Translations under genes and position numbers: made by a program
DNA from: Fluviispira vulneris
GTDB taxonomy: Bacteria > Bdellovibrionota_B > Oligoflexia > Silvanigrellales > Silvanigrellaceae
NCBI RefSeq assembly: GCF_014281055.1
Contig: NZ_JACRSE010000002.1
Span: forward strand, 372,001-436,000
Length of the DNA stretch: 64,000 bases
Reading direction: 5' to 3'
Notes under the pieces: generated by a model
What the model was told of the DNA's origin: nothing
What the model saw: only the letters and a program-made list of their open reading frames with translations
The model's database searches: none
Part shown: one piece after another, positions 1 through 64,000 of the stretch
How the letters are laid out: the number at the start of each line of letters is the position of its first letter
How positions within the stretch are numbered: the first letter of the stretch is position 1

Positions 1-3000
1 TGCAGATTTTGAGAAGTCAAAAATAATAGAGATTTTATCAAAAGAAACTGTTTTATATTATGCTGATGGACAATCACAACTTGGCAGTTTATTCGGGCAG
101 GAACATCGCATCTATGTGCCTGTCGATCTTGTTCCTCAAGTGATGAAAGATGCAATAGTATCTGCAGAAGATGAAGATTTTTATACAAATATTGGTATTG
201 ATCCTAAAGGAATATTGAGAGCTGCGGTTCACAATGTTTTATTCAGAACAAGGCAAGGCGCATCTACAATAACCCAGCAGACTGTTAAAAACCTTTTTGG
301 CCGTAAAGAAACAGATATTTATATTAAATTTCAAGAAATGATAAATGCTTTTAAACTAGAAAAAATGTATTCAAAAGATCAAATTCTTGAGTTCTATCTA
401 AATCAATTTCATGTCACAGGAAATGGTCGTGGCGTTGGTGTTGCAGCAAAATATTATTTTAATAAAAATGTTGAAGATCTTACATTAATAGAAGCGGCAT
501 TTATTGCTGGAAGTGTTAAGGCTCCTGAAAAATACAATCCATTTACAAAAATTACAGTTGATGGACAAGAAAAAGCAAGAAATGAAGCTCGTATTCGCAA
601 GAATTATGTTTTAAATAGAATGTTTAAAAATCAAAAAATAACTCAACAGCAACTCGAAGAATCATTAAAAGAACCCGTCCCTTTTAATCAAGGCCGTTTT
701 CAATTTAATGAACTTGCAGTTAATCAAATCATTTCAAAACAACTTGCTCGTCCTGAAGTTTTACAGGCTATTGGAGCAAATTCTGTAGATGAAGTTGGAA
801 CCATGGGGTTGCATATAACAACTACTTTGGATAAAAATATTCAAAATGCTGCTCAATATGGTTTAAGACAAAACTTAAGTCGTATTCAATTAATATTAAA
901 TGGATTTAGCACTGAGCCACAATCAAATTTTGTTAATATTCAAAAACCTGAAGAGTATGGTTTCTATGTAGGCAAAATTGAAAATATTGAACGTATTGAA
1001 GATGCAGAGAAAATTAAAATTAATTTTGGAATTCCAACTTGTGTAGTTAACACAGAATCGATTAATCGTGTTTCGTTAATTACGGATTTATCTTTTCGCA
1101 AAGGTTTAAAAAAATCAAGAGATGCCTTTTTATCCTCTTTGCATATAGGACAATATGTATTAACAAGTATCAAAAGCATCACTCCAGAAGGAATTATATT
1201 TTGCGATTTAGAAGCGCGGCCTCGTGTGCAAGGAGCTGTTATTGTTCTTGATAAAGGTCGTATAACTGCTATGGCAGGTGGATTTTCTTCAAGTGAATAC
1301 AATCGCGCTGTTTTTGCAGAGCGTCAACCGGGTTCTTCATTTAAGATACCGGTATATTATGCAGCTCAACAACTTGGATGGACAATTTTAGATCCTCTTT
1401 CTAACATGCGCGATGTGTTTACATGGCAAGGTGGATTTTACTTTCCAAGACCAGATCATGCACCAAATACTTTAGAAACGACAATATTAGGTGCTGGGGC
1501 AAAATCGGAAAACTTAGCGAGTATTTGGATATTACGGCATCTAACGGACAAATTAAATTATGATCAATTTTTAGATTTATTAAATTTTCTTGGAATAACT
1601 GGAAATGGAATGACTAAAGAACAATCATTAAGTCTTATAGCCAAAAAATTTAATGCAACACCAGACAATGAATATTATTTAAAAAGTGGAATTTTAGAAA
1701 AAATAAAATCAGATCTTTTAACAGATTTATCTGTTCTCGGAAATAATAGATTAAAAGTATTTTTAAGAACGTTACACTTTGGTAATGGTTTTGAAAAACA
1801 GGAACAAATAATATCTGAAGACAAGGAACTTACACCAAAAGAAAAAGAGCTTAGATTAAATTTATTGAAAAATAACCTGCTTAGATTTAATAAACTTGCA
1901 GCACAAGCAAAAATTGCTATAGAGGCCTTAAAAGATATTAATTCAGGTTCAGCAATAACAGAAGTTGATCGTGGTTTACTTTTATCTTTTGCAAAAACCG
2001 AAGAGGGTATGTTGGTATTTCAACCACAAGACCCTTGGAAACCAGAAGTCACATCCACTCTTGTCGCTGGAGTAAAAACATCACCTTTGAGTATTGATGC
2101 ATTATTATCTTTTATTCGTTCAAATAGTTCAGTATTAATTCCAAGCAATGTTCTGATAGATGGTGTTGTCCCATTGTCATTAATCGATACAATAAATGCA
2201 GATTTATCAAAATATTGGAAAAATTTACAAGATGCGTCTGCTTTTGAAAAACTTTTTTGGAATGCTGATTTTAGATATTCTTTAGGCATGTACTATACTG
2301 CTAATATGGCAAATGCAATGGGAATACAGCAACCACTTAAGTGGGTACAGTCCTTTCCACTTGGTTCAAATGATGTTACGTTATCCGATCTTGCATTAAT
2401 GTACCAAACATTTCTAACAGGTAAAACATATCGTTACTTTAATTCTGTTCAACCAAATCAACTTATATTGATTAAGAGAATTGAAGATTCTAATGGCAAT
2501 TTACTTTGGGAAGCGAAAGCGAAAGAATATCAATTTGCCGATAGTTTTTATTCTGCACCTATTATGAACGTACTTCGCGGAACAGTAACTGCAGGTACAG
2601 CATATGTTCTCAATAATGAAATTATTTTACGTTCAAATGATGAAGTGATCGACAAACAATTACAAGCAGCAAAAATAAGGGTTCCAGTCTTTGGTAAAAC
2701 TGGAACAACAAATGATTATAAAAATGGTACATATATTGGATTTATTCCTTACCCAACTACAGCTGGGGATGTGCTGAATCCTGAAAATGCTTATACCATA
2801 GCTTCTTATATAGGTTATGATACAAATGAGCCAATGATACGTAAAGGATATCGTGTATATGGTGGAGGTGCTATTCCGGCTTGGCAAGAGATTGCGTTGG
2901 CTATCATTAAAAATCAAAATTTTGCTGAAAAATTGGATTGGAAATATTGGGTAGAAAAGAATGCGCATGCTGTGCCTTTTGAATTTGGTTCAAACTTGAG

Positions 3001-3433
3001 CCAAGTGATTGTTCCAATTAATTCCGGAATTTCTGTTTCTGCACAAGAACCAGATGATGACAGTTCTGGGCAGAAAAATCCTTATGCCAACGATTATTCT
3101 GAAACAGGACAAAGATTATTTAAACTAGCGATAGCAGGTTCAAGTTCAGATAATATTTTTATTCCTAAAAGGAAAGTATCTTTTTATACTCCTGTTCCAC
3201 CACCACAAAATATAAATGTGAGTGATACAAATGACTCAACTGTTACGTTAAATAATAATAAACCGGTTATGCCTGAACCTATATCAAAACCAACTGATAA
3301 ATCATCGCATTTGAATAATGATGAAAGCCCACTCAACTCAGCAGATGATGAGGAATTGCCAAAAGCTAAGGTCGGAGCAAAGAATTTTGAAGACGACATT
3401 CCACAGGCGCCTCCGTCTTTAAAAAATCATTGA
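1..3433 (+). CDS. mrcA: Class A penicillin-binding protein (glycosyltransferase/transpeptidase), 5' end cut by the window
   Basis: Bifunctional peptidoglycan synthase of the PBP1A type, polymerising glycan strands and cross-linking peptides in the periplasm. The frame is open to the left edge (from base 2), so the membrane anchor and true start lie outside the window. The glycosyltransferase motif SAEDEDFYTN is at 161-190, with the catalytic Glu codon at 167, and GASTITQQT follows near 260. The transpeptidase motifs are SSFK (Ser codon at 1334), SEN (1505-1513) and KTGT (2696-2707). About 395 residues separate SEN from KTG, much more than in the enterobacterial enzymes, so the domain carries a large insertion (roughly 1550-2250). 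The C-terminal tail is rich in Pro, Ser and acidic residues. Its stop overlaps the convergent kinase gene by 7 bp. Confidence 0.93.
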   Translation, partial: ADFEKSKIIEILSKETVLYYADGQSQLGSLFGQEHRIYVPVDLVPQVMKDAIVSAEDEDFYTNIGIDPKGILRAAVHNVLFRTRQGASTITQQTVKNLFGRKETDIYIKFQEMINAFKLEKMYSKDQILEFYLNQFHVTGNGRGVGVAAKYYFNKNVEDLTLIEAAFIAGSVKAPEKYNPFTKITVDGQEKARNEARIRKNYVLNRMFKNQKITQQQLEESLKEPVPFNQGRFQFNELAVNQIISKQLARPEVLQAIGANSVDEVGTMGLHITTTLDKNIQNAAQYGLRQNLSRIQLILNGFSTEPQSNFVNIQKPEEYGFYVGKIENIERIEDAEKIKINFGIPTCVVNTESINRVSLITDLSFRKGLKKSRDAFLSSLHIGQYVLTSIKSITPEGIIFCDLEARPRVQGAVIVLDKGRITAMAGGFSSSEYNRAVFAERQPGSSFKIPVYYAAQQLGWTILDPLSNMRDVFTWQGGFYFPRPDHAPNTLETTILGAGAKSENLASIWILRHLTDKLNYDQFLDLLNFLGITGNGMTKEQSLSLIAKKFNATPDNEYYLKSGILEKIKSDLLTDLSVLGNNRLKVFLRTLHFGNGFEKQEQIISEDKELTPKEKELRLNLLKNNLLRFNKLAAQAKIAIEALKDINSGSAITEVDRGLLLSFAKTEEGMLVFQPQDPWKPEVTSTLVAGVKTSPLSIDALLSFIRSNSSVLIPSNVLIDGVVPLSLIDTINADLSKYWKNLQDASAFEKLFWNADFRYSLGMYYTANMANAMGIQQPLKWVQSFPLGSNDVTLSDLALMYQTFLTGKTYRYFNSVQPNQLILIKRIEDSNGNLLWEAKAKEYQFADSFYSAPIMNVLRGTVTAGTAYVLNNEIILRSNDEVIDKQLQAAKIRVPVFGKTGTTNDYKNGTYIGFIPYPTTAGDVLNPENAYTIASYIGYDTNEPMIRKGYRVYGGGAIPAWQEIALAIIKNQNFAEKLDWKYWVEKNAHAVPFEFGSNLSQVIVPINSGISVSAQEPDDDSSGQKNPYANDYSETGQRLFKLAIAGSSSDNIFIPKRKVSFYTPVPPPQNINVSDTNDSTVTLNNNKPVMPEPISKPTDKSSHLNNDESPLNSADDEELPKAKVGAKNFEDDIPQAPPSLKNH

Positions 3434-5652
3434 GTGGATCGCATTTTATTTATTATATTTCCCCAATATGAAAGAATTTGTTTAAGTTCTTTCATATCTA
3501 TAGGTTTAGAAAGATAGCCTTCCATTCCAGCATCCAGACAAACTTGTCCCTCAGCCCCTCGTGCATGAGCAGTCATAGCCAATATCTTTGGGCGTGAACT
3601 GCTTTTTGGATATTTTTTTATAATCTGTCGTGTTGCTTCAAGCCCATCCATCTCAGGCATTTGGACATCCATAAAAATTATATCGTATTGAGAACGAGTG
3701 AGTGCTTCAAGAACCTCATTACCATTTGCAACGATGTCACAGACATAGCCAAATTTTTTTAAAATATTTGTTATTAATTTTTGATTTACCACATTATCTT
3801 CTGCGACTAATATTTTTAACGGAAAAATATCACCAACTTTTTGCTCTTCTGCCTTCTGTGGAATACTTGTACCAGAAAAACTTTGAGTAGATGCTTCTTG
3901 CAAAATATCAAATAAAATTGAATATCGATAAGGTTTGAATATATTGCCAAAATATCCATTTGGAATGATTTTATCTTCAGGTGAATAATGACTAGAGTTT
4001 TTAAATACGGCGATAAATAAAATCTTATTATCAGAATATTTATCAATTAACACTTCTCTCACTTTATTTTTATCGAAATCTTCAATACTGACTAAAACGA
4101 ATGTTGGTGGAACTTGTGTAGGTATTTCTTGTGCTTCTTGTATATTTTCAGCTGTAAAAGCCTCTAAACCCCAATATTCGCATCGGAGACGTAATGACTT
4201 CTGTAAAATCTTATTTTTCTCTAAAATATAAATCACTTTTTTTTCAAAAAATTTATGAATCGGTAAATTACATGGACTAGGGTCAATTTTATATTTTTCT
4301 GAGTCAACGTTTTCTGTAAGTACATTGAAACTAAAAATGGAACCTTTATCTATCTCACTTTTTACACTTATGTGTCCATGCATCATTTCTGTTAATCTTT
4401 TAGCGATACTTAAACCAAGCCCTGTACCACCGTATTTTCGAGTTGAGGAATCATCGACCTGTGAAAACGTTTGAAATATTTTGGCAATATTTTTCTTAGA
4501 AATTCCACTGCCTGTATCTTCAACGTCGAACATGAGATTGATTTTACCTAAATCGTCGACTTTGGCATTTACTGTAATAAAAGTATATCCATTCTTTGTG
4601 AATTTAATTGCATTGTCTGTTAAATGTGTAAGTATTTGTTGTATGCGTGTGAGATCTCCTACGACTTTTAACGGAACTTTTGCATCGATATGATAGATGA
4701 TTTCAGTTTCTTGACTTGCAGCAGCCGGCGCTAAAAGTTCTAAAACATTTTCGACACAGGAATTAATTTCAAATGGTATATGTTCTAATTCAAGTTTATT
4801 TGCTTCTATTTTTGAGAAATCTAATATTTCATTGATAATAACGAGTAGGTTATTACCACAAGCACGTAGAATTTCTAAATACCCTCTTTGCTCTTGATTT
4901 AATTTCGTATCGACAAGTAAACTTGCAGAACCTAAGATACCGTTGAGTGGTGTCCTCAGTTCATGACTCATATTTGCTAAGAATTCACCTTTTATCCGTG
5001 TCGTTTCTTTCATAGATTCTGAAACTTTTGAAATGTCAATACTCTTTTTTTCCATTTCATCTTTGAGTGCTTCAAGGCGTGAATATTCAAAACGAAAAGC
5101 TGTATATGAGTGTAAGAAAGCAATAAGATAAATATATGTTTTTAAGAAACTTTCAACAAAATCAAAAGAGTTATTTTTGAAAAAAATTTGAAAATTTATT
5201 AGAAAAATTAAAGGAGTGGTTAAATAAATAATTGCAGTCATCCATGGCTCAAGACGTTCAATTTTTATGTTATAATTTATTTTGCTATGAATAATTGTGA
5301 TAAAAATTATTATAATTGGAATTTGTTCTACTAAGATATTTAATTTTTTATAGAGTTCATTTTCACTTAAAGATAAAATAACTGTCATCCAGCTAAAAAA
5401 AGCTAAAATTGCAACAATTTTAGAAAAGAGTAAATAATTTTTTCTACCACTCTGGTGAACTAAATTAAATAAAAAATAAGTAATTGTAATGATCCAAGCA
5501 TTTATTGTGTCAATATAAAATATAAAATTATCACTAAAAAAATTCTTTTCGATTGTTAATATATAAATCGAAACAAAGCAAATGATGACTAGTACTCTTT
5601 TTTTGATTAAATAATATGGAATTTTCCAAAACTTACTTTCACTGTCAATCAT
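3427..5652 (-). CDS. Hybrid sensor histidine kinase (BarA-like)
   Basis: 741-residue membrane-bound hybrid kinase. Residues 1-190 form about six hydrophobic segments with no recognisable periplasmic sensor. A HisKA domain follows with NMSHELRTPLNG (phospho-His 230), then an HATPase domain with DTGSGI and GTGLGLSIAKR. A weakly conserved receiver-like segment occupies roughly 470-590. A proper receiver ends the protein, with AEDN, the phospho-acceptor Asp 662 in FMDVQMP, and the SKP lysine. There is no HPt domain, so phosphoryl transfer probably needs a separate HPt protein such as the one at 10471-10863. An AGGA ribosome-binding site precedes the ATG. It lies 14 bp downstream of the next kinase gene, suggesting co-transcription. 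Signal and target are unknown. Confidence 0.93.
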   Translation of the reverse strand: MIDSESKFWKIPYYLIKKRVLVIICFVSIYILTIEKNFFSDNFIFYIDTINAWIITITYFLFNLVHQSGRKNYLLFSKIVAILAFFSWMTVILSLSENELYKKLNILVEQIPIIIIFITIIHSKINYNIKIERLEPWMTAIIYLTTPLIFLINFQIFFKNNSFDFVESFLKTYIYLIAFLHSYTAFRFEYSRLEALKDEMEKKSIDISKVSESMKETTRIKGEFLANMSHELRTPLNGILGSASLLVDTKLNQEQRGYLEILRACGNNLLVIINEILDFSKIEANKLELEHIPFEINSCVENVLELLAPAAASQETEIIYHIDAKVPLKVVGDLTRIQQILTHLTDNAIKFTKNGYTFITVNAKVDDLGKINLMFDVEDTGSGISKKNIAKIFQTFSQVDDSSTRKYGGTGLGLSIAKRLTEMMHGHISVKSEIDKGSIFSFNVLTENVDSEKYKIDPSPCNLPIHKFFEKKVIYILEKNKILQKSLRLRCEYWGLEAFTAENIQEAQEIPTQVPPTFVLVSIEDFDKNKVREVLIDKYSDNKILFIAVFKNSSHYSPEDKIIPNGYFGNIFKPYRYSILFDILQEASTQSFSGTSIPQKAEEQKVGDIFPLKILVAEDNVVNQKLITNILKKFGYVCDIVANGNEVLEALTRSQYDIIFMDVQMPEMDGLEATRQIIKKYPKSSSRPKILAMTAHARGAEGQVCLDAGMEGYLSKPIDMKELKQILSYWGNIINKMRSTQ

Positions 5653-5666
5653 TCACTTATCCTTTA

Positions 5667-8543
5667 TTAAGCAGCTTTTTTATTTCCCCATTTCTTTAAT
5701 GCTTCGTCCAAAATTTTAATTTGAATTGGTTTAGTTAAATAATCATCCATTCCTGCACTCAAGCATCTTTCTTTATCACCGCTCATCGCATTTGCAGTGA
5801 GAGCTAATATTATTGGTTTGGGTTGAATCGAATTATTGGCTTTTATTTGTCTAGAAGCTTCAAGTCCATCCATAATGGGCATTTGCAAATCCATAATGAT
5901 TATATCAAACTTTTCATTGAGTGCAGCTTGAACAGCAAGAGCGCCGTTTTCAACAAGAGTGACAGTATGTCCCATCTTTTTTAAAATACTCATAATAAGT
6001 TTTTGGTTAACAAGATTATCTTCTGCAACTAAAATTTTATAAATTGTTTTATCACTTTCGCTTAAAATGATTTGTGTTTGTTCTGGCATTTTTGTACCCT
6101 CTAGTTTAGCATCAGATGTGTTTAAGTCTGCTGGTTTCTTTTGTGGTACCCATTTTTCAATTTTTTCTATAAGCGCTTTAATTTGGATTGGTTTCGTTAA
6201 ATAATCATCCATCCCTGCATCTAGGCATCTTTCTTTATCACCAGGCATAGCATTGGCAGTTAAGGCCAAAATAATTGGTCTTATTTTTCCTTTTGAATTA
6301 ATGATAATATTTCTTGTAGCATCAAGTCCATCCATAACTGGCATTTGTAAGTCCATTAAAATGAGATCGTATTGAGCTTGTTTTTCCGCTTCAACAGCAA
6401 GTGCTCCATTTTCTGCAAGAGTGGCATTGTGTCCTAATTTTTTCAAAATACTCATGATCAACTTTTGATTTACAGGATTATCTTCTGCAACTAATATTTT
6501 GAGAGGATAAGATGTTTCCATTAATAAATTTTTTACAGGAATATTTTGTTGCATATCATTTATAATTTTAATTGTTTCTTCAACTTTAACTTGTGGCTTT
6601 GCTTCAAGAATAGATTTCATTGATCTCGCAAGATAATCTGTTTTTAATGGTTTTGTTATTGTTTTATTAGCAATGAGATGAAGATTCGGTGCCGAATATT
6701 TTCCTAAATTAATAAGAGCAATTGAAGGTATTTTTCCAGTGGGATTTATTTGATTGCCCTTTAAAAACATACTTGCTTTTTTACTTTCATTTACAATGTC
6801 AACAATCAATATTTGAAATTCTTCTATCCCGCTGAGGTGTTGAGCTTCTTCAAAGGTTCTCACTATCTTTGCAAGCATTTTCCATTGTCTAAAGCGACGC
6901 ATTAAAATATAGCGCATAGTTGGATTTTCGGAAATTGCGAGGCATTTGACTCCATGTAAAAAATCTATATTAAAATTCGTTTGTGGTAAATTTTTTCCAA
7001 CTTTGCATTTAAGGGTAAAGACAAAACGAGTCCCTTTTCCAACAATACTTTCAGCCCAAATTTTTCCACCCATAAGTTCAATCAATTGCGCAGAAATTGC
7101 CAAACCTAATCCAGTACCTCCATATTTTCTCGATATAGAAGCATCTGTCTGAGAATACGCTTTAAATAATTTTTTAATTTTTGTTGCTGGGATTCCAACT
7201 CCTGTATCTTTTACTTCAAAAAGCAACTCTACTTCATCCTCGCTGATATTATCGATCAAAGTAACACCAATAAAAACTTCTCCAGAGTCCGTAAATTTAA
7301 GAGCATTGTTACTAAAATTTAAAAGTATTTGTCCAATTCTCTTTTGATCGCCAATTATAGAAGGTGGTACGGTTGGTTCAATAAAATATGTAAGATCAAG
7401 TCCTTTTTCAAAACTTTTTGGGCTGACGACATCTATTACGCTTTCAACAAGGTTTGATATGTCTATTTCTTCTTTACTTAGAACAATATTGCCTGAAATT
7501 AAATTGGGTAAATCGAGCACTTCGTCAATTAATTTCATGAGGTTTTTGCTGCTAATTGTTATCATACCAAGTAAACGTTGTTGCTCGTCTGTTATATCAG
7601 AGTTACTTAGCAGTTCTGCATGGCCAATAATTCCATTAACAGGAGTTCTGATTTCATGGCTCATTGTGGCTAGAAAATTTTCCTTAGCAATTTGAGCTTT
7701 CTGAGCCTCTATGTGCATCATACTCAGTTCACCCATTTTTCTAGCCAGACCAATAGAAATCTTCTGAATATTTTTAAACTCACATGATAAATAGCTATAG
7801 TTTCTTAAACTCATCATGGAATAACATATTAATAGAGTTAATTCTCCTGAAATATTATTTGAGTTAATGCTTGGATTAAATATTTGTCCAAGTTGAAAAC
7901 AAGCTCCAATAAAGCAAGTAAATAAAATAAGTAAAATATGTGAGTTATTTGCTTTGGACTGTGCGAGATTTTGCAATTCATTAAGTAATATAATAATAGG
8001 TAAAAAAATTGCAATGCAAAGTGATACATTTATATCAATAATGAAAAATTGTGATATTAAAAGTGAAGTTATTATTACTATTGTGTGCTTTGTTTTCGAT
8101 ATTGCAGTCCTGTCTTGTTCCAATTTTTCTTCAATTGTCCTTCTTTTTAGAAAAATAATTGATGAATTAAAGGCAATTGAGTACCAAATAAATATATGTA
8201 GTAGATTGGTAATTAGGGAATTTTCATTTTGCAATATATTCGAAATCTTTATGATATAAATCAATGAAATAGCGATTATCACAAATGCTAATGAGATAAG
8301 GTTTGTTATGCTAAATGTTTTCTTTGAAAAATTATATTTCAAGTTTAAAAATGTGATGATTGTTATAATGACAATAATGCTGCTAAAAAAAATGGCTGAA
8401 ATAATTATTTCAGGAAGATTATTTAAGTAACTTAAATTTAAAAATAATCCGCATGTAATAGCAAGTGTAGACGTAGATAATATGATAAAATATTTGGTTT
8501 TATCTTCGAGTTTATTTAAAACTCGATCTGCTTTGGCAAACAT
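5667..8543 (-). CDS. Hybrid histidine kinase with two near-duplicate C-terminal receivers
   Basis: 958 residues. The first 260 form a multi-pass membrane domain without a known sensor fold. HisKA carries TMSHEIRTPVNG (phospho-His 296) and the HATPase carries DTGVGI and GTGLGLAIS. An intermediate region (about 530-640) looks like a degenerate receiver. Two complete receivers follow, with acceptors Asp 731 and Asp 885. They share long identical stretches, including VNQKLIMSILKK, MDLQMP and MDDYLTKPIQIK, so the second looks like a recent internal duplication. An AAAGGA ribosome-binding site supports the ATG start. It is the first gene of a two-kinase operon with 3427-5652. No HPt domain is present. 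Confidence 0.93.
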   Translation of the reverse strand: MFAKADRVLNKLEDKTKYFIILSTSTLAITCGLFLNLSYLNNLPEIIISAIFFSSIIVIITIITFLNLKYNFSKKTFSITNLISLAFVIIAISLIYIIKISNILQNENSLITNLLHIFIWYSIAFNSSIIFLKRRTIEEKLEQDRTAISKTKHTIVIITSLLISQFFIIDINVSLCIAIFLPIIILLNELQNLAQSKANNSHILLILFTCFIGACFQLGQIFNPSINSNNISGELTLLICYSMMSLRNYSYLSCEFKNIQKISIGLARKMGELSMMHIEAQKAQIAKENFLATMSHEIRTPVNGIIGHAELLSNSDITDEQQRLLGMITISSKNLMKLIDEVLDLPNLISGNIVLSKEEIDISNLVESVIDVVSPKSFEKGLDLTYFIEPTVPPSIIGDQKRIGQILLNFSNNALKFTDSGEVFIGVTLIDNISEDEVELLFEVKDTGVGIPATKIKKLFKAYSQTDASISRKYGGTGLGLAISAQLIELMGGKIWAESIVGKGTRFVFTLKCKVGKNLPQTNFNIDFLHGVKCLAISENPTMRYILMRRFRQWKMLAKIVRTFEEAQHLSGIEEFQILIVDIVNESKKASMFLKGNQINPTGKIPSIALINLGKYSAPNLHLIANKTITKPLKTDYLARSMKSILEAKPQVKVEETIKIINDMQQNIPVKNLLMETSYPLKILVAEDNPVNQKLIMSILKKLGHNATLAENGALAVEAEKQAQYDLILMDLQMPVMDGLDATRNIIINSKGKIRPIILALTANAMPGDKERCLDAGMDDYLTKPIQIKALIEKIEKWVPQKKPADLNTSDAKLEGTKMPEQTQIILSESDKTIYKILVAEDNLVNQKLIMSILKKMGHTVTLVENGALAVQAALNEKFDIIIMDLQMPIMDGLEASRQIKANNSIQPKPIILALTANAMSGDKERCLSAGMDDYLTKPIQIKILDEALKKWGNKKAA

Positions 8544-8636
8544 TTTTATTGAATCCTTTTAAGCGTTCAATATTTATGTGCTTTGTATCGGTTTATGCGT
8601 GCTATAAGCATGATTTTTTTATGTACTGTTATAATT

Positions 8637-8665
8637 TTGACACGTTAGAATTTAAAAATTATTGA
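8637..8665 (+). promoter_or_regulatory. Possible sigma-70 promoter for the gene at 8721
   Basis: TTGACA at 8637-8642, a 17-nt spacer, and TATTGA at 8660-8665. The -35 matches consensus and the -10 is weak. It lies in the 180-bp divergent region between the kinase operon and the downstream gene. Confidence 0.35.
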
Positions 8666-8720
8666 GGTTTTTTAGCTTGTATTCGATGAGATACAGACGT
8701 GAGATATGTTGGAGGTTGTT

Positions 8721-9398
8721 TTGGATAAAATAATTTATAAATTTATTTTTAAGAATGGCAAAGAAGTAGATTATAAAGTTGATTTAAATCGAGTAGATAG
8801 CAATCAACCGACTCCTTCACTTGATAATGTTGATTGGACAGATTTAGATTTTAATAAATGCTCGGTTTGTCCTCTCAGTTCTCAAACTCATAAAAAATGT
8901 CCAGCAGCTATCGACGTTCAACAGATGATGACTGAGTTTCGTGATGTTTTGTCCACCGATATGGTAAAGGTTTCTGTCGAAACGCAAAATAGATTTTACT
9001 ACAAAGAATGCGATGCCCAAACAGGTCTAAAAGCTTTGGTTGGGCTTGTTATGGCCACGAGCAGCTGTCCTATTTTAAAACAGTTTAAGGGATTAGCTTT
9101 CTATCATTTGCCCTTTGCTTCCATTGAGGAAACATCCTTCAGAGCGATTTCATCCTATTTGATTAAACAATATTTTATTGCAAAAAATAATGGTGTAGCA
9201 GACTGGGAATTAAATAATTTCTCGAAATTTTATGACATTGCTCAAAACGTAAATGAATGTTTTTTTGAACGAATAAAAGTTGCGAGTAAAGCAGATGCAA
9301 ACTTGAATGCAATAGTGGCTTTTTCTTCACAATCCATGATTTTATCAATTACGTTTGATGATCTGCTAGAAGAACTCAGGAAACAAATGATGGAATAA
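8721..9398 (+). CDS. Conserved-looking hypothetical protein with a Cys-rich CxxCP motif
   Basis: About 225 residues, soluble, no signal peptide. After a beta-rich N-terminus there is a cluster CSVCPLSSQTHKKCPAAID with three cysteines and a histidine that could bind metal. The rest is mainly helical. I recall similar uncharacterised proteobacterial proteins but cannot assign a function. The start is chosen at TTG 8721 because a perfect GGAGG (8711-8715) sits 5 nt upstream. An in-frame ATG at 8706 lacks a ribosome-binding site and would place GGAGG inside the coding region. The gene stands alone, divergent from the kinases. Confidence 0.72.
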   Translation: MDKIIYKFIFKNGKEVDYKVDLNRVDSNQPTPSLDNVDWTDLDFNKCSVCPLSSQTHKKCPAAIDVQQMMTEFRDVLSTDMVKVSVETQNRFYYKECDAQTGLKALVGLVMATSSCPILKQFKGLAFYHLPFASIEETSFRAISSYLIKQYFIAKNNGVADWELNNFSKFYDIAQNVNECFFERIKVASKADANLNAIVAFSSQSMILSITFDDLLEELRKQMME

Positions 9399-9467
9399 TG
9401 CTTACAAAAAATGTTAACATGATTTAAAAAAATTATTAAAGCTCGTTTTAGATTTGGGATTGTATGA

Positions 9468-9503
9468 TTGACAGCTGTGCTCGCTCTTTAAATTGAATAA
9501 TTT
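9468..9503. repeat. Diverged partial copy of the 3' coding part of the neighbouring response-regulator gene
   Basis: About 36 bp containing GCTGTGCTC-GCTCTTTAAATTGAAT matches 9667-9702 inside the gene at 9556-10458 with few mismatches. The copy sits between that gene's stop and the convergent gene at 9398. It looks like a remnant of a local duplication or deletion and has no frame of its own. Confidence 0.5.
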
Positions 9504-9555
9504 TTTTTACAATACTTTTCAGAGTATTTTTTCTTAAATCGTCTTTAGATTACTT

Positions 9556-10458
9556 TTAAGCAAAGCCTGTGTTGACAATATAATTTTCACCTTCTTGAAT
9601 GCATTTATGAACTTTAGTTTGCAATTCTCCTGGTTTTTTTAGAGTGGCTGAAGCCTGTGGACAATTGATTGAGAGCTGTGCTCCCTCTTTAAATTGAAAT
9701 TTTGAGTGAAAAATAATTCCAGAAGAGGAAAGTTGAGTTATTTTTATATCCAGAACGATTGGCATATTTGTAATCGTAGCGCTGAGATCGAGTTTAGAAG
9801 GAGCAGGAGGTGATTGTTTTGCTGCAATAGGTGCTTGTGGTTTGGCTGCTGCTGAAGGGGCGCCGGGGTGTGCTTGTTTCACTGCAGCAGGTGCTTGGGC
9901 AGGAGTTGGTTTGGCTGCCGCAGCAGGTGCTTGAGCAGGAGTTGGTTTGGCTGCCGCAGCAGGTGCTTGGGCAGGAGTTGGTTTGGCTGCCGCAGCAGGT
10001 GCTTGGGCAGGAGTTGGTTTGGCTGCTGCAGCAGGTGCGTGCGCAGGGGGAGCTTGGGGAGGTGTCAATGGGGGAATTTGTCCTTCGGCTCCACCTACAA
10101 GTTTTTTTATTTTTGTTTTTAATACTTGGATATCTACTGTTTTATGGATAAAGTCATCTGGTTTGAGTTCATCGATTTTTGTTTGATCGAGTTCGCCTTT
10201 TTTACCACTAAAAAATATAACCTTGATATTCTGAGTCTGTTTTAGTTGATTGATGAATTCTAAAGTTTGGTACCCATCGAAATTTGGCATGAGAACATCA
10301 AGAATGACAAGATCAATTTTTTGATCTCCCAGTATTTTTAAAGCTTCAATTCCACTTTTAGCATCGATGGGTGTATAGCCAAGTGATTTGATAATTCCTT
10401 TTAAAAAGAGTCGTGTTTCGACGGCATCATCGACGATTAAGACGCTTTTGGCACTCAC
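9556..10458 (-). CDS. Response regulator: receiver, Ala/Pro repeat linker, PilZ-like C-terminus
   Basis: 300 residues. The N-terminal receiver has the DD pair at 10-11, acceptor Asp 54 in VILDVLMP and a late Lys. A linker of about 90 residues is almost all Ala, Pro, Gln and Lys, including four exact-length copies of PTPAQAPAAAAK. The last 80 residues (ITQLSSSGIIFHSKFQFKEG...) resemble the beta-barrel of PilZ domains, but I do not see the RxxxR c-di-GMP motif, so nucleotide binding is doubtful. GTG start with GGGGAG upstream. It lies 12 bp after the HPt gene and probably receives phosphate from it. PilZ-like is a moderate-confidence call. Confidence 0.85.
   Translation of the reverse strand: MSAKSVLIVDDAVETRLFLKGIIKSLGYTPIDAKSGIEALKILGDQKIDLVILDVLMPNFDGYQTLEFINQLKQTQNIKVIFFSGKKGELDQTKIDELKPDDFIHKTVDIQVLKTKIKKLVGGAEGQIPPLTPPQAPPAHAPAAAAKPTPAQAPAAAAKPTPAQAPAAAAKPTPAQAPAAAAKPTPAQAPAAVKQAHPGAPSAAAKPQAPIAAKQSPPAPSKLDLSATITNMPIVLDIKITQLSSSGIIFHSKFQFKEGAQLSINCPQASATLKKPGELQTKVHKCIQEGENYIVNTGFA
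9890..10033 (-). repeat. Four tandem copies of a 36-bp coding repeat
   Basis: Four consecutive 36-bp units at 9890-9925, 9926-9961, 9962-9997 and 9998-10033, differing at only one or two bases, followed by a partial fifth. Each encodes one 12-residue Ala/Pro unit of the linker between receiver and C-terminal domain. Because the unit is a multiple of three, copy-number change would alter linker length without a frameshift. Confidence 0.93.
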
Positions 10459-10470
10459 AACAAACTCCCC

Positions 10471-10863
10471 TTAAGTTTTTTCAATTTCTATTATTTTATT
10501 TTTTAGAACGTCTACTGCCTTTGTTGTAGCAGCTACAATTTTTTCAAATAAAGGCTGTGCATTGTCGAGTTTTTTGTCAAATCCCATATCTTCAAGAACT
10601 TGGCAATCTTCTGCCAGTGCTGCTAAGCCAATCAATCGAGAGCTTGATTTTAATGTATGGGCTGAACGTTCAATGACAGGCGCATCTTTTTTTTTCATAG
10701 CCTCAGTGAGTTCAGCGACTCGTTCCGGTAAATTCTCTAAGTAAACAGACATGAGCTGAACAATTAAAAGACGATCTGCATAAGCGTCATCACCATTACC
10801 GAGTTCTTTCATGTTATTAACGACTTCTTCATCTAAAAAAGGAAAATTTGCTTGATTATTCAT
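10471..10863 (-). CDS. Histidine phosphotransfer (HPt) protein
   Basis: 130-residue stand-alone HPt domain. The phospho-accepting histidine is His 69 in RSAHTLKSSSRLIG, the classical HTLKSSS signature on a helical bundle. It is a cytoplasmic phosphorelay shuttle, probably linking the hybrid kinases at 3427-8543, which lack HPt domains, to a receiver such as the one encoded immediately downstream. It starts 2 bp after the REC-TPR gene and ends 12 bp before the REC/PilZ-like gene, so these three are almost certainly one transcript. Confidence 0.92.
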   Translation of the reverse strand: MNNQANFPFLDEEVVNNMKELGNGDDAYADRLLIVQLMSVYLENLPERVAELTEAMKKKDAPVIERSAHTLKSSSRLIGLAALAEDCQVLEDMGFDKKLDNAQPLFEKIVAATTKAVDVLKNKIIEIEKT

Positions 10864-10865
10864 AA

Positions 10866-12083
10866 TTATTTTGGAATAACCCCTCTGTATTTAATTTCAA
10901 CAGTTGATTCGGCAGCTAATTTATCGATTTCAGTAATTTTTTGTTGCACACGTTCAAACTTAGGGTCAATTTTTAATATACTTTGACAAACTTTTTTAGC
11001 TCTTTCGTATTCTTTCATAGTAATAAGACATAATACTTTATTAAACATTATTTTGACGTCATTGGGTGTTATTTTTAATGCTAGATTATAATAATTAACT
11101 GATTCTTCGAATTTTCCCATTTCTTTATAGCATATACCAATACTATTTAGGAAACTCGGGTTGTTCGGATCTTGCTCATTAGCTCTTTGTAAAAAATCAA
11201 GCGCTTTGTCTTTCTTTTTTTGGGATAGGAAATTTCTTCCGACTTGAGCATAGAGTTTCGGATAGACGATTTTCATATTGACTGCGCGCATTAAAAAATT
11301 TTCAGCTTCTTCATACAGTTCACAGCGTGTTAAAATATTTGCTGTTTCTTCATAACGCATTGGATTTTTGGGGTTTATATTTATGGCTTGATCAAAAGCT
11401 TTTAAGGCTGCTTGTTTTTGATCGGTTGCAAGTAAACAGATTCCATACTCAATATAAGCCTGTACATGATTTTTATTATTCTGCATGGCAAATTTGAGGT
11501 TTTTAACAGCATCTTCATTGTTACCCATTGCTCTGTTGCAGCGTGAAATTCCTACAAAAGCTCGAGCTGAGGTTAAATTTTTCATTGAAATATTTTTATA
11601 CCAGCCAAGCGCTTGTTCGTATTCTCCATTCATATAAAGATCACGGGCAATTTCATAATCAACTTCGATATTTTCCCCTTCTCGGTAGCGCATAAGTGTT
11701 TGGGAAATTTGTGTAGAAAGATCTTTCATGACAAAAGGCATTTTTAAAAATCCATCAGGATTTGCTTCAGGAAAGCGGAGACGATCTTCTTTTGATTGTT
11801 CAGTTCCTACGATCATAAAAGGAACTCTTTTAATTTCTAAGTTTTCATGCATTTCCATAAGAAATTCATATCCGCCCAATTGGCGCATATCTTTTTCACA
11901 AATAACAAAACCAAATTCTTTTTCTTGTAAAAGTTTGAGAGCTTCTCCTTCGCTTGTTCCTTCAGAGACATTCTTGAAACCCAAGGTTTTTAAAGTTTTA
12001 ACAATAGTCTCACGGGAGGCAGGTGTGTCATCAACAACCAAAAATGTCATATCTGGCGATAATTCAATAACAGTTGATGCCAT
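10866..12083 (-). CDS. Pseudo-receiver plus TPR protein
   Basis: 405 residues. The N-terminal receiver fold keeps the acidic pair (Asp 18, 19), Thr 94 and Lys 114. The position expected for the phospho-acceptor reads VICEKDM, where the residue three before Met is Glu 63 instead of Asp, a possible permanent phospho-mimic. Residues 140-395 are about seven tetratricopeptide repeats, a protein-interaction scaffold. It is co-directional with an HNH gene upstream (41-bp gap) and the HPt gene downstream (2-bp gap). Likely a regulatory scaffold; partner unknown. Confidence 0.88.
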   Translation of the reverse strand: MASTVIELSPDMTFLVVDDTPASRETIVKTLKTLGFKNVSEGTSEGEALKLLQEKEFGFVICEKDMRQLGGYEFLMEMHENLEIKRVPFMIVGTEQSKEDRLRFPEANPDGFLKMPFVMKDLSTQISQTLMRYREGENIEVDYEIARDLYMNGEYEQALGWYKNISMKNLTSARAFVGISRCNRAMGNNEDAVKNLKFAMQNNKNHVQAYIEYGICLLATDQKQAALKAFDQAININPKNPMRYEETANILTRCELYEEAENFLMRAVNMKIVYPKLYAQVGRNFLSQKKKDKALDFLQRANEQDPNNPSFLNSIGICYKEMGKFEESVNYYNLALKITPNDVKIMFNKVLCLITMKEYERAKKVCQSILKIDPKFERVQQKITEIDKLAAESTVEIKYRGVIPK

Positions 12084-12124
12084 AAGAATATAACCCGCAA
12101 AAATAGAGTATTTTTCTTATTCTA

Positions 12125-12409
12125 TCATAATTTTTTAAAGATGAGGTCAACTGGAGTGTCAACTCCTTTGTTTTTGTTACAATCTCGACAAGCGGGCACA
12201 ACATTTCCAGGAGTTGTTGTGCCGCCACGTGCTAAAGGAACAACGTGATCCATAGTCAATTCTTTGAAAGGAAATTTTTTTCCACAATATGCGCATATAC
12301 CTGAAGCACATTTTTGTTGCCACCAGCGGCTTTTCTTAGCAGCTTTGACCTTGGCTTTTTCTCTTTTAATATGTTCTTCGTCTGCAAATATATAACTATT
12401 TAAATTCAT
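12125..12409 (-). CDS. Small HNH endonuclease-family protein
   Basis: 94 residues. The core has two Zn-binding CxxC pairs (CAYCGKK and CRDCNKNKG) flanking the catalytic-type segment MDHVVPLARGG and the Asn of GNVVPA, the usual HNH signature. The N-terminus is basic and helical. Small free-standing HNH proteins of this kind are widespread, with roles that range from restriction and repair to unknown. It lies 9 bp after the receiver-kinase gene, inside a run of signalling genes. Confidence 0.88.
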   Translation of the reverse strand: MNLNSYIFADEEHIKREKAKVKAAKKSRWWQQKCASGICAYCGKKFPFKELTMDHVVPLARGGTTTPGNVVPACRDCNKNKGVDTPVDLIFKKL

Positions 12410-12418
12410 TTTTTAATC

Positions 12419-13594
12419 TCAAGCTGCTTTAGAAGGAGAAGGATCTTTATCATCATTTTCTCCTCTGAGTATTTTTGATGTGGGAATCTTTATTGTAAAA
12501 ATGGAGCCAACTCCAAGTTCAGTTTCCAGTAGCAATTCGCCCCCATGTTCCACTACTATATTTTTTACAATACTTAAACCTAAACCTGTTCCTTCGCCTT
12601 TAGGTTTTGTTGTGAAGAAGCTATCGAAAATTTTTATTTTAATATCTTCTGGAATCCCAGTTCCTGTATCACTGATCGATATATATAAATAACCTTGATT
12701 AATAAATACTTTAATAGAGAGATCTTTTTTTGCTTGATCTTTCATTGCGTCACAAGCATTGCTCATTAAATTCATTAATACTTGTTCAAATTTATTTGGA
12801 AAGCACTTAATAATGATTTTATTGGGATGATTTTCGAGATCATTAATAACATTTATTCCTAAATTTCTTATTTTTTGTTTTACCATAAATAAACTATTTT
12901 CAATTAATGAATTAATTTCAATATATTCTTCTTTTTCTGAATGATCATTTCTAGAATAGTTTCTTAGATGATCAACAAGTTTTTTTATTTTACCACAAGC
13001 TTTATTTATTTGATTTATATGTTCGTCAAGCTCATCTTTAGTTATAGAATTCTTCTGGGAGAAATCATCTTTTAGATCTTCACATGTGAGTTGTATTATT
13101 CCAAGAGGACCTCTGATATCATGCACAACAGTCGCAGATAATTCTCCTAAGGCTGTGAGTTTAGAAGTGTGTAACATTTGTTCACTGAGATAATGGTTTT
13201 CTTTTTTTAGGAGAACAGATGATAAAGATCTTCTTACAATTGGTAATATATCTTTTTGAACTGAAAAAGGCTTTTCTAAAAAATTGTAACAGCCGTGCCG
13301 AATGGCTCGATTGACAATTTTGTTACTAAGATGACCTGTCATAATAATAATAGGTGCTTCTTGGTTTTTTTCTTTGATAAAGTTAAGTAAACTGAATCCA
13401 TCTCCATCAGGTAATTTTAAATCCAATAAAAAAAGGTCAATTAATTCTGCTTTATCAGTAATATAATTGCGAGCATCTGCTAAAGTAGATAGAATATGTG
13501 TTTCATAATTAAGTGCACTGAATTCTTTGTTTATAACTTTACTAATATACTCATCATCTTCAACTACAAGTATATTGAGCTTAGCTTCATCCAT
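12419..13594 (-). CDS. Receiver-histidine kinase (REC-HisKA-HATPase)
   Basis: 391 residues, soluble. The receiver (1-125) has Glu12/Asp13/Asp14, acceptor Asp 58 in LLDLKLPDGDG and Lys 108. HisKA follows with VVHDIRGPLG (phospho-His 158). The HATPase has NACDAM, DTGTGIPE and GTGLGLSIVK. The order receiver-then-kinase indicates a cytoplasmic kinase controlled by another phospho-donor, with no membrane segment. It lies in a minus-strand run starting at trmH (39-bp gap) and continuing into the HNH gene. The C-terminal tail is short and charged. Confidence 0.92.
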   Translation of the reverse strand: MDEAKLNILVVEDDEYISKVINKEFSALNYETHILSTLADARNYITDKAELIDLFLLDLKLPDGDGFSLLNFIKEKNQEAPIIIMTGHLSNKIVNRAIRHGCYNFLEKPFSVQKDILPIVRRSLSSVLLKKENHYLSEQMLHTSKLTALGELSATVVHDIRGPLGIIQLTCEDLKDDFSQKNSITKDELDEHINQINKACGKIKKLVDHLRNYSRNDHSEKEEYIEINSLIENSLFMVKQKIRNLGINVINDLENHPNKIIIKCFPNKFEQVLMNLMSNACDAMKDQAKKDLSIKVFINQGYLYISISDTGTGIPEDIKIKIFDSFFTTKPKGEGTGLGLSIVKNIVVEHGGELLLETELGVGSIFTIKIPTSKILRGENDDKDPSPSKAA

Positions 13595-13633
13595 TCAGAA
13601 AACCTTCTTATTAAATTCTAAGAGTAATTAAAC

Positions 13634-14512
13634 TTAAAGCTTATCGGGTTTGAGGCTAAGATCATTTAGCGAGATCGTGGGTTGAAAAAAATTGCCAGTG
13701 CGGACAAATTCAAACCAAGGTAACAGCTCAGGTTTGCGGTTTGCAATATACTCATAAGCATTCGAGCATGTTTTTGCTATCCAATGTTCAATCACCAATT
13801 TCTTCTCTAAATCGGATAAAAGGTGGTTATCGGAACTTTTTTCAAAAAATTCACGCAAAGATTGCAAAATAATTCCAGCACAAACTGAAACGTTAAGAGA
13901 TTCCATGAAGCCATACATTTCAACTGAGATATAGGCATCTGCATAATCTTGCCATTCTGGTGAAACTCCATGCAATTCGCTGCCAAAAATGAGAGCGATT
14001 TTTTTATCTCCTATGAAATCTTTAAAAGCGGTGCTAGCAAACTGATTGCTTGAAAATGAAGGGATTTTCTCGCTATAATGTTTCGCTGTTCTAGAAAAAT
14101 CCGGTAAGGAAACAAGGACGATTTTATAACCATTTTGCTGCAAAATATGTGCACATTTTTCAATGGACACAAGTCTTTTAGGCATGAGCCACTGACTTGC
14201 ACCTCTATCAATCGTATCTGCAGTACGAAATCTCATTTCTTGATTGGAATAAAGGAAGAAAAGATCAAGGAAGCCAAACGCATCGATTGTTCTTAATATA
14301 GCACTTATATTGTGAGCATGATGGGTATTTTCAAAAACTGTTAATACTTTTCTGCTTCTTTTTCCAGCTACTTTTTCCATTTTTGCCAATCGAGGCTCAG
14401 TAATAAAGCCACGTAATGCAGCATCAATTTTTCCAAAATCATTTTTCAGATGCTCTGGAATGAAGTATTGTGTTGATGAATCATAAGAAGCTGTTGGACC
14501 CGTCCAAATCAT
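13634..14512 (-). CDS. trmH: SpoU/TrmH-family RNA 2'-O-methyltransferase
   Basis: 292 residues. The SPOUT knot motifs are present: [19 protein letters not shown] (motif 1), [13 protein letters not shown] (motif 2) and [18 protein letters not shown] (motif 3), which form the SAM-binding trefoil knot. The pattern fits TrmH, which methylates G18 of tRNA, but other SpoU enzymes are close, so the exact target is an inference. The C-terminal extension after motif 3 is longer than the catalytic core requires. AGGAGAAAGG precedes the ATG. It is divergent from hutU with only 39 bp between the start codons. Confidence 0.88.
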
Positions 14513-14551
14513 TTTTTTCCTTTCTCCTCTTTAAAAAAAGCGAGGATATTT

Positions 14552-16276
14552 ATGTCTATCCATAATGTAGGTTTATTAACAACAAAAACTTTCGTTCCAG
14601 GCAAGCCAGCTCCAAGAGGGGCTGAGCTGAATACAAAAGGATGGTTGCAAGAAGCAGCCTTACGCATGCTTCTCAACAATTTAGATAAAGAAGTCGCAGA
14701 AAATCCTGAAGAACTTGTGGTCTATGGGGGGCGTGGCAAAGCGGCTCGCTCGCTGTCTGATTTTCATAACATCACAAAAGCACTGCAAGAATTAGAAGAT
14801 GATGAAAGCTTATTGATACAGAGTGGCAGCCCTGTTGCTCGCATAAAAACTTGGCAAAATGCACCAAGAGTCATGATTGCAAATAGCAATTTGGTTGGAA
14901 ATTGGGCTAATTGGGACCACTTTGATGAGCTCGAGAAAAAAGGTCTCATGATGTATGGACAGATGACCGCTGGAAGCTGGATATATATTGGCTCTCAAGG
15001 AATAGTTCAAGGAACTTATGAGACGTTTAACGAAGCGTTTCATCAGCATTATCAAGGTAAAAGCAAAGGAAAATTTATTTTTTCAGCAGGCCTTGGCGGC
15101 ATGGGAGGGGCACAGCCTTTAGCAGCTGTATTAACAGGTGCTTGTTTTCTAGGGGTTGAAGTGGATAGAAAACGAGCAGAAATGCGTTTAAAATCCAGGT
15201 ATCTTGATGAAATATATGATGACATTGATTCTGCTATGGCTTCGCTCAACAATCATTTGGAAAAGGGTTTAGCTAAAAGCATAGCTATTATTGGCAATGT
15301 AGTCGATATTTTGCCTAAACTACTTGAAAGAAAAGATTTTAAACCGAGTCTTGTAACAGATCAAACCTCAGCCCATGATCCAATTTATGGCTATGTGCCT
15401 CAAGGATACTCTCTTGAAACGGTCGAAAAATTAAGAAAAACAAACCCCAAGCTCGTTGAAAAAGATGTACTTGCAAGTATTGGGAAACATGTAAATTGTT
15501 TGTTGGAATTAAAGAGGAGAGGAGTCCCTACCTTTGATTATGGAAATAATATTAGAGCGATGGCAGAAAAAGCTGGGATTCAAAATGCTTTTCAAATCAA
15601 AGGTTTTGTACCGGAATACATTCGCCCTCTCTTTTGTAAAGGCAAAGGACCATTTCGTTTCGCTATGCTGAGTGGGGATAAAAATGATCTTAAAAAAGCA
15701 GATGCTGCTCTGTTAAATTTATTTTCAGATTATGAAGATATCCAGCGCTGGCTCAAGGTTGCTTCTGAAAGAATTTCTGTTCAAGGATTGCCTGCCAGAA
15801 TTTTGTGGCTTGGGTATGGTGATAGATTAAAAGCAGGGTTACTCTTGAATCAGATGGTAAAAAATGGAGAAATAAGTTGTCCCGTTGTGATTGGTAGAGA
15901 TCATCTTGACTGCGGCAGTGTGGCTTCACCTTATCGTGAAACGGAGGGGATGCAAGACGGAAGTGATGCTGTAGCGGATTGGGCTCTGTTAAATGCATTT
16001 GGGAATATTGCCAGCGGAGCTTCTTGGGTGAGTTTTCATCACGGAGGAGGGGTTGGTATGGGCTATTCTCTACACGCCGGAATGGTTATCGTAGCAGATG
16101 GAAGTGATGAGGCATCTGAACGTTTAAAACGTGTCTTAACTTTTGATCCTGCTATGGGTATTTTTCGCCATGCAGATGCGGGTTATGAAACTGCACAAAG
16201 CATTGCTCAAGAGCAAATGTCTGGTAAAGTTGAAGAAAACTCTCCTCATTATTATCCACGCGCCCTTAAGGGCTGA
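14552..16276 (+). CDS. hutU: Urocanate hydratase
   Basis: 574 residues. It converts urocanate to imidazolonepropionate in histidine degradation, using tightly bound NAD+. The NAD-binding [14 protein letters not shown] segment is near residue 178. The highly conserved block [20 protein letters not shown] is near 448 and includes the family cysteine. [19 protein letters not shown] near 497 completes the signature. Length matches the family (about 555-575). GCGAGGA lies upstream of the ATG. hutI follows after 8 bp. The histidine lyase (hutH) and formiminoglutamate enzymes are not in this window. Confidence 0.97.
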
Positions 16277-16284
16277 GGTGAATT

Positions 16285-17619
16285 ATGGCAGCAAAAATTT
16301 GGTCTACAAAAAAGCATAAAAAAATTCTTTTTAAAAACTCTCCATGCGTTGTTACGTTAAAAGATTGGGATTGTTTAGAAAATGACAGTCTGTCCCAAAA
16401 AGGATTGTCCGTTTTAAAGAATTGCGATGTATTAATTAATGATGGATTTATTTCTGATATTGGTGAAGATCTTTTAAATAAAAGTGAAAACTTAGGAGAA
16501 ATTGAAATAGTAGATGCTTCTAAATATGTTCTTATTCCTGGTATGATCGATTGTCATAGTCATCCTATTTTTGCAGGTAGTCGGGCAAATGAAACAGTGC
16601 TGAAATCTCAGGGTATGACTTATGAAGAAATTTCTGCAAAAGGTGGTGGCATAGTTGCAACAATGAAAGCCACTCGTAAAGTAACAACACAAGAACTCTC
16701 TGAACTTTACAAATCGAATGCAAAGGATTCTCTTGCGCGTGGAATAGTTATATTAGAAGCCAAAACAGGATATGGTTTAAATCCTGTGCAAGAAAGAAAA
16801 ATGCTTGAAGCACTTTATGAAGCTCATTCTGGCAATGATGCAAGCGAATTACCGCTCTTGTGTCCTACCTATTTGGGACCGCATGCGGCAAGTCCGGAAT
16901 ACAGAGGATTAGATAATTATATTCAAGCTCTCGTTGAAGACTTACCTAATATTGCCGCCCTTGGTGAAGAAGCCGTGAAAAAAGGAATATCTTTTCCTTT
17001 AGCAGCAGATATTTTTCTTGAAAGAAATTACTTTACCAAGGAACAATCCGAGCGTTGGTTAGGAGCAGCTTTACAGCATGGACTTGATGTTCACATTCAT
17101 TCGGATGAGTTCTCACGCAGTGGGGGGGCAGAATTAGCTGCAGAGCTTGCAAGAAGATTAGAACAAACAGCAAGTAAAAGAAGACAAAGAGGACGTGTAC
17201 TGACTGTCGATCACTGCCAGTATTCAACCGAGTCGGATTTAGGTCGACTTGCATTACTCGGCGTTGGGGCTGTTGCTTTGCCAACGACAAGTTTCTTTAG
17301 TAAAATTCCATATGTTGATGCAAAACGTTTTAGAGCGTCGGGGATCAAAGTTGCAATAGGCTCAGATTTTAATCCAGGCAGTTCTCCAATGAACAATATC
17401 TGGTTCTCAAGTTATTTGGCTTTATCACAATGCGGATTTTCGTTATCTGAAGTTATAGCTGGCGTAACAATAAATGCAGCATTTGCCTTAGGATTGGAAA
17501 GTACATATGGCTCGATTGAAATTGGTAAAAAAGCAGCTCTCGTTGCTTTTGATGGAAATAGTGTTGAAGATTTTTTTAGCTCTCTTTTAGGGGATCATGT
17601 TCGGCATGTCGTAGTATAA
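16285..17619 (+). CDS. hutI: Imidazolonepropionase
   Basis: 444-residue amidohydrolase that opens 4-imidazolone-5-propionate to formiminoglutamate. Metal and substrate motifs: IDCHSHPIFAGSRANE near residue 88, CPTYLGPHAA near 193, HIHSDEFS near 272, VDHCQY near 310 and GSDFNPGSSP near 358. Length is slightly above the usual ~410 because of an N-terminal extension. It follows hutU by 8 bp in one operon. The end is 4 bp from the convergent oxidase gene with no visible terminator. Confidence 0.96.
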   Translation: MAAKIWSTKKHKKILFKNSPCVVTLKDWDCLENDSLSQKGLSVLKNCDVLINDGFISDIGEDLLNKSENLGEIEIVDASKYVLIPGMIDCHSHPIFAGSRANETVLKSQGMTYEEISAKGGGIVATMKATRKVTTQELSELYKSNAKDSLARGIVILEAKTGYGLNPVQERKMLEALYEAHSGNDASELPLLCPTYLGPHAASPEYRGLDNYIQALVEDLPNIAALGEEAVKKGISFPLAADIFLERNYFTKEQSERWLGAALQHGLDVHIHSDEFSRSGGAELAAELARRLEQTASKRRQRGRVLTVDHCQYSTESDLGRLALLGVGAVALPTTSFFSKIPYVDAKRFRASGIKVAIGSDFNPGSSPMNNIWFSSYLALSQCGFSLSEVIAGVTINAAFALGLESTYGSIEIGKKAALVAFDGNSVEDFFSSLLGDHVRHVVV

Positions 17620-17623
17620 ATGA

Positions 17624-19363
17624 TTATATATTTAAAGCATCGATAAGAGGTGAGGAGAAAATTCTATAAGGATCGCATGCGTGTAAAATAGATGCGGCGC
17701 GTTCCCAATCCGAATTTTCAACCCCTCCGTTTTTAAATGATGAAGATATTATATTGCGGATCATATTCTTATTTCCCCAAGCAGAACTTTGATTGTAAGC
17801 CCAACCCTTTGACCATTCAACACGCACTGTGGCATAAGGCTCGCAATAATTCTTATATATCCATTCTTCTAACTCTGTATAGAAATGATTTGCAAAAGGT
17901 GTGCCAGGAATCGTTAAAACGTTTATCCAAATACCTACATCCCATTCAGGGTGGGAATCGACTCTATTAATGGCAGATAAAATTGGTGAAGTATCTTCAG
18001 AGTAACAGGCTTTGTCTAAGCCTGTTACTCTAATTTCTAATGGACCATTGATGGGATATTTGCTTTGAGATCTGTATTTTTCAATAAGATAATTATACTG
18101 TTTATATAGTTCATTTAAAACTTTTTGAATATTTTCTCTTTTTGTAATGACAACATAACCATTTGCGGTGACTTTTAGTGTAGAAGGCTTGATATATAAA
18201 AGTAAGTTTTTAGACCAACCCCATAAATCAAAGCTATTCGAATATTCTAAACCACCTGAGGTTATATAATACATTAATTTTCCAAATTGAGGAGTAATTT
18301 TAGTGTAACCAGAAATTATTGATTGTATCATATTAGACATTTTTTCATTGATATTATCTGAAAATGGATAGTTATATGGTGCATTTGTTTCGCGAGAATA
18401 TTTAGGTTTTTCCTCAGATGTAATGCTCCATACTTTTATCCAAGGTTTATCTGTAAATGGATACCAAATGATTTCCGCTCGACCAGATTTATTTATGAAA
18501 TGTGAAAAATTAAATTTTGAAGTGATTGGATCACCAAAAATTTCAGCAGCCGGAATTCCTATTATACTTTGGCAACGAATTCTCTGATTTTTTTCAACTC
18601 GCAATGTGACTTCTGTAATAAATGCTCTACCAAGATGCACAAGAAAAGCTTGGCATTGAGGGTGAGATCTATGAATTTTTTTTAAAATATATTGCGAGCT
18701 TTCATTGTCCCAAACAATTGCTGTTAAGGAATCAATCTGATTACTGAGTGAGCCAAAGTTGTTAAAAGAAGAATGACTGTCTTCATCAATAGGTGACACA
18801 GCGCTACCGTGGCCATTTATTGCTAAGACTCCCCCTAAAGTGAGTTCGCCTGGAGCAGGTAAACAGGTCAATCCGAGATCAAATTCTTCTAGTTTAGTAG
18901 TCAGAGTTTCCATCGTAATTCCAGTTTGGGCTGTGACTTGGAATGGATATTGGGATTTGTTAATTGTTACATTGTTAAGAAAAAGTTTTGTGTCAACTAA
19001 AATAACATTATTTGTGAGTTCAGTATTGTTTGCGATGGTAAGAGGAGACCAATTGTGCTGTTTTCCTTTAGGACGCACTTTATAATTATTTTTTTTCGCC
19101 CAATTAATAACCGTAACAACTTCTTCATTATTCTTTGGCGCACATGTCCATAAAGCTTTTGCTTTTAACTCGCCAGACCAATTTTCAAATTTCTCAAGAT
19201 ACACATTTATATTTTGCGGAAAATTAGGTAATGATATGGCATTTGCAAAATTTATTTTTAAAAACGGGATTGAATTTAGACCTGTCCCTATAGCGGCTGC
19301 TTTGGTAATATTTAATAAAAATTTTCTACGGGATGAAGTTAATTTTATATTTTTATTTTTCAT
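17624..19363 (-). CDS. Tat-exported FAD-linked oxidase, cholesterol-oxidase (type II) like
   Basis: 579 residues. The N-terminus SSRRKFLLNITKAAAIG is a twin-arginine export signal with a hydrophobic core. The body is a vanillyl-alcohol-oxidase-type flavoprotein: the PP-loop region VRPKGKQHNWSPLT, then the FAD segment PGELTLGGVLAINGHGSAV typical of the covalent-FAD cholesterol oxidases. A substrate-cap domain follows and a YRIF-type C-terminus closes the FAD fold. Sterol oxidation is inferred from family resemblance; other alcohols or sugar lactones are possible. Its start overlaps by 11 bp the end of a small secreted protein gene, so translation is probably coupled. Confidence 0.82.
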   Translation of the reverse strand: MKNKNIKLTSSRRKFLLNITKAAAIGTGLNSIPFLKINFANAISLPNFPQNINVYLEKFENWSGELKAKALWTCAPKNNEEVVTVINWAKKNNYKVRPKGKQHNWSPLTIANNTELTNNVILVDTKLFLNNVTINKSQYPFQVTAQTGITMETLTTKLEEFDLGLTCLPAPGELTLGGVLAINGHGSAVSPIDEDSHSSFNNFGSLSNQIDSLTAIVWDNESSQYILKKIHRSHPQCQAFLVHLGRAFITEVTLRVEKNQRIRCQSIIGIPAAEIFGDPITSKFNFSHFINKSGRAEIIWYPFTDKPWIKVWSITSEEKPKYSRETNAPYNYPFSDNINEKMSNMIQSIISGYTKITPQFGKLMYYITSGGLEYSNSFDLWGWSKNLLLYIKPSTLKVTANGYVVITKRENIQKVLNELYKQYNYLIEKYRSQSKYPINGPLEIRVTGLDKACYSEDTSPILSAINRVDSHPEWDVGIWINVLTIPGTPFANHFYTELEEWIYKNYCEPYATVRVEWSKGWAYNQSSAWGNKNMIRNIISSSFKNGGVENSDWERAASILHACDPYRIFSSPLIDALNI

Positions 19364-19805
19364 TATATTTCCTCAGAAATTTAGGGCATCCAGACACAAG
19401 ATTATAAGTTGTTTCTCGATTTAAAAATTGAATAACTTCATCGCCATAAATGGTAAAATGTGGTTTAAAAACTGTTCCCCAATAAGAAATAACAGCCAAA
19501 CTATGGCCTTTTATAACTTTATAAAAATCACAAATCTGTGGTAGGGAATGGACCCCAATATAAAAAATATCATTTTTTTCAACTTCAACAACTGTGCCAT
19601 TTGTAATTGTTAATGAAGATGAGCAAGATTTTCCTGAGTCTTTACAAACCCACATCATATAACCAGCCCCAAATAAAAGATCTATTCGTATACTGCTTTT
19701 ATTGTCTTTTACAAATTCCTCAGAATAATTTGATTCGTAAGAATAAGATTTTAATGGACAAATAAATATTAAAGACAAAATATAAAATATATAATACTTA
19801 CTCAT
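19353..19805 (-). CDS. Small secreted protein, paralogue of 45554-45991
   Basis: 150 residues with an N-terminal signal peptide (YYIFYILSLIFICPLKSYS). The mature part has four cysteines. It aligns along its length with the product at 45554-45991: IDLLFGAG...C, C.S.LTI, I.YIGVHSLP.I, YKV, ISYWGTVFKP and a final Cys. It is unlike any family I can name. GGAG precedes the ATG. It overlaps the downstream flavin oxidase gene by 11 bp, hinting at a chaperone, subunit or co-secreted role. That role is inferred only from the arrangement. Confidence 0.78.
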   Translation of the reverse strand: MSKYYIFYILSLIFICPLKSYSYESNYSEEFVKDNKSSIRIDLLFGAGYMMWVCKDSGKSCSSSLTITNGTVVEVEKNDIFYIGVHSLPQICDFYKVIKGHSLAVISYWGTVFKPHFTIYGDEVIQFLNRETTYNLVSGCPKFLRKYNEK

Positions 19806-19888
19806 ATAATCTCCAAATAAATTTTTTGTAAAGTACAGCTAAAATGAATTTTTATCAAGTATTTTTTATGTATTTTATTTAGTTAGGA

Positions 19889-21154
19889 TTAGTCGTTTTT
19901 TTTACGAATTCCAATTATTTCAAAATTTTCATCTAGAAATTTAATCAATTCATTTGAAATTATAAAGCTAGCTAAAGAAAAAAATTCTTTTAAACATGGA
20001 TTAGTAAACTTTTCTTTTTCAATTATTTCCAATTCAAGATTATTAATTAAAGTTGAAATATGGGTTAAATGAAATTTAGATAACCAATTTTTATATTCAT
20101 GTAATATGAGTTTACCTTGGTCAGAGTTTTCACAATCCAGTAAAATTGAATTTTTATTAGATATATCATTTAAAATTCGATTAAATTCACTTTTATTTTC
20201 AAGTATATAAATGAGGCAATTTTTTCTCTGATAATCTTCCTCCATTCTTTTTTGTTCTTTTATATGCTCTGAGATATCCGATGCGCAAACAATTATTTTA
20301 TCTGGGTTTTTGTCTTTATCAAAAATTGATGAATAGGAAAGTTTAATGCTTTTCTTGCCAAAAATCTCAACTACTTTTGGGAGAGTTTGTAATACTGTAT
20401 TTATTTCCAAAATATTATCAAAAAATTGTTTAATACTTAGTATGAATATTTCTGATTTATTCATTTGAATTTGTTTGCAAATATTTTCTATTTTTTTAGA
20501 GGCAATATTTTGATCAAAAATAAAGTAGCAGGACTTGGAAACAATATCACTGATAACTAAGTTTTTGTTGATAATGAAATATGCATCTTGTATATTATCT
20601 AGAATTTCATTCACTTTTGCTTTTTCATTTTGATAATTTAATTCTGAAAAAGTATAATAAGTATTTAAAGTAAAATATATTTCAGCAAATAATAAGTTAT
20701 TTGTTATAGTCTGATATTCATACAATTGAATAGGATCTTTAAAGTGATTGGCCCATAATCGATTTAAAATTGTATTTAAATTACCGATTGAGGCCATATA
20801 AATATCTTTTGGTATCAATCTTATATAATGTAAATATCCAATTTTCAGTTTCTTTGTATAATATTCTCTATCAAATGGACCTGAAAAAATATATGGAAAA
20901 TAATCTTGATTTATTTTCATCAGGTGCTCAATTTCACCTTGGTCAATAAAATACTTTCTAGATTTTTCATTATTTATGTTAAAATCATAGAATTCATTGA
21001 TAATAGATTGGATATTTTGCTTAATAAGTGTATGCAATGAATAAGCTTTTATCTTAGTGTTTGCATCTATTCCGAAGGAAGCTTCTAGTGCGGCTATGTC
21101 ATTTTCTTTGAAGAAATCTATAGCAAAGTCATTAAAAATGACAGTATTTATCAT
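19889..21154 (-). CDS. Globin-coupled sensor: protoglobin plus PAS-like region, no classical output domain
   Basis: 421 residues from ATG 21154, chosen because GGAGGA lies about 9 nt upstream; an earlier in-frame ATG at 21175 has none. The N-terminal ~160 residues match the sensor-globin pattern, with the proximal-histidine block KIGYLHYIRLIPKDIYMAS. A PAS-like segment follows (ILDNIQDAYFIINKNLVISDIV...). The last ~90 residues include LILHEYKNWLSKF and HISTLINNLELE, reminiscent of a degenerate HPt (HTLKGN) helix pair. There is no methyl-accepting, GGDEF or kinase domain. It is the last gene of the chemosensory cluster, 54 bp after cheV. Likely a haem O2 sensor acting through CheA partners (inference). 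Confidence 0.8.
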   Translation of the reverse strand: MINTVIFNDFAIDFFKENDIAALEASFGIDANTKIKAYSLHTLIKQNIQSIINEFYDFNINNEKSRKYFIDQGEIEHLMKINQDYFPYIFSGPFDREYYTKKLKIGYLHYIRLIPKDIYMASIGNLNTILNRLWANHFKDPIQLYEYQTITNNLLFAEIYFTLNTYYTFSELNYQNEKAKVNEILDNIQDAYFIINKNLVISDIVSKSCYFIFDQNIASKKIENICKQIQMNKSEIFILSIKQFFDNILEINTVLQTLPKVVEIFGKKSIKLSYSSIFDKDKNPDKIIVCASDISEHIKEQKRMEEDYQRKNCLIYILENKSEFNRILNDISNKNSILLDCENSDQGKLILHEYKNWLSKFHLTHISTLINNLELEIIEKEKFTNPCLKEFFSLASFIISNELIKFLDENFEIIGIRKKND

Positions 21155-21208
21155 ATTATAAAATCCTCCAAACATTAAAAAAACTTTTTTTAAAATCAGA
21201 AAATAGGC

Positions 21209-22132
21209 TTATTTTTTATTGATAAAAATATTAATAATTGCTTCCATAAGATTTTTTTCTTCAAATTTTTCTAGAAAAATTCCGAGTTTTTCGTTCTGCA
21301 AATCTCTTCCAAGATTTTCATTTGAAATTGTTGTATGAAATATCACTGGAGCTGATTGTGTTTTATTAAGCTTCTTATACTCTCGAATCATATCGATTCC
21401 ATTCATATAAGGCATTTCAATGTCAGAAATAATCAAATCATATTTATCTTGATTTTTAATTAATAAATCTAAACCATCTTTCCCATTTTTTGCTAAATCC
21501 GTTTCTATTTCATATTTCTCCATAAGTCTTTTTAATAGGAGCTGATAAACAGAAGAATCTTCTACAATAAGTGCTCTTTTATCTGAGAAATTATAATCGG
21601 TGACTTTTTCTTTTTCTACTTCTCCAGGGCTAAAGCCGAATGATATAATGTATTTCTCTATATCGAAAATATATCGATAGCATTCTTTCTCCTTAATAAG
21701 TCCGCTGACAAAAAGATCTTTGTTTTGTTCCCAAATTTGAGGTGGAGGTAAGATATTTTCATTTTTTTGCATCTGTATTTTTTTAGTTTGATCTACTATA
21801 ATTCCTACATATATATTTAATATATTGCATATTATTATTCTTTTTTTCGATTTTCTTATTTTTTTTATTTTTGGCGTCTCATTAGAATAATTTTTAATAT
21901 CACTTGAATTTTGTAAATGCAGTATTTCCAATACAGGAACAGGTATAGAATTCAAATCAACAATAAATTTAAATGGCTTGATATCAGCTGGAATTTGAGT
22001 AAATTTGTCGAGTTCTATTACTGAGTAAATTTTTTGAACATTTAAGCAAAAATTAATCTCATAATTTTCATTAATGATTGAAAATGGTAATATTATTATA
22101 TTTTTATCTTCGTTGATATTTTTTTCATTCAT
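21209..22132 (-). CDS. cheV: CheV-type coupling protein (CheW domain plus receiver)
   Basis: 307 residues. Residues 10-165 are a CheW-like domain, with the conserved VPVLEI strand and IIVDQTKKI. Residues 184-307 are a receiver with acceptor Asp 237 in IISDIEMPYMNG and the EDS acidic pocket. CheV proteins couple receptors to CheA and tune activity when phosphorylated. The start overlaps cheW's end by 4 bp (ATGA arrangement), so the two are translationally coupled. With no CheB or CheR nearby, this receiver is a good candidate for adaptation. Confidence 0.9.
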   Translation of the reverse strand: MNEKNINEDKNIIILPFSIINENYEINFCLNVQKIYSVIELDKFTQIPADIKPFKFIVDLNSIPVPVLEILHLQNSSDIKNYSNETPKIKKIRKSKKRIIICNILNIYVGIIVDQTKKIQMQKNENILPPPQIWEQNKDLFVSGLIKEKECYRYIFDIEKYIISFGFSPGEVEKEKVTDYNFSDKRALIVEDSSVYQLLLKRLMEKYEIETDLAKNGKDGLDLLIKNQDKYDLIISDIEMPYMNGIDMIREYKKLNKTQSAPVIFHTTISNENLGRDLQNEKLGIFLEKFEEKNLMEAIINIFINKK

Positions 22133-22596
22133 ATTAACGATCTCATTAAATTGTTGAATTCCTCTTCGTCTAAAAAATATGTTGGTACATTATTTAAATT
22201 GATTATTTGCCCTGGAATTAAAGCGTTTTTTTCATATAGATGCTTTTGAACTTTATCGCATTTTAAAGTAAATAAGTTGTTATTTGAAAATGCTATAGCA
22301 ACTATCTTTTCTTTGTCTTTTTTCTTTTTCTTTTTACATTCTTCAATTTCTATTACTGGTAGTATTTTTCCTCTAATATTTATAATTCCTAAATGATTTT
22401 TTATTTTCTCTGGATAAGGGGCAATTTCGATAGCATCGACTATCTCATGTACATGCTTTATATCTAGAGCGTAATGCATATTATTAATACTTATTTTTAC
22501 GAGTGTGCAATACTCTATTGTTGACACTTCATTCTGTATTTTCAAACTTGTCAATGATGTATTTTGATTTGAAAATAGTTTATTTATATTATTCAT
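22129..22596 (-). CDS. cheW: CheW coupling protein
   Basis: 155 residues of a single CheW domain: YCTLVKISINNMHYALDIKHVHEIVDA, LGIINIRGKILPVIEIEE, and the second barrel AIAFSNNNLFTLKCDKV. It links receptor hairpin tips to the P5 domain of CheA. A lysine-rich run KKKKKDKEK sits in a surface loop. The gene overlaps the 3' end of cheA by 8 bp and the start of cheV by 4 bp, an ordinary tight chemotaxis operon. Confidence 0.92.
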   Translation of the reverse strand: MNNINKLFSNQNTSLTSLKIQNEVSTIEYCTLVKISINNMHYALDIKHVHEIVDAIEIAPYPEKIKNHLGIINIRGKILPVIEIEECKKKKKKDKEKIVAIAFSNNNLFTLKCDKVQKHLYEKNALIPGQIINLNNVPTYFLDEEEFNNLMRSLI

Positions 22597-24313
22597 TTTG
22601 ACACCATTGGCCTAAATTTTTGCCAAAAGACTTTTTTGTGATTCTATCGCATAATTTAGTGAGTGAAATAACAAAGGTAGACTCCCCTGTAGCCAAGATA
22701 GAAACACCAGAAATATATGGTAGTTCAGGAGAAATTGATGGATATTCTTTCACGACAATTTCTGCATTCGAGATAAACTCACCTACTTGAACAGCAGCAA
22801 TTTTTCCAGCGTAGCTTATAATGCATAAAGGAATTTTTTCTTTATAATTGAATATTTCTTTGTCTTTTTTTAAGTGACTATATAAATAATCTTCTATATT
22901 AAAGCATTTAATAAAATCATTTCCACGTTTATAATAGGACTCACTTCCATTTTTCACGATTTCATTTGGTAAAACATTTTTAAGCTCAAATACATCATTA
23001 TTTAAAATAGCAAATTGATAACCATTTGCTTTGGCTATTATCACAGGTACAACAGACATTCCAAGAGGCAATCTTAAAATAAAATCTGTTCCCCTATTAA
23101 TTTCAGTTTTTATTGAGAGATTGCCACCTAGGCTTTCAACATAGCTTTTAACAGCTTCGAGTCCTATTCCTCTTCCTGAAATATCGCTGATCTTTTCTGC
23201 TGTACTGAATCCTGGTAAAAATATTAAATTTAATATTTCATCTTTAGAAGAAATATTTTTAACATCCATTCCTTTCTTAATTGCAGAATTTAAGACTTTT
23301 TGTTCATCAATTCCTCTTCCATCGTCGCTGACTTTTATAATTGCTTCATTTGCAATAATTTGCACAGATAGCTTTATAATTGCTTTGGGTGGCTTATTTA
23401 AAGATTTACGCTCTACAATTGTTTCAATGCCATGATCCATTGCATTTCTTGTTAAGTGAATAAGAGGTTCTGCTAAGGAATCAAGTATTTTCTTATCAAT
23501 TTCTATATCTTCACCATCGATTTGTACGATGATTTCTTTATCATTATGCTCATCTAAATAACTTCTAACAGCTTTTTCCATTCTCCGTAAAAGTGTTTTG
23601 ATTGGCATCATTCGCATAGACAACGCTATTTGTTCAAGTTCGCCAATGCATTTGCGAAGAGAGTTATCTAAAAAATCCCAGTTTTGAAAAAAAGAATCAC
23701 TCTCTATTTTTTTCAAATAATGCAGATCTACTAGGTATTTCATTTGATTTCTGATTAAAAATATTTCTGATATGATATCAAAATTTTGTTGAACTTTTTC
23801 AGCTGTGACTCTTATTATTTCATTTGATGAATTTGTAGCTTTATTTTCAATTTTTTCTTTTACAGTTTTCTCTTTAGAAAAATCAATATTTTTTTCAGAA
23901 TTCAAATTATCTTGTACTTTCGGATGAGGTACTTCTTCTTGGGAGAAAATGTGAAATGTCTCATTTGAAGTGTTATCTGAAGTATTATTTATTTCAAGAT
24001 TATTGTTTATAATTTCATTCTCTAAGAAGTCTGAGTATTTGAAAATATCATCGAGTATTTTCCTAGGGATTTCGTCTTCTTTATCTTTATAAACAAGAAG
24101 ACTGCTTTCAAGTTCATGAGTAATCGATTTTATTTTAAAAAAATTGAGAGTACCGGAATTTCCTTTAATTGTATGAATTGCTCTCAAAATATCTTGAAAC
24201 CTTTCTTGTTTATTCGATGATTCTTGAAAATTTTCAAGTTTTTTCCGTATCCTTTCGATTATATCCGTAGATTCTTCTATAAATGTTTGGAGCAATTCGT
24301 CTTTAAAATCCAT
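22589..24313 (-). CDS. cheA: Chemotaxis histidine kinase CheA
   Basis: 574 residues. The P1 HPt domain has phospho-His 47 in LRAIHTIKGNSG. A low-complexity linker runs from about 105 to 165 with no recognisable P2 (CheY/CheB-docking) domain. P3 dimerisation helices follow, then P4 with the N-box LTRNAMDHGIE (290 region), DDGRGID and GRGIGLEAVKSYVESLGG. P5 (about 430-574) is CheW-like. AAGGATTTGG precedes the ATG. It is transcribed after the receptor-tip and ODP genes and before cheW. No cheY, cheB or cheR is present in the window, so its phospho-acceptors are CheV and/or unlinked regulators. Confidence 0.95.
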   Translation of the reverse strand: MDFKDELLQTFIEESTDIIERIRKKLENFQESSNKQERFQDILRAIHTIKGNSGTLNFFKIKSITHELESSLLVYKDKEDEIPRKILDDIFKYSDFLENEIINNNLEINNTSDNTSNETFHIFSQEEVPHPKVQDNLNSEKNIDFSKEKTVKEKIENKATNSSNEIIRVTAEKVQQNFDIISEIFLIRNQMKYLVDLHYLKKIESDSFFQNWDFLDNSLRKCIGELEQIALSMRMMPIKTLLRRMEKAVRSYLDEHNDKEIIVQIDGEDIEIDKKILDSLAEPLIHLTRNAMDHGIETIVERKSLNKPPKAIIKLSVQIIANEAIIKVSDDGRGIDEQKVLNSAIKKGMDVKNISSKDEILNLIFLPGFSTAEKISDISGRGIGLEAVKSYVESLGGNLSIKTEINRGTDFILRLPLGMSVVPVIIAKANGYQFAILNNDVFELKNVLPNEIVKNGSESYYKRGNDFIKCFNIEDYLYSHLKKDKEIFNYKEKIPLCIISYAGKIAAVQVGEFISNAEIVVKEYPSISPELPYISGVSILATGESTFVISLTKLCDRITKKSFGKNLGQWCQNE

Positions 24314-24348
24314 TCCAAATCCTTATTTGGTTTGAATGTGTTTTAAAA

Positions 24349-24726
24349 TTAACTTACGTTTGATTGTTCTGATATTTCTTTAATTATTTCTTTAGTATTA
24401 TTAAAAAATGACTTCAATTCATCAAATCCATCTTTAAAAGAGTCAACCGCACTTTCAATATCTGAAATAGACTCCTGGGTCTTTTCTGCTAATCTTGCAA
24501 CTTCATCTGCGACAACTGCAAAGCCCTTCCCAGTTTGCCCTGCACGAACAGCTTCAATCGAAGCATTTAAAGATAAAAGATCTGTTTTAGTTGATATATC
24601 TCTGATCATAAAAATAATTTTTTCAATTTTTTCGAGAGAAATAGATAATTCATTTACATTATTAGCTGAAGCATTGAAGCTTGTTGAAATTTTATCCATT
24701 TTAGCTTTGAATAATTCATAATTCAT
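24349..24726 (-). CDS. Stand-alone methyl-accepting-protein signalling tip (soluble)
   Basis: 125 residues containing little more than the highly conserved hairpin tip of chemoreceptors: [35 protein letters not shown], flanked by about 35-residue helices. There is no membrane segment, HAMP or sensor domain. The tip is what CheA and CheW bind, so this can only be a minimal receptor that relies on other proteins for input. AGGA upstream of ATG. It lies 14 bp after the ODP gene and 35 bp before cheA. Confidence 0.9.
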
Positions 24727-24740
24727 ATAATTTTCCTCGT

Positions 24741-25475
24741 TTATTTAGTTATACCTACTTCGAGATCCTCAATCCAATCTAAGAAATTCTTTACATTTTC
24801 ACCCATGAAAACGGATCCGTGTTGTGGGCAAAGAATTTTTGGATTTAATTTGCGAACGCGATTCACCCATTTATTTTTAGCTTTATTAGATGGCATCCAG
24901 CGTTGATGGAATTTTTCCATATATTTTATATGTTCTTTAAAATCCTCTACTATAATTGGATAACTGAGCGGCACAAGTGCTGCACCCATATCACCTGTGA
25001 AGAGGATTTTTGCGGTCGGATCGTAGAAGTGAAAGTTACCAGAAGAATGGCAATAGTGAGCCGGTATAAATTCATATTTATTACTACCCAATTCTATAGT
25101 CGCACCTTCATCTGCTAAATGTTCAAAGTTTTTAAAATATTCGCAACCAAAGTGAGATATAAATCCTGACCACAACCAAGAAAGGTATATTTTTGCATCT
25201 GGTGTTATTCCTAGCCATAATGGTAAGGATGACATTATATCAGGATCTTGATGACTGCATAAATACGCTTTAATATTTTTAATATCAACTGTTTCTGACA
25301 CCGATGTTAAAACAGAAGGGAATATTTCAATTCCGCCTGGATCAAGCAAAATTGACTCATTTCCTGAACTCACAAGATATTCATTAGTATCGATTACGTT
25401 GTTATTTTTATCAGGGTCTCTTCCAAACATGATCCACTTACTATTATTTTCATCATGTAATACTGTTCTAAGCAT
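24741..25475 (-). CDS. Di-iron metallo-beta-lactamase-fold protein (ODP family, flavodiiron core without flavodoxin)
   Basis: 244 residues. The fold and ligands match the di-iron domain of flavodiiron proteins: [12 protein letters not shown] (His 75, Asp 77, Asp 79), [11 protein letters not shown] (His 143), [10 protein letters not shown] (Asp 162) and CPQHGSVF (His 219). The flavodoxin domain of full-length flavodiiron proteins is absent. Stand-alone ODP proteins linked to chemotaxis genes are established as O2/Fe sensors in Treponema, so this is likely an oxygen sensor acting on CheA through receptor-like partners. GGTGG precedes the ATG. Neighbours 14-15 bp away on both sides are receptor-tip fragments. 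Confidence 0.9.
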
Positions 25476-25490
25476 TGTTAATCCACCATG

Positions 25491-26123
25491 CTAAAGTGAT
25501 TTAATGAGTCTGCATATTTTCTTTAAAATTAAAAATAATTTTTCTATACAATAAATACTGCTTTCAAATGAGTTATTTAAATTATCAGATAATGCTGATA
25601 TTGCTGTTTTTTGATTGCCATCTAAGTTGATCGATTCAATAATTAAACTATTATAAGCTCCAAAAAGTTTGTATTGAATCTGTAATATACATTTTAAAAT
25701 TGCTTTAGCAGGATAAATATGGTTAGAAATTTTTTTAATATCACTTTTCCAGTTTAATTCAATTGCTTTGGACTTTTTTTGTAAATAGTTTAAATTTGAT
25801 TTATTTTTTATGATGCTAATTGCTCCAGATAATTTACAATCAAGAGAATTTGAGGATAAAACTTTTAAAGTAAAGTTAAATATTGAATTAATTTCAAATC
25901 TACTTTTTTCAATAAAATTCTTCATTTTTTTTGATGAGTAAGCGATTTGATTTGAAATTTCGGTATAAATTCGAATGGATTTTCCAGTTTGGGCAGCAGT
26001 TACTGCTGCATTCATTGCAATTTCATTCAAATTCTCAGCTTCTTTATCAAGTTGGTTGAATTCTTGTCTAAGCTCTCCAAGAATATTAAATAATTTTTTT
26101 AACTGCTCTTGATTGTTATTCAT
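25491..26123 (-). CDS. Degenerate chemoreceptor-tip-like helical protein
   Basis: About 210 residues, all helical, soluble. Residues near 30-75 (LNEIAMNAAVTAAQTGKS...EISNQIAYSSKKMKNFI) align with the receptor tip consensus LNAxIEAARAGExGxGFxVVAxEV, but key residues (Arg, Glu, GFAVVA) are lost. The remaining helices have no recognised domain. The start is taken at ATG 26123, which has GGAT upstream; an in-frame ATG at 26132 is also possible. It lies 15 bp before the ODP gene. It may be a structural partner that holds the ODP or pairs with the intact tip (inference). Confidence 0.7.
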   Translation of the reverse strand: MNNNQEQLKKLFNILGELRQEFNQLDKEAENLNEIAMNAAVTAAQTGKSIRIYTEISNQIAYSSKKMKNFIEKSRFEINSIFNFTLKVLSSNSLDCKLSGAISIIKNKSNLNYLQKKSKAIELNWKSDIKKISNHIYPAKAILKCILQIQYKLFGAYNSLIIESINLDGNQKTAISALSDNLNNSFESSIYCIEKLFLILKKICRLIKSL

Positions 26124-26223
26124 TGTTATCATCCATAAATTTATAAATTCATTGATATTATAAATTTAAAGAAATGATTTGGAGTGAATATTGATTCCTA
26201 TTAGTCAAAAAAATGTTCTTTTT

Positions 26224-26847
26224 TTACATTCCATTTGGAAAGTTCTTTAAATCAATCACTCCGCTTTCTCGTACATGTTTTAACGCTGCTGAATATGCTA
26301 AAAATATTTTTGTTGTGTGCTCAATTCTTTTTCTTAAAGTTGCATCGGTTGGATTTTCAGCTTCCGAGTGATTTAATACATTCTGACAATCACGAACAAT
26401 AAGATGTTCAGGTATATAGCATATTCTAGAATTTTTAGAAGAATTCATTCTTAGTTCTGCTATGGGATAGCTCCCACCCATTCCTGCAGAAACGGAGACT
26501 AACAAACCTGCTTTGTGACCAATTTCATGAGCAGAGCAAAGCAATAAGAAATTTTTAACTCCAGAGGGAGTCATACCGTGCCACTCTGGTGTTACTATGA
26601 CAATTCCATCTGCTGATATTAATTTATTAGAAATAGGTTCCCAAATCTCTTTCCATTTTTTATTGTTTCCAATTAAATATTGATCGTCTAAGAGTGGTAT
26701 TGGATTATTTGCTAGCGAAATAATATCAACATTTGATGCTTTGTGTTGATTGATAAAAACAGACTTTAAATATTTAGAAATTTTTTCAGACTGCGATTTT
26801 TCTCGATGACTACCAGATAATATTATTATGTTCATTTTTTTGCCCAT
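26224..26847 (-). CDS. NADPH-dependent FMN reductase-family flavoprotein
   Basis: 207 residues with a flavodoxin-like fold. The phosphate-binding loop SGSHREKSQS starts at residue 11. TPEWHGMTPSGVKNFLLLCS near 85 and SVSAGMGGSYPIAELR follow, as in NAD(P)H:FMN reductases/quinone reductases. It is the first gene of the chemosensory cluster, 79 bp downstream of flgL and 91 bp before the next gene. The adjacent ODP lacks the flavodoxin domain that normally feeds its di-iron site, so this protein may supply electrons or act as a redox sensor (inference). Either ATG 26847 or ATG 26835 could be the start; neither has a strong ribosome-binding site. Confidence 0.86.
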   Translation of the reverse strand: MGKKMNIIILSGSHREKSQSEKISKYLKSVFINQHKASNVDIISLANNPIPLLDDQYLIGNNKKWKEIWEPISNKLISADGIVIVTPEWHGMTPSGVKNFLLLCSAHEIGHKAGLLVSVSAGMGGSYPIAELRMNSSKNSRICYIPEHLIVRDCQNVLNHSEAENPTDATLRKRIEHTTKIFLAYSAALKHVRESGVIDLKNFPNGM

Positions 26848-26926
26848 ATAAAATGGAGATGTAATTATCTCAGAATAGAAAAGTATAATATCTTAAATAA
26901 GAAATAAACAATAATTTTTTGTAAAA

Positions 26927-27835
26927 CTATTTTAAAAATTCAAGTAAGGATGGAGTAAGCATTTTTGAACTGGCTTGTAAAGTAAAGTTTACTGCACTTT
27001 CTACTCTTTTTAAGTCAAGCGCTGATTTCACCATATCAGCACCTTCAATATTATTTGTATCATTATGTAATTGTGACTCTCCTCTATCAAGACGTTCTGC
27101 AACATCTTCTAAAGCAACTCTTCTAGCTCCTAAAGAGGCTGTGGTTGTTATAACTGAATTCATAACGCTATCAAGATCGACCATAGATTGGTGGAGTTTA
27201 TCTCTGTCCCAATAGAACAAAGATTCATACATATTTTGCAAAATACTTACTAAAGGGGGACGTTTCCCTTCAAGTTCTGCAGGTACATCAAAAACATCTC
27301 TTCCATTTACATTAATAGGGCGAAAGCTATCTTCATCTACTTGCACAAAAATAAATCCATCGTCTCCTAGATAATGCCCATCAGGTGAAATTGGTGGTTG
27401 TGTTGTTTGAAACCCCCCAAATACATATTTATCGCTATAGGAAGTGTTACCTAAAATAATAACATGATTTAATATTTGCTTTATTTCTGCAGCAACCGCT
27501 TTACGAGATGGATCATCATATGTGCTGTTCGACTGTTGGATGGCGAGTTCTTTTGCTCGGATAAGCGAATTGTATATTGAAGAAAGAGCATCTTCTGTTT
27601 TTGATAAATATCCTCTTCCAAAATCCAAAGTCTTTCTAAATTGATCTAAATTTGTAATTCTATTTCTATTTCTCAAAACGCGAATTGTCCCAACAGGATC
27701 ATCGCTTATTCTTTTTAATTTTCTTCCCGATGCTGCTGTTTCATTTACATCATCGGCAATAGCTTTTACATTCCCAATTCTGTCATTTGTCACGCCGTAT
27801 CGATACATTTCTGAAATTCTAGGTTGAAGTGCCAT
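26927..27835 (-). CDS. flgL: Flagellar hook-filament junction protein FlgL
   Basis: 302 residues, related to flagellin at both ends. The N-terminal helix region SGRKLKRISDDPVGTIRVLRNRNRI and the C-terminal helix SALDLKRVESAVNFTLQASSKML are the classical D0/D1 segments. KYVFGGFQTTQPP is a typical FlgL strand. It caps the hook-filament junction with FlgK, exported by the flagellar type III system. It follows flgK by 24 bp. Confidence 0.95.
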   Translation of the reverse strand: MALQPRISEMYRYGVTNDRIGNVKAIADDVNETAASGRKLKRISDDPVGTIRVLRNRNRITNLDQFRKTLDFGRGYLSKTEDALSSIYNSLIRAKELAIQQSNSTYDDPSRKAVAAEIKQILNHVIILGNTSYSDKYVFGGFQTTQPPISPDGHYLGDDGFIFVQVDEDSFRPINVNGRDVFDVPAELEGKRPPLVSILQNMYESLFYWDRDKLHQSMVDLDSVMNSVITTTASLGARRVALEDVAERLDRGESQLHNDTNNIEGADMVKSALDLKRVESAVNFTLQASSKMLTPSLLEFLK

Positions 27836-27859
27836 AACACCTCCTCAAAAAATTATCTG

Positions 27860-29287
27860 TTACCTCTTTAGATCAAGCACAGTCTTAAACATTTCATCTG
27901 CAGTCGTTATGACTCGTGAACTGGCTGTAAATAAATGTTGGTACTTTAATAAATTCGCTGCTTCATCATCTAAGGAAACACCAGAGACACTTTCTCGCTG
28001 CGATTTTAGTCGATCATAAACAATTTGTGATGACGTAGCTTCTTCTTTTGTACGTAAAGCAGCAATTCCAATTTTACTGATCATTTTATCGTAAATACCG
28101 GTTATTGTTGTTGTGTTATTATCAAAAAGTGGTTCATAAAACAATTTAATAAGTTGATTTGCCACAACGTTGTCGCCAGGTGTGTCAGCTGACATTGCAA
28201 TTCCAACTGCATTGGGGTTAAACACAATGCCTAAGTCCACTTCAAGATCTTGGGCAGGTTCTCCTGGGCCATTTAAGCCAGCAAAAAAATCTCTTCCATT
28301 TAAATTGTGCATATCATTTATGCCAAATCCTTTGCGATGAACTTCATTAAAATTGTCAGCAAATCCTTTTGCAAGTTCATTGAGATCGTCTCTTACCCGT
28401 TGAGCATAACGATCACGTATATCAAGCAAAGCTCCCATTTTTCCTTTTGAAATAAAATCTGTCATTTCAAAGAAGCGTTCTTTTTCAAATTCAGAAATTA
28501 AAATAGCTGGCATATGAGTTGGTGTATATACATCTTCAATTTTAAAACGTGAAGCTAAATTTCCTTCAACAAGCAAACACTCAGCGGGGCCACGGACAGT
28601 TATTTGATCATTTTTGTCATGATAAGCATTGATATCAACTATACTGCCTATTTCTTTTATAAGTTTATCCCGGCGATCCTCTAAGTCATTTACATCTGTT
28701 AAGTTACCAGCGCCCATTTCTCTTATTTGGCCATTGAGCTTGGCAACTTCGGCAATTTTTTGATTTACTACAGAAATAGTTTGTTTTAATTCTTCATTTG
28801 CATCTGTTTGTACTTGCACAATATTTGCATGCGCGGCATTAAATGCTTGTGCGAGTGATTTTCCATTTTCAATCATATTGATTCTGACCGAAGGTTCTTC
28901 TGGGAAATTTGCAAGTTCTCGGATTGAACTCATAAAACTCACAAATCGATCGCGAACGGTTGAGGTTAAATCTGGATTAAAAAAACTTTCAATTTTCTTT
29001 AATCCCTCAGCGAGGACTTCTGTTTTACTTTGTATTTGCACTTCTCTGCGTAATTGTCCCTCAATAAATTTATCATGGGCACGTTGAATCGATTGAATTC
29101 GGGCGCCATCACCAAAAACATGAAGTCCGTATTCAATAGGCCACTTTGTTTCTAAGTTAACAAGCTGTCTGCTGTATCCTGGAGTTTGTGCATTGGAAAT
29201 ATTATGACCAGTTACGTCAACTCCTGTGCGTGAATTTTGCAGAGATTCACTGCCTAAATTAAGGATGTGGTTTAGTGTTGCTACCAT
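27860..29287 (-). CDS. flgK: Flagellar hook-associated protein FlgK
   Basis: 475 residues. The N-terminal NSRTGVDVTGHNISNAQTPGYSRQ is the conserved rod/hook signature. A helical D1 segment follows, with LNGQIREMGAGNLTDVNDLEDRRDKLIKEI. The C-terminal SLDDEAANLLKYQHLFTASSRVITTADEM is the family signature. It forms the hook-filament junction. It starts 1 bp after the flgN-like gene and precedes flgL. Confidence 0.96.
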   Translation of the reverse strand: MVATLNHILNLGSESLQNSRTGVDVTGHNISNAQTPGYSRQLVNLETKWPIEYGLHVFGDGARIQSIQRAHDKFIEGQLRREVQIQSKTEVLAEGLKKIESFFNPDLTSTVRDRFVSFMSSIRELANFPEEPSVRINMIENGKSLAQAFNAAHANIVQVQTDANEELKQTISVVNQKIAEVAKLNGQIREMGAGNLTDVNDLEDRRDKLIKEIGSIVDINAYHDKNDQITVRGPAECLLVEGNLASRFKIEDVYTPTHMPAILISEFEKERFFEMTDFISKGKMGALLDIRDRYAQRVRDDLNELAKGFADNFNEVHRKGFGINDMHNLNGRDFFAGLNGPGEPAQDLEVDLGIVFNPNAVGIAMSADTPGDNVVANQLIKLFYEPLFDNNTTTITGIYDKMISKIGIAALRTKEEATSSQIVYDRLKSQRESVSGVSLDDEAANLLKYQHLFTASSRVITTADEMFKTVLDLKR

Positions 29288-29288
29288 A

Positions 29289-29867
29289 TTATGCTTTCAC
29301 ACGTACAGACGAGAAATTATTACTTTGATGCTTGAGTGATTGTGCTTTGCCTAATGAATCATAATTCATTCCAACTTCAGCCTCGGATTGAAACAGACTC
29401 AATGAAAGTGAAACATTCCTTTGTAATTTTTTTAAAACGACTTGATTTCGATATATTCTTGGATAAATAACTTCAAATTGATTTTCGAATTCTTCTTTTA
29501 TTTTAAAAAACTGTATTTCAAGATCTTTCAACTTCTCATAAGTTTCTGGACTGATAAGAGATTGAATATTTTTTGTATACGTTGAAAATGCTTGAGCAAA
29601 AAGATTCAGGGATAAATTATGACCTCGACTGTCAAAAGCAATCATGTAACATATTTTTTTTAAAGTAATAACTCTTTTTTCTTCAAGAGATTGAGAAATT
29701 CTCGAGTGTTGATCTTTTATTATTATAATTTTTTCTAATTCAGATAAATCATATTTACGAATAGCTGATTCTTCCTCATCTAAAATAGGTACAATTTCGC
29801 CAAATATTAATATTTGCTTCTTTAATATATCGTTAAATTGAGCTATCAAAGATAATAGTTCTTCCAT
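29289..29867 (-). CDS. flgN: FlgN-like flagellar export chaperone
   Basis: 192-residue, almost wholly helical coiled protein. FlgN proteins are poorly conserved, and the call rests on helical pattern plus position between flgM and flgK. The N-terminal LLSLIAQFNDILKKQILIFGEIVPILDEEESAIR fits the FlgN helical hairpin. It would escort FlgK and FlgL to the export gate. It ends 1 bp before flgK. Confidence 0.8.
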   Translation of the reverse strand: MEELLSLIAQFNDILKKQILIFGEIVPILDEEESAIRKYDLSELEKIIIIKDQHSRISQSLEEKRVITLKKICYMIAFDSRGHNLSLNLFAQAFSTYTKNIQSLISPETYEKLKDLEIQFFKIKEEFENQFEVIYPRIYRNQVVLKKLQRNVSLSLSLFQSEAEVGMNYDSLGKAQSLKHQSNNFSSVRVKA

Positions 29868-29897
29868 ATTTATGTCACTTTATTAATATGTGTGATA

Positions 29898-30266
29898 TTA
29901 TCCAAAAATTATGCTTGGATCTTTTGCTAATTCATCCCGAATAGCTTCCCTTAAAATCCCATCAGCAATTTTTCCTGAATCAGGTTTATATTCACCTTTA
30001 TTGATCTGTTCTTTGAACTGTGCCACTTTATCTTCACGAACATCTGGAGTTTCTTCAACAATTTTCTTAGCCATGCTCAATTCTTTAGCGCGTGGTGAAA
30101 TTTGTACATTTGCTGCATCTTTAATGCTCGGAGCATCTTTTACCTTAGCGTAGTTTGCTTGTGCAGAATTTTTGGGCGCAGCTTTTTCGGCTTTAGCTGC
30201 TTCTGGAGCAGCGACTGCATTGGGGTTTGTGATCACTCCCGAACCTTTTACTGTATTTACACTCAT
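29898..30266 (-). CDS. flgM: Anti-sigma-28 factor FlgM
   Basis: 122 residues. The C-terminal half carries the FlgM pattern: VQISPRAKELSMAKKIVEETPDVREDKVAQFKEQINKGEY and DSGKIADGILREAI. The N-terminal half is Ala/Lys-rich and probably disordered. It would hold FliA until the hook is complete and then be exported. AAAGGAGAG precedes the ATG. It is the first gene of flgM-flgN-flgK-flgL. Confidence 0.93.
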   Translation of the reverse strand: MSVNTVKGSGVITNPNAVAAPEAAKAEKAAPKNSAQANYAKVKDAPSIKDAANVQISPRAKELSMAKKIVEETPDVREDKVAQFKEQINKGEYKPDSGKIADGILREAIRDELAKDPSIIFG

Positions 30267-30299
30267 GACACTCTCCTTTTTTTAGTGGTTTGCTTTGAG

Positions 30300-30351
30300 T
30301 TTAGCTGCATTTCAAAAAACTTTAGCTGCAAGTTTGACTTTTTGTGTCAAA
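30300..30351 (-). promoter_or_regulatory. Candidate operator/promoter of the flgM operon with 21-bp-spaced direct repeats
   Basis: On the plus strand TTTAGCTGCA occurs at 30300-30309 and again at 30321-30330, exactly 21 bp apart, that is two helical turns. Just beyond, TTTGAC (30333-30338) and GTCAAA (30346-30351) form an inverted repeat that also gives a minus-strand TTGACA (30345-30350). The block lies 34-85 bp upstream of the flgM start. The function is inferred. Confidence 0.45.
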
Positions 30352-30640
30352 TTCTTTGTGTCTCTAGGGAAGGATGTGCACTTTGAATAAAAAATGCATT
30401 CACATCGAAGAATAGCATAAATTGAGTTCATTAAATATTCTTAGATTTTGCAAATTAAAATGTATTTACATACACAACAATAGATTTATCCACATTCAAT
30501 TTATAAAGTCCTCAAAATTAAAGATTGTTCAAAAAATAATTGACAAAAAGATAAAGTTGAAAAATAACATGTAAGATAATTAACTTCATTAAAGATGTTA
30601 TGACATGCTACATGTTTGAAACAATTTCGTATGTATGAAT
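30352..30640. other. Intergenic region between flgM and the acyl-CoA ligase
   Basis: This is the middle of a 432-bp divergent gap. Apart from the flgM-side repeats and the fadD-side promoter listed separately, I see only AT-rich sequence without a coding frame, hairpin terminator or RNA gene. Confidence 0.5.
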
Positions 30641-30668
30641 TTGACGTTTCTTCATGATTAGCTACAAT
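30641..30668 (+). promoter_or_regulatory. Likely sigma-70 promoter of the fadD-like operon
   Basis: TTGACG (30641-30646), a 16-nt spacer and TACAAT (30663-30668). The -10 end is about 30 nt upstream of the ATG at 30699. Both boxes match consensus at five of six positions. Confidence 0.55.
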
Positions 30669-30698
30669 TCGAGTTAAGTGCATTAGAGGAGAACTGTG

Positions 30699-32441
30699 AT
30701 GTCAGGTAGTAAATTTGAGTGTGTAGATCGTCCTTGGCAAAATCATTATGGACAAGGAACAAATTGTGAATTAGAAAATTTTGAATATAATAATTTAGCA
30801 GAAATGGTTTCAAAAAATTCTGTTCGCTGGAAAGACAGAACTGCTTATCAAATGATTCTCCCTAATGGAATGGATAAAAAGATTACTTTTGCAGAGACAG
30901 AAGCACTTTCAAATTATTTTGCTGTTTATTTAAGAGAAGAATTGAAATTAAAAGCAGGTGACAGAGTTGCTATCCAATTGCCAAATTGCCTTGCATACCC
31001 AATTGTTGTCTTTGGTTGTTATAAAGCAGGGCTTGCGATCGTCAATGCAAATCCTCTTTATACCGCTCATGAAATGCAACATCAATTCTTAGACAGTGGT
31101 GCAAAAGTTCTTGTTATAATTGATATGTTTGCTGATAAACTCAAACAAGTTATTCCAAATACAAAAATTGAAAAAGTTGTATTAGTAAGTGTTGCAGATC
31201 TATTCTCACTACATAAAAAAGTTTTGATTAAATCAGTTTTAAAATATGTTAGAAAACAAATTCCAGTCTGTGAAGTTCATTATGTCCCTTTTGAAGAAAC
31301 TATAAAAAAAGGTAAGAAAATATTAAAGGAAAATAAAATTGATGTGATTAATTATTGGATAACTGTTACATTGGATGATATTTGCGCTTTACAGTATACG
31401 GGTGGAACGACTGGGATCAGTAAGGGTGCAATGCTCACTCATAGAAATATTATTGCAAATATGTATCAAATAATAGAAATGGGAAAATCAAAAATCACAA
31501 ATGGCCAAGAAGTTTTACTGACTGTTCTTCCTCTGTACCATATATTTGCTTTTACTGTTAACTTAATTACATTTTTTAAAGTGGGTGGAATCAGTGTTTT
31601 AATTCCTAATCCACGACCGCTTACAAATATTAAAAAAGCTTTTGAAAAAGCAGATATCACCTGGATTTCTGGAGTTAATACTCTATTTAATGGTCTATTA
31701 AATGAAAAATGGTTTGCTGAAAATCCACCTATTCATTTAAAAGCATCTATAGCTGGTGGAGCAGCCTTGCATAAAGCAGTTTCGGAACGATGGTTAAAAG
31801 TAACAAAAACGTCTGTTGTTGAAGGTTATGGATTAACAGAAACTTCTCCGGTTGTTTGCTTTAATCCCATAAATGGTGTGGTTAAATCAGATACAGTTGG
31901 TGTGCCTGTGCCAGGAACAGATGTTCTATTAATCAATGAAGAAGGTAAATCCGTGCCAATCGGCGAAGAAGGAGAAATAGCAGTTAAAGGTCCACAGGTC
32001 ATGCTCGGTTATTGGCAGCGCCCTGAAGAAACTTCAAAAGTATTGAAAGATGGCTGGATGTTGACTGGTGATATTGCTGTTATGGATCAAGATGGGTATA
32101 TTAAAATAGTTGATCGTAAAAAAGATATGATACTTGTGAGCGGTTTTAACGTCTATCCAAATGAAGTGGAAGATTGTATCGCAAAATTACAAGGTGTGGG
32201 TGAGGTCGCTGTTATTGGGATACCGAATGAACGGACAAGCGAAGCTGTAAAAGCTTTTATTGTAAAAAAAGATTCAGATTTATCTGAAAAGCAAGTTATT
32301 GAGCACTGCAAAAAGTATATCACTGCTTATAAAGTTCCAAAATATGTCGAATTTAGAATGGATCTGCCAAAGTCTCCTATCGGTAAGATATTGCGCAAGA
32401 ATTTGCGAGCAGAAGAATTGAGTAAACCTCATAACGAGTGA
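30699..32441 (+). CDS. fadD: Long-chain acyl-CoA synthetase (FadD-like)
   Basis: 580-residue AMP-forming ligase that activates fatty acids with ATP and CoA. The AMP-binding P-loop is YTGGTTGISKGAMLTH (near residue 230). Further motifs are VVEGYGLTETSPV, GWMLTGDIAVMDQDGY, KDMILVSGFNVYPNEVE and the adenylation lysine region SPIGKILRK. Length and motifs fit FadD. ATG 30699 is chosen over GTG 30696 because GAGGAG (30686-30691) is then 7 nt away. The SGNH esterase gene follows after 7 bp, so released fatty acids may be activated by this enzyme. Confidence 0.93.
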   Translation: MSGSKFECVDRPWQNHYGQGTNCELENFEYNNLAEMVSKNSVRWKDRTAYQMILPNGMDKKITFAETEALSNYFAVYLREELKLKAGDRVAIQLPNCLAYPIVVFGCYKAGLAIVNANPLYTAHEMQHQFLDSGAKVLVIIDMFADKLKQVIPNTKIEKVVLVSVADLFSLHKKVLIKSVLKYVRKQIPVCEVHYVPFEETIKKGKKILKENKIDVINYWITVTLDDICALQYTGGTTGISKGAMLTHRNIIANMYQIIEMGKSKITNGQEVLLTVLPLYHIFAFTVNLITFFKVGGISVLIPNPRPLTNIKKAFEKADITWISGVNTLFNGLLNEKWFAENPPIHLKASIAGGAALHKAVSERWLKVTKTSVVEGYGLTETSPVVCFNPINGVVKSDTVGVPVPGTDVLLINEEGKSVPIGEEGEIAVKGPQVMLGYWQRPEETSKVLKDGWMLTGDIAVMDQDGYIKIVDRKKDMILVSGFNVYPNEVEDCIAKLQGVGEVAVIGIPNERTSEAVKAFIVKKDSDLSEKQVIEHCKKYITAYKVPKYVEFRMDLPKSPIGKILRKNLRAEELSKPHNE

Positions 32442-32448
32442 GTGAAAT

Positions 32449-33420
32449 ATGCTAAAAAAAGGGATTGTTTTTATTGTTACGACTTTTTTCTGTTCCATTT
32501 CTTTTGCTCAAGAAAGAAAAAATACGATAAAAGAAGTTATAATATTTGGTGACAGTCTTTCAGATAATGGCAATTACTTTCAAGCTTCAGCTTCTTCTGC
32601 CAATCGTATGCCTTTGCCACCTTACTTTAATGGACGTGCTACGAATGGGTTTGTTTGGTCAGAATATTTTGCAAAATCAATAGATGCAAAACTCATTGAT
32701 TTTGCTTTTTTAGGAGCAATGACCTCAGGAATAAACGCACGCTATCCTTTTGCAATTCCGCTTTTAACGCAGGTCGAAAACTATATTCCAAAATTAAAAA
32801 GTGGTGGCGTGAATCCTGCAAACACTTTATTCGTTGTTTGGGCTGGGTCAAATAATATTTTTACTTTAGATTTTGATAAGCCAATTGAATCTATAAAATC
32901 ACTTTGGAATTTATCATTTGATGTTGTCAATTCCATTCGTTTACTAAAAGACAATGGAGCATTAAATATTCTTGTCGCGAATTTACCTGATTTGGGCAAG
33001 ATTGCCTTAAATAATGAAGTTGAGGAGTACAGAAAATTAAGCTTTATGTTGTCTCTCATTTCACGCACAGAGAATTTAGCTGTTAAAACACGCGTTCTAA
33101 GGCTGAATGAAAATAAGAAAATCAAAGAATTCAAACTTATATATTTCGATGCTAAAGAGTTATTAGAAAAAATTAGGTTAAATCCAAATCAATACAACAT
33201 TAAAAATTCAGAAAAAGCATGTTATTTAGGCGTTCCCAGCACTCCAGCAAATCCAAATGTTGCTTGTCAAAATCCACGTGATTATTTGTTTTGGGATTTG
33301 GTTCATCCTACAACGCGAGTGCACTGCATAGCGGCCTATGAAATCCAAATGTTATTAGCAAAAGAAGCTCTTGTAAAAATGCCAAATGAAAATGATTTAA
33401 AAAAATGCAATTCTATTTAG
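32449..33420 (+). CDS. Exported SGNH/GDSL-family lipase or esterase
   Basis: 323 residues with a signal peptide (GIVFIVTTFFCSISFAQE). Block I is IFGDSLSDNGNYF with the nucleophile Ser, block II/III includes the oxyanion WAGSNNIF, and block V is FWDLVHPTTRVH with the Asp and His of the triad. It resembles the phospholipase/lecithin-acyltransferase/thermolabile-haemolysin group. It is secreted and co-transcribed with the fadD-like gene, suggesting lipid scavenging. Its 3' end overlaps the convergent recombinase gene by 8 bp. Confidence 0.9.
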   Translation: MLKKGIVFIVTTFFCSISFAQERKNTIKEVIIFGDSLSDNGNYFQASASSANRMPLPPYFNGRATNGFVWSEYFAKSIDAKLIDFAFLGAMTSGINARYPFAIPLLTQVENYIPKLKSGGVNPANTLFVVWAGSNNIFTLDFDKPIESIKSLWNLSFDVVNSIRLLKDNGALNILVANLPDLGKIALNNEVEEYRKLSFMLSLISRTENLAVKTRVLRLNENKKIKEFKLIYFDAKELLEKIRLNPNQYNIKNSEKACYLGVPSTPANPNVACQNPRDYLFWDLVHPTTRVHCIAAYEIQMLLAKEALVKMPNENDLKKCNSI

Positions 33421-34498
33421 ATTTAAAATTTGGAATATTGATTTTAGTAGCAGCTGATTCCTGTAATTCATCTGCTTTTTTTATATAAATAGCTGTTGTT
33501 GATATGCTGTTGTGATTAAGTATTTTTTGAATATTTGCGATGGGCACTCCTTTTTTGTGGAGAACTGTAGCAAGTGTTGCTCGGCAACTGTGTGGACTAA
33601 CTTTTTTTTCAATACCAATTTTTTGGGCAATAGAATTTATCATATAATAAATAGCTGATTGACTTAATTTTGTATCTTTTTTTACTTCTTGTGCTCTTAT
33701 AAATAGATAATCATTTTCTTTTGCAAAAGTTCGAATGTCTTTTATATAGTTCTGAATAATTAATGATATTTTTTCATGAAGAAAAACGAAATGCTGTTTG
33801 TTCCCTTTTGTTCTTAAATGAACTCTGCTGAATTCATTATTAAATTCTAGATCACCAATTTTAATTTCGCAAAGTTCATTCACGCGCATGCCAATTGCAA
33901 ACATAGTACTGATTAAAGTATATTTTAAATAAGCTGTCTTATATTTTCTTAAATTCTTTATTTTATCTGGCATTATTTTTTGTAAGTCTTCTTTTAAGTG
34001 AGCTATTATCTTTTTTGATTCCTCTTCTGTAAAAGCATTTGTTTTACTTTCATCTTTAATTTTAGGTAAATTTATAAATTTCATTGGATTTTCGATTATT
34101 AAATTTCGATTGATATTAAATTCTAAAAATGAAGAGAGTGTGACAAGTTTTCTTCGAATACTTTTTTGCGATAATTTTTTTTGTGAATTTAAGTGTTCAT
34201 GCCATAAAATAAGTATATTTTCTGTAATATCATTAAGATTTTCGCATTTAAAGTTTAGATATTCTGTAAAAGAAATAAAATTTTTTAAATCATTTAAGTA
34301 GCTTCTCTGGGTGTGTGGACTGTGAAAGCTCATTATAAAATGTAAAATTGCATCATGGATATTTTGTGTTAAAGGCTTTTGTGCCCAAAGGCTTAGAGCA
34401 CTTTTTGTATTATTGAGCAATTCTTGTTGAAATGATTCTTTTGCAACAGAATTAATGGTGACTTTGGATAAAGAATTATCAAGTTGATCTTTCGACAT
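33413..34498 (-). CDS. Tyrosine recombinase (XerC/D-like integrase family)
   Basis: 361 residues from ATG 34498. A SAM-like core-binding domain occupies 30-145. The catalytic domain keeps all six residues: Arg 205 in GMRVNEL, Lys 231 in TKGNK, His 303 and Arg 306 in HSCR, His 329 in LNHNSI, and Tyr 338 in TAIYIKKAD. The open frame extends further upstream, but that part lies inside the mevalonate kinase gene, so 34498 is preferred (20-bp overlap). It sits at the end of the mevalonate operon and also overlaps the SGNH gene by 8 bp. No att-like repeats or other mobile genes are visible. It could be a resident Xer-type enzyme. Confidence 0.88.
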   Translation of the reverse strand: MSKDQLDNSLSKVTINSVAKESFQQELLNNTKSALSLWAQKPLTQNIHDAILHFIMSFHSPHTQRSYLNDLKNFISFTEYLNFKCENLNDITENILILWHEHLNSQKKLSQKSIRRKLVTLSSFLEFNINRNLIIENPMKFINLPKIKDESKTNAFTEEESKKIIAHLKEDLQKIMPDKIKNLRKYKTAYLKYTLISTMFAIGMRVNELCEIKIGDLEFNNEFSRVHLRTKGNKQHFVFLHEKISLIIQNYIKDIRTFAKENDYLFIRAQEVKKDTKLSQSAIYYMINSIAQKIGIEKKVSPHSCRATLATVLHKKGVPIANIQKILNHNSISTTAIYIKKADELQESAATKINIPNFKSK

Positions 34499-35483
34499 AT
34501 TGAGGGACTCGCGTGATAAAAAGAGAATCTTTCTCAAAGCAAGAGTATAAATTTTCCGGATAATTTTCAAATATACCCAAGACCATTCCACCGCCACCTG
34601 CACCTGTCAATTTCGCTGCGAGAGCACCATTTGATTTGAATTTTTGAATAATACTTTCAATTTTTTCAGTTGAGACACCCATTTCGCATAAATATACTTG
34701 GGCTAAATTCAAACAATCAGCTAACTGATTTAGTTTGCCTGTATTTAAGGCAACAATTGATTTTTCTGCCAATGCTCCAAGTTGATTGAGTGCATTTTCA
34801 GTTTGTAATGGTTGGGAATTGAGTTTCTCAGCTACATTTTTTACCATATTTGCAGTTTCACCACGTTCTTTTGTGTCAACAAGGGCCAGCCAAAATTCTT
34901 TTTTATTATGAATGTATTTAGGCAATTCGCCTTTTGTGAATTCAATCATACCATTGCTTGCAACTGTCGAAGCATCTAGGCCACTTGCTTTGCCAAAATG
35001 AAATAAGCAATCTATTTCATTTGCATATTGAATTTGTTGCTGAAAACTCATTTCTAGTTTTGTTTTATTTGCTAAGTTAAATATTTGATTTGCTATTTTT
35101 AACAAACACGTGCTGATCGCAGCGCTGCCTCCCATTCCTCCGCCCAGTGGAATATCAGAATCAATGAGAATTTTCTGAGGGCGATGCAATTGGAGAGAAT
35201 CTGTCACACCACAAAGCATAAGTGCTTTAGAAAAAGCTTTATTCAAGAGTTTAGTAACTCTCTCTTCTGGAATAAATGCATCTCCTCTTACATTTGTATA
35301 CCAAGCATTGTCCCAATCGGTCACTTCACTTGATTTCTCAGGGCTGAATAAAGTGATGTTGAGCTTTACGTCAGGCAGCGCGAGCGCTATGGCTTTGTGA
35401 CCATACACAACAGAATGCTCACCAATTAAAATAGCTTTCCCAGATGCAGTTGCAGTTAAATCGATTTGAGTTAAAAAAATCAT
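34479..35483 (-). CDS. mvk: Mevalonate kinase (GHMP family)
   Basis: 334 residues. It phosphorylates mevalonate at the 5 position. The N-terminal ASGKAILIGEHSVVYGHKAIAL is typical of mevalonate kinases. The ATP loop is IPLGGGMGGSAAIST, SGLDASTVASNG contains the catalytic Asp region, and LTGAGGGGMVLGIF is GHMP motif 3. It is the fifth gene of the isoprenoid operon, 27 bp after mvaD. The recombinase frame begins within its last codons. Confidence 0.92.
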   Translation of the reverse strand: MIFLTQIDLTATASGKAILIGEHSVVYGHKAIALALPDVKLNITLFSPEKSSEVTDWDNAWYTNVRGDAFIPEERVTKLLNKAFSKALMLCGVTDSLQLHRPQKILIDSDIPLGGGMGGSAAISTCLLKIANQIFNLANKTKLEMSFQQQIQYANEIDCLFHFGKASGLDASTVASNGMIEFTKGELPKYIHNKKEFWLALVDTKERGETANMVKNVAEKLNSQPLQTENALNQLGALAEKSIVALNTGKLNQLADCLNLAQVYLCEMGVSTEKIESIIQKFKSNGALAAKLTGAGGGGMVLGIFENYPENLYSCFEKDSLFITRVPQYVERST

Positions 35484-35510
35484 ATGTATCCCTAAAACAA
35501 AAAAATAAAA

Positions 35511-36716
35511 TCAATTTAAACTGCTTTTAAGTAGTTCTTTATCAAGAATATTATAATATTCATTTTTTCCGATGAGAAGTCCTCCTCGATATACATTTTT
35601 GAAGACTTTAATCTCTCTATTCAATAGTTCTTGTAATTTAGCATGATAATCTCTCAGGATTTCTTTAGCATCTTTATAGAATAAGATGTGTATATTTGGT
35701 CCGGCATCTAATGTCCAAAACGCCAAAATTTCATTTATGTCTCGCATTTGAATAAAAAGTGCTATGGCTTTGCTGGTCTCTTCATCAAGGTAACAAGCTT
35801 TTGGATTTCCTGTTTGCATGACTGCATGCATCGCAAATGCATCTTCTTCACTGATTTGCTGAACAGTTTCAAAATCAAACTCTTTTAATGCTTTGGTCAT
35901 TCGTGCGATTTTTTTAGTAACTCCGGCAACCCTTATATTGTGAAAAGGAGAAGTGGAAGCTGACTTATGGCCATCTGAACTTGAAATCTTTTTTTCATTT
36001 TCATTTAGGACAAAAACGCAATGTTCAACCTGTTTCCATTTGGGATGAAAAATCATTTCAGATGTTTCAGTAAAGTTTTCATTAGAGTTATTTTCTAATT
36101 CCCATTTAATGAAAGATTCTTCAGAACTTTGAATAGCACTGCGTGTAGCAGATCCACTGCCTAAGCGAGCCCACTCTGTAAGCCAAATATGTAGTTCTTC
36201 TGTTCTAAGATGTTTTTTGAGCTGGAGAAGATCGGCAATGGCACCAACAAGTGCAGCATAACCCGATGCACTCGAAGCAATACCGCAAGCTGTGGGAAAA
36301 TTATTTATGCTTTCTATTTTCAAAGTAATTTCATCAGCGAAATTATTGAAAATAGATCGAATGAGAATATCCATTTTTTCTGGAATTGGTACTTCAATAT
36401 CTTTGTTATTTAAAAACAATTTATTTTTAATTGAAATTGTTTTTTCATTAGTTTCGGGAAGGAAACGACCCTGAGTTGTTACTTTAGTAAAGGACCGAAA
36501 TCCGCCTAAGGTGTAGCTTAAACTTGAATTGTCTGGGATTTGTTTTCTATTTAAATTTTTACCCCAATATTTTATGAGTGCAATATTACTTGGTGCAGTT
36601 GAATAACCCTCATCACCATTTTGAATTTCAAATTTCCCTGCTATTTTTAACTGACATAATTTTTCTTGAATTAATGTAAGTTTAGAAGGTATATCTGTTA
36701 TAATATTATTTTTCAT
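35511..36716 (-). CDS. mvaD: Diphosphomevalonate decarboxylase
   Basis: 401 residues. It performs the ATP-dependent decarboxylation of mevalonate diphosphate to isopentenyl diphosphate. Motifs: APSNIALIKYWGKN near residue 42, NFPTACGIASSASGYAALV as the phosphate loop, LGSGSATRSA, and TLDAGPNIHILFY near the end with the catalytic Asp. The length exceeds the ~330 of many homologues, with an N-terminal extension of about 35 residues. The start overlaps the upstream kinase gene by 4 bp. Confidence 0.92.
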   Translation of the reverse strand: MKNNIITDIPSKLTLIQEKLCQLKIAGKFEIQNGDEGYSTAPSNIALIKYWGKNLNRKQIPDNSSLSYTLGGFRSFTKVTTQGRFLPETNEKTISIKNKLFLNNKDIEVPIPEKMDILIRSIFNNFADEITLKIESINNFPTACGIASSASGYAALVGAIADLLQLKKHLRTEELHIWLTEWARLGSGSATRSAIQSSEESFIKWELENNSNENFTETSEMIFHPKWKQVEHCVFVLNENEKKISSSDGHKSASTSPFHNIRVAGVTKKIARMTKALKEFDFETVQQISEEDAFAMHAVMQTGNPKACYLDEETSKAIALFIQMRDINEILAFWTLDAGPNIHILFYKDAKEILRDYHAKLQELLNREIKVFKNVYRGGLLIGKNEYYNILDKELLKSSLN

Positions 36717-37717
36717 TTGGCTTGTCCATTTGTAGTAAATGCAAAAGGGATATCAGAATCGTTTATCTTAAAATCCTTTATGAATTTATTTTTATCATAT
36801 AAAACCCAGAGGCAATCACCATGCCCAGCACCCATTGTTTTATAGGGTATTTGCATATCATTTAATTTGTCGAGAAGTATATTTAAATTCAAATTGTTTC
36901 TAGGTAAAAGATTTTGTCTTTGAGCAATTTCAAGCGACATTTTCATCAAGTAGATTGTATTCAAAAGTGAAGAATCTTCTATAAATTTATCTGCAAGCAA
37001 AGCATGTTCAGAAGCATGCTTTTCCCTATTTTCTTGTGACTGAAAGCCTTTTACTATTTTTGAGGTGTCAGAGTACACACGTGTTTTTATAAAAAAACCA
37101 TAGTTTTCAATGCTGTCAGACAGCGTAAAGTTTTCAATAATAGGAATCGAGCTTTCTTGGCGGTTTTGAAAAAGCCAAAGTTGAGTTTTATCAAACGGTA
37201 TATTTTCTTGGCTTGCTGCAAGTTGAACTGCAACATCATAACAGCTTCCCGAACCTTGAATACAATTTAAGGATTCTCGAACAGCTTTCCAAAACTCTTC
37301 GTTATTCATGAAATCTTTTTCGTTAAATAACAGTAGCCAAAGCCCCTTTGATATTCCAGCGATGAGTGCTGAAGAACTGCCAAATCCAAGGTCAGGATTA
37401 AATGAATTTTTAATTTCAATTTGTAAGTCTTTATTTTGTAAATTCTGCTTCCACGGGAAAAGTAGGTTCTTAAAAAAATTAAGATCACGGTTATCTTTGG
37501 AATTTAGGCTCTCGGTTAATTTAAATTCAAGAGGATTTTCTGTAAAAAATGAGCTTTTTACAGTAACTTTTCCATCAGATTGAGTTGGTTGCAAGTGTAT
37601 ATCTATGTGAAATGTATGTTGATAGAAAGTCAGAGCAATAGCTCTTCCTGAATACAATACGCCGTATTCACCAAAAAGCATGGCTTTTGCAGGGACATAA
37701 AAACTTATTTGAGGCAT
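36713..37717 (-). CDS. GHMP kinase, probable phosphomevalonate kinase
   Basis: 334 residues. VPAKAMLFGEYGVLYSGRAIAL and LGFGSSSALIAGISKGLW are the GHMP substrate and ATP motifs. MGAGHGDCLWVLYD is the third motif with an atypical His-Gly-Asp. It is assigned as phosphomevalonate kinase because the other four pathway steps around it are filled and this activity is otherwise missing. The sequence alone does not prove the substrate. It is 14 bp after mvaA and overlaps mvaD by 4 bp. Confidence 0.82.
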   Translation of the reverse strand: MPQISFYVPAKAMLFGEYGVLYSGRAIALTFYQHTFHIDIHLQPTQSDGKVTVKSSFFTENPLEFKLTESLNSKDNRDLNFFKNLLFPWKQNLQNKDLQIEIKNSFNPDLGFGSSSALIAGISKGLWLLLFNEKDFMNNEEFWKAVRESLNCIQGSGSCYDVAVQLAASQENIPFDKTQLWLFQNRQESSIPIIENFTLSDSIENYGFFIKTRVYSDTSKIVKGFQSQENREKHASEHALLADKFIEDSSLLNTIYLMKMSLEIAQRQNLLPRNNLNLNILLDKLNDMQIPYKTMGAGHGDCLWVLYDKNKFIKDFKINDSDIPFAFTTNGQAK

Positions 37718-37731
37718 TTCTAAAGTTTTCT

Positions 37732-39042
37732 TTACTTTTGCGCGTTATCTGTTTCAACCACAGATATGCTTGGGAAATGGTCGTATTTTCTCATCATTTC
37801 TAGATTTTTTTCATGCAATGCCATATGCCCTTTCTGAATGCCTTCACACCCGAGTGCACGAATCGCTGATAAATTTTGCGCTAAGCCGACGCTTGCAATG
37901 ATAGATGATAGTTTTGCTGAAGAGGGTGAACCCATTAATTTTAAGCATGCAGCCGCTGAAGGATGCAACGTGGTCACACCACCTACAGTGCCCACAGCAA
38001 TAGGAACGGCAATTTCACCTTGTAGTCGGTTGTTTTCATTAATAAACCACTTTGTTAGAGGTTTATACACTCCCGACAATGAAGCGTATGCATGGCATCC
38101 AGCCTCTACGGCACGCCAATCATTACCAGTTGCAATGACGATTGGATCTATACCATTCATAACACCTTTGTTATGCGTGGCAGCACGAAAGGGATCGAGA
38201 TCGGCAAACTCCCAAACCGAGCAAATGCGTCTTGCTGCTTCTTCTCCAGAGTATCCATCTCTTTCAAGCGCATTCATATCAATTTCACATTTGACTTTTG
38301 TGATTCTATGGGTGGTTAAATTTGTGAGAATTTTAGAACCAACTGCACAAGGGATAACTTCAGGTAATAAGCGTCCCACTTCTTCAGCAATTGAATTTAC
38401 GATATTTGCACCCATAGCTTCACAGGTATCGACGTTCACATGCACAACATAGTAGCCAGGTTTAGAAAGAGCTCTCAATTCAACACTTTTGACCCCTCCT
38501 CCTCGAGAAATAAGTCGAGGATGGCATTTTTGTGCTGCTTCAATAATTCTTTCTTGAACACTTGAGTCAAAAAGTGCAAATATATTTTCTGATGGGGAAG
38601 CAAAAAATTGAATTTGGCATGTGGCTATTGTTTCAGTCGGCTCAGAAATAAAACCTCCTCCGGTGCGTGCAAGTTTTGCTCCATAGCTTGCAGCAGCAAC
38701 AACGCTCGATTCTTCAACGGCCATTGGTATAAACACCTCTTCCCCATCGATGAGAAAGTTTGTCGCAATCCCAAGTGGCAATGTGTAACCACCAATACAA
38801 TTTTCAATAAACTTTTCAGCTTGTTCAATATTGAGAGCTCCAGAATTATTTAAATAATGAGCTTCATCCGAGCTTATGATATTGCGCGAAACCATTGCTT
38901 GAGCGCGGGACTTAGAATTCATTTGGGCAAAATTTGGGATGCGGCTCGAAGAAGGCATGCCTTGATGAATAATAGGCTTAGCATTGACATCCGTTTGCTT
39001 AGTTGTGGTTCTTGCTACGATTTGTTGTGCGTCTTTTACCAT
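37732..39042 (-). CDS. mvaA: Hydroxymethylglutaryl-CoA reductase, class II
   Basis: 436 residues. It reduces HMG-CoA to mevalonate. Motifs of the class II enzymes: VEESSVVAAASYGAKLAR with the catalytic Glu, VNVDTCEAMGANIVNSIAE as the nucleotide-binding segment, NKGVMNGIDPIVIATGNDWRA with the catalytic Asp, and the C-terminal IQKGHMALHEKN with the catalytic His. Length fits the ~430-residue bacterial form, and there is no membrane domain. Co-transcription with fni (15-bp gap) and downstream kinases points to biosynthesis rather than mevalonate breakdown. Confidence 0.95.
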   Translation of the reverse strand: MVKDAQQIVARTTTKQTDVNAKPIIHQGMPSSSRIPNFAQMNSKSRAQAMVSRNIISSDEAHYLNNSGALNIEQAEKFIENCIGGYTLPLGIATNFLIDGEEVFIPMAVEESSVVAAASYGAKLARTGGGFISEPTETIATCQIQFFASPSENIFALFDSSVQERIIEAAQKCHPRLISRGGGVKSVELRALSKPGYYVVHVNVDTCEAMGANIVNSIAEEVGRLLPEVIPCAVGSKILTNLTTHRITKVKCEIDMNALERDGYSGEEAARRICSVWEFADLDPFRAATHNKGVMNGIDPIVIATGNDWRAVEAGCHAYASLSGVYKPLTKWFINENNRLQGEIAVPIAVGTVGGVTTLHPSAAACLKLMGSPSSAKLSSIIASVGLAQNLSAIRALGCEGIQKGHMALHEKNLEMMRKYDHFPSISVVETDNAQK

Positions 39043-39057
39043 TGTTGTTACCTTTTC

Positions 39058-40209
39058 TTATGGAACTTTCTGAACTATGCGAGAATTTAACTGAGTTAAA
39101 TTAAGAGCTCCCGCACAAAACATGGTTATAGAAAGAGATTTTCTAAAAAAATTAAGCTCTCTTTCTACCGATTCCAAAGGAGTTTCACCAGCAAGAGGAG
39201 ATACAGCGGCCTTAAATAAAGGCAAACCAACACCAACCATTGAGGCTCCTAGTGCAACCGCTTTTGCAACCTGCAGACCATTGCGAATGCCCCCTGTTGC
39301 AATCAATGGGACATTGTATTGAAGATCGTTTTTCAGTCTAGAGCAACAGAGCAGAGAATCATCGGTCGACATTCCCCAATTTTTAAATAAATCGCCAAGC
39401 CTCTGTCCTTCTTTGTCCGATCTCAGACCTTCAATTGCGCTCCAACTTGTTCCACCTTTTCCTCCAACATCTACAGCTGCGACCCCTGCAGAAACAAGTT
39501 TCTGATAAGTTTCAGACGATATACCAGAACCAACTTCTTTTATTATAACGGGAACGTGAAGGCTTCTGGCAATTTTTTCGATCTTTGTGAGCAACTTTGA
39601 AAAATTTCTTTCGCCCTCAGGTTGGATACACTCTTGCAAAGCATTGAGATGAATCGCAAATGCTCCAAGTTCAAGATCATCAACTAATCTTTTAATGTCT
39701 TCAAGAGTTATGCCATAATTTAGACTTACAGCCCCTATATTACCAATAACAAAAAGATTTGGGGCCACTTTTCTCACATCAAAAAGCTTTTTAAATTTAG
39801 TATCTTTTATCAGCATTTTTTGGGAGCCGAGTCCCATCGGAATATTGAATTTTTCAGCAGCTAGAGCAATGGCCTCATTGATCTCTTGCCCCTTGTCCAC
39901 ACCACCCGTCATACCAGTCACAAGGAGTGGCATAGCAAACGATTTATTAAGAAAATTTTGAGTTAAATCGAGGTCATTAAAGTCAATTTCAGGCAATGCT
40001 TCTGGGATAAAATGAAACTGGGAGAAGGGTTCACCATCGGATTCAATATTTTCCGTTTTACAAATACGAATATGATCGTTTTTCCGGCTCACCATGAGTT
40101 CGGGAGTGTCTTCGATATTAGAAAGTAATTTTGAATGCTTATGGTTTTTTATATGCGGCAAAGTAAAATGCTCCATAATATAGGGGAGAAAGCCACAGCA
40201 GGTAAACAA
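39058..40209 (-). CDS. fni: Type 2 isopentenyl-diphosphate isomerase (FMN-dependent)
   Basis: 383 residues with the outermost start. It interconverts IPP and DMAPP using reduced FMN. Motifs: RKNDHIRIC near the N-terminus, PLLVTGMTGG, GLGSQKM, HLNALQECIQPEGER, VIIKEVGSGIS, VDVGGKGGTSW and the FMN-phosphate loop ATGGIRNG. The TTG at 40209 has AAAGG upstream. An in-frame ATG at 40176 lacks a ribosome-binding site, and an ATG at 40095 would begin just before RKNDH, where homologues start. The first ~40 residues are therefore uncertain. It heads the mevalonate operon; HMG-CoA synthase is not in the window. Confidence 0.92.
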   Translation of the reverse strand: MFTCCGFLPYIMEHFTLPHIKNHKHSKLLSNIEDTPELMVSRKNDHIRICKTENIESDGEPFSQFHFIPEALPEIDFNDLDLTQNFLNKSFAMPLLVTGMTGGVDKGQEINEAIALAAEKFNIPMGLGSQKMLIKDTKFKKLFDVRKVAPNLFVIGNIGAVSLNYGITLEDIKRLVDDLELGAFAIHLNALQECIQPEGERNFSKLLTKIEKIARSLHVPVIIKEVGSGISSETYQKLVSAGVAAVDVGGKGGTSWSAIEGLRSDKEGQRLGDLFKNWGMSTDDSLLCCSRLKNDLQYNVPLIATGGIRNGLQVAKAVALGASMVGVGLPLFKAAVSPLAGETPLESVERELNFFRKSLSITMFCAGALNLTQLNSRIVQKVP

Positions 40210-40320
40210 ATTTACCTTTCAATGACTTAACATACAATTAGCTACAATCAAGAATAAACAATAGCAAAAAAGACTTTAAAATTTTGTCCTGTATGTCGAT
40301 ATATTTACAGAGAGACAAAA

Positions 40321-40349
40321 TTGACTAATAGGTCAGTTTATTTTATGAT
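40321..40349 (+). promoter_or_regulatory. Likely sigma-70 promoter for 40390-41654
   Basis: TTGACT (40321-40326), exactly 17 nt, TATGAT (40344-40349), 40 nt upstream of the ATG at 40390. Good agreement with consensus in both boxes. Divergent from fni. Confidence 0.6.
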
Positions 40350-40389
40350 TTATTAAAATATTTGTAAAATTAGCGTATTGGAGGCATTA

Positions 40390-41007
40390 ATGGCTCCCAA
40401 ATCAATTGAAAACCCAATTTGGATGAACGAGAGCAATGCAGTGCAGTTCTTTCATGAAAAAGTAGTAGAAGCTCAGGAAAGACAAAGACTTAGGTTGACT
40501 GAAAATGTCGAATTTTACATTGTTAACTTATTGTGCGAACAAGTTAGGATGAATGAAAGTGAAGACAGTGAAAATTGTCTTGTCCTTATATTAAAAAAAG
40601 CTCTTGAAAGCTCACATGTTGAGAAGATTGCTTTATATAAAAAACTCGCTGACACAGCCCTTTATTTTTCCGGATTTTTCCAAGAGTATTTTAATCGAAA
40701 AAGTTTTGATATTAAATATTATGTGAATATGGGTGAATCAGCTTACGGCGAATTATCTCATCTGCTTAAAGGTAAAAATACCTATCAAGAAACTATGTCG
40801 CAAATTTATCAAGAGATGAGTAAAAGCTTTACGAAAGCAGTTGAAATTTTATTGGATATATCTGAGCAAACAACTCACCAAGATCAAATAAGATCGACTT
40901 TAAGCATTTACGATGCCTGGTTAAACACTGCCAGTGCAAAACTTGAAAAAGAACTTTTAGCCCGCGGTGTTCATCCAATTAAGATCAATTCGCGGAAGGT
41001 TCAATAA
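40390..41007 (+). CDS. Hypothetical helical cytoplasmic protein
   Basis: 205 residues, soluble, no signal peptide, almost entirely helical. I recognise no catalytic motif. The start is ATG 40390 with GGAGG (40380-40384) 5 nt upstream; an in-frame TTG at 40378 would overlap that site. The next gene starts 2 bp after its stop, so the two are one unit. Together they may form a complex, but this is inferred from spacing only. Confidence 0.75.
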   Translation: MAPKSIENPIWMNESNAVQFFHEKVVEAQERQRLRLTENVEFYIVNLLCEQVRMNESEDSENCLVLILKKALESSHVEKIALYKKLADTALYFSGFFQEYFNRKSFDIKYYVNMGESAYGELSHLLKGKNTYQETMSQIYQEMSKSFTKAVEILLDISEQTTHQDQIRSTLSIYDAWLNTASAKLEKELLARGVHPIKINSRKVQ

Positions 41008-41009
41008 AG

Positions 41010-41654
41010 ATGTCTTCTCTTAAGCCAAATAAAAAAATTGCACAAGGCTGTAAAGTATCATTAAATATATTAGCGCGTTATTATGGCTTAAAAAGTGAAG
41101 AGAATATAGAAGAATTCGTGTTATTTCCAAGCGAAGATATTGATGCCTATAGTGGACAAATTCTTTTTGAAGAAAATATAGAGAATGATGAGTTTTTTAT
41201 CGGTATTCAATTTGGTCATAAAATCTATCAGGAATTTGAAAATGAGAGTATTATTTCTCTCAACTCTTTAGCTGTAGTTGCAGAAGAAACGAGTCATTTT
41301 AAATTGATCACCGACTCTGTTTTAGCAAAATCGAATTTAAGTAAACTTGAAATTGAGACTTTGGGTGAAATCGATCGCTTTTTATGTTTAATGCATTGGA
41401 ATTTTGAAAATAATCTGCATAAAATTGAAAGGAACTGGCAGAACTTACATCAAATCTGTGATGAAGTTTTTCAGGGTAAACGATTTAAAGAAAATAAAAA
41501 TCCTTTGTATGTGGATGCTGAAGCTCTCGCTTTTAAGCACTTACGCCAAGCTTTTGCAAAGGAATGGGATTCCACTCATTTTAATTTCGCAATTCCTGAT
41601 AAGCAAGCCTGCCATTATTTAACAGATTTGAGAAAAATGATTTTAAGAGCTTAG
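41010..41654 (+). CDS. Hypothetical protein coupled to 40390-41007
   Basis: 214 residues, soluble, with acidic central sequence (EENIENDEFF) and a helical C-terminal half. VVAEETSHFKLITD and a later LCLMHWNFENN might place His and Glu residues together, but I cannot assign a fold. It follows the preceding gene by 2 bp. No terminator-like poly-T hairpin follows, although a large palindrome lies 160 bp downstream. Confidence 0.72.
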   Translation: MSSLKPNKKIAQGCKVSLNILARYYGLKSEENIEEFVLFPSEDIDAYSGQILFEENIENDEFFIGIQFGHKIYQEFENESIISLNSLAVVAEETSHFKLITDSVLAKSNLSKLEIETLGEIDRFLCLMHWNFENNLHKIERNWQNLHQICDEVFQGKRFKENKNPLYVDAEALAFKHLRQAFAKEWDSTHFNFAIPDKQACHYLTDLRKMILRA

Positions 41655-41974
41655 TGCTTTTGCAGATAATTTTATATATTTGTGTGTATAAAAAAAATAA
41701 TAATTTTAATCTTTTTAATTTAATTTATAAATAATCAACTTAATTTCTTTATAAGAAATAATCAAATTACACTAGGATGATATTAGCAGAACATTAAAAA
41801 ATTTTTAATTTTTTGATTGACAAGCGTTTATAAAAATATATTTTTATAAACGCTTGTCAAATGTAATTTAATTTTACTTTAAGGGTTTTTTTGTAAATAC
41901 TATTTAAAGATGTGTTTGTCAAAATAAATCCTCATAAGAAAGTACCAACTTTGGTATAAAGGAAAAGTCGAAAA
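41655..41974. other. 320-bp AT-rich gap with a large palindrome
   Basis: No gene seen. Contents: long A/T runs, the 44-bp perfect palindrome at 41817-41860, and an AAAGGAAAAG ribosome-binding site just before 41975. Confidence 0.6.
41817..41860. repeat. 44-bp perfect palindrome
   Basis: Two 22-nt arms, 41817-41838 and 41839-41860, are exact reverse complements with no spacer. Each arm starts TTGACAAGCG and ends in an A/T run at the centre. It is far longer than a usual terminator stem and is not followed by a T run. It could be a cruciform or protein-binding site, or a folded miniature element. I saw no second copy in the window. Confidence 0.9.
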
Positions 41975-42199
41975 ATGATAAAATTAGACTGCCAATATTA
42001 TTCTGATTATGAAAAAATTTCTTTTCGAGGTTATCTGGTGCATCAGGAATGCACAGAGATCGATCAAGTACTCGTTATTTATCCCGATGCGTTTGGATTG
42101 AGTCCGTATTTTAAAGACCTTGCAAATACTTTCGTGCTAAAAAGATCTTATCAAATGATTGAATGCTTTTTAAATGAAAATTTGAAAGAAAGTAATTGA
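41975..42199 (+). pseudogene. Dienelactone-hydrolase-like remnant with internal deletion
   Basis: 74 codons. The first ~48 residues (ISFRGYLVHQ...VLVIYPDAFGLSPYFKDLAN) match the N-terminus of dienelactone hydrolase family proteins. The last ~20 (KRSYQMIECFLNENLKES) resemble the family's C-terminal helix (RSWxxMxxFxxE). The ~150 residues between, including the catalytic Cys, Asp and His, are missing, so the frame looks like an in-frame deletion product. A ribosome-binding site remains and the peptide may still be made, but enzymatic activity is not expected. Confidence 0.65.
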
Positions 42200-42254
42200 T
42201 GGTACTCTATTCTCTTAAACAGTCTATAATTTTAATAACAGGAGCGAAAATAAA

Positions 42255-42866
42255 ATGATTAAAAATATAATATTCGATTTTGGTGGTGTGTTAATTGAAT
42301 GGGAGCCTGATAACTTATATTTATCTTATTTTAAGAGCAAAAAAGCCACAGAAACTTTTTACCAAGAAACAGGAATCAAAATTCTCAATCGAGAAATGGA
42401 TAGAGGCCTTTCGTTTGACATAGCCATCAAAACTCTTGTGGATAGATTCCCACACTACCAAGAACCTATTATGTTTTGGAAAACCCATTGGCACAAAATG
42501 CTCGGTAACATCATAACCGATAACGTGGAACTCTTACAAATATTGGAAAGGAAAGGTTACAACCTTTACGGACTCACGAATTGGTCGGGTGAGACCTTTC
42601 CCTACGTATATTATAAACATGAATTTTTCAGAATATTTAAAGATATAGTTGTTTCTGGTAGAGAAGGACTTATAAAACCAGAACCCGATATTTATCATTT
42701 GTGTTTAAAGCGTAACAATCTTCAAGCGAGTGAAACAGTCTTTATAGATGACAATTTTGAGAATTGCCTTGCCTCTCGTGATTTAGGAATAAATGCGATC
42801 CAATTTACGGACACAGAAAGTTTAAAAGCTGCCCTAAAAGAACTTGGAGTGAAATTAGTGAATTAA
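42255..42866 (+). CDS. HAD-superfamily phosphatase (YihX-like)
   Basis: 203 residues. Motif I is IIFDFGGVLIEWEP, motif II is the Thr of LYGLTNWSG, motif III is the Lys of GLIKPEPDIY, and motif IV is FIDDNFENCLASRDLGI. This order and the FDFGGV variant fit the YihX/haloacid dehalogenase-like subgroup acting on small phosphorylated metabolites; the substrate is unknown. AGGAG precedes the ATG. Its 3' 108 bp are duplicated exactly at 45038-45145. Confidence 0.9.
   Translation: MIKNIIFDFGGVLIEWEPDNLYLSYFKSKKATETFYQETGIKILNREMDRGLSFDIAIKTLVDRFPHYQEPIMFWKTHWHKMLGNIITDNVELLQILERKGYNLYGLTNWSGETFPYVYYKHEFFRIFKDIVVSGREGLIKPEPDIYHLCLKRNNLQASETVFIDDNFENCLASRDLGINAIQFTDTESLKAALKELGVKLVN
42737..42844 (+). 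repeat. 108-bp exact direct repeat, copy 1 (inside the HAD gene)
   Basis: Identical to 45038-45145, offset 2301 bp. It encodes motif IV and most of the C-terminus of the HAD protein. Identity ends abruptly at both sides. Confidence 0.93.
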
Positions 42867-43477
42867 AATTTTTTAAATTATTATATTTATAATTCAATCA
42901 ATAGATTATATAAATAATTTAAATAGTGCTTTAATTAACAGGTATTTTCCGGAATTTTTATGGATAAAAATAAGGTTGATTGTGGCACTTACTATATAAT
43001 TTCTATCAACTTTTAATTCAATTATTTTTCTATGACAAAATGGCTTGATTGTGAAGTTTACAATTAAAATATTCTTGGATGATATTTCCTGAAAATAAAA
43101 AGCATTTTAGCTTTAGAAGATTTTATGTGTAGATGAGTCAAAATAAAATATAGGTTATGGTTAATTTGATGCGAAGATAAGTAAAAATAAATTTATCCTA
43201 GAAATTTGTTTTCATGTGTTAATATAAAAATAAATAGTAAAACTTTAAATTTAATTTTTACTATTTATTTGATTATTTATTTATTGAATGAAATATTTTA
43301 AATCGCTTTCAGCAATAAATTGAAAGCAAATAAATGTTTAAAAATATAATAAGATAAATTAAATATAATTATAAAAAATAAAAGTTTAATGTCAGTATTT
43401 GTATTATTTAATGCAATATTTCTATATTATAAGTTCCAAAATTATATTTTAATTAATAGAAAATAATAGGAGAGAAT
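42867..43477. other. 611-bp AT-rich intergenic region
   Basis: No supportable gene. There is a 15-bp inverted repeat (43228-43242 with 43256-43270) of only A/T-rich arms, a 7-bp GCTTTCA/TGAAAGC hairpin near 43310-43335, and two loosely similar TTGATTGTG segments near 42977 and 43053. The GAGAG ribosome-binding site of the next gene ends the region. Confidence 0.5.
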
Positions 43478-44491
43478 ATGAAATTAAAAATTATAGCAGC
43501 CACTTTGGCTCTTCTTTCGTTAAATGCATATGCTTGGAATTATAGATACAATGAAGCTGATAAAGGTTGGATTATCCCATATTCTGATTCATACATTGGC
43601 TCGCAAAGTGACGATTGGAGCTGTGGAGCATATGCTGGGACAAAATTCCTCAATGCCTTTGGACATGGAGTTGGATACAGGACATTTAAAATACATTATT
43701 CGCAAAAAATGTGGGGGAATGGAGTTGGTAGTGCTTTCGAAATTGGCAATGAACTTGGATTGTCTCCAAACAGATTGCAGCAAGGTATCAATTTTTATGT
43801 CGCTGAAAGAGTCGCTTCAAAAATTAAAAAAGGTATTCTCACAACACAAGATGTAAAAGCAGAAGTCTGGCGTGATTATAGTACATCCGCTATTAAGCGA
43901 GAAGTCTTGATTAATAAGAGACCTGCAATTGTTCTGCTGAAAAAATCAGGATTGAATTTGCACTGGGTAACAGTAATTGGTTGGATAGAGTCAGCTGATA
44001 AAGCAATTTATGCAGATAGCGATGGCACAATAAGAACTGCTGACTTTTATGAATTTAATAGTATGCGTTTAAATGATTATAGTTATTTAGCTGTTGGAAT
44101 TTACCCTAAAACTGTGATTACTGGGTCAATTGTTAAATTTAATACTCTAGATTCATTTTTCGATACTTTAGTAAGTGGCTCTGAACATCTTAATTACAAA
44201 GTTCCTGTTTTAAGTGAGGTATATAATTTAAATAAATTGGGTGGTGAAACGATTAATTCAATCTTAGGTTATGGAGTTAACGACATAAATGATACTTTAA
44301 GAAATTTAGGAATTCATGGGTTAGTCCCTGATTTAACAATCCCTTTATCAATGTCAGATATTGTTAAAATTAAAAATGAGGCAAAAAGAATTGTAGAAAA
44401 TGTAGCCAATAGTCTTGGCTATCAACATGCTGAGAAAGGAGTGAAAAGAGTTAATAATGAAATAAGAAGATTTTTTGGTTGGAGGAGATAA
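43478..44491 (+). CDS. Secreted papain/C39-like cysteine-peptidase-fold protein
   Basis: 337 residues with a clear signal peptide (KIIAATLALLSLNAYA). The mature N-terminal ~190 residues carry DDWSCGAYAGTKFLNAFG with a candidate nucleophile Cys at the start of a helix, LNLHWVTVIGWI with a candidate His, and IYADSDG with a candidate Asp. This is the order and spacing of C39-type peptidases. The C-terminal ~140 residues are helical and unrecognised. It may be an extracellular protease or a catalytically altered relative. It is a lone gene followed by a strong terminator. Confidence 0.78.
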   Translation: MKLKIIAATLALLSLNAYAWNYRYNEADKGWIIPYSDSYIGSQSDDWSCGAYAGTKFLNAFGHGVGYRTFKIHYSQKMWGNGVGSAFEIGNELGLSPNRLQQGINFYVAERVASKIKKGILTTQDVKAEVWRDYSTSAIKREVLINKRPAIVLLKKSGLNLHWVTVIGWIESADKAIYADSDGTIRTADFYEFNSMRLNDYSYLAVGIYPKTVITGSIVKFNTLDSFFDTLVSGSEHLNYKVPVLSEVYNLNKLGGETINSILGYGVNDINDTLRNLGIHGLVPDLTIPLSMSDIVKIKNEAKRIVENVANSLGYQHAEKGVKRVNNEIRRFFGWRR

Positions 44492-44539
44492 TATTTATTA
44501 AAATTAATTTTTACAAAAAATAATTTATATTTAGAAAAA

Positions 44540-44575
44540 GGGGAATTAAAGACTGTTAATTCCCCTCAGTTTTTG
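44540..44575 (+). terminator. Rho-independent terminator
   Basis: 10-bp perfect stem (GGGGAATTAA at 44540-44549, TTAATTCCCC at 44556-44565) with a 6-nt loop, followed by a T-rich tract. It ends the peptidase-like gene and overlaps the leader of the next gene. Confidence 0.88.
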
Positions 44576-44599
44576 TTAAAAAAAATTAGGAGATTTTTA

Positions 44600-45052
44600 A
44601 TGGGATATATTTTAAAATTATTTATAGTAAATACTACTATTTTTTCATTGGTCTCATGTAAAGAGAATAAGACCCGTGAAGAAGGAGAGCGGAGAATAAA
44701 AGATTCCGAAATAACAATCTATTCTAATAAAGATCTAAGAGATTTAAGTATTGGCGATTTTATATACGCAGACTTTACTCAAAAATCAATCGAGAATCAT
44801 AAAGGATTTTTTAGTGATTATTATTCTCCAATTATCATAAATATAATAAGCGGTTTAAGAAGATTAGAGTGTCGTGATATATTTTCAGAAAAAACGCAAT
44901 GCTATCAAATAACAAGTGAAAATATAGAGTTTAGCTATATAATGGTAGGTTCATTTTATAGAACAAGGGGAGGTATTCTCATTCATGGCAGACCGCAAAC
45001 TATTCAATCTGAAATTAAAACTTATAAATTTTCTCTTAGTCTTTATAGATGA
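44600..45052 (+). CDS. Small lipoprotein, 3' end inside a duplicated segment
   Basis: 150 residues. An AGGAGA site precedes ATG 44600. The signal peptide ends in the lipobox LVSC (FSLVSCKEN), so the mature protein would be lipid-anchored. The rest is charged and of unknown fold. The last codons (SLYR and the stop) lie within the 108-bp repeat beginning at 45038, so the original C-terminus may have been replaced when that segment arrived. Function unknown. Confidence 0.65.
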   Translation: MGYILKLFIVNTTIFSLVSCKENKTREEGERRIKDSEITIYSNKDLRDLSIGDFIYADFTQKSIENHKGFFSDYYSPIIINIISGLRRLECRDIFSEKTQCYQITSENIEFSYIMVGSFYRTRGGILIHGRPQTIQSEIKTYKFSLSLYR

Positions 45053-45167
45053 CAATTTTGAGAATTGCCTTGCCTCTCGTGATTTAGGAATAAATGCGAT
45101 CCAATTTACGGACACAGAAAGTTTAAAAGCTGCCCTAAAAGAACTCGGGGTTGCATATCTTCAATGA
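45038..45167 (+). pseudogene. 3' remnant of a HAD phosphatase gene (repeat copy 2)
   Basis: 45038-45145 is identical to 42737-42844. In the HAD frame it encodes VFIDDNFENCLASRDLGINA and on to KELG, then a different ending (VAYLQ, stop at 45165-45167) from copy 1. The upstream part of the gene is absent, and the lipoprotein frame reads into it. It looks like the tail of a lost paralogue homogenised with, or copied from, the intact gene. Confidence 0.85.
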
Positions 45168-45553
45168 TTCATGTCTAAAATAATAAATAATTAACTGATA
45201 TCAAATTTTAAAAGAATTTATTTTACATGAATAATATTAAAATAAATGAAATTTTAATTCTTTATATTTAATTATTATTCAAAATATAAATTTAGAAAAT
45301 CTAATTAAATATTTATAATATTTCTTATTAAAACGAATTATTTAATGGTGAATAAATATTCTTAATAATTATAAGTATATAATATTAAAGGATTTAGAGC
45401 TTTAATTAATTAAAAAAAATATTAATATCATGACAAGGGAGTCGATCTCAAAAAGAATAATATACATTAATATCTTGATTTTAATTTGTATTAGTATTAA
45501 ATATATGACTGAAAAATCAAGTTTTTCTGAAAGCACTATATAGAGGAAATTAT
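45168..45553. other. 386-bp very AT-rich intergenic region
   Basis: No gene or strong hairpin seen. Near its end, CTTGATTTTAATT at 45474-45486 resembles the promoter-like block found upstream of the barrel genes (46849, 47811, 48341). TATTAA at 45495-45500 could be a -10. AGAGGAAA is the ribosome-binding site of the next gene. Confidence 0.5.
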
Positions 45554-45991
45554 ATGATAAAAAATGCTTTATTGATTCTATCTACTTTTGTTACTTTTTA
45601 TGTTAATCCAAATGCACGGGCTATGGATACTGATATAAATTTCATTTTTGGAACAGCTTTTTTAGCGCAGATATGTCATATCGATTTTAGCACTCCAACG
45701 ACTGCAAGAAAAAATTGTTCTCCTCTCCTCGGTGCTGGAGGGAATTATACAATAAAAAATAAAAATATAAATGAAACTTTTTGTATTTCAGTATTGAGCT
45801 GGCCAATTATTATCCCTGTGCTGACTGAGTATTATTTTAAAATTGATAAAAATGAGAATGCTAAAATTGAAATGTGGGGCGCATCTGTTAATCCTCAATA
45901 TCAATATTCTGATTCCATATCACTTATTGAAAGTAAAACGATTCCAGCTGCTAATAATTACTGTGCAAATATTCCAAGTATAATATATTAA
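45554..45991 (+). CDS. Small secreted protein, paralogue of 19353-19805
   Basis: 145 residues with a signal peptide (ALLILSTFVTFYVNPNARA). The mature part shares a scattered but co-linear pattern with the product at 19353-19805: INFIFGTA...C, C.PLL, INETFCISVLSWPII, YYFKI, IEMWGASVNP and a last Cys near the C-terminus. Two or three Cys pairs suggest disulfides. No known family recognised. It lies immediately before the outer-membrane barrel array and may share its promoter type. Confidence 0.75.
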   Translation: MIKNALLILSTFVTFYVNPNARAMDTDINFIFGTAFLAQICHIDFSTPTTARKNCSPLLGAGGNYTIKNKNINETFCISVLSWPIIIPVLTEYYFKIDKNENAKIEMWGASVNPQYQYSDSISLIESKTIPAANNYCANIPSIIY

Positions 45992-46120
45992 AAAGTAAAA
46001 TGCATATTTTATATAACTCTATTTTGTTTTAAGCTTTAGAAATAATCTATTGCTTGCTTTTTAAGATAGATATAGATATTTAGATCTCTGGCGCTATTTA
46101 TATACTTGGCAGAGGTTTAA

Positions 46121-46771
46121 ATGTCTCTTAAATTCTTAATTTATTTTTTATTTTCGATATCTTCTTCGTCTATTTATGCGAAAAATGAATCGACTGCTCC
46201 GAAGCATATTGATCTCATAGGCAGTATAGGATTTAGTTTTTTAAATAACTTTAGTGATTCTTTAAAAAAAATTCAATCAACAAATGGCTCACAGGTTAGA
46301 GTTGGCAGTGAATTCAATTTTTCGGGTTTGTATACATTTCCAGAAATAGGAGGTTTTATCACTCCTATTTTAGGAGCAGGACTTCATGGAGTGCACTCAT
46401 CAAAAAAAATAAACGAAAATAATTTTAATGGCAGATATGTTATTGGTTGGATAAGTCTTGAAGCAAATGCCGGTTTGAAATTTAATATTGCATCTGAAAT
46501 TAAGTTATATACATTAGCAAATTTTGGTTTTGCGGGTGCCACTTGTATTGAAAATATAGCAAATAAATATTCTAGCAATGCTAAAGTTAAAGATCATTAT
46601 TACTATGGTGTCACAGCAATAACACTTATGCCTTTAACGGACACTGTTGGTATGGGTGGAACTTTGTCAATAAATAAACAGCAAATGAAGATTTCATATA
46701 TGAATGATTCTTATAATCCAGCCTCTTTCAAGCAGTTCACAGCTGGTCTTGTTCTTATTTATAGTTTATAA
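46121..46771 (+). CDS. Outer-membrane beta-barrel protein, paralogue 1
   Basis: 216 residues. Signal peptide KFLIYFLFSISSSSIYA. The mature protein has alternating hydrophobic strands with Gly/aromatic girdles, a TPILGAGLHG hairpin, SLEANAGLKFN, YTLANFGFAG and a terminal strand ending TAGLVLIYSL, the C-terminal aromatic/hydrophobic pattern for BAM insertion. Small 8-10-strand barrel expected; function unknown. GAGG upstream. It is the most diverged of three tandem paralogues and does not share their -35/-10 block. Confidence 0.85.
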   Translation: MSLKFLIYFLFSISSSSIYAKNESTAPKHIDLIGSIGFSFLNNFSDSLKKIQSTNGSQVRVGSEFNFSGLYTFPEIGGFITPILGAGLHGVHSSKKINENNFNGRYVIGWISLEANAGLKFNIASEIKLYTLANFGFAGATCIENIANKYSSNAKVKDHYYYGVTAITLMPLTDTVGMGGTLSINKQQMKISYMNDSYNPASFKQFTAGLVLIYSL

Positions 46772-46848
46772 TTATTTGAATAAAAATTAATTAAATTAAA
46801 GCTTTAAGTAAAAAATAGAATAAAAATTAAATAATTTATAAAATTATC

Positions 46849-46875
46849 TTGATCTTTGTAACCATAACCTTTAAT
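46849..46875 (+). promoter_or_regulatory. Promoter-like block shared by barrel genes (copy A)
   Basis: TTGATC at 46849-46854, 15 nt, TTTAAT at 46870-46875, 38 nt before ATG 46914. The same arrangement appears at 47811 and 48341. Confidence 0.4.
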
Positions 46876-46913
46876 CAGTATATTGGTTTTATGTTATTTT
46901 AGTGAGGTTTAGA

Positions 46914-47561
46914 ATGTATTTAAAGTCTTTGGCATGTGTTCTTTCTTCGGTTGTTTCTGTTTCAATTTACGCTCAAACAGAAAGTAAAGTATCTAAAAAT
47001 ATCGATCTTTTTGCTAATTTGGGATTCTCTTATCTAAATGATATTGTTGAGCCAATCAAGACAACAGATGCAGGAGTCGAATTAGGTTTCTTTGGACTCT
47101 ACTCTTTACCGAGTTATAAAAATGTGACTCCAGTCATAGGTGGTGGTTTGCATAGCTCCGCATTTAGAAAAAAATTGTCACAAAGTGTTAATTTGCCAAG
47201 TGTAATACAAAACGTATTGAAGGATCCTGAATTTAATATTTCATGGGCGAGTCTAGAAGCGAATGCAGGGGTCAAAATCAACCCTGTAGCCAACTTAAAT
47301 CTATTTGCGCTGGCAAATTTAGGTTATGCATCCAACACTAAAACAACAATTGAATTTTCAAATATTGAAATTGGGAGCACTTCCAAAAATCATTACTATT
47401 ATGGAGCAACACTCATTGGAACTGTGCCTTTAACAGATACTATGAGTATTGGTGGTTCTTTTACATATAATAGACATCAAATGTCTAGTAATAAAATCTT
47501 CGTCGAAGATCTATCTTTTAATCAATATACCACCTCTCTTGTTCTTCAATACAGCATATAA
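46914..47561 (+). CDS. Outer-membrane beta-barrel protein, paralogue 2
   Basis: 215 residues from ATG 46914, chosen because GAGGT sits upstream and the signal peptide MYLKSLACVLSSVVSVSIYAQ begins there, as in paralogue 3; GTG 46902 is in frame but overlaps the ribosome-binding site. Shared barrel motifs: GLYSLPS, TPVIGGGLHS, SLEANAGVKINPV, LFALANLGYAS, HYYYGATLIGTVPLTDTMSIGGS, and C-terminal TTSLVLQYSI. Very similar to 48409-49026. A 41-nt hairpin follows. Confidence 0.87.
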   Translation: MYLKSLACVLSSVVSVSIYAQTESKVSKNIDLFANLGFSYLNDIVEPIKTTDAGVELGFFGLYSLPSYKNVTPVIGGGLHSSAFRKKLSQSVNLPSVIQNVLKDPEFNISWASLEANAGVKINPVANLNLFALANLGYASNTKTTIEFSNIEIGSTSKNHYYYGATLIGTVPLTDTMSIGGSFTYNRHQMSSNKIFVEDLSFNQYTTSLVLQYSI

Positions 47562-47577
47562 TAGGTGTTTTAAATTA

Positions 47578-47618
47578 TTTAAATAAGGTTATTATTTTAA
47601 ATAATAACCTTATTTAAA
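47578..47618. terminator. 20-bp inverted repeat, possible terminator
   Basis: Arms 47578-47597 and 47599-47618 are exact reverse complements around a single central T (core AAGGTTATTATTT). It lies 17 bp after the barrel gene stop. It is AT-rich with no distinct T run after it, so termination is likely but not certain. Confidence 0.55.
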
Positions 47619-47810
47619 ATAATCAATTCCTCATTATAAAATTTTATATTAAAAATTTTATAATAACTAAGAAAAAAATTGTTTATCTAGCCAGATTATT
47701 TTATAAATTTTATTTAAATAAATAATAATGTAAATTTTATAAATACATTATAAGTAAATTATTGTAAATCATTGAATTTATGAAATAAAATTTAAAAATA
47801 AATAAATGTC

Positions 47811-47837
47811 TTGATTTTAATTCTTATAAATTATAAT
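47811..47837 (+). promoter_or_regulatory. Promoter-like block of the fossil barrel copy
   Basis: TTGATT at 47811-47816, 15 nt, TATAAT at 47832-47837. Same geometry as 48341-48367, but it now precedes a broken gene. Confidence 0.4.
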
Positions 47838-47876
47838 TCTTTAATGCGATTTGGTTATTTTAAAAATGAGGTATAA

Positions 47877-47995
47877 ATATTATTTAGAGGCTGTATTATT
47901 TTTGCTCTTTAGATTTTCTTCTCTATCTATATAAGCACGAATAGAAAATAAAGAATTGAAAATATAAAACAATATTCTTTTGCTTGGTATTTAAA
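47877..47995 (+). pseudogene. Fossil 5' end of a fourth barrel paralogue
   Basis: The sequence aligns with the first ~115 bp of the gene at 48409. TGAGGTATAAA is conserved upstream, then the start codon has become ATA, and the aligned codons contain two in-frame stops. Blocks such as AGAAAATA...GAAT.(G/A)AAAATAT and TTTTGCTT are still recognisable. Similarity fades after about 47995. This shows the array once had at least four members. Confidence 0.72.
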
Positions 47996-48340
47996 GAAAA
48001 CTTATATATAGTATTGAAGTAAATATAATTAATAACTTGAGGTGTATAATTTTTGTAAAAAAAGAGAATTCATAATTTGATATACTTTTCGTAATAATAT
48101 TTTTGTTTTCATCTAACAATAAAGATTTATTTAAGCTTTTTCTGGTTAAATTTTTTAATATCAAAAGTTTTATTTTAAATATCGTTTGTCTAGCCAATTA
48201 TGATTTGCAGCTAAAATCAGTATACACTTCATGCATAACTTCATAAGTCTTGTAAAATAATTTTCAAATTAAAAATTTAAAATAAATCATTGATTTTATA
48301 GACAAAATAAATTTTCATATAAAATATATACATATTTCGC

Positions 48341-48367
48341 TTGATTTTTATTTTTGTAAAATATAAT
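48341..48367 (+). promoter_or_regulatory. Promoter-like block shared by barrel genes (copy C)
   Basis: TTGATT at 48341-48346, 15 nt, TATAAT at 48362-48367, 41 nt upstream of ATG 48409. The -10 is perfect and the spacer is short for sigma-70. Confidence 0.45.
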
Positions 48368-48408
48368 TATTAATTTGGTTTTTTGTTAATTTAAAAATGA
48401 GGTATAAA

Positions 48409-49026
48409 ATGTATTTAAAGTCCGTCGTATGTGCGCTTTCTTCAGCAGTTTCTTTCTCAGTTTTTGCACAAACAGAAAATAGTGAATCAAAAAATATCGA
48501 TCTTTTTGCTTCTGCTGGTTACTCATTTACAAAAAATTTAAAATTGAAGAATGATACTTTTGGTACTTATAAGCCGGATTCATCAGCTGATTTTGGAGCT
48601 GAATTAAGTCTTTCTGCTCTTTATTCTCTGCCTAGTTTAGGAATTGTGACACCAGTTATAGGTGGAGGTCTGCATAGCGCATATACTGCTAATAAAATTG
48701 AAAAAGAAAAAACAGAAATATACTGGGCAAGTGCTGAGGCAAATGCAGGTGTGAAATTCAACCCAGTTTCGAGTCTTCAAGTCTTTACTTTAGCGAACTT
48801 AGGTTATGCTGGTATTAGTGAAATAAGTGATAAAACTGACAGTTCAAGATTGAAAAATCATTATTATTATGGGGCAACTGTGATTGGTACAGTTCCTTTA
48901 ACAGATGCAATGAGCGTAGGTGGTTCTGTTGCTTATAATAGACACTCTGCGAAATATAAAGATGATGATACTTCATTATCATTCAATCAATTTACCACTG
49001 CCCTTGTACTTCAGTACAGTATATAA
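48409..49026 (+). CDS. Outer-membrane beta-barrel protein, paralogue 3
   Basis: 205 residues from ATG 48409 with GAGGT upstream; the in-frame ATG at 48397 precedes that site and is not used. Signal peptide MYLKSVVCALSSAVSFSVFAQ. Barrel motifs are as in paralogue 2: ALYSLPS, TPVIGGGLHSAY, SAEANAGVKFNPV, LANLGYAG, HYYYGATVIGTVPLTDAMSVGGS, terminal TTALVLQYSI. The differences are concentrated in presumed surface loops (for example residues 38-55), as expected for exposed variable regions. A bidirectional terminator follows. Confidence 0.87.
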   Translation: MYLKSVVCALSSAVSFSVFAQTENSESKNIDLFASAGYSFTKNLKLKNDTFGTYKPDSSADFGAELSLSALYSLPSLGIVTPVIGGGLHSAYTANKIEKEKTEIYWASAEANAGVKFNPVSSLQVFTLANLGYAGISEISDKTDSSRLKNHYYYGATVIGTVPLTDAMSVGGSVAYNRHSAKYKDDDTSLSFNQFTTALVLQYSI

Positions 49027-49046
49027 TAAATTAAATTAATTATTAT

Positions 49047-49084
49047 AAAAAAAAGGATATTATTAAAGTAATATCCTTTTTTTT
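49047..49084. terminator. Bidirectional rho-independent terminator
   Basis: 16-bp perfect stem (49047-49062 and 49069-49084) with A8 on one side and T8 on the other, core GGATATTA, loop of 6. It serves the barrel gene on the plus strand and the convergent small gene, whose stop lies in the loop. Confidence 0.93.
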
Positions 49085-49320
49085 GCGATAAAATTTTCTA
49101 TTTCTTCTTCTGAATAATGAATATTTAAGTTTTCTTTTGCTTGATTTTCTTTTCTCCATAAGAACCAAGCTAAAGACTGTTCTTCTAGCCAAGTATAGTT
49201 TTCCCTTGAAGGAAGTGGAATTTGTGATTCACAAAAAATTTTTGCTTCTTCATAGGATGCATTTGGGTTGGAATCTAACCATTTTCTAAAATTAATTTTA
49301 AATTCATTTTTATCAAACAT
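49063..49320 (-). CDS. Small hypothetical protein
   Basis: 85 residues, charged and helical, no signal peptide: MFDKNEFKINFRKWLDSNPN and a Trp-rich LEEQSLAWFLWRKE segment. The last codons lie in the shared terminator stem. I recognise no family. No strong ribosome-binding site seen, so expression is plausible rather than certain. Confidence 0.5.
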   Translation of the reverse strand: MFDKNEFKINFRKWLDSNPNASYEEAKIFCESQIPLPSRENYTWLEEQSLAWFLWRKENQAKENLNIHYSEEEIENFIAKKRILL

Positions 49321-49493
49321 TTTAATTCACGCCTTTTAGCTGAATATATGAAAATGCTTGCTTATAAATCAAGCATTGTAATTTTTTCGGAAAAAATTTA
49401 ATCTTCTTGAGTGTGATTTTCAGGCTTTTGTGTAAAAATACATTTAAGCAGTAGATCTGCTCGCAAGAAAAGACCCAAAAAAAAGGATAGACT

Positions 49494-50192
49494 ATGAATC
49501 GAGTCACAATCGAGTCAAAATTTGTCAGCAATGATGCACTCTTTGAGCTTAAACATGCCCATGAGCTTAAAATAGCAAAAGAACTGAATAGTTTTTTACT
49601 TGAAGTCGAATTTCCTTGGAAAGCATTGGGCAAATCTCTTACCCAATTTGTTGAAAGCATAGTGCAAAAAATACCTTTAGAAGAGAGAATTCAGGGACAA
49701 GTGAGTCCACATGCCTATATTGAAAATCGTGATTCCGTAGTGATCTGTGAAGGAGCTATTGTTGAGCCGGGAGCTTATATCTCTGGTCCAACCTTTATCG
49801 GCCCAAAAGCCGTCGTACGCCATGGAGCTTATATCCGAGGTTCTGTTTACATTTCTGAAGGAGCCATCGTTGGCCACTCATCAGAATGCAAGGGAGCAAT
49901 TCTATTACCAAATGCAAAAGCAGCTCATTTTAACTATGTCGGTGATTCCATATTAGGTTATGATTGTAATTTAGGAGCAGGCACAAAGCTTGCAAATCTA
50001 AAAATAAATCACAGTAATATCATTCTTCGTCTTGATAATAAAAAAGTCGATTCAGGTTTAAAAAAATTCGGAGCAATCCTTGGCAATAGAGCTCAAACTG
50101 GATGCAATTCGGTGACAAATCCTGGAACTATTATGTTACCTGAGGTGGTTTTGTTACCTAATCAAACGGCATTAGGAATACTCAAAAGATAA
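49494..50192 (+). CDS. Left-handed beta-helix (hexapeptide) transferase-like protein
   Basis: 232 residues. After ~65 helical residues there are hexapeptide repeats from about 75 to 170 (IENRDSVVICEGAIVEPGAYISG, AVVRHGAYIRG, AIVGHSSECKGAIL), then HFNYVGDSILGYDCNLGAGT, the acetyl-CoA-site pattern of GlmU-type acyltransferases, and ILGNRAQTGCNSV. It resembles the acyltransferase half of sugar-nucleotide enzymes without the nucleotidyltransferase half. AAAGGAT precedes the ATG. It abuts the convergent fruA stop with no gap. The substrate is unknown. Confidence 0.85.
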   Translation: MNRVTIESKFVSNDALFELKHAHELKIAKELNSFLLEVEFPWKALGKSLTQFVESIVQKIPLEERIQGQVSPHAYIENRDSVVICEGAIVEPGAYISGPTFIGPKAVVRHGAYIRGSVYISEGAIVGHSSECKGAILLPNAKAAHFNYVGDSILGYDCNLGAGTKLANLKINHSNIILRLDNKKVDSGLKKFGAILGNRAQTGCNSVTNPGTIMLPEVVLLPNQTALGILKR

Positions 50193-51920
50193 TTACTTCA
50201 GTATTGGCTTTTTTATTATTCCTAGCAATATTGCTGTTATTGCAGTTCCAACAGTCAGTGCAAATATAAATCCACTTATATGGACGACAGCATTTGGAAT
50301 GGGCAGTATAAATATTCCGCCGTGTGGAACTTTTATTTCGATTTTAAAGTACATGGCTAAGGCTCCTGCGATGGCGGATCCAATCACAAATATGGGAATA
50401 ACTCTCAACGGATCTTTAGCTGCGTAGGGAATGGCACCTTCGGTTATAAATGATATGCCTAAGAGTGCTGTAGAGTTTCCCGCTTCTCTCTCTTCTTTAT
50501 TGAATTTTGTCTTAAAAAGTTTAGTTGCTAAAGCAGCTCCTAAGGGGGGAACCATTCCTGCTATCATTGCAGCGCCCATTGGTGTGTAAATTTGGCTCGA
50601 AATCAAACCTGTCGAAAATGCATAAGCAGCTTTATTTAATGGGCCACCCATATCGAAAGCCATCATTCCACCAATGATTAGACCGAGTATAATTGCGCTT
50701 CCATCTTGTAAATTATTTAAGCTTGTTGTTAAAAAGTGCATTAGTCCTGAGACAGGTTTGCCTACAATATAAAGCATAAACAAACCTATAATCAGTGAAG
50801 AAAGAACGGGTAGGATAATGACTGGTTTTAAACCCTCTAAGTTTTTATTGAGTTTTATTTTCTGATTCAAAAATTCTGTCACGTATCCTGCTAAATATCC
50901 AGAAATAATTCCTCCTAGAAAGCCAGCATCTGAATACACTGCGAGCATGCCGCCAATCATGCCAGGAGCAATACCGGGTCTATTGGCAATGGAATAAGCA
51001 ATATAGCCAGAGAGTGCTGGAACCATAAGAGGAAAAGCTCCCTTAGCTCCAATTTGGAATAAAGCCCAAGCGAGAGACTCTTTATAAGATTCATCTGATG
51101 CATAGATTCCACCTAAGGCAAATGCTAAGGCTATCATCAAACCGCCAGCGGTAACAAAAGGAAGCATATAGGAAACACCGGTCATCAGATGTTTATAATT
51201 TTGTTTAAAAGCAAAATTCTTATTTGAAGCGTGAAATGTTTCAGTTTGAGTGGAACTTTCAGAATATAATTTTGCTTCTTTGATTGCGGTCTGAATAAGA
51301 AAAACTCCATTATTAATCGCTTGTTTTGTATTAGTCTGAAAAATTTTTTTGTTTTGAAAACGACTGAGATCAACTTTCGTATCAGCAGAAATTAAAACAA
51401 GATCTGCTGATTTAATTTCTGCATCATTTAAAGTATTTTGTTTACCAACAGAACCTTGAGTTTCAACTTTAATATTCATGCCTAATTCACTAGCTGCTTG
51501 TATAAGTCCTTCTGCAGCCATGAATGTATGGGCAATTCCTGTTGGACAGGAAGTAACAGCGACTATATTAAAAGTCTTATTTACGATTTCGTTTTTTTTC
51601 TTTTGTTTATCATTCATTTTGTGATGAACTGCATTCAATAATTCTTGTTCAGTATTATTGAATATTTTTTCAAAGGTTGTTTTATAAATAGGCAAATCAT
51701 TGAATCTATTTTCTTCAATTTCCTGTCCTACTTGAATAATTATATCTGTATTTTCTGAATTGGGCTCAGTAGCAAAAGATTTTTGTATAATTTTATTCGA
51801 ATGGATTTCTGAATCAACAGTATGATTATGTTTTAAAGCTGCTTGTATTAAAAGATCGTTAGCTAAAAATGGTTGAATACTATATTCCTGACTCGTTATT
51901 ATAATTTTTATTCTTGCCAT
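50193..51920 (-). CDS. fruA: PTS fructose transporter EIIB'BC
   Basis: 575 residues. An N-terminal IIB'-like domain lacking the active Cys (1-105) precedes a IIB domain with VAVTSCPTGIAHTFMAAEGL (phospho-Cys 125). A IIC membrane domain (about 235-575) follows, with multiple helices, GGLMIALAFALGG and MAFDMGGPLNKAAYAF. The layout matches enterobacterial FruA. It imports fructose as fructose-1-phosphate at the inner membrane. It lies 23 bp after fruK. Confidence 0.95.
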   Translation of the reverse strand: MARIKIIITSQEYSIQPFLANDLLIQAALKHNHTVDSEIHSNKIIQKSFATEPNSENTDIIIQVGQEIEENRFNDLPIYKTTFEKIFNNTEQELLNAVHHKMNDKQKKKNEIVNKTFNIVAVTSCPTGIAHTFMAAEGLIQAASELGMNIKVETQGSVGKQNTLNDAEIKSADLVLISADTKVDLSRFQNKKIFQTNTKQAINNGVFLIQTAIKEAKLYSESSTQTETFHASNKNFAFKQNYKHLMTGVSYMLPFVTAGGLMIALAFALGGIYASDESYKESLAWALFQIGAKGAFPLMVPALSGYIAYSIANRPGIAPGMIGGMLAVYSDAGFLGGIISGYLAGYVTEFLNQKIKLNKNLEGLKPVIILPVLSSLIIGLFMLYIVGKPVSGLMHFLTTSLNNLQDGSAIILGLIIGGMMAFDMGGPLNKAAYAFSTGLISSQIYTPMGAAMIAGMVPPLGAALATKLFKTKFNKEEREAGNSTALLGISFITEGAIPYAAKDPLRVIPIFVIGSAIAGALAMYFKIEIKVPHGGIFILPIPNAVVHISGFIFALTVGTAITAILLGIIKKPILK

Positions 51921-51943
51921 AAATTATTTCCTTTATAAATAGA

Positions 51944-52897
51944 TCACTTTAATAAAGTTACTTTTACCTTTTCTTCATATTTTTTGACTTCTCCTATATT
52001 TGGTAGATGAGGACCAATATGTCCGAGTTTTGCAACTGAAAAAGCAACAGCGAGTCTAGCAATTTGTTCGAATTGAAGATTTCCATGAAATCCAGCTATG
52101 AGTCCTGCAACAAGAGCATCGCCGGCGCCAACAGAACTGATCGCTTTAATTGGAGGCAATGCTGCATGCAGAGCATTTTTATTATTAATAAATAAAGAAC
52201 CATTTTCTCCAAGGGAAACAACAACATTTTCGATGCCTTTTTCTTGAAGGGATTTAGCGAATTGTAATATATCATCTTGTGTGAGCAAATTTTTTTGTGC
52301 TAATTGCGACAATTCATGTTGATTTGGTTTGATACAATTTGGCAAATATTTTTCTTTTACTGAGAGTGATTCTTTCAGTGGCTTTCCGCTTGTATCAAGT
52401 AAAACCCACGCTCCTAATTTTTTTACAATTTTAGTAATCTGCGCATAACTGTCAGCAGCTAAACCTTCTGGCACACTTCCAGCCAACACGACAATTGATT
52501 TTTCATTGACAATATTTTTTAAATATTTAAGGAGTTCTTGAAAATGATCGTTAGTCAATTTAAGTCCTGTTAAATTAATATCTGTCGTTTCTCCTTTTAA
52601 AATATCGGACAATTTAATGTTAACCCTTGTTTCTCCTTCTAAGCGTATGAAGGAATCTATAATATGTTTGGATTGAAAAAGGATTTCAAAAGGATTTATA
52701 TTTGCCTTGCCTAAAAAGCCAGTTGCATTTGCTGAGATTCCCCAGTCTGCAAGACAACTGGCAACATTTATTCCTTTTCCTCCAGAGCTTTTATGAAAAT
52801 TTTGTGCAATGTTTACTTTTCCTAATGTAATACCATTTAAAATAATTGTTTGATCAATAGCTGGATTTAAAGTAACAGTGACAACATTCTGTTTCAT
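51944..52897 (-). CDS. fruK: 1-phosphofructokinase
   Basis: 317-residue PfkB-family kinase converting fructose-1-phosphate to fructose-1,6-bisphosphate. TLNPAIDQTI near the start, the SSGGKGINVASCL sugar-binding motif, and GAGDALVAGLIAGFHG with the catalytic Asp. It overlaps the 3' end of the fruB-like gene by 4 bp, giving the operon order fruB-fruK-fruA. Confidence 0.95.
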   Translation of the reverse strand: MKQNVVTVTLNPAIDQTIILNGITLGKVNIAQNFHKSSGGKGINVASCLADWGISANATGFLGKANINPFEILFQSKHIIDSFIRLEGETRVNIKLSDILKGETTDINLTGLKLTNDHFQELLKYLKNIVNEKSIVVLAGSVPEGLAADSYAQITKIVKKLGAWVLLDTSGKPLKESLSVKEKYLPNCIKPNQHELSQLAQKNLLTQDDILQFAKSLQEKGIENVVVSLGENGSLFINNKNALHAALPPIKAISSVGAGDALVAGLIAGFHGNLQFEQIARLAVAFSVAKLGHIGPHLPNIGEVKKYEEKVKVTLLK

Positions 52898-55419
52898 AAA
52901 AATTCCTTTTCAAGTAAACGTACTTCTTCGGCGCTTTCACAATTTAATGCTTGATGAGCTATGGAGGAAAATTTGTAAAAATTATTTCTTCTAATAAAAG
53001 ATTTCACTGCATTTATTTCATTTGGATTCATAGAAACTTCGTTGACTCCTAAACCTATTAATAAAGCAGCACCAAAAGGTTCACCCGCCAATCCTCCACA
53101 CACACCGACCCACTTATTGTGTTTTTTTGCAGCTGATACTGTTTTATGAATAAGCTGTAAAATTGAAGGATGATAGATATCTGCCTGCTTCGATAGGAGT
53201 GGATGCTCACGATCAATTGCAAGGGTATATTGAGTGAGATCATTTGTACCTATCGAAAAAAAATCAACATATTTTGCAATTTGATTCGCAATAAGTGCAA
53301 TGGATGGAACCTCTACCATAATACCAAGTGGAACATAGGGGGCATCTAATTCTTTTCTTATATTTTCGGAGTATTCTTTCAAAAATAAAATCTCTTCTTT
53401 CGTTGTTATCATAGGAAACATAATAGAAAGACCATCTGTTTTTTTTGCTGCGTTATAGAGAGCTCTTAGTTGTGTTTTAAGAAGTTCTTTTCTTTTTATA
53501 AGTAAACGAGAACCGCGCATTCCAAGAAAAGGATTTTTTTCTATATCTAAGTTGAGATAGCTTACTTTTTTATCTCCGCCTATATCAAGTAAGCGTTTTA
53601 TAATTGGTAAGCCATTTAGCTTTTCTATAATGGACACATATGAATTAAATTGTTCTTCTTCTGTTGGTTGAGAACTGCGGTCAAGAAATAAAAACTCGGT
53701 GCGCATAAGACCGATGCTTTCAGCACCCATAGCAAGTGCTTTTTCAATAGTGCTTGGGTCATTTATATTAGCTGCAATTTCAATAGAATGATTGTCTCGA
53801 GTGGTTGCAGGCAGCTTTAATAACACATTTGCTTCTAATTTATCGTGTAAATTTTTTTCATCAATCCACATCTTTGCAGAAACAATATCTTGGTCCGATA
53901 AATTAAAATAAATATGCCCAGTGTATCCATCTAAGATAGCTGTCTGCCCATGGTGAGCAAAAAGAAATACATCTTGAGCTCCTACGATAGCTGCAATGCC
54001 TAAAGATCTTGAAAGGATTGAAGAATGGGACGAGGAGCCACCCTGAACAGTAATGATACCTTTCACTTTTGCGTGATCCAGTTCGATGGTTTCAGATGGA
54101 GTTAATTCCGTTGAGACAATTATACTGTTATCTTTGAGTTCTCTTAGTATGATGTCTTTATTTAAAGTTGGATTAATGTGTTTTAATACTCTTGATCTGA
54201 CATCAATCAAATCAGCGGCACGAGATGCAATAATTTCGTCCGATGAACTTTTCATTTTGTCAACGATAGCTTGGACAGCATTGTGCCACGCCCATTCAAC
54301 TCCGTGACCTCCTATTAGATATCGACAGATCATTATAAGAAGTTCTTTATCTTGTAAAAAATCAGATTGTGCTTTAAAAATTTTTGCCTCGCTCTCACCA
54401 ATGCTCATTTTTGTGTTTAGGTAAAGAAGATTTAAATCATTTTGTGTGAGCTTAAAAGCTTGATCGAGTTTGTTACTGGCATCTGTATATGAGCTAAAAA
54501 TATCAGGAATAGATGAATTTTTTTGAGTTAACAAATGAATATTTCCAATCACTAACCCAGGGCTGACAGGTATTCCTTTTATTTTATTATGACTATCAAT
54601 TGGAGTCCAGATTTTATGAATTAAAAATAATTTTTCTCTTTCAAATTCTCTATGTGCAGCAATACTTTCTTCTAAAGAAATGGACTCTATGGCTTTTTTT
54701 AGAGCACTAAGTGCTTTTTTTTCATCGCTTCCTTTTGTTGAAATTGTAAATTTATCATTTTTTCTCAAGCCTAAATTTAAAAGATCCACTAAATTTTTGC
54801 AATCTGCAATATTATTTATAAAACGTATTTGTATATCTGAATTAAATTTTCGTGCAGTCTCTAACCATAAAGAAGCTGGTCTTGCATGAAGACCGTTCGG
54901 ATAATCAAGAGTCAATTCATAGGAGCAAGCAAAATCCGAACTTTTAATAGTTATATCTTTAGTATTAATATTTATTACTTTTGATAATGCAAAAGTTTTG
55001 AGAAAGTCATGTGGGTCATTTGTATGGATTAAATGATTTAATTTATCTTTATTACGAATTAATCTCGTTATTTTTTTAAGAATTTCAATGTGCTCATCTG
55101 ATTTTGCTGATATTGCAAAAATAAGTTGAGCTTTTTCACCAGAGTTCCACTCCACTCCGTTGGGTATTTGGACTACAGATATTCCTGAAGCATTTATTAA
55201 ATATCTATCATTAGACATTCCATGAGGTATAGCGACTCCATTGCCAAGATAAGTATTGGATATTTTTTCTCGGGCAAATAAACTTTCAACATATTTCTTA
55301 TCTACATAATTTTCATCAACTAAAGCCTTTGCAGCAGAGATGATAGCCTCATTTTTATTGGCAAAATGCATATTTAATTTTATGAGATTTAAATCAATCA
55401 AATTTTTACATGTATTCAA
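52894..55419 (-). CDS. fruB: PTS multiphosphoryl transfer protein (EIIA-HPr-EI fusion)
   Basis: 841 residues with three fused PTS modules. Residues 1-145 are EIIA-Fru with His 66 in GVAIPHGMS. Residues 165-255 are HPr with His 178 in NGLHARPAS. Residues 280-841 are enzyme I with His 465 in GGSSSHSSILSRS, and GLMRTEFLF and the PEP-site FSIGTNDLTQYTLA in the C-terminal barrel. The whole PEP-to-IIB phosphorelay for fructose is thus in one polypeptide. This fusion is known from Pseudomonas and Xanthomonas type systems. It is the first gene of the operon. HPr shows no obvious regulatory Ser-46 context. Confidence 0.95.
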   Translation of the reverse strand: MNTCKNLIDLNLIKLNMHFANKNEAIISAAKALVDENYVDKKYVESLFAREKISNTYLGNGVAIPHGMSNDRYLINASGISVVQIPNGVEWNSGEKAQLIFAISAKSDEHIEILKKITRLIRNKDKLNHLIHTNDPHDFLKTFALSKVININTKDITIKSSDFACSYELTLDYPNGLHARPASLWLETARKFNSDIQIRFINNIADCKNLVDLLNLGLRKNDKFTISTKGSDEKKALSALKKAIESISLEESIAAHREFEREKLFLIHKIWTPIDSHNKIKGIPVSPGLVIGNIHLLTQKNSSIPDIFSSYTDASNKLDQAFKLTQNDLNLLYLNTKMSIGESEAKIFKAQSDFLQDKELLIMICRYLIGGHGVEWAWHNAVQAIVDKMKSSSDEIIASRAADLIDVRSRVLKHINPTLNKDIILRELKDNSIIVSTELTPSETIELDHAKVKGIITVQGGSSSHSSILSRSLGIAAIVGAQDVFLFAHHGQTAILDGYTGHIYFNLSDQDIVSAKMWIDEKNLHDKLEANVLLKLPATTRDNHSIEIAANINDPSTIEKALAMGAESIGLMRTEFLFLDRSSQPTEEEQFNSYVSIIEKLNGLPIIKRLLDIGGDKKVSYLNLDIEKNPFLGMRGSRLLIKRKELLKTQLRALYNAAKKTDGLSIMFPMITTKEEILFLKEYSENIRKELDAPYVPLGIMVEVPSIALIANQIAKYVDFFSIGTNDLTQYTLAIDREHPLLSKQADIYHPSILQLIHKTVSAAKKHNKWVGVCGGLAGEPFGAALLIGLGVNEVSMNPNEINAVKSFIRRNNFYKFSSIAHQALNCESAEEVRLLEKEFL

Positions 55420-55935
55420 AGCATCTCCTTAATAGTGAAGAATTAAAAATTTAAGTTATATTTTTATTTTATTAAATTGCAAATCGATTGAACTTGGCTA
55501 TTACTTTGAGAATGAGTGATAATTTTAATAATTAAGCTTAGGTTCTCACCTCAACAAAGAGAAACATAACCTAAAAAAAATAATTTTTCATCGAATTTGC
55601 ATAAAACTTACAAAAAATTTTGCTAAAAAAAAGAGTGTTAAAATTTGCGGTTTTTCTTATAACTATTTCAAAATTATACAAAAATAAGTTTAATATCTTT
55701 ATAAATTATAAGCATAATATTACAGCATAAATAAATTTATTTTTTTGGTAAGTTTATTGAGCCATTCTATGTGGGATAAATAATTATAATCAATTCGTAT
55801 AAAATATAAACGATACTAGTTCATATGTATTTAAAAAAAATTGGCCGTCCACTTGTTTTTTTGGAAAGAACTCATATTATGTTAAAAATCGAACTTTTTT
55901 TAATGCAGCAGTTTTGCCATAACCTATAGGGGTGC
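55420..55935. other. 516-bp divergent intergenic region upstream of fruB
   Basis: It must hold promoters for the fru operon and for the lipoprotein gene. I see several A/T-rich -10-like boxes but no convincing -35/-10 pair and no clear FruR-type palindrome, RNA gene or coding frame. AGGGG near 55928-55932 is the ribosome-binding site of the next gene. Confidence 0.5.
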
Positions 55936-55938
55936 ATG

Positions 55939-57627
55939 ATGTCTCAGATTACGCGAATATTGCCAATTGTATCTGTACTTTCAGCAATTTTTGTTTCATG
56001 TTCCAACAAAGAAGTTAACTCTCCTGAAATTGCTTCGTTAAAAAATAATTTAACCGAAATGCGTAGTTCTATTTTAAATAGTGATGGTTCTTCTGCAAAA
56101 CTTTTGCAGGGCTTTAATAAAATGGGTTTTCAATTTTCAGAAAATTGTCTAGAAGGCGGTGATTATGTTCAGCCTAAATCAATTGAAAAATCTATTGTTG
56201 ATTTTTCTGATAACTTAAAAGAACACGATTTTAGAAAGGTTTTAAATATCGGTGTTTCTGCAACAGTTCCAGTTAAAGGTGTTGATATTTCACCTGAAGT
56301 AAAGTTTGCTCGTGAAGCCTCTGCTACAAAATTAAGTCGTACTACAACTTATTCTGTCTATGTAAGATTTGGTGAAAACAAAATTGCTCCGAAAGTTGGT
56401 AATGCTTATGTTTTAAAAGAAGGTCTGAGTGAAAATTTTAATGCTGACGGGAAATTGTTTAATCATTATAATTTTATTAAAAAGTGTGGAGATGAAGTTA
56501 TTACATCCCAACGACTTTCTGCAAAAATACTATTGACTATGAAACTTAATTTTGAATCCAAAAAAGTATTAAATGATTTTCAAACAACAGTTGGTGCTTC
56601 TGTAAAGGATATATTAACAAACAATGAGAAAATTGCTATTAATACAAAATTAAAGTACTTGAATGAAGATACTAAAAGACAGATATATTTAAACATTTAT
56701 GGTTTACAATTGGGTGGAGATCCAAAAAAGTTAGCATCTGTTCTGACGTCAAAAGTAACATGTCGCTTGGATAAAGTAGAGGAATGTCAACCTCTGTTTG
56801 ATCGCTTAAATAAATATGCTTCTGAAGATTTTGTTCAACAATTAAATCCAGCCGATGTAAACACATGGGCAATCGAAAATTCCTCAACAGTTTCTTATGA
56901 GGAACTAAATATAGTTGATAAAGCTGGAAAAGCTTTAAATTTAAGCGTTACGGACGATCCTACTGAATTACTTAAATTAACAAAGCTAAAAAGTGAAGTG
57001 AGTCATACAATTTCTAAGCAAATTGATAACTATACTTTAGCAAATTCACTATTAAACATTTCTTACCTTGCGGACAATGAGCGAGAAGGATTAGAAAATA
57101 TATCGCACTTATCTCATACAAATATTGAAATGCTTCAAGGATTTTCAAGTCAATGCTTTATTAATTTAGCAGATTGCTTAAATAATTCAGCATTTAAGAT
57201 AAATTCTCTCGTTTCACAATATGATGATTCATTATTAGAAACAAATATGGGGGAATTGATTGCCAAAATCCGCTCACAAAACACTCCACTTTCTGGGCAA
57301 AAAGAGCGTTCATCTGAAGATTTTGTTAATTTGAGTCCGGTCATAGAAAAAGGAAAATACTCAAGTTTTTACTTCAAGCTAAAGAATATTGAGAATAATA
57401 CAATAAGAAATGCGGGCGCTCGTTTCGATTTAAAGTGTAATAAACCATGGTACAAAGGTTTCGATCCTGTTTTATTTGCTTCGATTCATCCAAACTATGA
57501 AGTTCTTTCTGACACAGTGGTTATGAATTATAATGATAATTGTGGAGGTAAAGAGTCTGTTTATGTAGCAAATCCAAAAAATATTACTGAAAGTGATTTT
57601 ATAGTTGAAATATGGGGTAGAGAGTAG
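55939..57627 (+). CDS. Large putative lipoprotein of unknown function
   Basis: 562 residues. An N-terminal signal ends in FVSCSNKE, a lipobox-like site with Phe at -3, so lipidation is likely but not certain. The mature protein is long, mostly helical in the middle (200-400), with Cys residues spread through it (CLEGG, KKCGDE, TCRLDKVEECQ, CFINLADCLN, DLKCNKPW, NDNCGG) that could pair. No recognised domain. Two adjacent ATGs (55936, 55939) are possible; the second has better spacing to AGGGG. A strong terminator follows. Confidence 0.78.
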   Translation: MSQITRILPIVSVLSAIFVSCSNKEVNSPEIASLKNNLTEMRSSILNSDGSSAKLLQGFNKMGFQFSENCLEGGDYVQPKSIEKSIVDFSDNLKEHDFRKVLNIGVSATVPVKGVDISPEVKFAREASATKLSRTTTYSVYVRFGENKIAPKVGNAYVLKEGLSENFNADGKLFNHYNFIKKCGDEVITSQRLSAKILLTMKLNFESKKVLNDFQTTVGASVKDILTNNEKIAINTKLKYLNEDTKRQIYLNIYGLQLGGDPKKLASVLTSKVTCRLDKVEECQPLFDRLNKYASEDFVQQLNPADVNTWAIENSSTVSYEELNIVDKAGKALNLSVTDDPTELLKLTKLKSEVSHTISKQIDNYTLANSLLNISYLADNEREGLENISHLSHTNIEMLQGFSSQCFINLADCLNNSAFKINSLVSQYDDSLLETNMGELIAKIRSQNTPLSGQKERSSEDFVNLSPVIEKGKYSSFYFKLKNIENNTIRNAGARFDLKCNKPWYKGFDPVLFASIHPNYEVLSDTVVMNYNDNCGGKESVYVANPKNITESDFIVEIWGRE

Positions 57628-57650
57628 TTTTATTAAGTAATTTAGACGAA

Positions 57651-57684
57651 AAAAAAGGCTCTCAATGAATTGAGAGCCTTTTTT
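57651..57684. terminator. Bidirectional rho-independent terminator
   Basis: 16-bp perfect stem (57651-57666, 57669-57684; core GGCTCTCAAT) flanked by A6 and T6. It serves the lipoprotein gene and the convergent rpmF. Confidence 0.95.
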
Positions 57685-57699
57685 GTGTAAAGCTTGAAA

Positions 57700-57906
57700 T
57701 TAGCGAAGAACTGCTAATAAGTCAGCTTTTAAAATATTTTTAGCGACAAAGCGGCCTTTGTAAAACCCACAGGATTCGCAAACTGAGTGTGGAAGTCTTG
57801 GGGCAGCGCAATTTGAGCACTTAGAAAAGTTAATAGGTGTTAAAGCGTCGTGAGCACGGCGCATATTACGGCGTGAACGGGAAACTTTCATCTTTGGAGT
57901 TGGCAT
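57700..57906 (-). CDS. rpmF: 50S ribosomal protein L32
   Basis: 68 residues: MPTPKMKVSRSRRNMRRAHD start typical of bL32, then a zinc ribbon with CSNC and CESC, then GFYKGRFV. Length fits the family (about 57-68). GAGGA precedes the ATG. It is encoded alone here, not next to plsX as in many bacteria. Confidence 0.97.
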   Translation of the reverse strand: MPTPKMKVSRSRRNMRRAHDALTPINFSKCSNCAAPRLPHSVCESCGFYKGRFVAKNILKADLLAVLR

Positions 57907-58037
57907 ACTAAAATCCTCTTAGTGCAAATTTTAACCTTAAGGCATTGAATTTGCTGCACACATTGTAGGCAGAAATTAACGAATGTGATATCTAGAGAGC
58001 ATTTTCCCCATCACATCACGCAACAAAACGTCACATG

Positions 58038-58066
58038 TACATAATAGAGTCAAAGAACTCTGTCAA
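58038..58066 (-). promoter_or_regulatory. Possible rpmF promoter
   Basis: On the minus strand TTGACA (58061-58066) and, 17 nt on, TATGTA (58038-58043); an alternative TATTAT lies closer. Position is about 130 bp upstream of the rpmF start, just after the stop of the pseudokinase gene. Confidence 0.4.
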
Positions 58067-58069
58067 TAG

Positions 58070-61000
58070 CTATCCAGCGCGCTTGAGAGAATCGTTTTTA
58101 TTTTCTTTAGAAACGTTAAGTTCTTCATTTTTTTCAGATTCTTCTTGTAAATGCTGATCATCATGCCCCTCTGAGTTCTTTAAATGTATTCTTTTTGCTG
58201 AAGCTTTTAGGGCTGCTCCTAGGGTTGATTCGATCAAATCGGTTTCTCTTGGCACAGATTTTCTAATAAATTCAGATATATGCTTAAGCTCAGACTCTTG
58301 TAGTTCGGCAGCCTGAACATTATGTTGAAAGTTATGGAGAAACTCAAGAATATAATTAATAGCTACACCCTGTTCAGGATAGGCTTGCATTTTGCCATAA
58401 TTCTCATTTTGCTCATAGTGATAGCTGGGTTCAGGCAATGGATGGAGTGAAGTTGCTTTTTTTTCATCTTTATCTAAAGATATGATTTCATTTGATATTA
58501 CGCCTAAATCTGTTCGTGCTTTGCTTGCAAGACGGTGCGCTGACCAATGAAATCCAGCTCGAAATAGATTTTGAGCTAAAAAATGTAATCTCTCCGTGTC
58601 TTGAGTGCTTGATTTGTCAATTTTAATATTATCTTTAATAGCTCTATCTTCACCCCAATATTTTGAAATTGTTTCTTTTTTTCTAAATAAGGTTTTCGCC
58701 ATAGATACAAATAAATTTTTTCTTTTTTTGATTTTTACACTCTGGTTTTGTGAACCGCGCATAATGGCTGTGTATTCAATAATTTTGAGGGCAAAAGATT
58801 CAGGGGCGTATTCCATATGCATAGAGGTATTGAACCATTGTCTAATCTGCTTTTCTTTGGCTTCTTGTGTTACCATCGAGGCGCTTTGTGCATGTCCGCC
58901 TTCAAATAAATAGTGGGTATAGAGAAGGAGCTGGTCTGTTTTTTCAGCTAAAATATTACCTATGAACATTTCATCACCCGGTACTTTTTTAAGGGTCGGA
59001 TGAACTTGCTTTAAAAAAAGTATAGTATAGCCAATATCCCAATCCATGAGTTCATAATCTTGCATTTTTCGATTGTATTTTTGAATATGTGTTTGGTGAT
59101 TTAGTATTTGCTCAATCGATGATTTTTCAAATTCAACTAATAAATGTAATTTATGTGCACACTGCCTTAAGGAGAATGGTAATTCTCCTGAGGATGAGTT
59201 TATCCGATCCAAATTCTTTTTGCTTTCGTTTAAATCCCCTTCATAAAAAAATGCACACCAAGCACGCATTATAAGAACTTCATATAAAGCAATTTCATTG
59301 CCAATACGTCCGGCAAGATCTGTTATTGTTTCAAGGATAAATGATCGTATTTTTGTTGTAATATTTCTTTCTGCACAAAGAATAAGTGAAAATAAAAGAT
59401 GTATTGTATTTTCTCCATCATTATTTTCAGTTGTAAATTGCAATGCTCTTACCACTTGTGGAAATAGAATATTGTTATCAATCCAACCTATGCATGAGCG
59501 CAGCAATTGAGAAATGACGATACCACGAATTGGTTTTGAGCGTGGTGAGAAAGGTAATTTATCTGATTTTGACTCTGAGCTTTTATCATCACGTATAAAA
59601 GATTTAAATAAAAGTTTTAAATTTTTTGACTCTTCTGCATCATAAAATGCTTGTGGATCAATAAGTTTTTTTTGAATTTTGTATAGTTCAAACTCAATAG
59701 CAGAACGATAAGTAAAATTTAAACTATGAGGAATATCAGAAAATAATTCAGCTTTTTCTGATTGATGAATGATTTTTAAAAATTGTTCTGTTCTTTTCTC
59801 TTTATTTTTAAACTGAGAAGGAAAGAAATTTTTCATAGCAAGAATTGCTTTTCTTTTTGGATTCATTAAATTCCAGCTGACCGCATGATAATATTTTTCA
59901 GCTTGTTCAATATTTCCAAGTGATTTAGATAAATCGGCAATATGCTCTCTTATTTTTGGCACAAGCACTGATGCATCGTCAGGCCGATCCTTTTCTACAG
60001 ATTCCCCCAGCATCTGCAATTTAGTAATGACAAACTCAGCAGAATTAATATCGAATAATTCATCCGAGGCAACAAGGAGTGATGAATAAGCTCCATAAGC
60101 GCTCTTAGATAAATCACTCTTAGAGAGATATTCAGATATGTGTATAATATCAAAAAGTGTTGTTTTATCTTGTATATTATTACATAAGTATTCTGACAAA
60201 ATATAATAAATATCTGATTTTGTTTTTTGACTTAATAAAAGAGATAAGCTTAACCAAATATATTGGTGTTCCCAGTAGTAACAAAGTAACTGCCCAGTTA
60301 AAGCATCTCTATTTTCAGAAACTAAACCAATTCTTATAGCAGTTTTCAAAGCGTCATAAGCTAAATGGAGAGGCTCTTTTTTCTTTTCGAGTTCTTCTTC
60401 CTCTTCATCAGTCATAGGTTTTACTTCTTCAACGATTACTTTTTCTTCTTCTTTTATTAGATCTTCGGGTTCGGGTGCATTAGCTACAGTATCACTTTTT
60501 CCGAAATGATAACTTTCTGAGAATATATCATGAATCATTATTACTTTATTGCTTAATAGTTCTATAATTTCTGTATTTATTTGCAGATCAACCATGGACC
60601 ATGTAGCAAGAAATCGTGCTTGTTGACTTGTTAAATTGTTGAGTTTTGTTACCCAAAAAGAGCGGGTTCTGTCATCTTTTAAAGTACTGTAGGAAGGATC
60701 TTGATGTTTTAAAAGATTTAAATTTTTCTTATTTTCATCATCATTTATATCTTCTTCAGATCTCACTCCTATGACCCATTTAATGTTTTTTGATTGCTTT
60801 TTTAAAAGTCGTAGTAAAACGGCGAGAGATGAATTATCTGCTCGATTAATATCATCAATAATTATCATACTGAGTTTAGAAGAATTTAAAACTTTATCAA
60901 AAATTTTATCAATATTATTATGTAAACATTCATGTCTAACTTGTATAAGTAAGTTTTTCATACTTTTATTTGGAGTGGTTTTATTATCGCTATATTTAAT

Positions 61001-62401
61001 GAGCGAAGGTAAAACATAAAATACTGAATCTACTTCGCTTCCAAGATTATAAAATAAGGTGCGTAGTTCTTGCAGAAAAAGTGGATTATGAAACAATGCA
61101 TTATTTAATAAGCAATTACAAAATTCGTCTAAACTTGAAAACGGAACGTTGATAGGACTAAACTTAACCCCATAATAAATTGTATTTTTTTGAGTGACAT
61201 TCATGCTTGAGTTTAAATTTCGCATAAATGAAAATTTATTTGCCGTTTTATTGCGAGCATCAATCCAAAAGCGGTTGCTATGGTTTTTTGTTTTATTAAA
61301 GCAAAACTCAGTGAGAATTTCGGGAACATCAAATTTTTTAAGAAAAATATTTTTATATGAATCTTCATCAAAGTCAGGATTAATTTCATTAAAAAAGCTA
61401 GTTAAATTTTGATGTTCTGAGGATTCTCCCAGTCGATTTGCCAACAGCATAATTTCATATGCCATTTCTCTTGCGCCAATGTTTCTTTTTTCAGGCACCG
61501 GATCGGTAGCGCGGGTTAAAATATTTTTTAATCGTTTCATAACATCTGTTATGGGATGACGAGTGGTCCATTTGTACCATTTTTTCCCTAAGTTAAAGAC
61601 GTTGGGATCATTGATAATATACATGGGCCAAAGAGCATTTAATGCAGACTGTTTTTCAATGGAAATGATACCCAAATCATATGCCATAATGGCTGCCAAA
61701 CTAAAAACTTCAGAGTTTTCTTGATAACAGCCGTCTAAAATTCCTCTGGCTTCAGGGGGGAGCCAGTAATTTCTATTAATGATATCATTTGCTTTTGAGA
61801 ACTTATCTTCGAGGTTATGGGATTGGTAAGGAAGAAAGTGAGCATAACCTCCATCAAGGAAAGCGACTTGGGGTACCTCCTCTTTTTTATCAAAAAATTC
61901 AGAATCATAGGTTTGTTTTAAGTCAACGGCACTACGGTCTTTTATTAAAATATTTTGCGGTTTGATATTACCATGTAAAATTCCTTTCGCGTGATAGTAA
62001 GATAAATTTTCAAAAATTCGCACCCAAAGCCTTAAACGATTGCGGAAGCGTATGATTTCCTCTGGTTTTAATGGAACTTCTTTCGCCAAATTTTCAGCAA
62101 GTGTCATTCCTTCAATCCATAGCGAATAAATCTCGATTTCATTTGTTTTTAAATAAAATTCCATATTTTCACCATATTCGATGAAAAAGGTCTTTTTAAT
62201 TATTTCGAGATTTTCTTGTATTTTTAACTTAATTAAGCGAGATTTTCCAAGATTGAGAACACGAATCGTTTTTTTACGAAGTTCATCAGCTCTTTGCATA
62301 CGCGAGATCACTGTGCTGGTTTTCGCTGAAAGTGTTCCAACTTTATCAACGCCCGCATCATCTCGTTGAGATATTTGTGCAATGAGTTTTTCGTTTTCCA
62401 T
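58070..62401 (-). CDS. Giant pseudokinase plus degenerate NTPase plus helical-repeat protein
   Basis: 1443 residues from ATG 62401, chosen for GGGG upstream; the frame continues further but would run into alr. Residues ~45-320 have a Ser/Thr-kinase-like fold: ILHGNIKPQNILI matches HRDLKPxN but with Asn in place of the catalytic Asp, and FLDGGYA replaces DFG. No Gly-rich loop is visible. Residues ~375-600 resemble an AAA/STAND ATPase with a Walker-B-like MIIIDDINRAD but no intact P-loop. An acidic EEEEELEKKKEP linker precedes ~700 residues of helical repeats. The layout recalls kinase-AAA-TPR signalling proteins that have lost catalysis. Likely a scaffold; partner unknown. Confidence 0.78.
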   Translation of the reverse strand: MENEKLIAQISQRDDAGVDKVGTLSAKTSTVISRMQRADELRKKTIRVLNLGKSRLIKLKIQENLEIIKKTFFIEYGENMEFYLKTNEIEIYSLWIEGMTLAENLAKEVPLKPEEIIRFRNRLRLWVRIFENLSYYHAKGILHGNIKPQNILIKDRSAVDLKQTYDSEFFDKKEEVPQVAFLDGGYAHFLPYQSHNLEDKFSKANDIINRNYWLPPEARGILDGCYQENSEVFSLAAIMAYDLGIISIEKQSALNALWPMYIINDPNVFNLGKKWYKWTTRHPITDVMKRLKNILTRATDPVPEKRNIGAREMAYEIMLLANRLGESSEHQNLTSFFNEINPDFDEDSYKNIFLKKFDVPEILTEFCFNKTKNHSNRFWIDARNKTANKFSFMRNLNSSMNVTQKNTIYYGVKFSPINVPFSSLDEFCNCLLNNALFHNPLFLQELRTLFYNLGSEVDSVFYVLPSLIKYSDNKTTPNKSMKNLLIQVRHECLHNNIDKIFDKVLNSSKLSMIIIDDINRADNSSLAVLLRLLKKQSKNIKWVIGVRSEEDINDDENKKNLNLLKHQDPSYSTLKDDRTRSFWVTKLNNLTSQQARFLATWSMVDLQINTEIIELLSNKVIMIHDIFSESYHFGKSDTVANAPEPEDLIKEEEKVIVEEVKPMTDEEEEELEKKKEPLHLAYDALKTAIRIGLVSENRDALTGQLLCYYWEHQYIWLSLSLLLSQKTKSDIYYILSEYLCNNIQDKTTLFDIIHISEYLSKSDLSKSAYGAYSSLLVASDELFDINSAEFVITKLQMLGESVEKDRPDDASVLVPKIREHIADLSKSLGNIEQAEKYYHAVSWNLMNPKRKAILAMKNFFPSQFKNKEKRTEQFLKIIHQSEKAELFSDIPHSLNFTYRSAIEFELYKIQKKLIDPQAFYDAEESKNLKLLFKSFIRDDKSSESKSDKLPFSPRSKPIRGIVISQLLRSCIGWIDNNILFPQVVRALQFTTENNDGENTIHLLFSLILCAERNITTKIRSFILETITDLAGRIGNEIALYEVLIMRAWCAFFYEGDLNESKKNLDRINSSSGELPFSLRQCAHKLHLLVEFEKSSIEQILNHQTHIQKYNRKMQDYELMDWDIGYTILFLKQVHPTLKKVPGDEMFIGNILAEKTDQLLLYTHYLFEGGHAQSASMVTQEAKEKQIRQWFNTSMHMEYAPESFALKIIEYTAIMRGSQNQSVKIKKRKNLFVSMAKTLFRKKETISKYWGEDRAIKDNIKIDKSSTQDTERLHFLAQNLFRAGFHWSAHRLASKARTDLGVISNEIISLDKDEKKATSLHPLPEPSYHYEQNENYGKMQAYPEQGVAINYILEFLHNFQHNVQAAELQESELKHISEFIRKSVPRETDLIESTLGAALKASAKRIHLKNSEGHDDQHLQEESEKNEELNVSKENKNDSLKRAG

Positions 62402-62557
62402 GCTACCCCGTAAAACATTCTCACTTTTTTCCAAATGATGTATCGGCGTAAAGTTTTTGTTCCATAGGCGTGTTACAAAAAAATAAAAATCAATATAATT
62501 GTAGTTAAACTCAATGTCATAAACTGTGTGAGTTGTAAGCTTTGGAGGCAAAAAAAT

Positions 62558-63769
62558 ATGGGTGATCTGGCGTCTATTAGTGAATTTCCTGAGCAAGCTT
62601 CGTGGCTTGAAATCAGTCAAGCAGCTATTGTTCATAATATTGCCATTTATCGAAATTCTGTCGACTCCAACGTGTTATTGGGTTGTGTTTTGAAAGGAAA
62701 TGCTTACGGACATGGGCTCATGCAATGTCTTGAAATAATGCATGGATATATTGATATTATCTTCGTTATCAATCCTATCGATGCGTTTAAAATTCGCAAA
62801 TATGAAAAAGAAAATGATTTGACTCAAAAAAGGGTTGTGGTGCTTGGGGCAATAAGTGCAGACGAAGCAGTACGTTGCGCTCGAAAGGTCATTGAAGTTG
62901 TTATTGGAGATGAAAATTGGTTGCATAAACTTCATAATTTAAAGCGATCAGAAGAAGACGCAGGAAATGCCTATCGCCCCTTAAAAGCACATATCCATAT
63001 CGATACAGGGCTTGGGCGTGAAGGTTTCACAGTCGATAATATTGCTGAAAAAATTGATTTTTTAACAAAATTTAAGGATCTTATTCATATCCAAGGGGTA
63101 ATGTCGCATTTTTCAAATACCGAAGATGTGACGGAGCAATCTTATGCATATGAGCAATTGGCTGCTTTTGATAATGCTTTTGCACAAATAGAAAAAAAAT
63201 TGGCATTGGCTTATCCTTTAGAACGGCACTTTGCTCAGAGCGCAGCTTCTTTAGTTTTACCAAATGCTCGCTATGAAATAATGCGTGTTGGTATAGCGTT
63301 GTATGGTCTCTGGCCCTCTATTGAAACGAAATTGTCAACTCGAGTGGTTTTACAGGATTTACCTAAGTTAAAACCAGCACTTACATGGAAGTGTTTGAGC
63401 CAAAGCATTAAACATATTCGTGAAGGATCCTATATTGGATATGGTTGTACGTTTAGAGCAGATCGAGATTTGCGTGTAGCGCTTTTTCCGCTTGGCTATT
63501 ATGATGGTTATCCAAGACTTTTATCGAATAAAAGCTACGTGCTCATTAATGAGATGCGCTGTCGAGTATTAGGTCGAGTGATGATGAATCATATAATAGT
63601 TGACGTGACCGAAGCGACAAGCGATGAAACATCTGTGGTAGCGACACTGATTGGTTCGAATGGAAAAGAGTCTATTTCTGCAGAAAACTTAGCGGATTGG
63701 TCTCAAACTATCAATTATGAAATTGTGACGCGCATTGGATCTCATCTTAAGCGAGTGGTTGTGGATTAG
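62558..63769 (+). CDS. alr: Alanine racemase
   Basis: 403 residues. It makes D-alanine for peptidoglycan with PLP. LLGCVLKGNAYGHG has the PLP lysine (Lys 46; the family usually has KANAYGHG). HIDTGLGREGF, SHFSNTED, YEIMRVGIALYGLWP, YIGYGCTFRADRDLRVALFPLGYYDGYPR with the catalytic Tyr, and GRVMMNHIIVDVT follow. ATG 62558 is preceded by GGAGG (62544-62548); an upstream GTG at 62528 is in frame but less likely. Divergent from the pseudokinase gene. queA overlaps its stop codon. Confidence 0.95.
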   Translation: MGDLASISEFPEQASWLEISQAAIVHNIAIYRNSVDSNVLLGCVLKGNAYGHGLMQCLEIMHGYIDIIFVINPIDAFKIRKYEKENDLTQKRVVVLGAISADEAVRCARKVIEVVIGDENWLHKLHNLKRSEEDAGNAYRPLKAHIHIDTGLGREGFTVDNIAEKIDFLTKFKDLIHIQGVMSHFSNTEDVTEQSYAYEQLAAFDNAFAQIEKKLALAYPLERHFAQSAASLVLPNARYEIMRVGIALYGLWPSIETKLSTRVVLQDLPKLKPALTWKCLSQSIKHIREGSYIGYGCTFRADRDLRVALFPLGYYDGYPRLLSNKSYVLINEMRCRVLGRVMMNHIIVDVTEATSDETSVVATLIGSNGKESISAENLADWSQTINYEIVTRIGSHLKRVVVD

Positions 63770-64000
63770 TGAAAACAAGTTTTTTTAATTATGAATTGCC
63801 AGAAGAATTAATTGCTCAGGTTCCTTTAAAGAAAAGAGAAAACAGTCGTTTATTGGTTGCTCGTTCTTTAAATAAATCAATTGTTGATAGCGATTTTATT
63901 CAAATAGCTGATGAAATAAATAGAGTATTTAATTTAAAAAATAAAAACCTAAAAGCTTTGTTAATTGCCAATGACTCAAGAGTTTATCCGGCTCGTGTCA
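63769..64000 (+). CDS. queA: S-adenosylmethionine:tRNA ribosyltransferase-isomerase, 3' end cut by the window
   Basis: 77 codons are visible. FNYELPEELIAQVPLKKRENSRLLVA and LLIANDSRVYPARV match the N-terminal signature of QueA (ELPxELIAQxP...RDxSRLL, and VxNDTRVIPAR), which makes epoxyqueuosine in tRNA. GTG start at 63769 shares its first base with the alr stop (TAGTG), so the two are translationally coupled. The rest lies beyond the window. Confidence 0.92.
   Translation, partial: MKTSFFNYELPEELIAQVPLKKRENSRLLVARSLNKSIVDSDFIQIADEINRVFNLKNKNLKALLIANDSRVYPARV

What the first reader, a model, noticed from the sequence alone, without database searches (positions are those of the whole stretch)
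19889..26847. Split, fully soluble oxygen/redox chemosensory cluster
Eight consecutive minus-strand genes encode an FMN reductase, a degenerate receptor fragment, a di-iron ODP, an isolated receptor tip, CheA, CheW, CheV and a protoglobin-PAS protein. No gene encodes a membrane receptor, CheR, CheB or CheY. Each sensing and coupling function of a normal chemoreceptor appears to be on a separate polypeptide. ODP-CheA linkage is known in Treponema; this combination with a globin and two free hairpin fragments is not one I know. Inference: an O2/redox-responsive cytoplasmic array driving the flagellum, since it lies directly behind flgM-N-K-L.
Basis: partly seen in the sequence, partly recalled or inferred. 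Interest (0 to 1): 0.9.

Follow-up and report, generated by a model that had tools for sequence, protein, structure and literature searches.

The report
Split, membrane-free oxygen-sensing chemotaxis operon
A bacterium of the Silvanigrella/Spirobacillus group carries a compact set of six genes, inherited and lost as one block, that appears to wire an iron-based oxygen sensor to its own chemotaxis kinase through two bare receptor fragments instead of an ordinary receptor, a new arrangement of a sensor already known from Treponema.

Summary
The eight genes are really there at the stated coordinates. The conserved unit, however, is six genes: degR-ODP-tip-CheA-CheW-CheV. The order is identical in four congeneric genomes, an Oligoflexales MAG, two Bacteriovoracaceae MAGs and a MAG labelled Legionella. 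One congener has lost all six in a single deletion. FMN reductase and flgM-N-K-L adjacency are not conserved; the globin gene is an optional neighbour. ODP is a true oxygen-binding di-iron protein. The tip is an intact kinase-contact hairpin with no sensor, membrane or methylation segments. The 'degenerate receptor' (degR) is two tandem decayed receptor-tip hairpins, predicted as one four-helix bundle, so a natural single-chain pseudo-dimer. It sits directly upstream of ODP throughout one ODP clade (22/22), also in Vibrio, Oceanospirillaceae, Rhodocyclaceae and Chlorobiota. The globin protein is globin-PAS-pseudo-Hpt. The genome has nine other CheAs, seven CheBs, eight CheRs and at least 30 receptors, so only this cluster is soluble and adaptation-free. 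Best reading: ODP, through degR, controls a dedicated CheA/CheW/CheV via the tip. Sensing and kinase control are inferred by homology; flagellar output is unproven. New variant of the Treponema ODP-receptor system.

The parts
25491..26132 (-). degR: 213-aa tandem of two degenerate MCP-tip hairpins (single-chain pseudo-dimer); dedicated ODP partner; first gene of the six-gene core
   Evidence: hhalign of degR family vs tip 4.8e-11, vs genome MCPs 1.4e-9, reversed/shuffled controls no better than 0.008; half 1 vs half 2 7e-6; AF2 pLDDT 91, four-helix bundle; E385 (Tsr numbering) lost in 20/20, N381 kept in 20/20
24741..25475 (-). ODP, oxygen-binding di-iron protein (MBL fold); H75, D77, D79, H140, D162, H219 as inferred iron ligands
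   Evidence: PF19583 2.6e-75; PDB ODPs 6qrq 1.9e-70 and 6qnm 1.3e-61; those residues invariant in 6 aligned ODPs
24349..24726 (-). isolated receptor tip: 125-aa kinase-contact hairpin, equivalent to about Tsr 328-452, no methylation helices
   Evidence: PF00015 2.1e-26; N381, E385, R388 kept in 8/8, N376->D 8/8 and E391->Q/K 8/8
22589..24313 (-). dedicated CheA: P1-P3-P4-P5, no recognisable P2; P1 His conserved
   Evidence: Hpt 6e-14, HATPase 3e-15; His in 8/8; 8 cassette CheAs one clade 100/100 apart from the genome's 9 other CheAs
22129..22596 (-). CheW
   Evidence: PF01584 4e-11; conserved at this place in 8 cassettes
21209..22132 (-). CheV (CheW domain plus response-regulator domain with conserved Asp and Lys); last gene of the core
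   Evidence: PF00072 3.5e-16, PF01584 2.4e-8; REC Asp and Lys in 8/8
19889..21175 (-). protoglobin-PAS-pseudo-Hpt protein, facultative neighbour
   Evidence: Protoglobin 4e-13; VIA Z 19.1 to the Geobacter globin-coupled-sensor globin 2w31; H116 invariant in 5; C-terminal half homologous to PAS-Hpt-HATPase kinases, Hpt His is H/F/H/Q/H in five
26224..26847 (-). NADPH-dependent FMN reductase-like gene; adjacent but not part of the conserved unit
   Evidence: PF03358 1.6e-21; absent from the loci of the relatives
26927..30266 (-). flgL, flgK, flgN, flgM upstream; neighbourhood found only in this genome
   Evidence: Pfam; no homologue in the 14-20 kb loci of five relatives

Best explanation
A dedicated, methylation-free, cytoplasmic chemosensory pathway with O2/iron input. 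(1) ODP binds O2 at its di-iron site (inferred from family). (2) ODP works together with degR, a single-chain four-helix bundle made of two decayed receptor tips; degR keeps the receptor fold but has lost a kinase-side contact residue, so it is an adaptor rather than a kinase-controlling receptor (fold and decay shown or predicted; binding inferred). (3) The degR-ODP state is passed to the tip, a bare but intact kinase-contact hairpin, which with CheW controls the cassette's own CheA (tip and kinase residues shown; coupling inferred). (4) CheA phosphorylates CheV's receiver domain, a likely phosphate sink or feedback since there is no methylation, and an unlinked CheY (inferred). The flagellar motor is the likeliest but unproven target. 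Together the three small proteins replace one receptor: sensor, transducer and kinase-contact tip on separate chains. In three of five cassette-bearing genomes of this genus a globin-PAS-pseudo-Hpt protein is encoded next door and may add a second, haem-based O2 input.
For: Same six genes in the same order in 8 cassettes across three families or more; near-contiguous or overlapping ORFs. Loss of all six in one deletion in G003, which leaves about 66 bp of the cheV 3' end between preserved neighbours. In 56 phylum genomes a dedicated degR occurs only in the six with ODP; next hits are ordinary MCPs at 1e-13 or weaker. All 22 ODPs with a degR upstream form one clade, 100/100. Cassette CheAs are one clade. 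ODP matches solved ODPs. Tip retains receptor contact residues with a private D376/Q391 signature. Precedent: in T. denticola ODP is coupled to a receptor lacking membrane and sensing parts that modulates CheA, and ODP loss alters CheA order (PMC7666581).
Against: No interaction or activity was measured and no complex could be predicted here. In 14 of the 22 degR-ODP loci no tip or CheA was found in the stretch held, so degR-ODP also works in some other way. No output gene lies in the cassette. The cell's nine other CheAs could share parts. Presence is patchy (6 of 58 phylum genomes), so it is dispensable.
Confidence: 0.58

Rival explanations
1. ODP acts directly on CheA or on phospho-CheA, as reported for Treponema ODP. 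degR only stabilises or localises ODP, and the tip is a constitutive CheA activator with no sensory role.
For: From memory of Muok et al. 2019 (PNAS; not held): iron-peroxo ODP destabilises phospho-CheA in reconstitution. An isolated tip with a constant sequence could simply hold CheA active. In many genomes degR-ODP occurs without a linked tip.
Against: degR is retained in every ODP of this clade, and its fold is the receptor's, which points to receptor-like signal transfer. In Treponema too ODP comes with a sensor-less receptor (PMC7666581).
Confidence: 0.22
2. The cassette proteins join an existing array (membrane or cytoplasmic) of the cell rather than form a separate one: tip, CheA, CheW and CheV are mixed in with the 30 or more other receptors and nine other CheAs.
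For: The genome has many other systems. In T. denticola the sensor-less receptor is thought to join the membrane arrays (PMC7666581). The tip is too short for a free-standing standard-length receptor layer.
Against: Dedicated CheA and CheW, a cassette CheA clade of its own, and a tip signature found in none of the 22 genome MCPs that could be anchored.
Confidence: 0.25
3. It is an alternative-function chemosensory pathway (gene expression, pili or gliding, development) and not a flagellar one.
For: No CheY, CheR, CheB or CheD in the cassette; flagellar adjacency is confined to one genome; FliG is near-universal in relatives and so uninformative.
Against: All six cassette genomes of the phylum scan have FliG; S. 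cienkowskii has a full flagellar gene set (PMC12321486); CheV is typical of taxis pathways.
Confidence: 0.3
4. A decaying remnant of an ordinary ODP receptor system.
For: The receptor is reduced to fragments and degR is degenerate; one congener has lost the block.
Against: Catalytic and contact residues are conserved in all eight cassettes; ODP is 73-77% identical across congeners; the organisation is conserved between families; degR itself is conserved across phyla.
Confidence: 0.04

Closest known systems
Treponema denticola ODP (TDE2498) with receptor TDE2496 (PMC7666581; Muok et al. 2019, PNAS)
   Same: ODP as O2/iron sensor; genetic coupling to an MCP homologue without membrane or sensing parts; effect on CheA
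   Different: There the receptor is one polypeptide and the organism's single CheA is shared. Here the receptor is split into tip plus degR, and a dedicated CheA, CheW and CheV are in the operon with no CheR/CheB.
Purely cytoplasmic chemosensory arrays: V. cholerae cluster I/F9 with DosM, Rhodobacter sphaeroides CheOp3 (PMC7534058, PMC3964821)
   Same: Membrane-free receptors with their own CheA; F9 clusters form at low oxygen; DosM carries two signalling domains in one chain
   Different: Those use long receptors with input domains. DosM's signalling domains sit at opposite ends of a rod, whereas degR's two tips should lie at the same end of one bundle and are decayed.
Engineered single-chain (tandem) Tsr receptors (PMC4692393, abstract only) and Tsr signalling fragments (Parkinson laboratory, from memory)
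   Same: Two receptor subunits in one chain; tip fragments without methylation segments that act on CheA
   Different: Laboratory constructs; the degR/tip pair would be a natural counterpart.
Globin-coupled sensors (HemAT, AfGcHK)
   Same: Globin fold and conserved proximal His
   Different: Output is PAS plus a degenerate Hpt without kinase, not MCP, GGDEF or an active kinase.

Membership tests
[quoted passage not shown]
   253 bits vs cut-off 27.2, 244 aa; best solved relatives are ODPs
[quoted passage not shown]
   HQDPD, H140, D162, H219 invariant in six sequences and aligned in solved ODPs; ligand roles inferred from the flavodiiron motif
[quoted passage not shown]
   needs purified protein
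Methyl-accepting chemotaxis protein (tip) | Kinase-contact signalling tip | tested here: met
   PF00015 2.1e-26; N381/E385/R388
Methyl-accepting chemotaxis protein (tip) | Sensor domain, membrane anchor and methylation helices | tested here: not met
   125 aa, about Tsr 328-452; no hydrophobic segment; Tsr methylation-site positions from general knowledge
Methyl-accepting chemotaxis protein (degR) | Homology to the signalling domain | tested here: met
   hhalign 1.4e-9 with failing controls; profile hits to ordinary MCPs; 8/20 members hit PF00015 below cut-off
Methyl-accepting chemotaxis protein (degR) | Conserved trimer/kinase contact glutamate E385 | tested here: not met
   0/20 degR members vs 22/22 anchored genome MCPs
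Treponema-type ODP plus sensor-less receptor pair | ODP gene next to a soluble receptor lacking a sensor | tested here: met
   ODP and tip 14 bp apart, kept in 8 cassettes
Treponema-type ODP plus sensor-less receptor pair | Full-length single-chain cytoplasmic receptor | tested here: not met
   tip 111-153 aa in cassettes versus 243-289 aa receptors next to ODP in Spirochaetota and Desulfurobacteriaceae
Purely cytoplasmic array systems (F9, CheOp3) | Double-baseplate sandwich array | not testable with these tools
   needs cryo-ET
Purely cytoplasmic array systems (F9, CheOp3) | Membership of a defined CheA class | not tested
   class reference profiles not available; only local tree
Globin-coupled sensor | Haem globin sensor domain with proximal His | tested here: met
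   Protoglobin 4e-13; fold match Z 19.1; H116 invariant in 5; haem binding itself not testable
Globin-coupled sensor | Known output (MCP, GGDEF, active kinase) | tested here: not met
   C-terminus is a degenerate Hpt-like bundle, no HATPase

The most novel reading that the evidence does not exclude
degR founds a widespread family of natural single-chain receptor-tip pseudo-dimers that act as adaptors between a diffusible metalloprotein sensor and chemosensory kinases. In this cassette a chemoreceptor is truly split into three polypeptides (sensor ODP, transducer degR, kinase-contact tip) that signal without membrane or methylation.
Probability: 0.4. Interest if true: 0.78.

Novelty: new variant of a known kind. 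Interest (0 to 1): 0.62.

Why it matters
How little of a chemoreceptor is needed to control CheA, and how soluble sensors reach the kinase, are open questions. Nature appears to supply a minimal system: a 125-residue tip, a decayed double tip, a small O2-binding protein and their own kinase, all soluble and expressible. It would be a tractable reconstitution system for receptor-kinase signalling without membrane or methylation. It also names a partner family (degR) for a whole clade of ODPs in several phyla, including Vibrio.

Tried and rejected
Pfam and NCBIfam find nothing for the window degR, so profile-profile comparison was used. Structure search of the degR model returned generic designed four-helix bundles and long coiled coils, no receptor signalling chain; since receptors are dimers, this neither supports nor refutes kinship. 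No FNR-like palindrome upstream of the cassette in window or relatives. FMN reductase and flg genes rejected as members. FliG distribution is uninformative. Active phosphotransfer by the globin protein's Hpt-like end is unlikely: His missing in 2 of 5. Literature: no description of this cassette or of degR in the held library; the key PNAS 2019 paper is not held.
Full report
WHAT IS THERE. All eight minus-strand genes exist at 19889-26847. By Pfam they are a protoglobin protein, CheV (CheW+REC), CheW, CheA (Hpt, HATPase, weak CheW-like end, no P2), a 125-aa MCP signalling fragment (PF00015, 2e-26), an ODP (PF19583, 3e-75), a 213-aa protein without a match, and an FMN reductase. Gaps between degR, ODP, tip and CheA are 15, 14 and 35 bp; CheA/CheW and CheW/CheV overlap by 8 and 4 bp; CheV to globin is 33 bp; FMN reductase to degR is 91 bp (from the coordinates). 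None has a transmembrane-like segment. flgL, K, N and M lie upstream.

THE CELL AROUND IT. The genome (3.6 Mb, 9 contigs) belongs to the genus that holds Spirobacillus cienkowskii: relative G004 contains a contig of exactly the length of the S. cienkowskii record QOVW01000060. It has at least 30 MCP signalling domains, 26 CheW-type matches, 7 CheB, 8 clear CheR and nine other CheAs in other clusters. So the claim 'no membrane receptor, CheR or CheB' holds for this cluster only.

THE REAL UNIT. Relatives' loci show degR-ODP-tip-CheA-CheW-CheV in that order in G002, G004, G006, G007 and an Oligoflexales MAG. A named-genome scan adds two Bacteriovoracaceae MAGs and a MAG labelled Legionella. The last groups with the Oligoflexales copy in both trees, so mis-binning or transfer is possible. 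FMN reductase and flagellar genes are absent from the relatives' loci. In G003, a sister of G002 with 78-97% identical flanking proteins, the six genes are missing as one block: the globin gene and the 361-aa gene are neighbours with 364 bp between them, and about 66 bp there match the 3' end of cheV. This is a single deletion. The globin gene persists in G003, lies elsewhere in G007, and adjoins the cassette in two different arrangements (downstream in the window, divergent upstream in G002 and G006). It is a recurring but optional partner.

CO-OCCURRENCE. ODP occurs in 6 of 58 phylum genomes. A search of 56 phylum genomes with the degR profile finds a dedicated degR (E below 1e-56) in exactly those six. 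The next hits, at 1e-13 or weaker, are signalling domains of ordinary MCPs, and the cassette tip itself scores 7e-12 to 3.5e-8. The eight cassette CheAs form one clade (100/100) apart from the nine other CheAs of the genome, E. coli CheA and a CheA from another phylum.

degR IS A TANDEM OF DECAYED RECEPTOR TIPS. Profile-profile comparison of the degR family with the cassette tips gives 4.8e-11 and with 28 MCPs of the genome 1.4e-9; reversed and column-shuffled controls give 0.008 or worse. The narrower Bdellovibrionota set alone is weaker (3.5e-5 against MCPs), so the case leans on the wider family. The first half matches tips at 1.9e-12, the second half at 3.6e-5, and the halves match each other at 7e-6; for the narrow set alone the second half gives no signal. 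Eight of 20 members hit PF00015 below its cut-off, best 3.3e-7. N381 (Tsr numbering) is kept in 20/20, but E385, present in all 22 anchored MCPs and all 8 tips, is lost in 20/20. AlphaFold2 gives a confident single-chain helical bundle (pLDDT 91, pTM 0.81) that superposes on designed four-helix bundles (Z 20.9, rmsd 1.7 over 183 residues). In such an up-down bundle both tip-like turns lie at one end, as in a receptor dimer (inference). Hence 'single-chain pseudo-dimer'.

degR AND ODP BELONG TOGETHER. In 22 of 22 ODPs of one clade (100/100) a degR-like gene lies directly upstream: the eight cassettes plus Vibrio tapetis and V. penaeicida, Thalassolituus/Oleibacter and other Gammaproteobacteria, Rhodocyclaceae and other Betaproteobacteria, and Chlorobiota-type genomes. 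In those 14 non-cassette loci no tip or CheA was seen in the stretch held; L078 and L080 end just after ODP. ODPs outside this clade instead adjoin 243-289-aa soluble MCPs (Spirochaetota, Desulfurobacteriaceae, Thermococcales), protoglobins (Chloroflexota) or roadblock proteins.

THE TIP. It corresponds to about Tsr 328-452 (tip residue 54 = N381), so it lacks the methylation helices, in keeping with the absence of CheR and CheB. Contact residues N381, E385 and R388 are intact in 8/8, with private changes N376->D (8/8) and E391->Q/K (8/8). No anchored genome MCP has D at 376 and one of 22 has Q at 391. This may insulate it from the other kinases (inference). CheA's P1 His and CheV's receiver Asp and Lys are conserved in 8/8.

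THE GLOBIN PROTEIN. Its globin domain matches sensor globins (Z 19.1 to 2w31), with H116 invariant in five relatives. Its C-terminal part is homologous to PAS-Hpt-HATPase kinases of other Oligoflexia but lacks the ATPase. The Hpt His is H, F, H, Q, H in the five: a pseudo-Hpt. The model is moderate (pLDDT 75).

HOW IT MOST LIKELY WORKS. In T. denticola ODP is an O2 sensor coupled to a receptor homologue lacking membrane and sensing parts that can modulate CheA, and its deletion changes CheA order in the array (PMC7666581). By homology ODP is the input here. Because degR is the obligate companion of ODP in this clade and has the receptor's fold but not its kinase-contact glutamate, I infer that it carries the ODP state to the tip, which controls the dedicated CheA with CheW. 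CheV is the only phospho-acceptor in the cassette and probably supplies feedback. Shown: gene content, order, co-inheritance, homologies, residue conservation. Predicted: degR fold. Inferred: O2 binding, degR-ODP and degR-tip contacts, kinase control, output.

KNOWN OR NEW. ODP-linked sensor-less receptors and purely cytoplasmic arrays are known (PMC7666581, PMC3964821, PMC7534058). The split of the receptor into a bare tip and a tandem pseudo-receptor, the degR family as the partner of an ODP clade, and the dedicated adaptation-free kinase operon were not found in the papers searched. I rate it a new variant of a known kind.

Noticed in passing
L126 9292-10693; L128 6111-7412; L142 6392-7575: In Chloroflexota, a stand-alone protoglobin gene (Pfam 1.4e-31 in L128) lies directly upstream of ODP; in L126 and L128 an NtrC-like response regulator follows. 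An independent globin-ODP pairing.
   Followed up: partly
L112 9618-10708; also L098, L105, L109, L120, L121: Roadblock/LC7 genes directly upstream of ODP in Thiodiazotropha, Sedimenticola and others (Robl_LC7 5e-15 in L112), suggesting that ODP also feeds small-GTPase-type switches.
   Followed up: no
L061 15879-16571; L065 3258-4118: A second metallo-beta-lactamase-fold gene (by eye ETHE1/glyoxalase-II-like) flanks the cassette in Spirobacillus and in the Oligoflexales MAG; a 59% homologue sits near the emptied locus in G003 (L226 1684-2397).
   Followed up: partly
L226 8924-9287: Deletion scar in G003: the six-gene cassette is gone between the globin-PAS gene and a 361-aa gene, leaving about 66 bp of cheV.
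   Followed up: yes
L205-L211: A family of PAS-Hpt-HATPase kinases resembling CheA P1-P4 (LHTLKGN motif), some with an N-terminal part that looks receiver-like by eye, occurs in several Oligoflexia (11 matches in G034); it is the apparent source of the globin protein's C-terminal half.
   Followed up: partly
L135 9337-14385: A complete cassette on a contig of a MAG labelled Legionella sp.; CheA and ODP group with the Oligoflexales copy, so mis-binning or horizontal transfer.
   Followed up: partly
window 17624-19363: Cholesterol-oxidase-type flavoprotein (Chol_subst-bind 1.8e-128), adjacent to the cluster on its other side.
   Followed up: no
L143-L149: In Nautiliales, Sulfurimonas, an actinobacterial MAG and a Rhodospirillaceae MAG an ODP-like domain lies in ORFs that are mostly 510-711 aa long; domain content not examined.
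   Followed up: no
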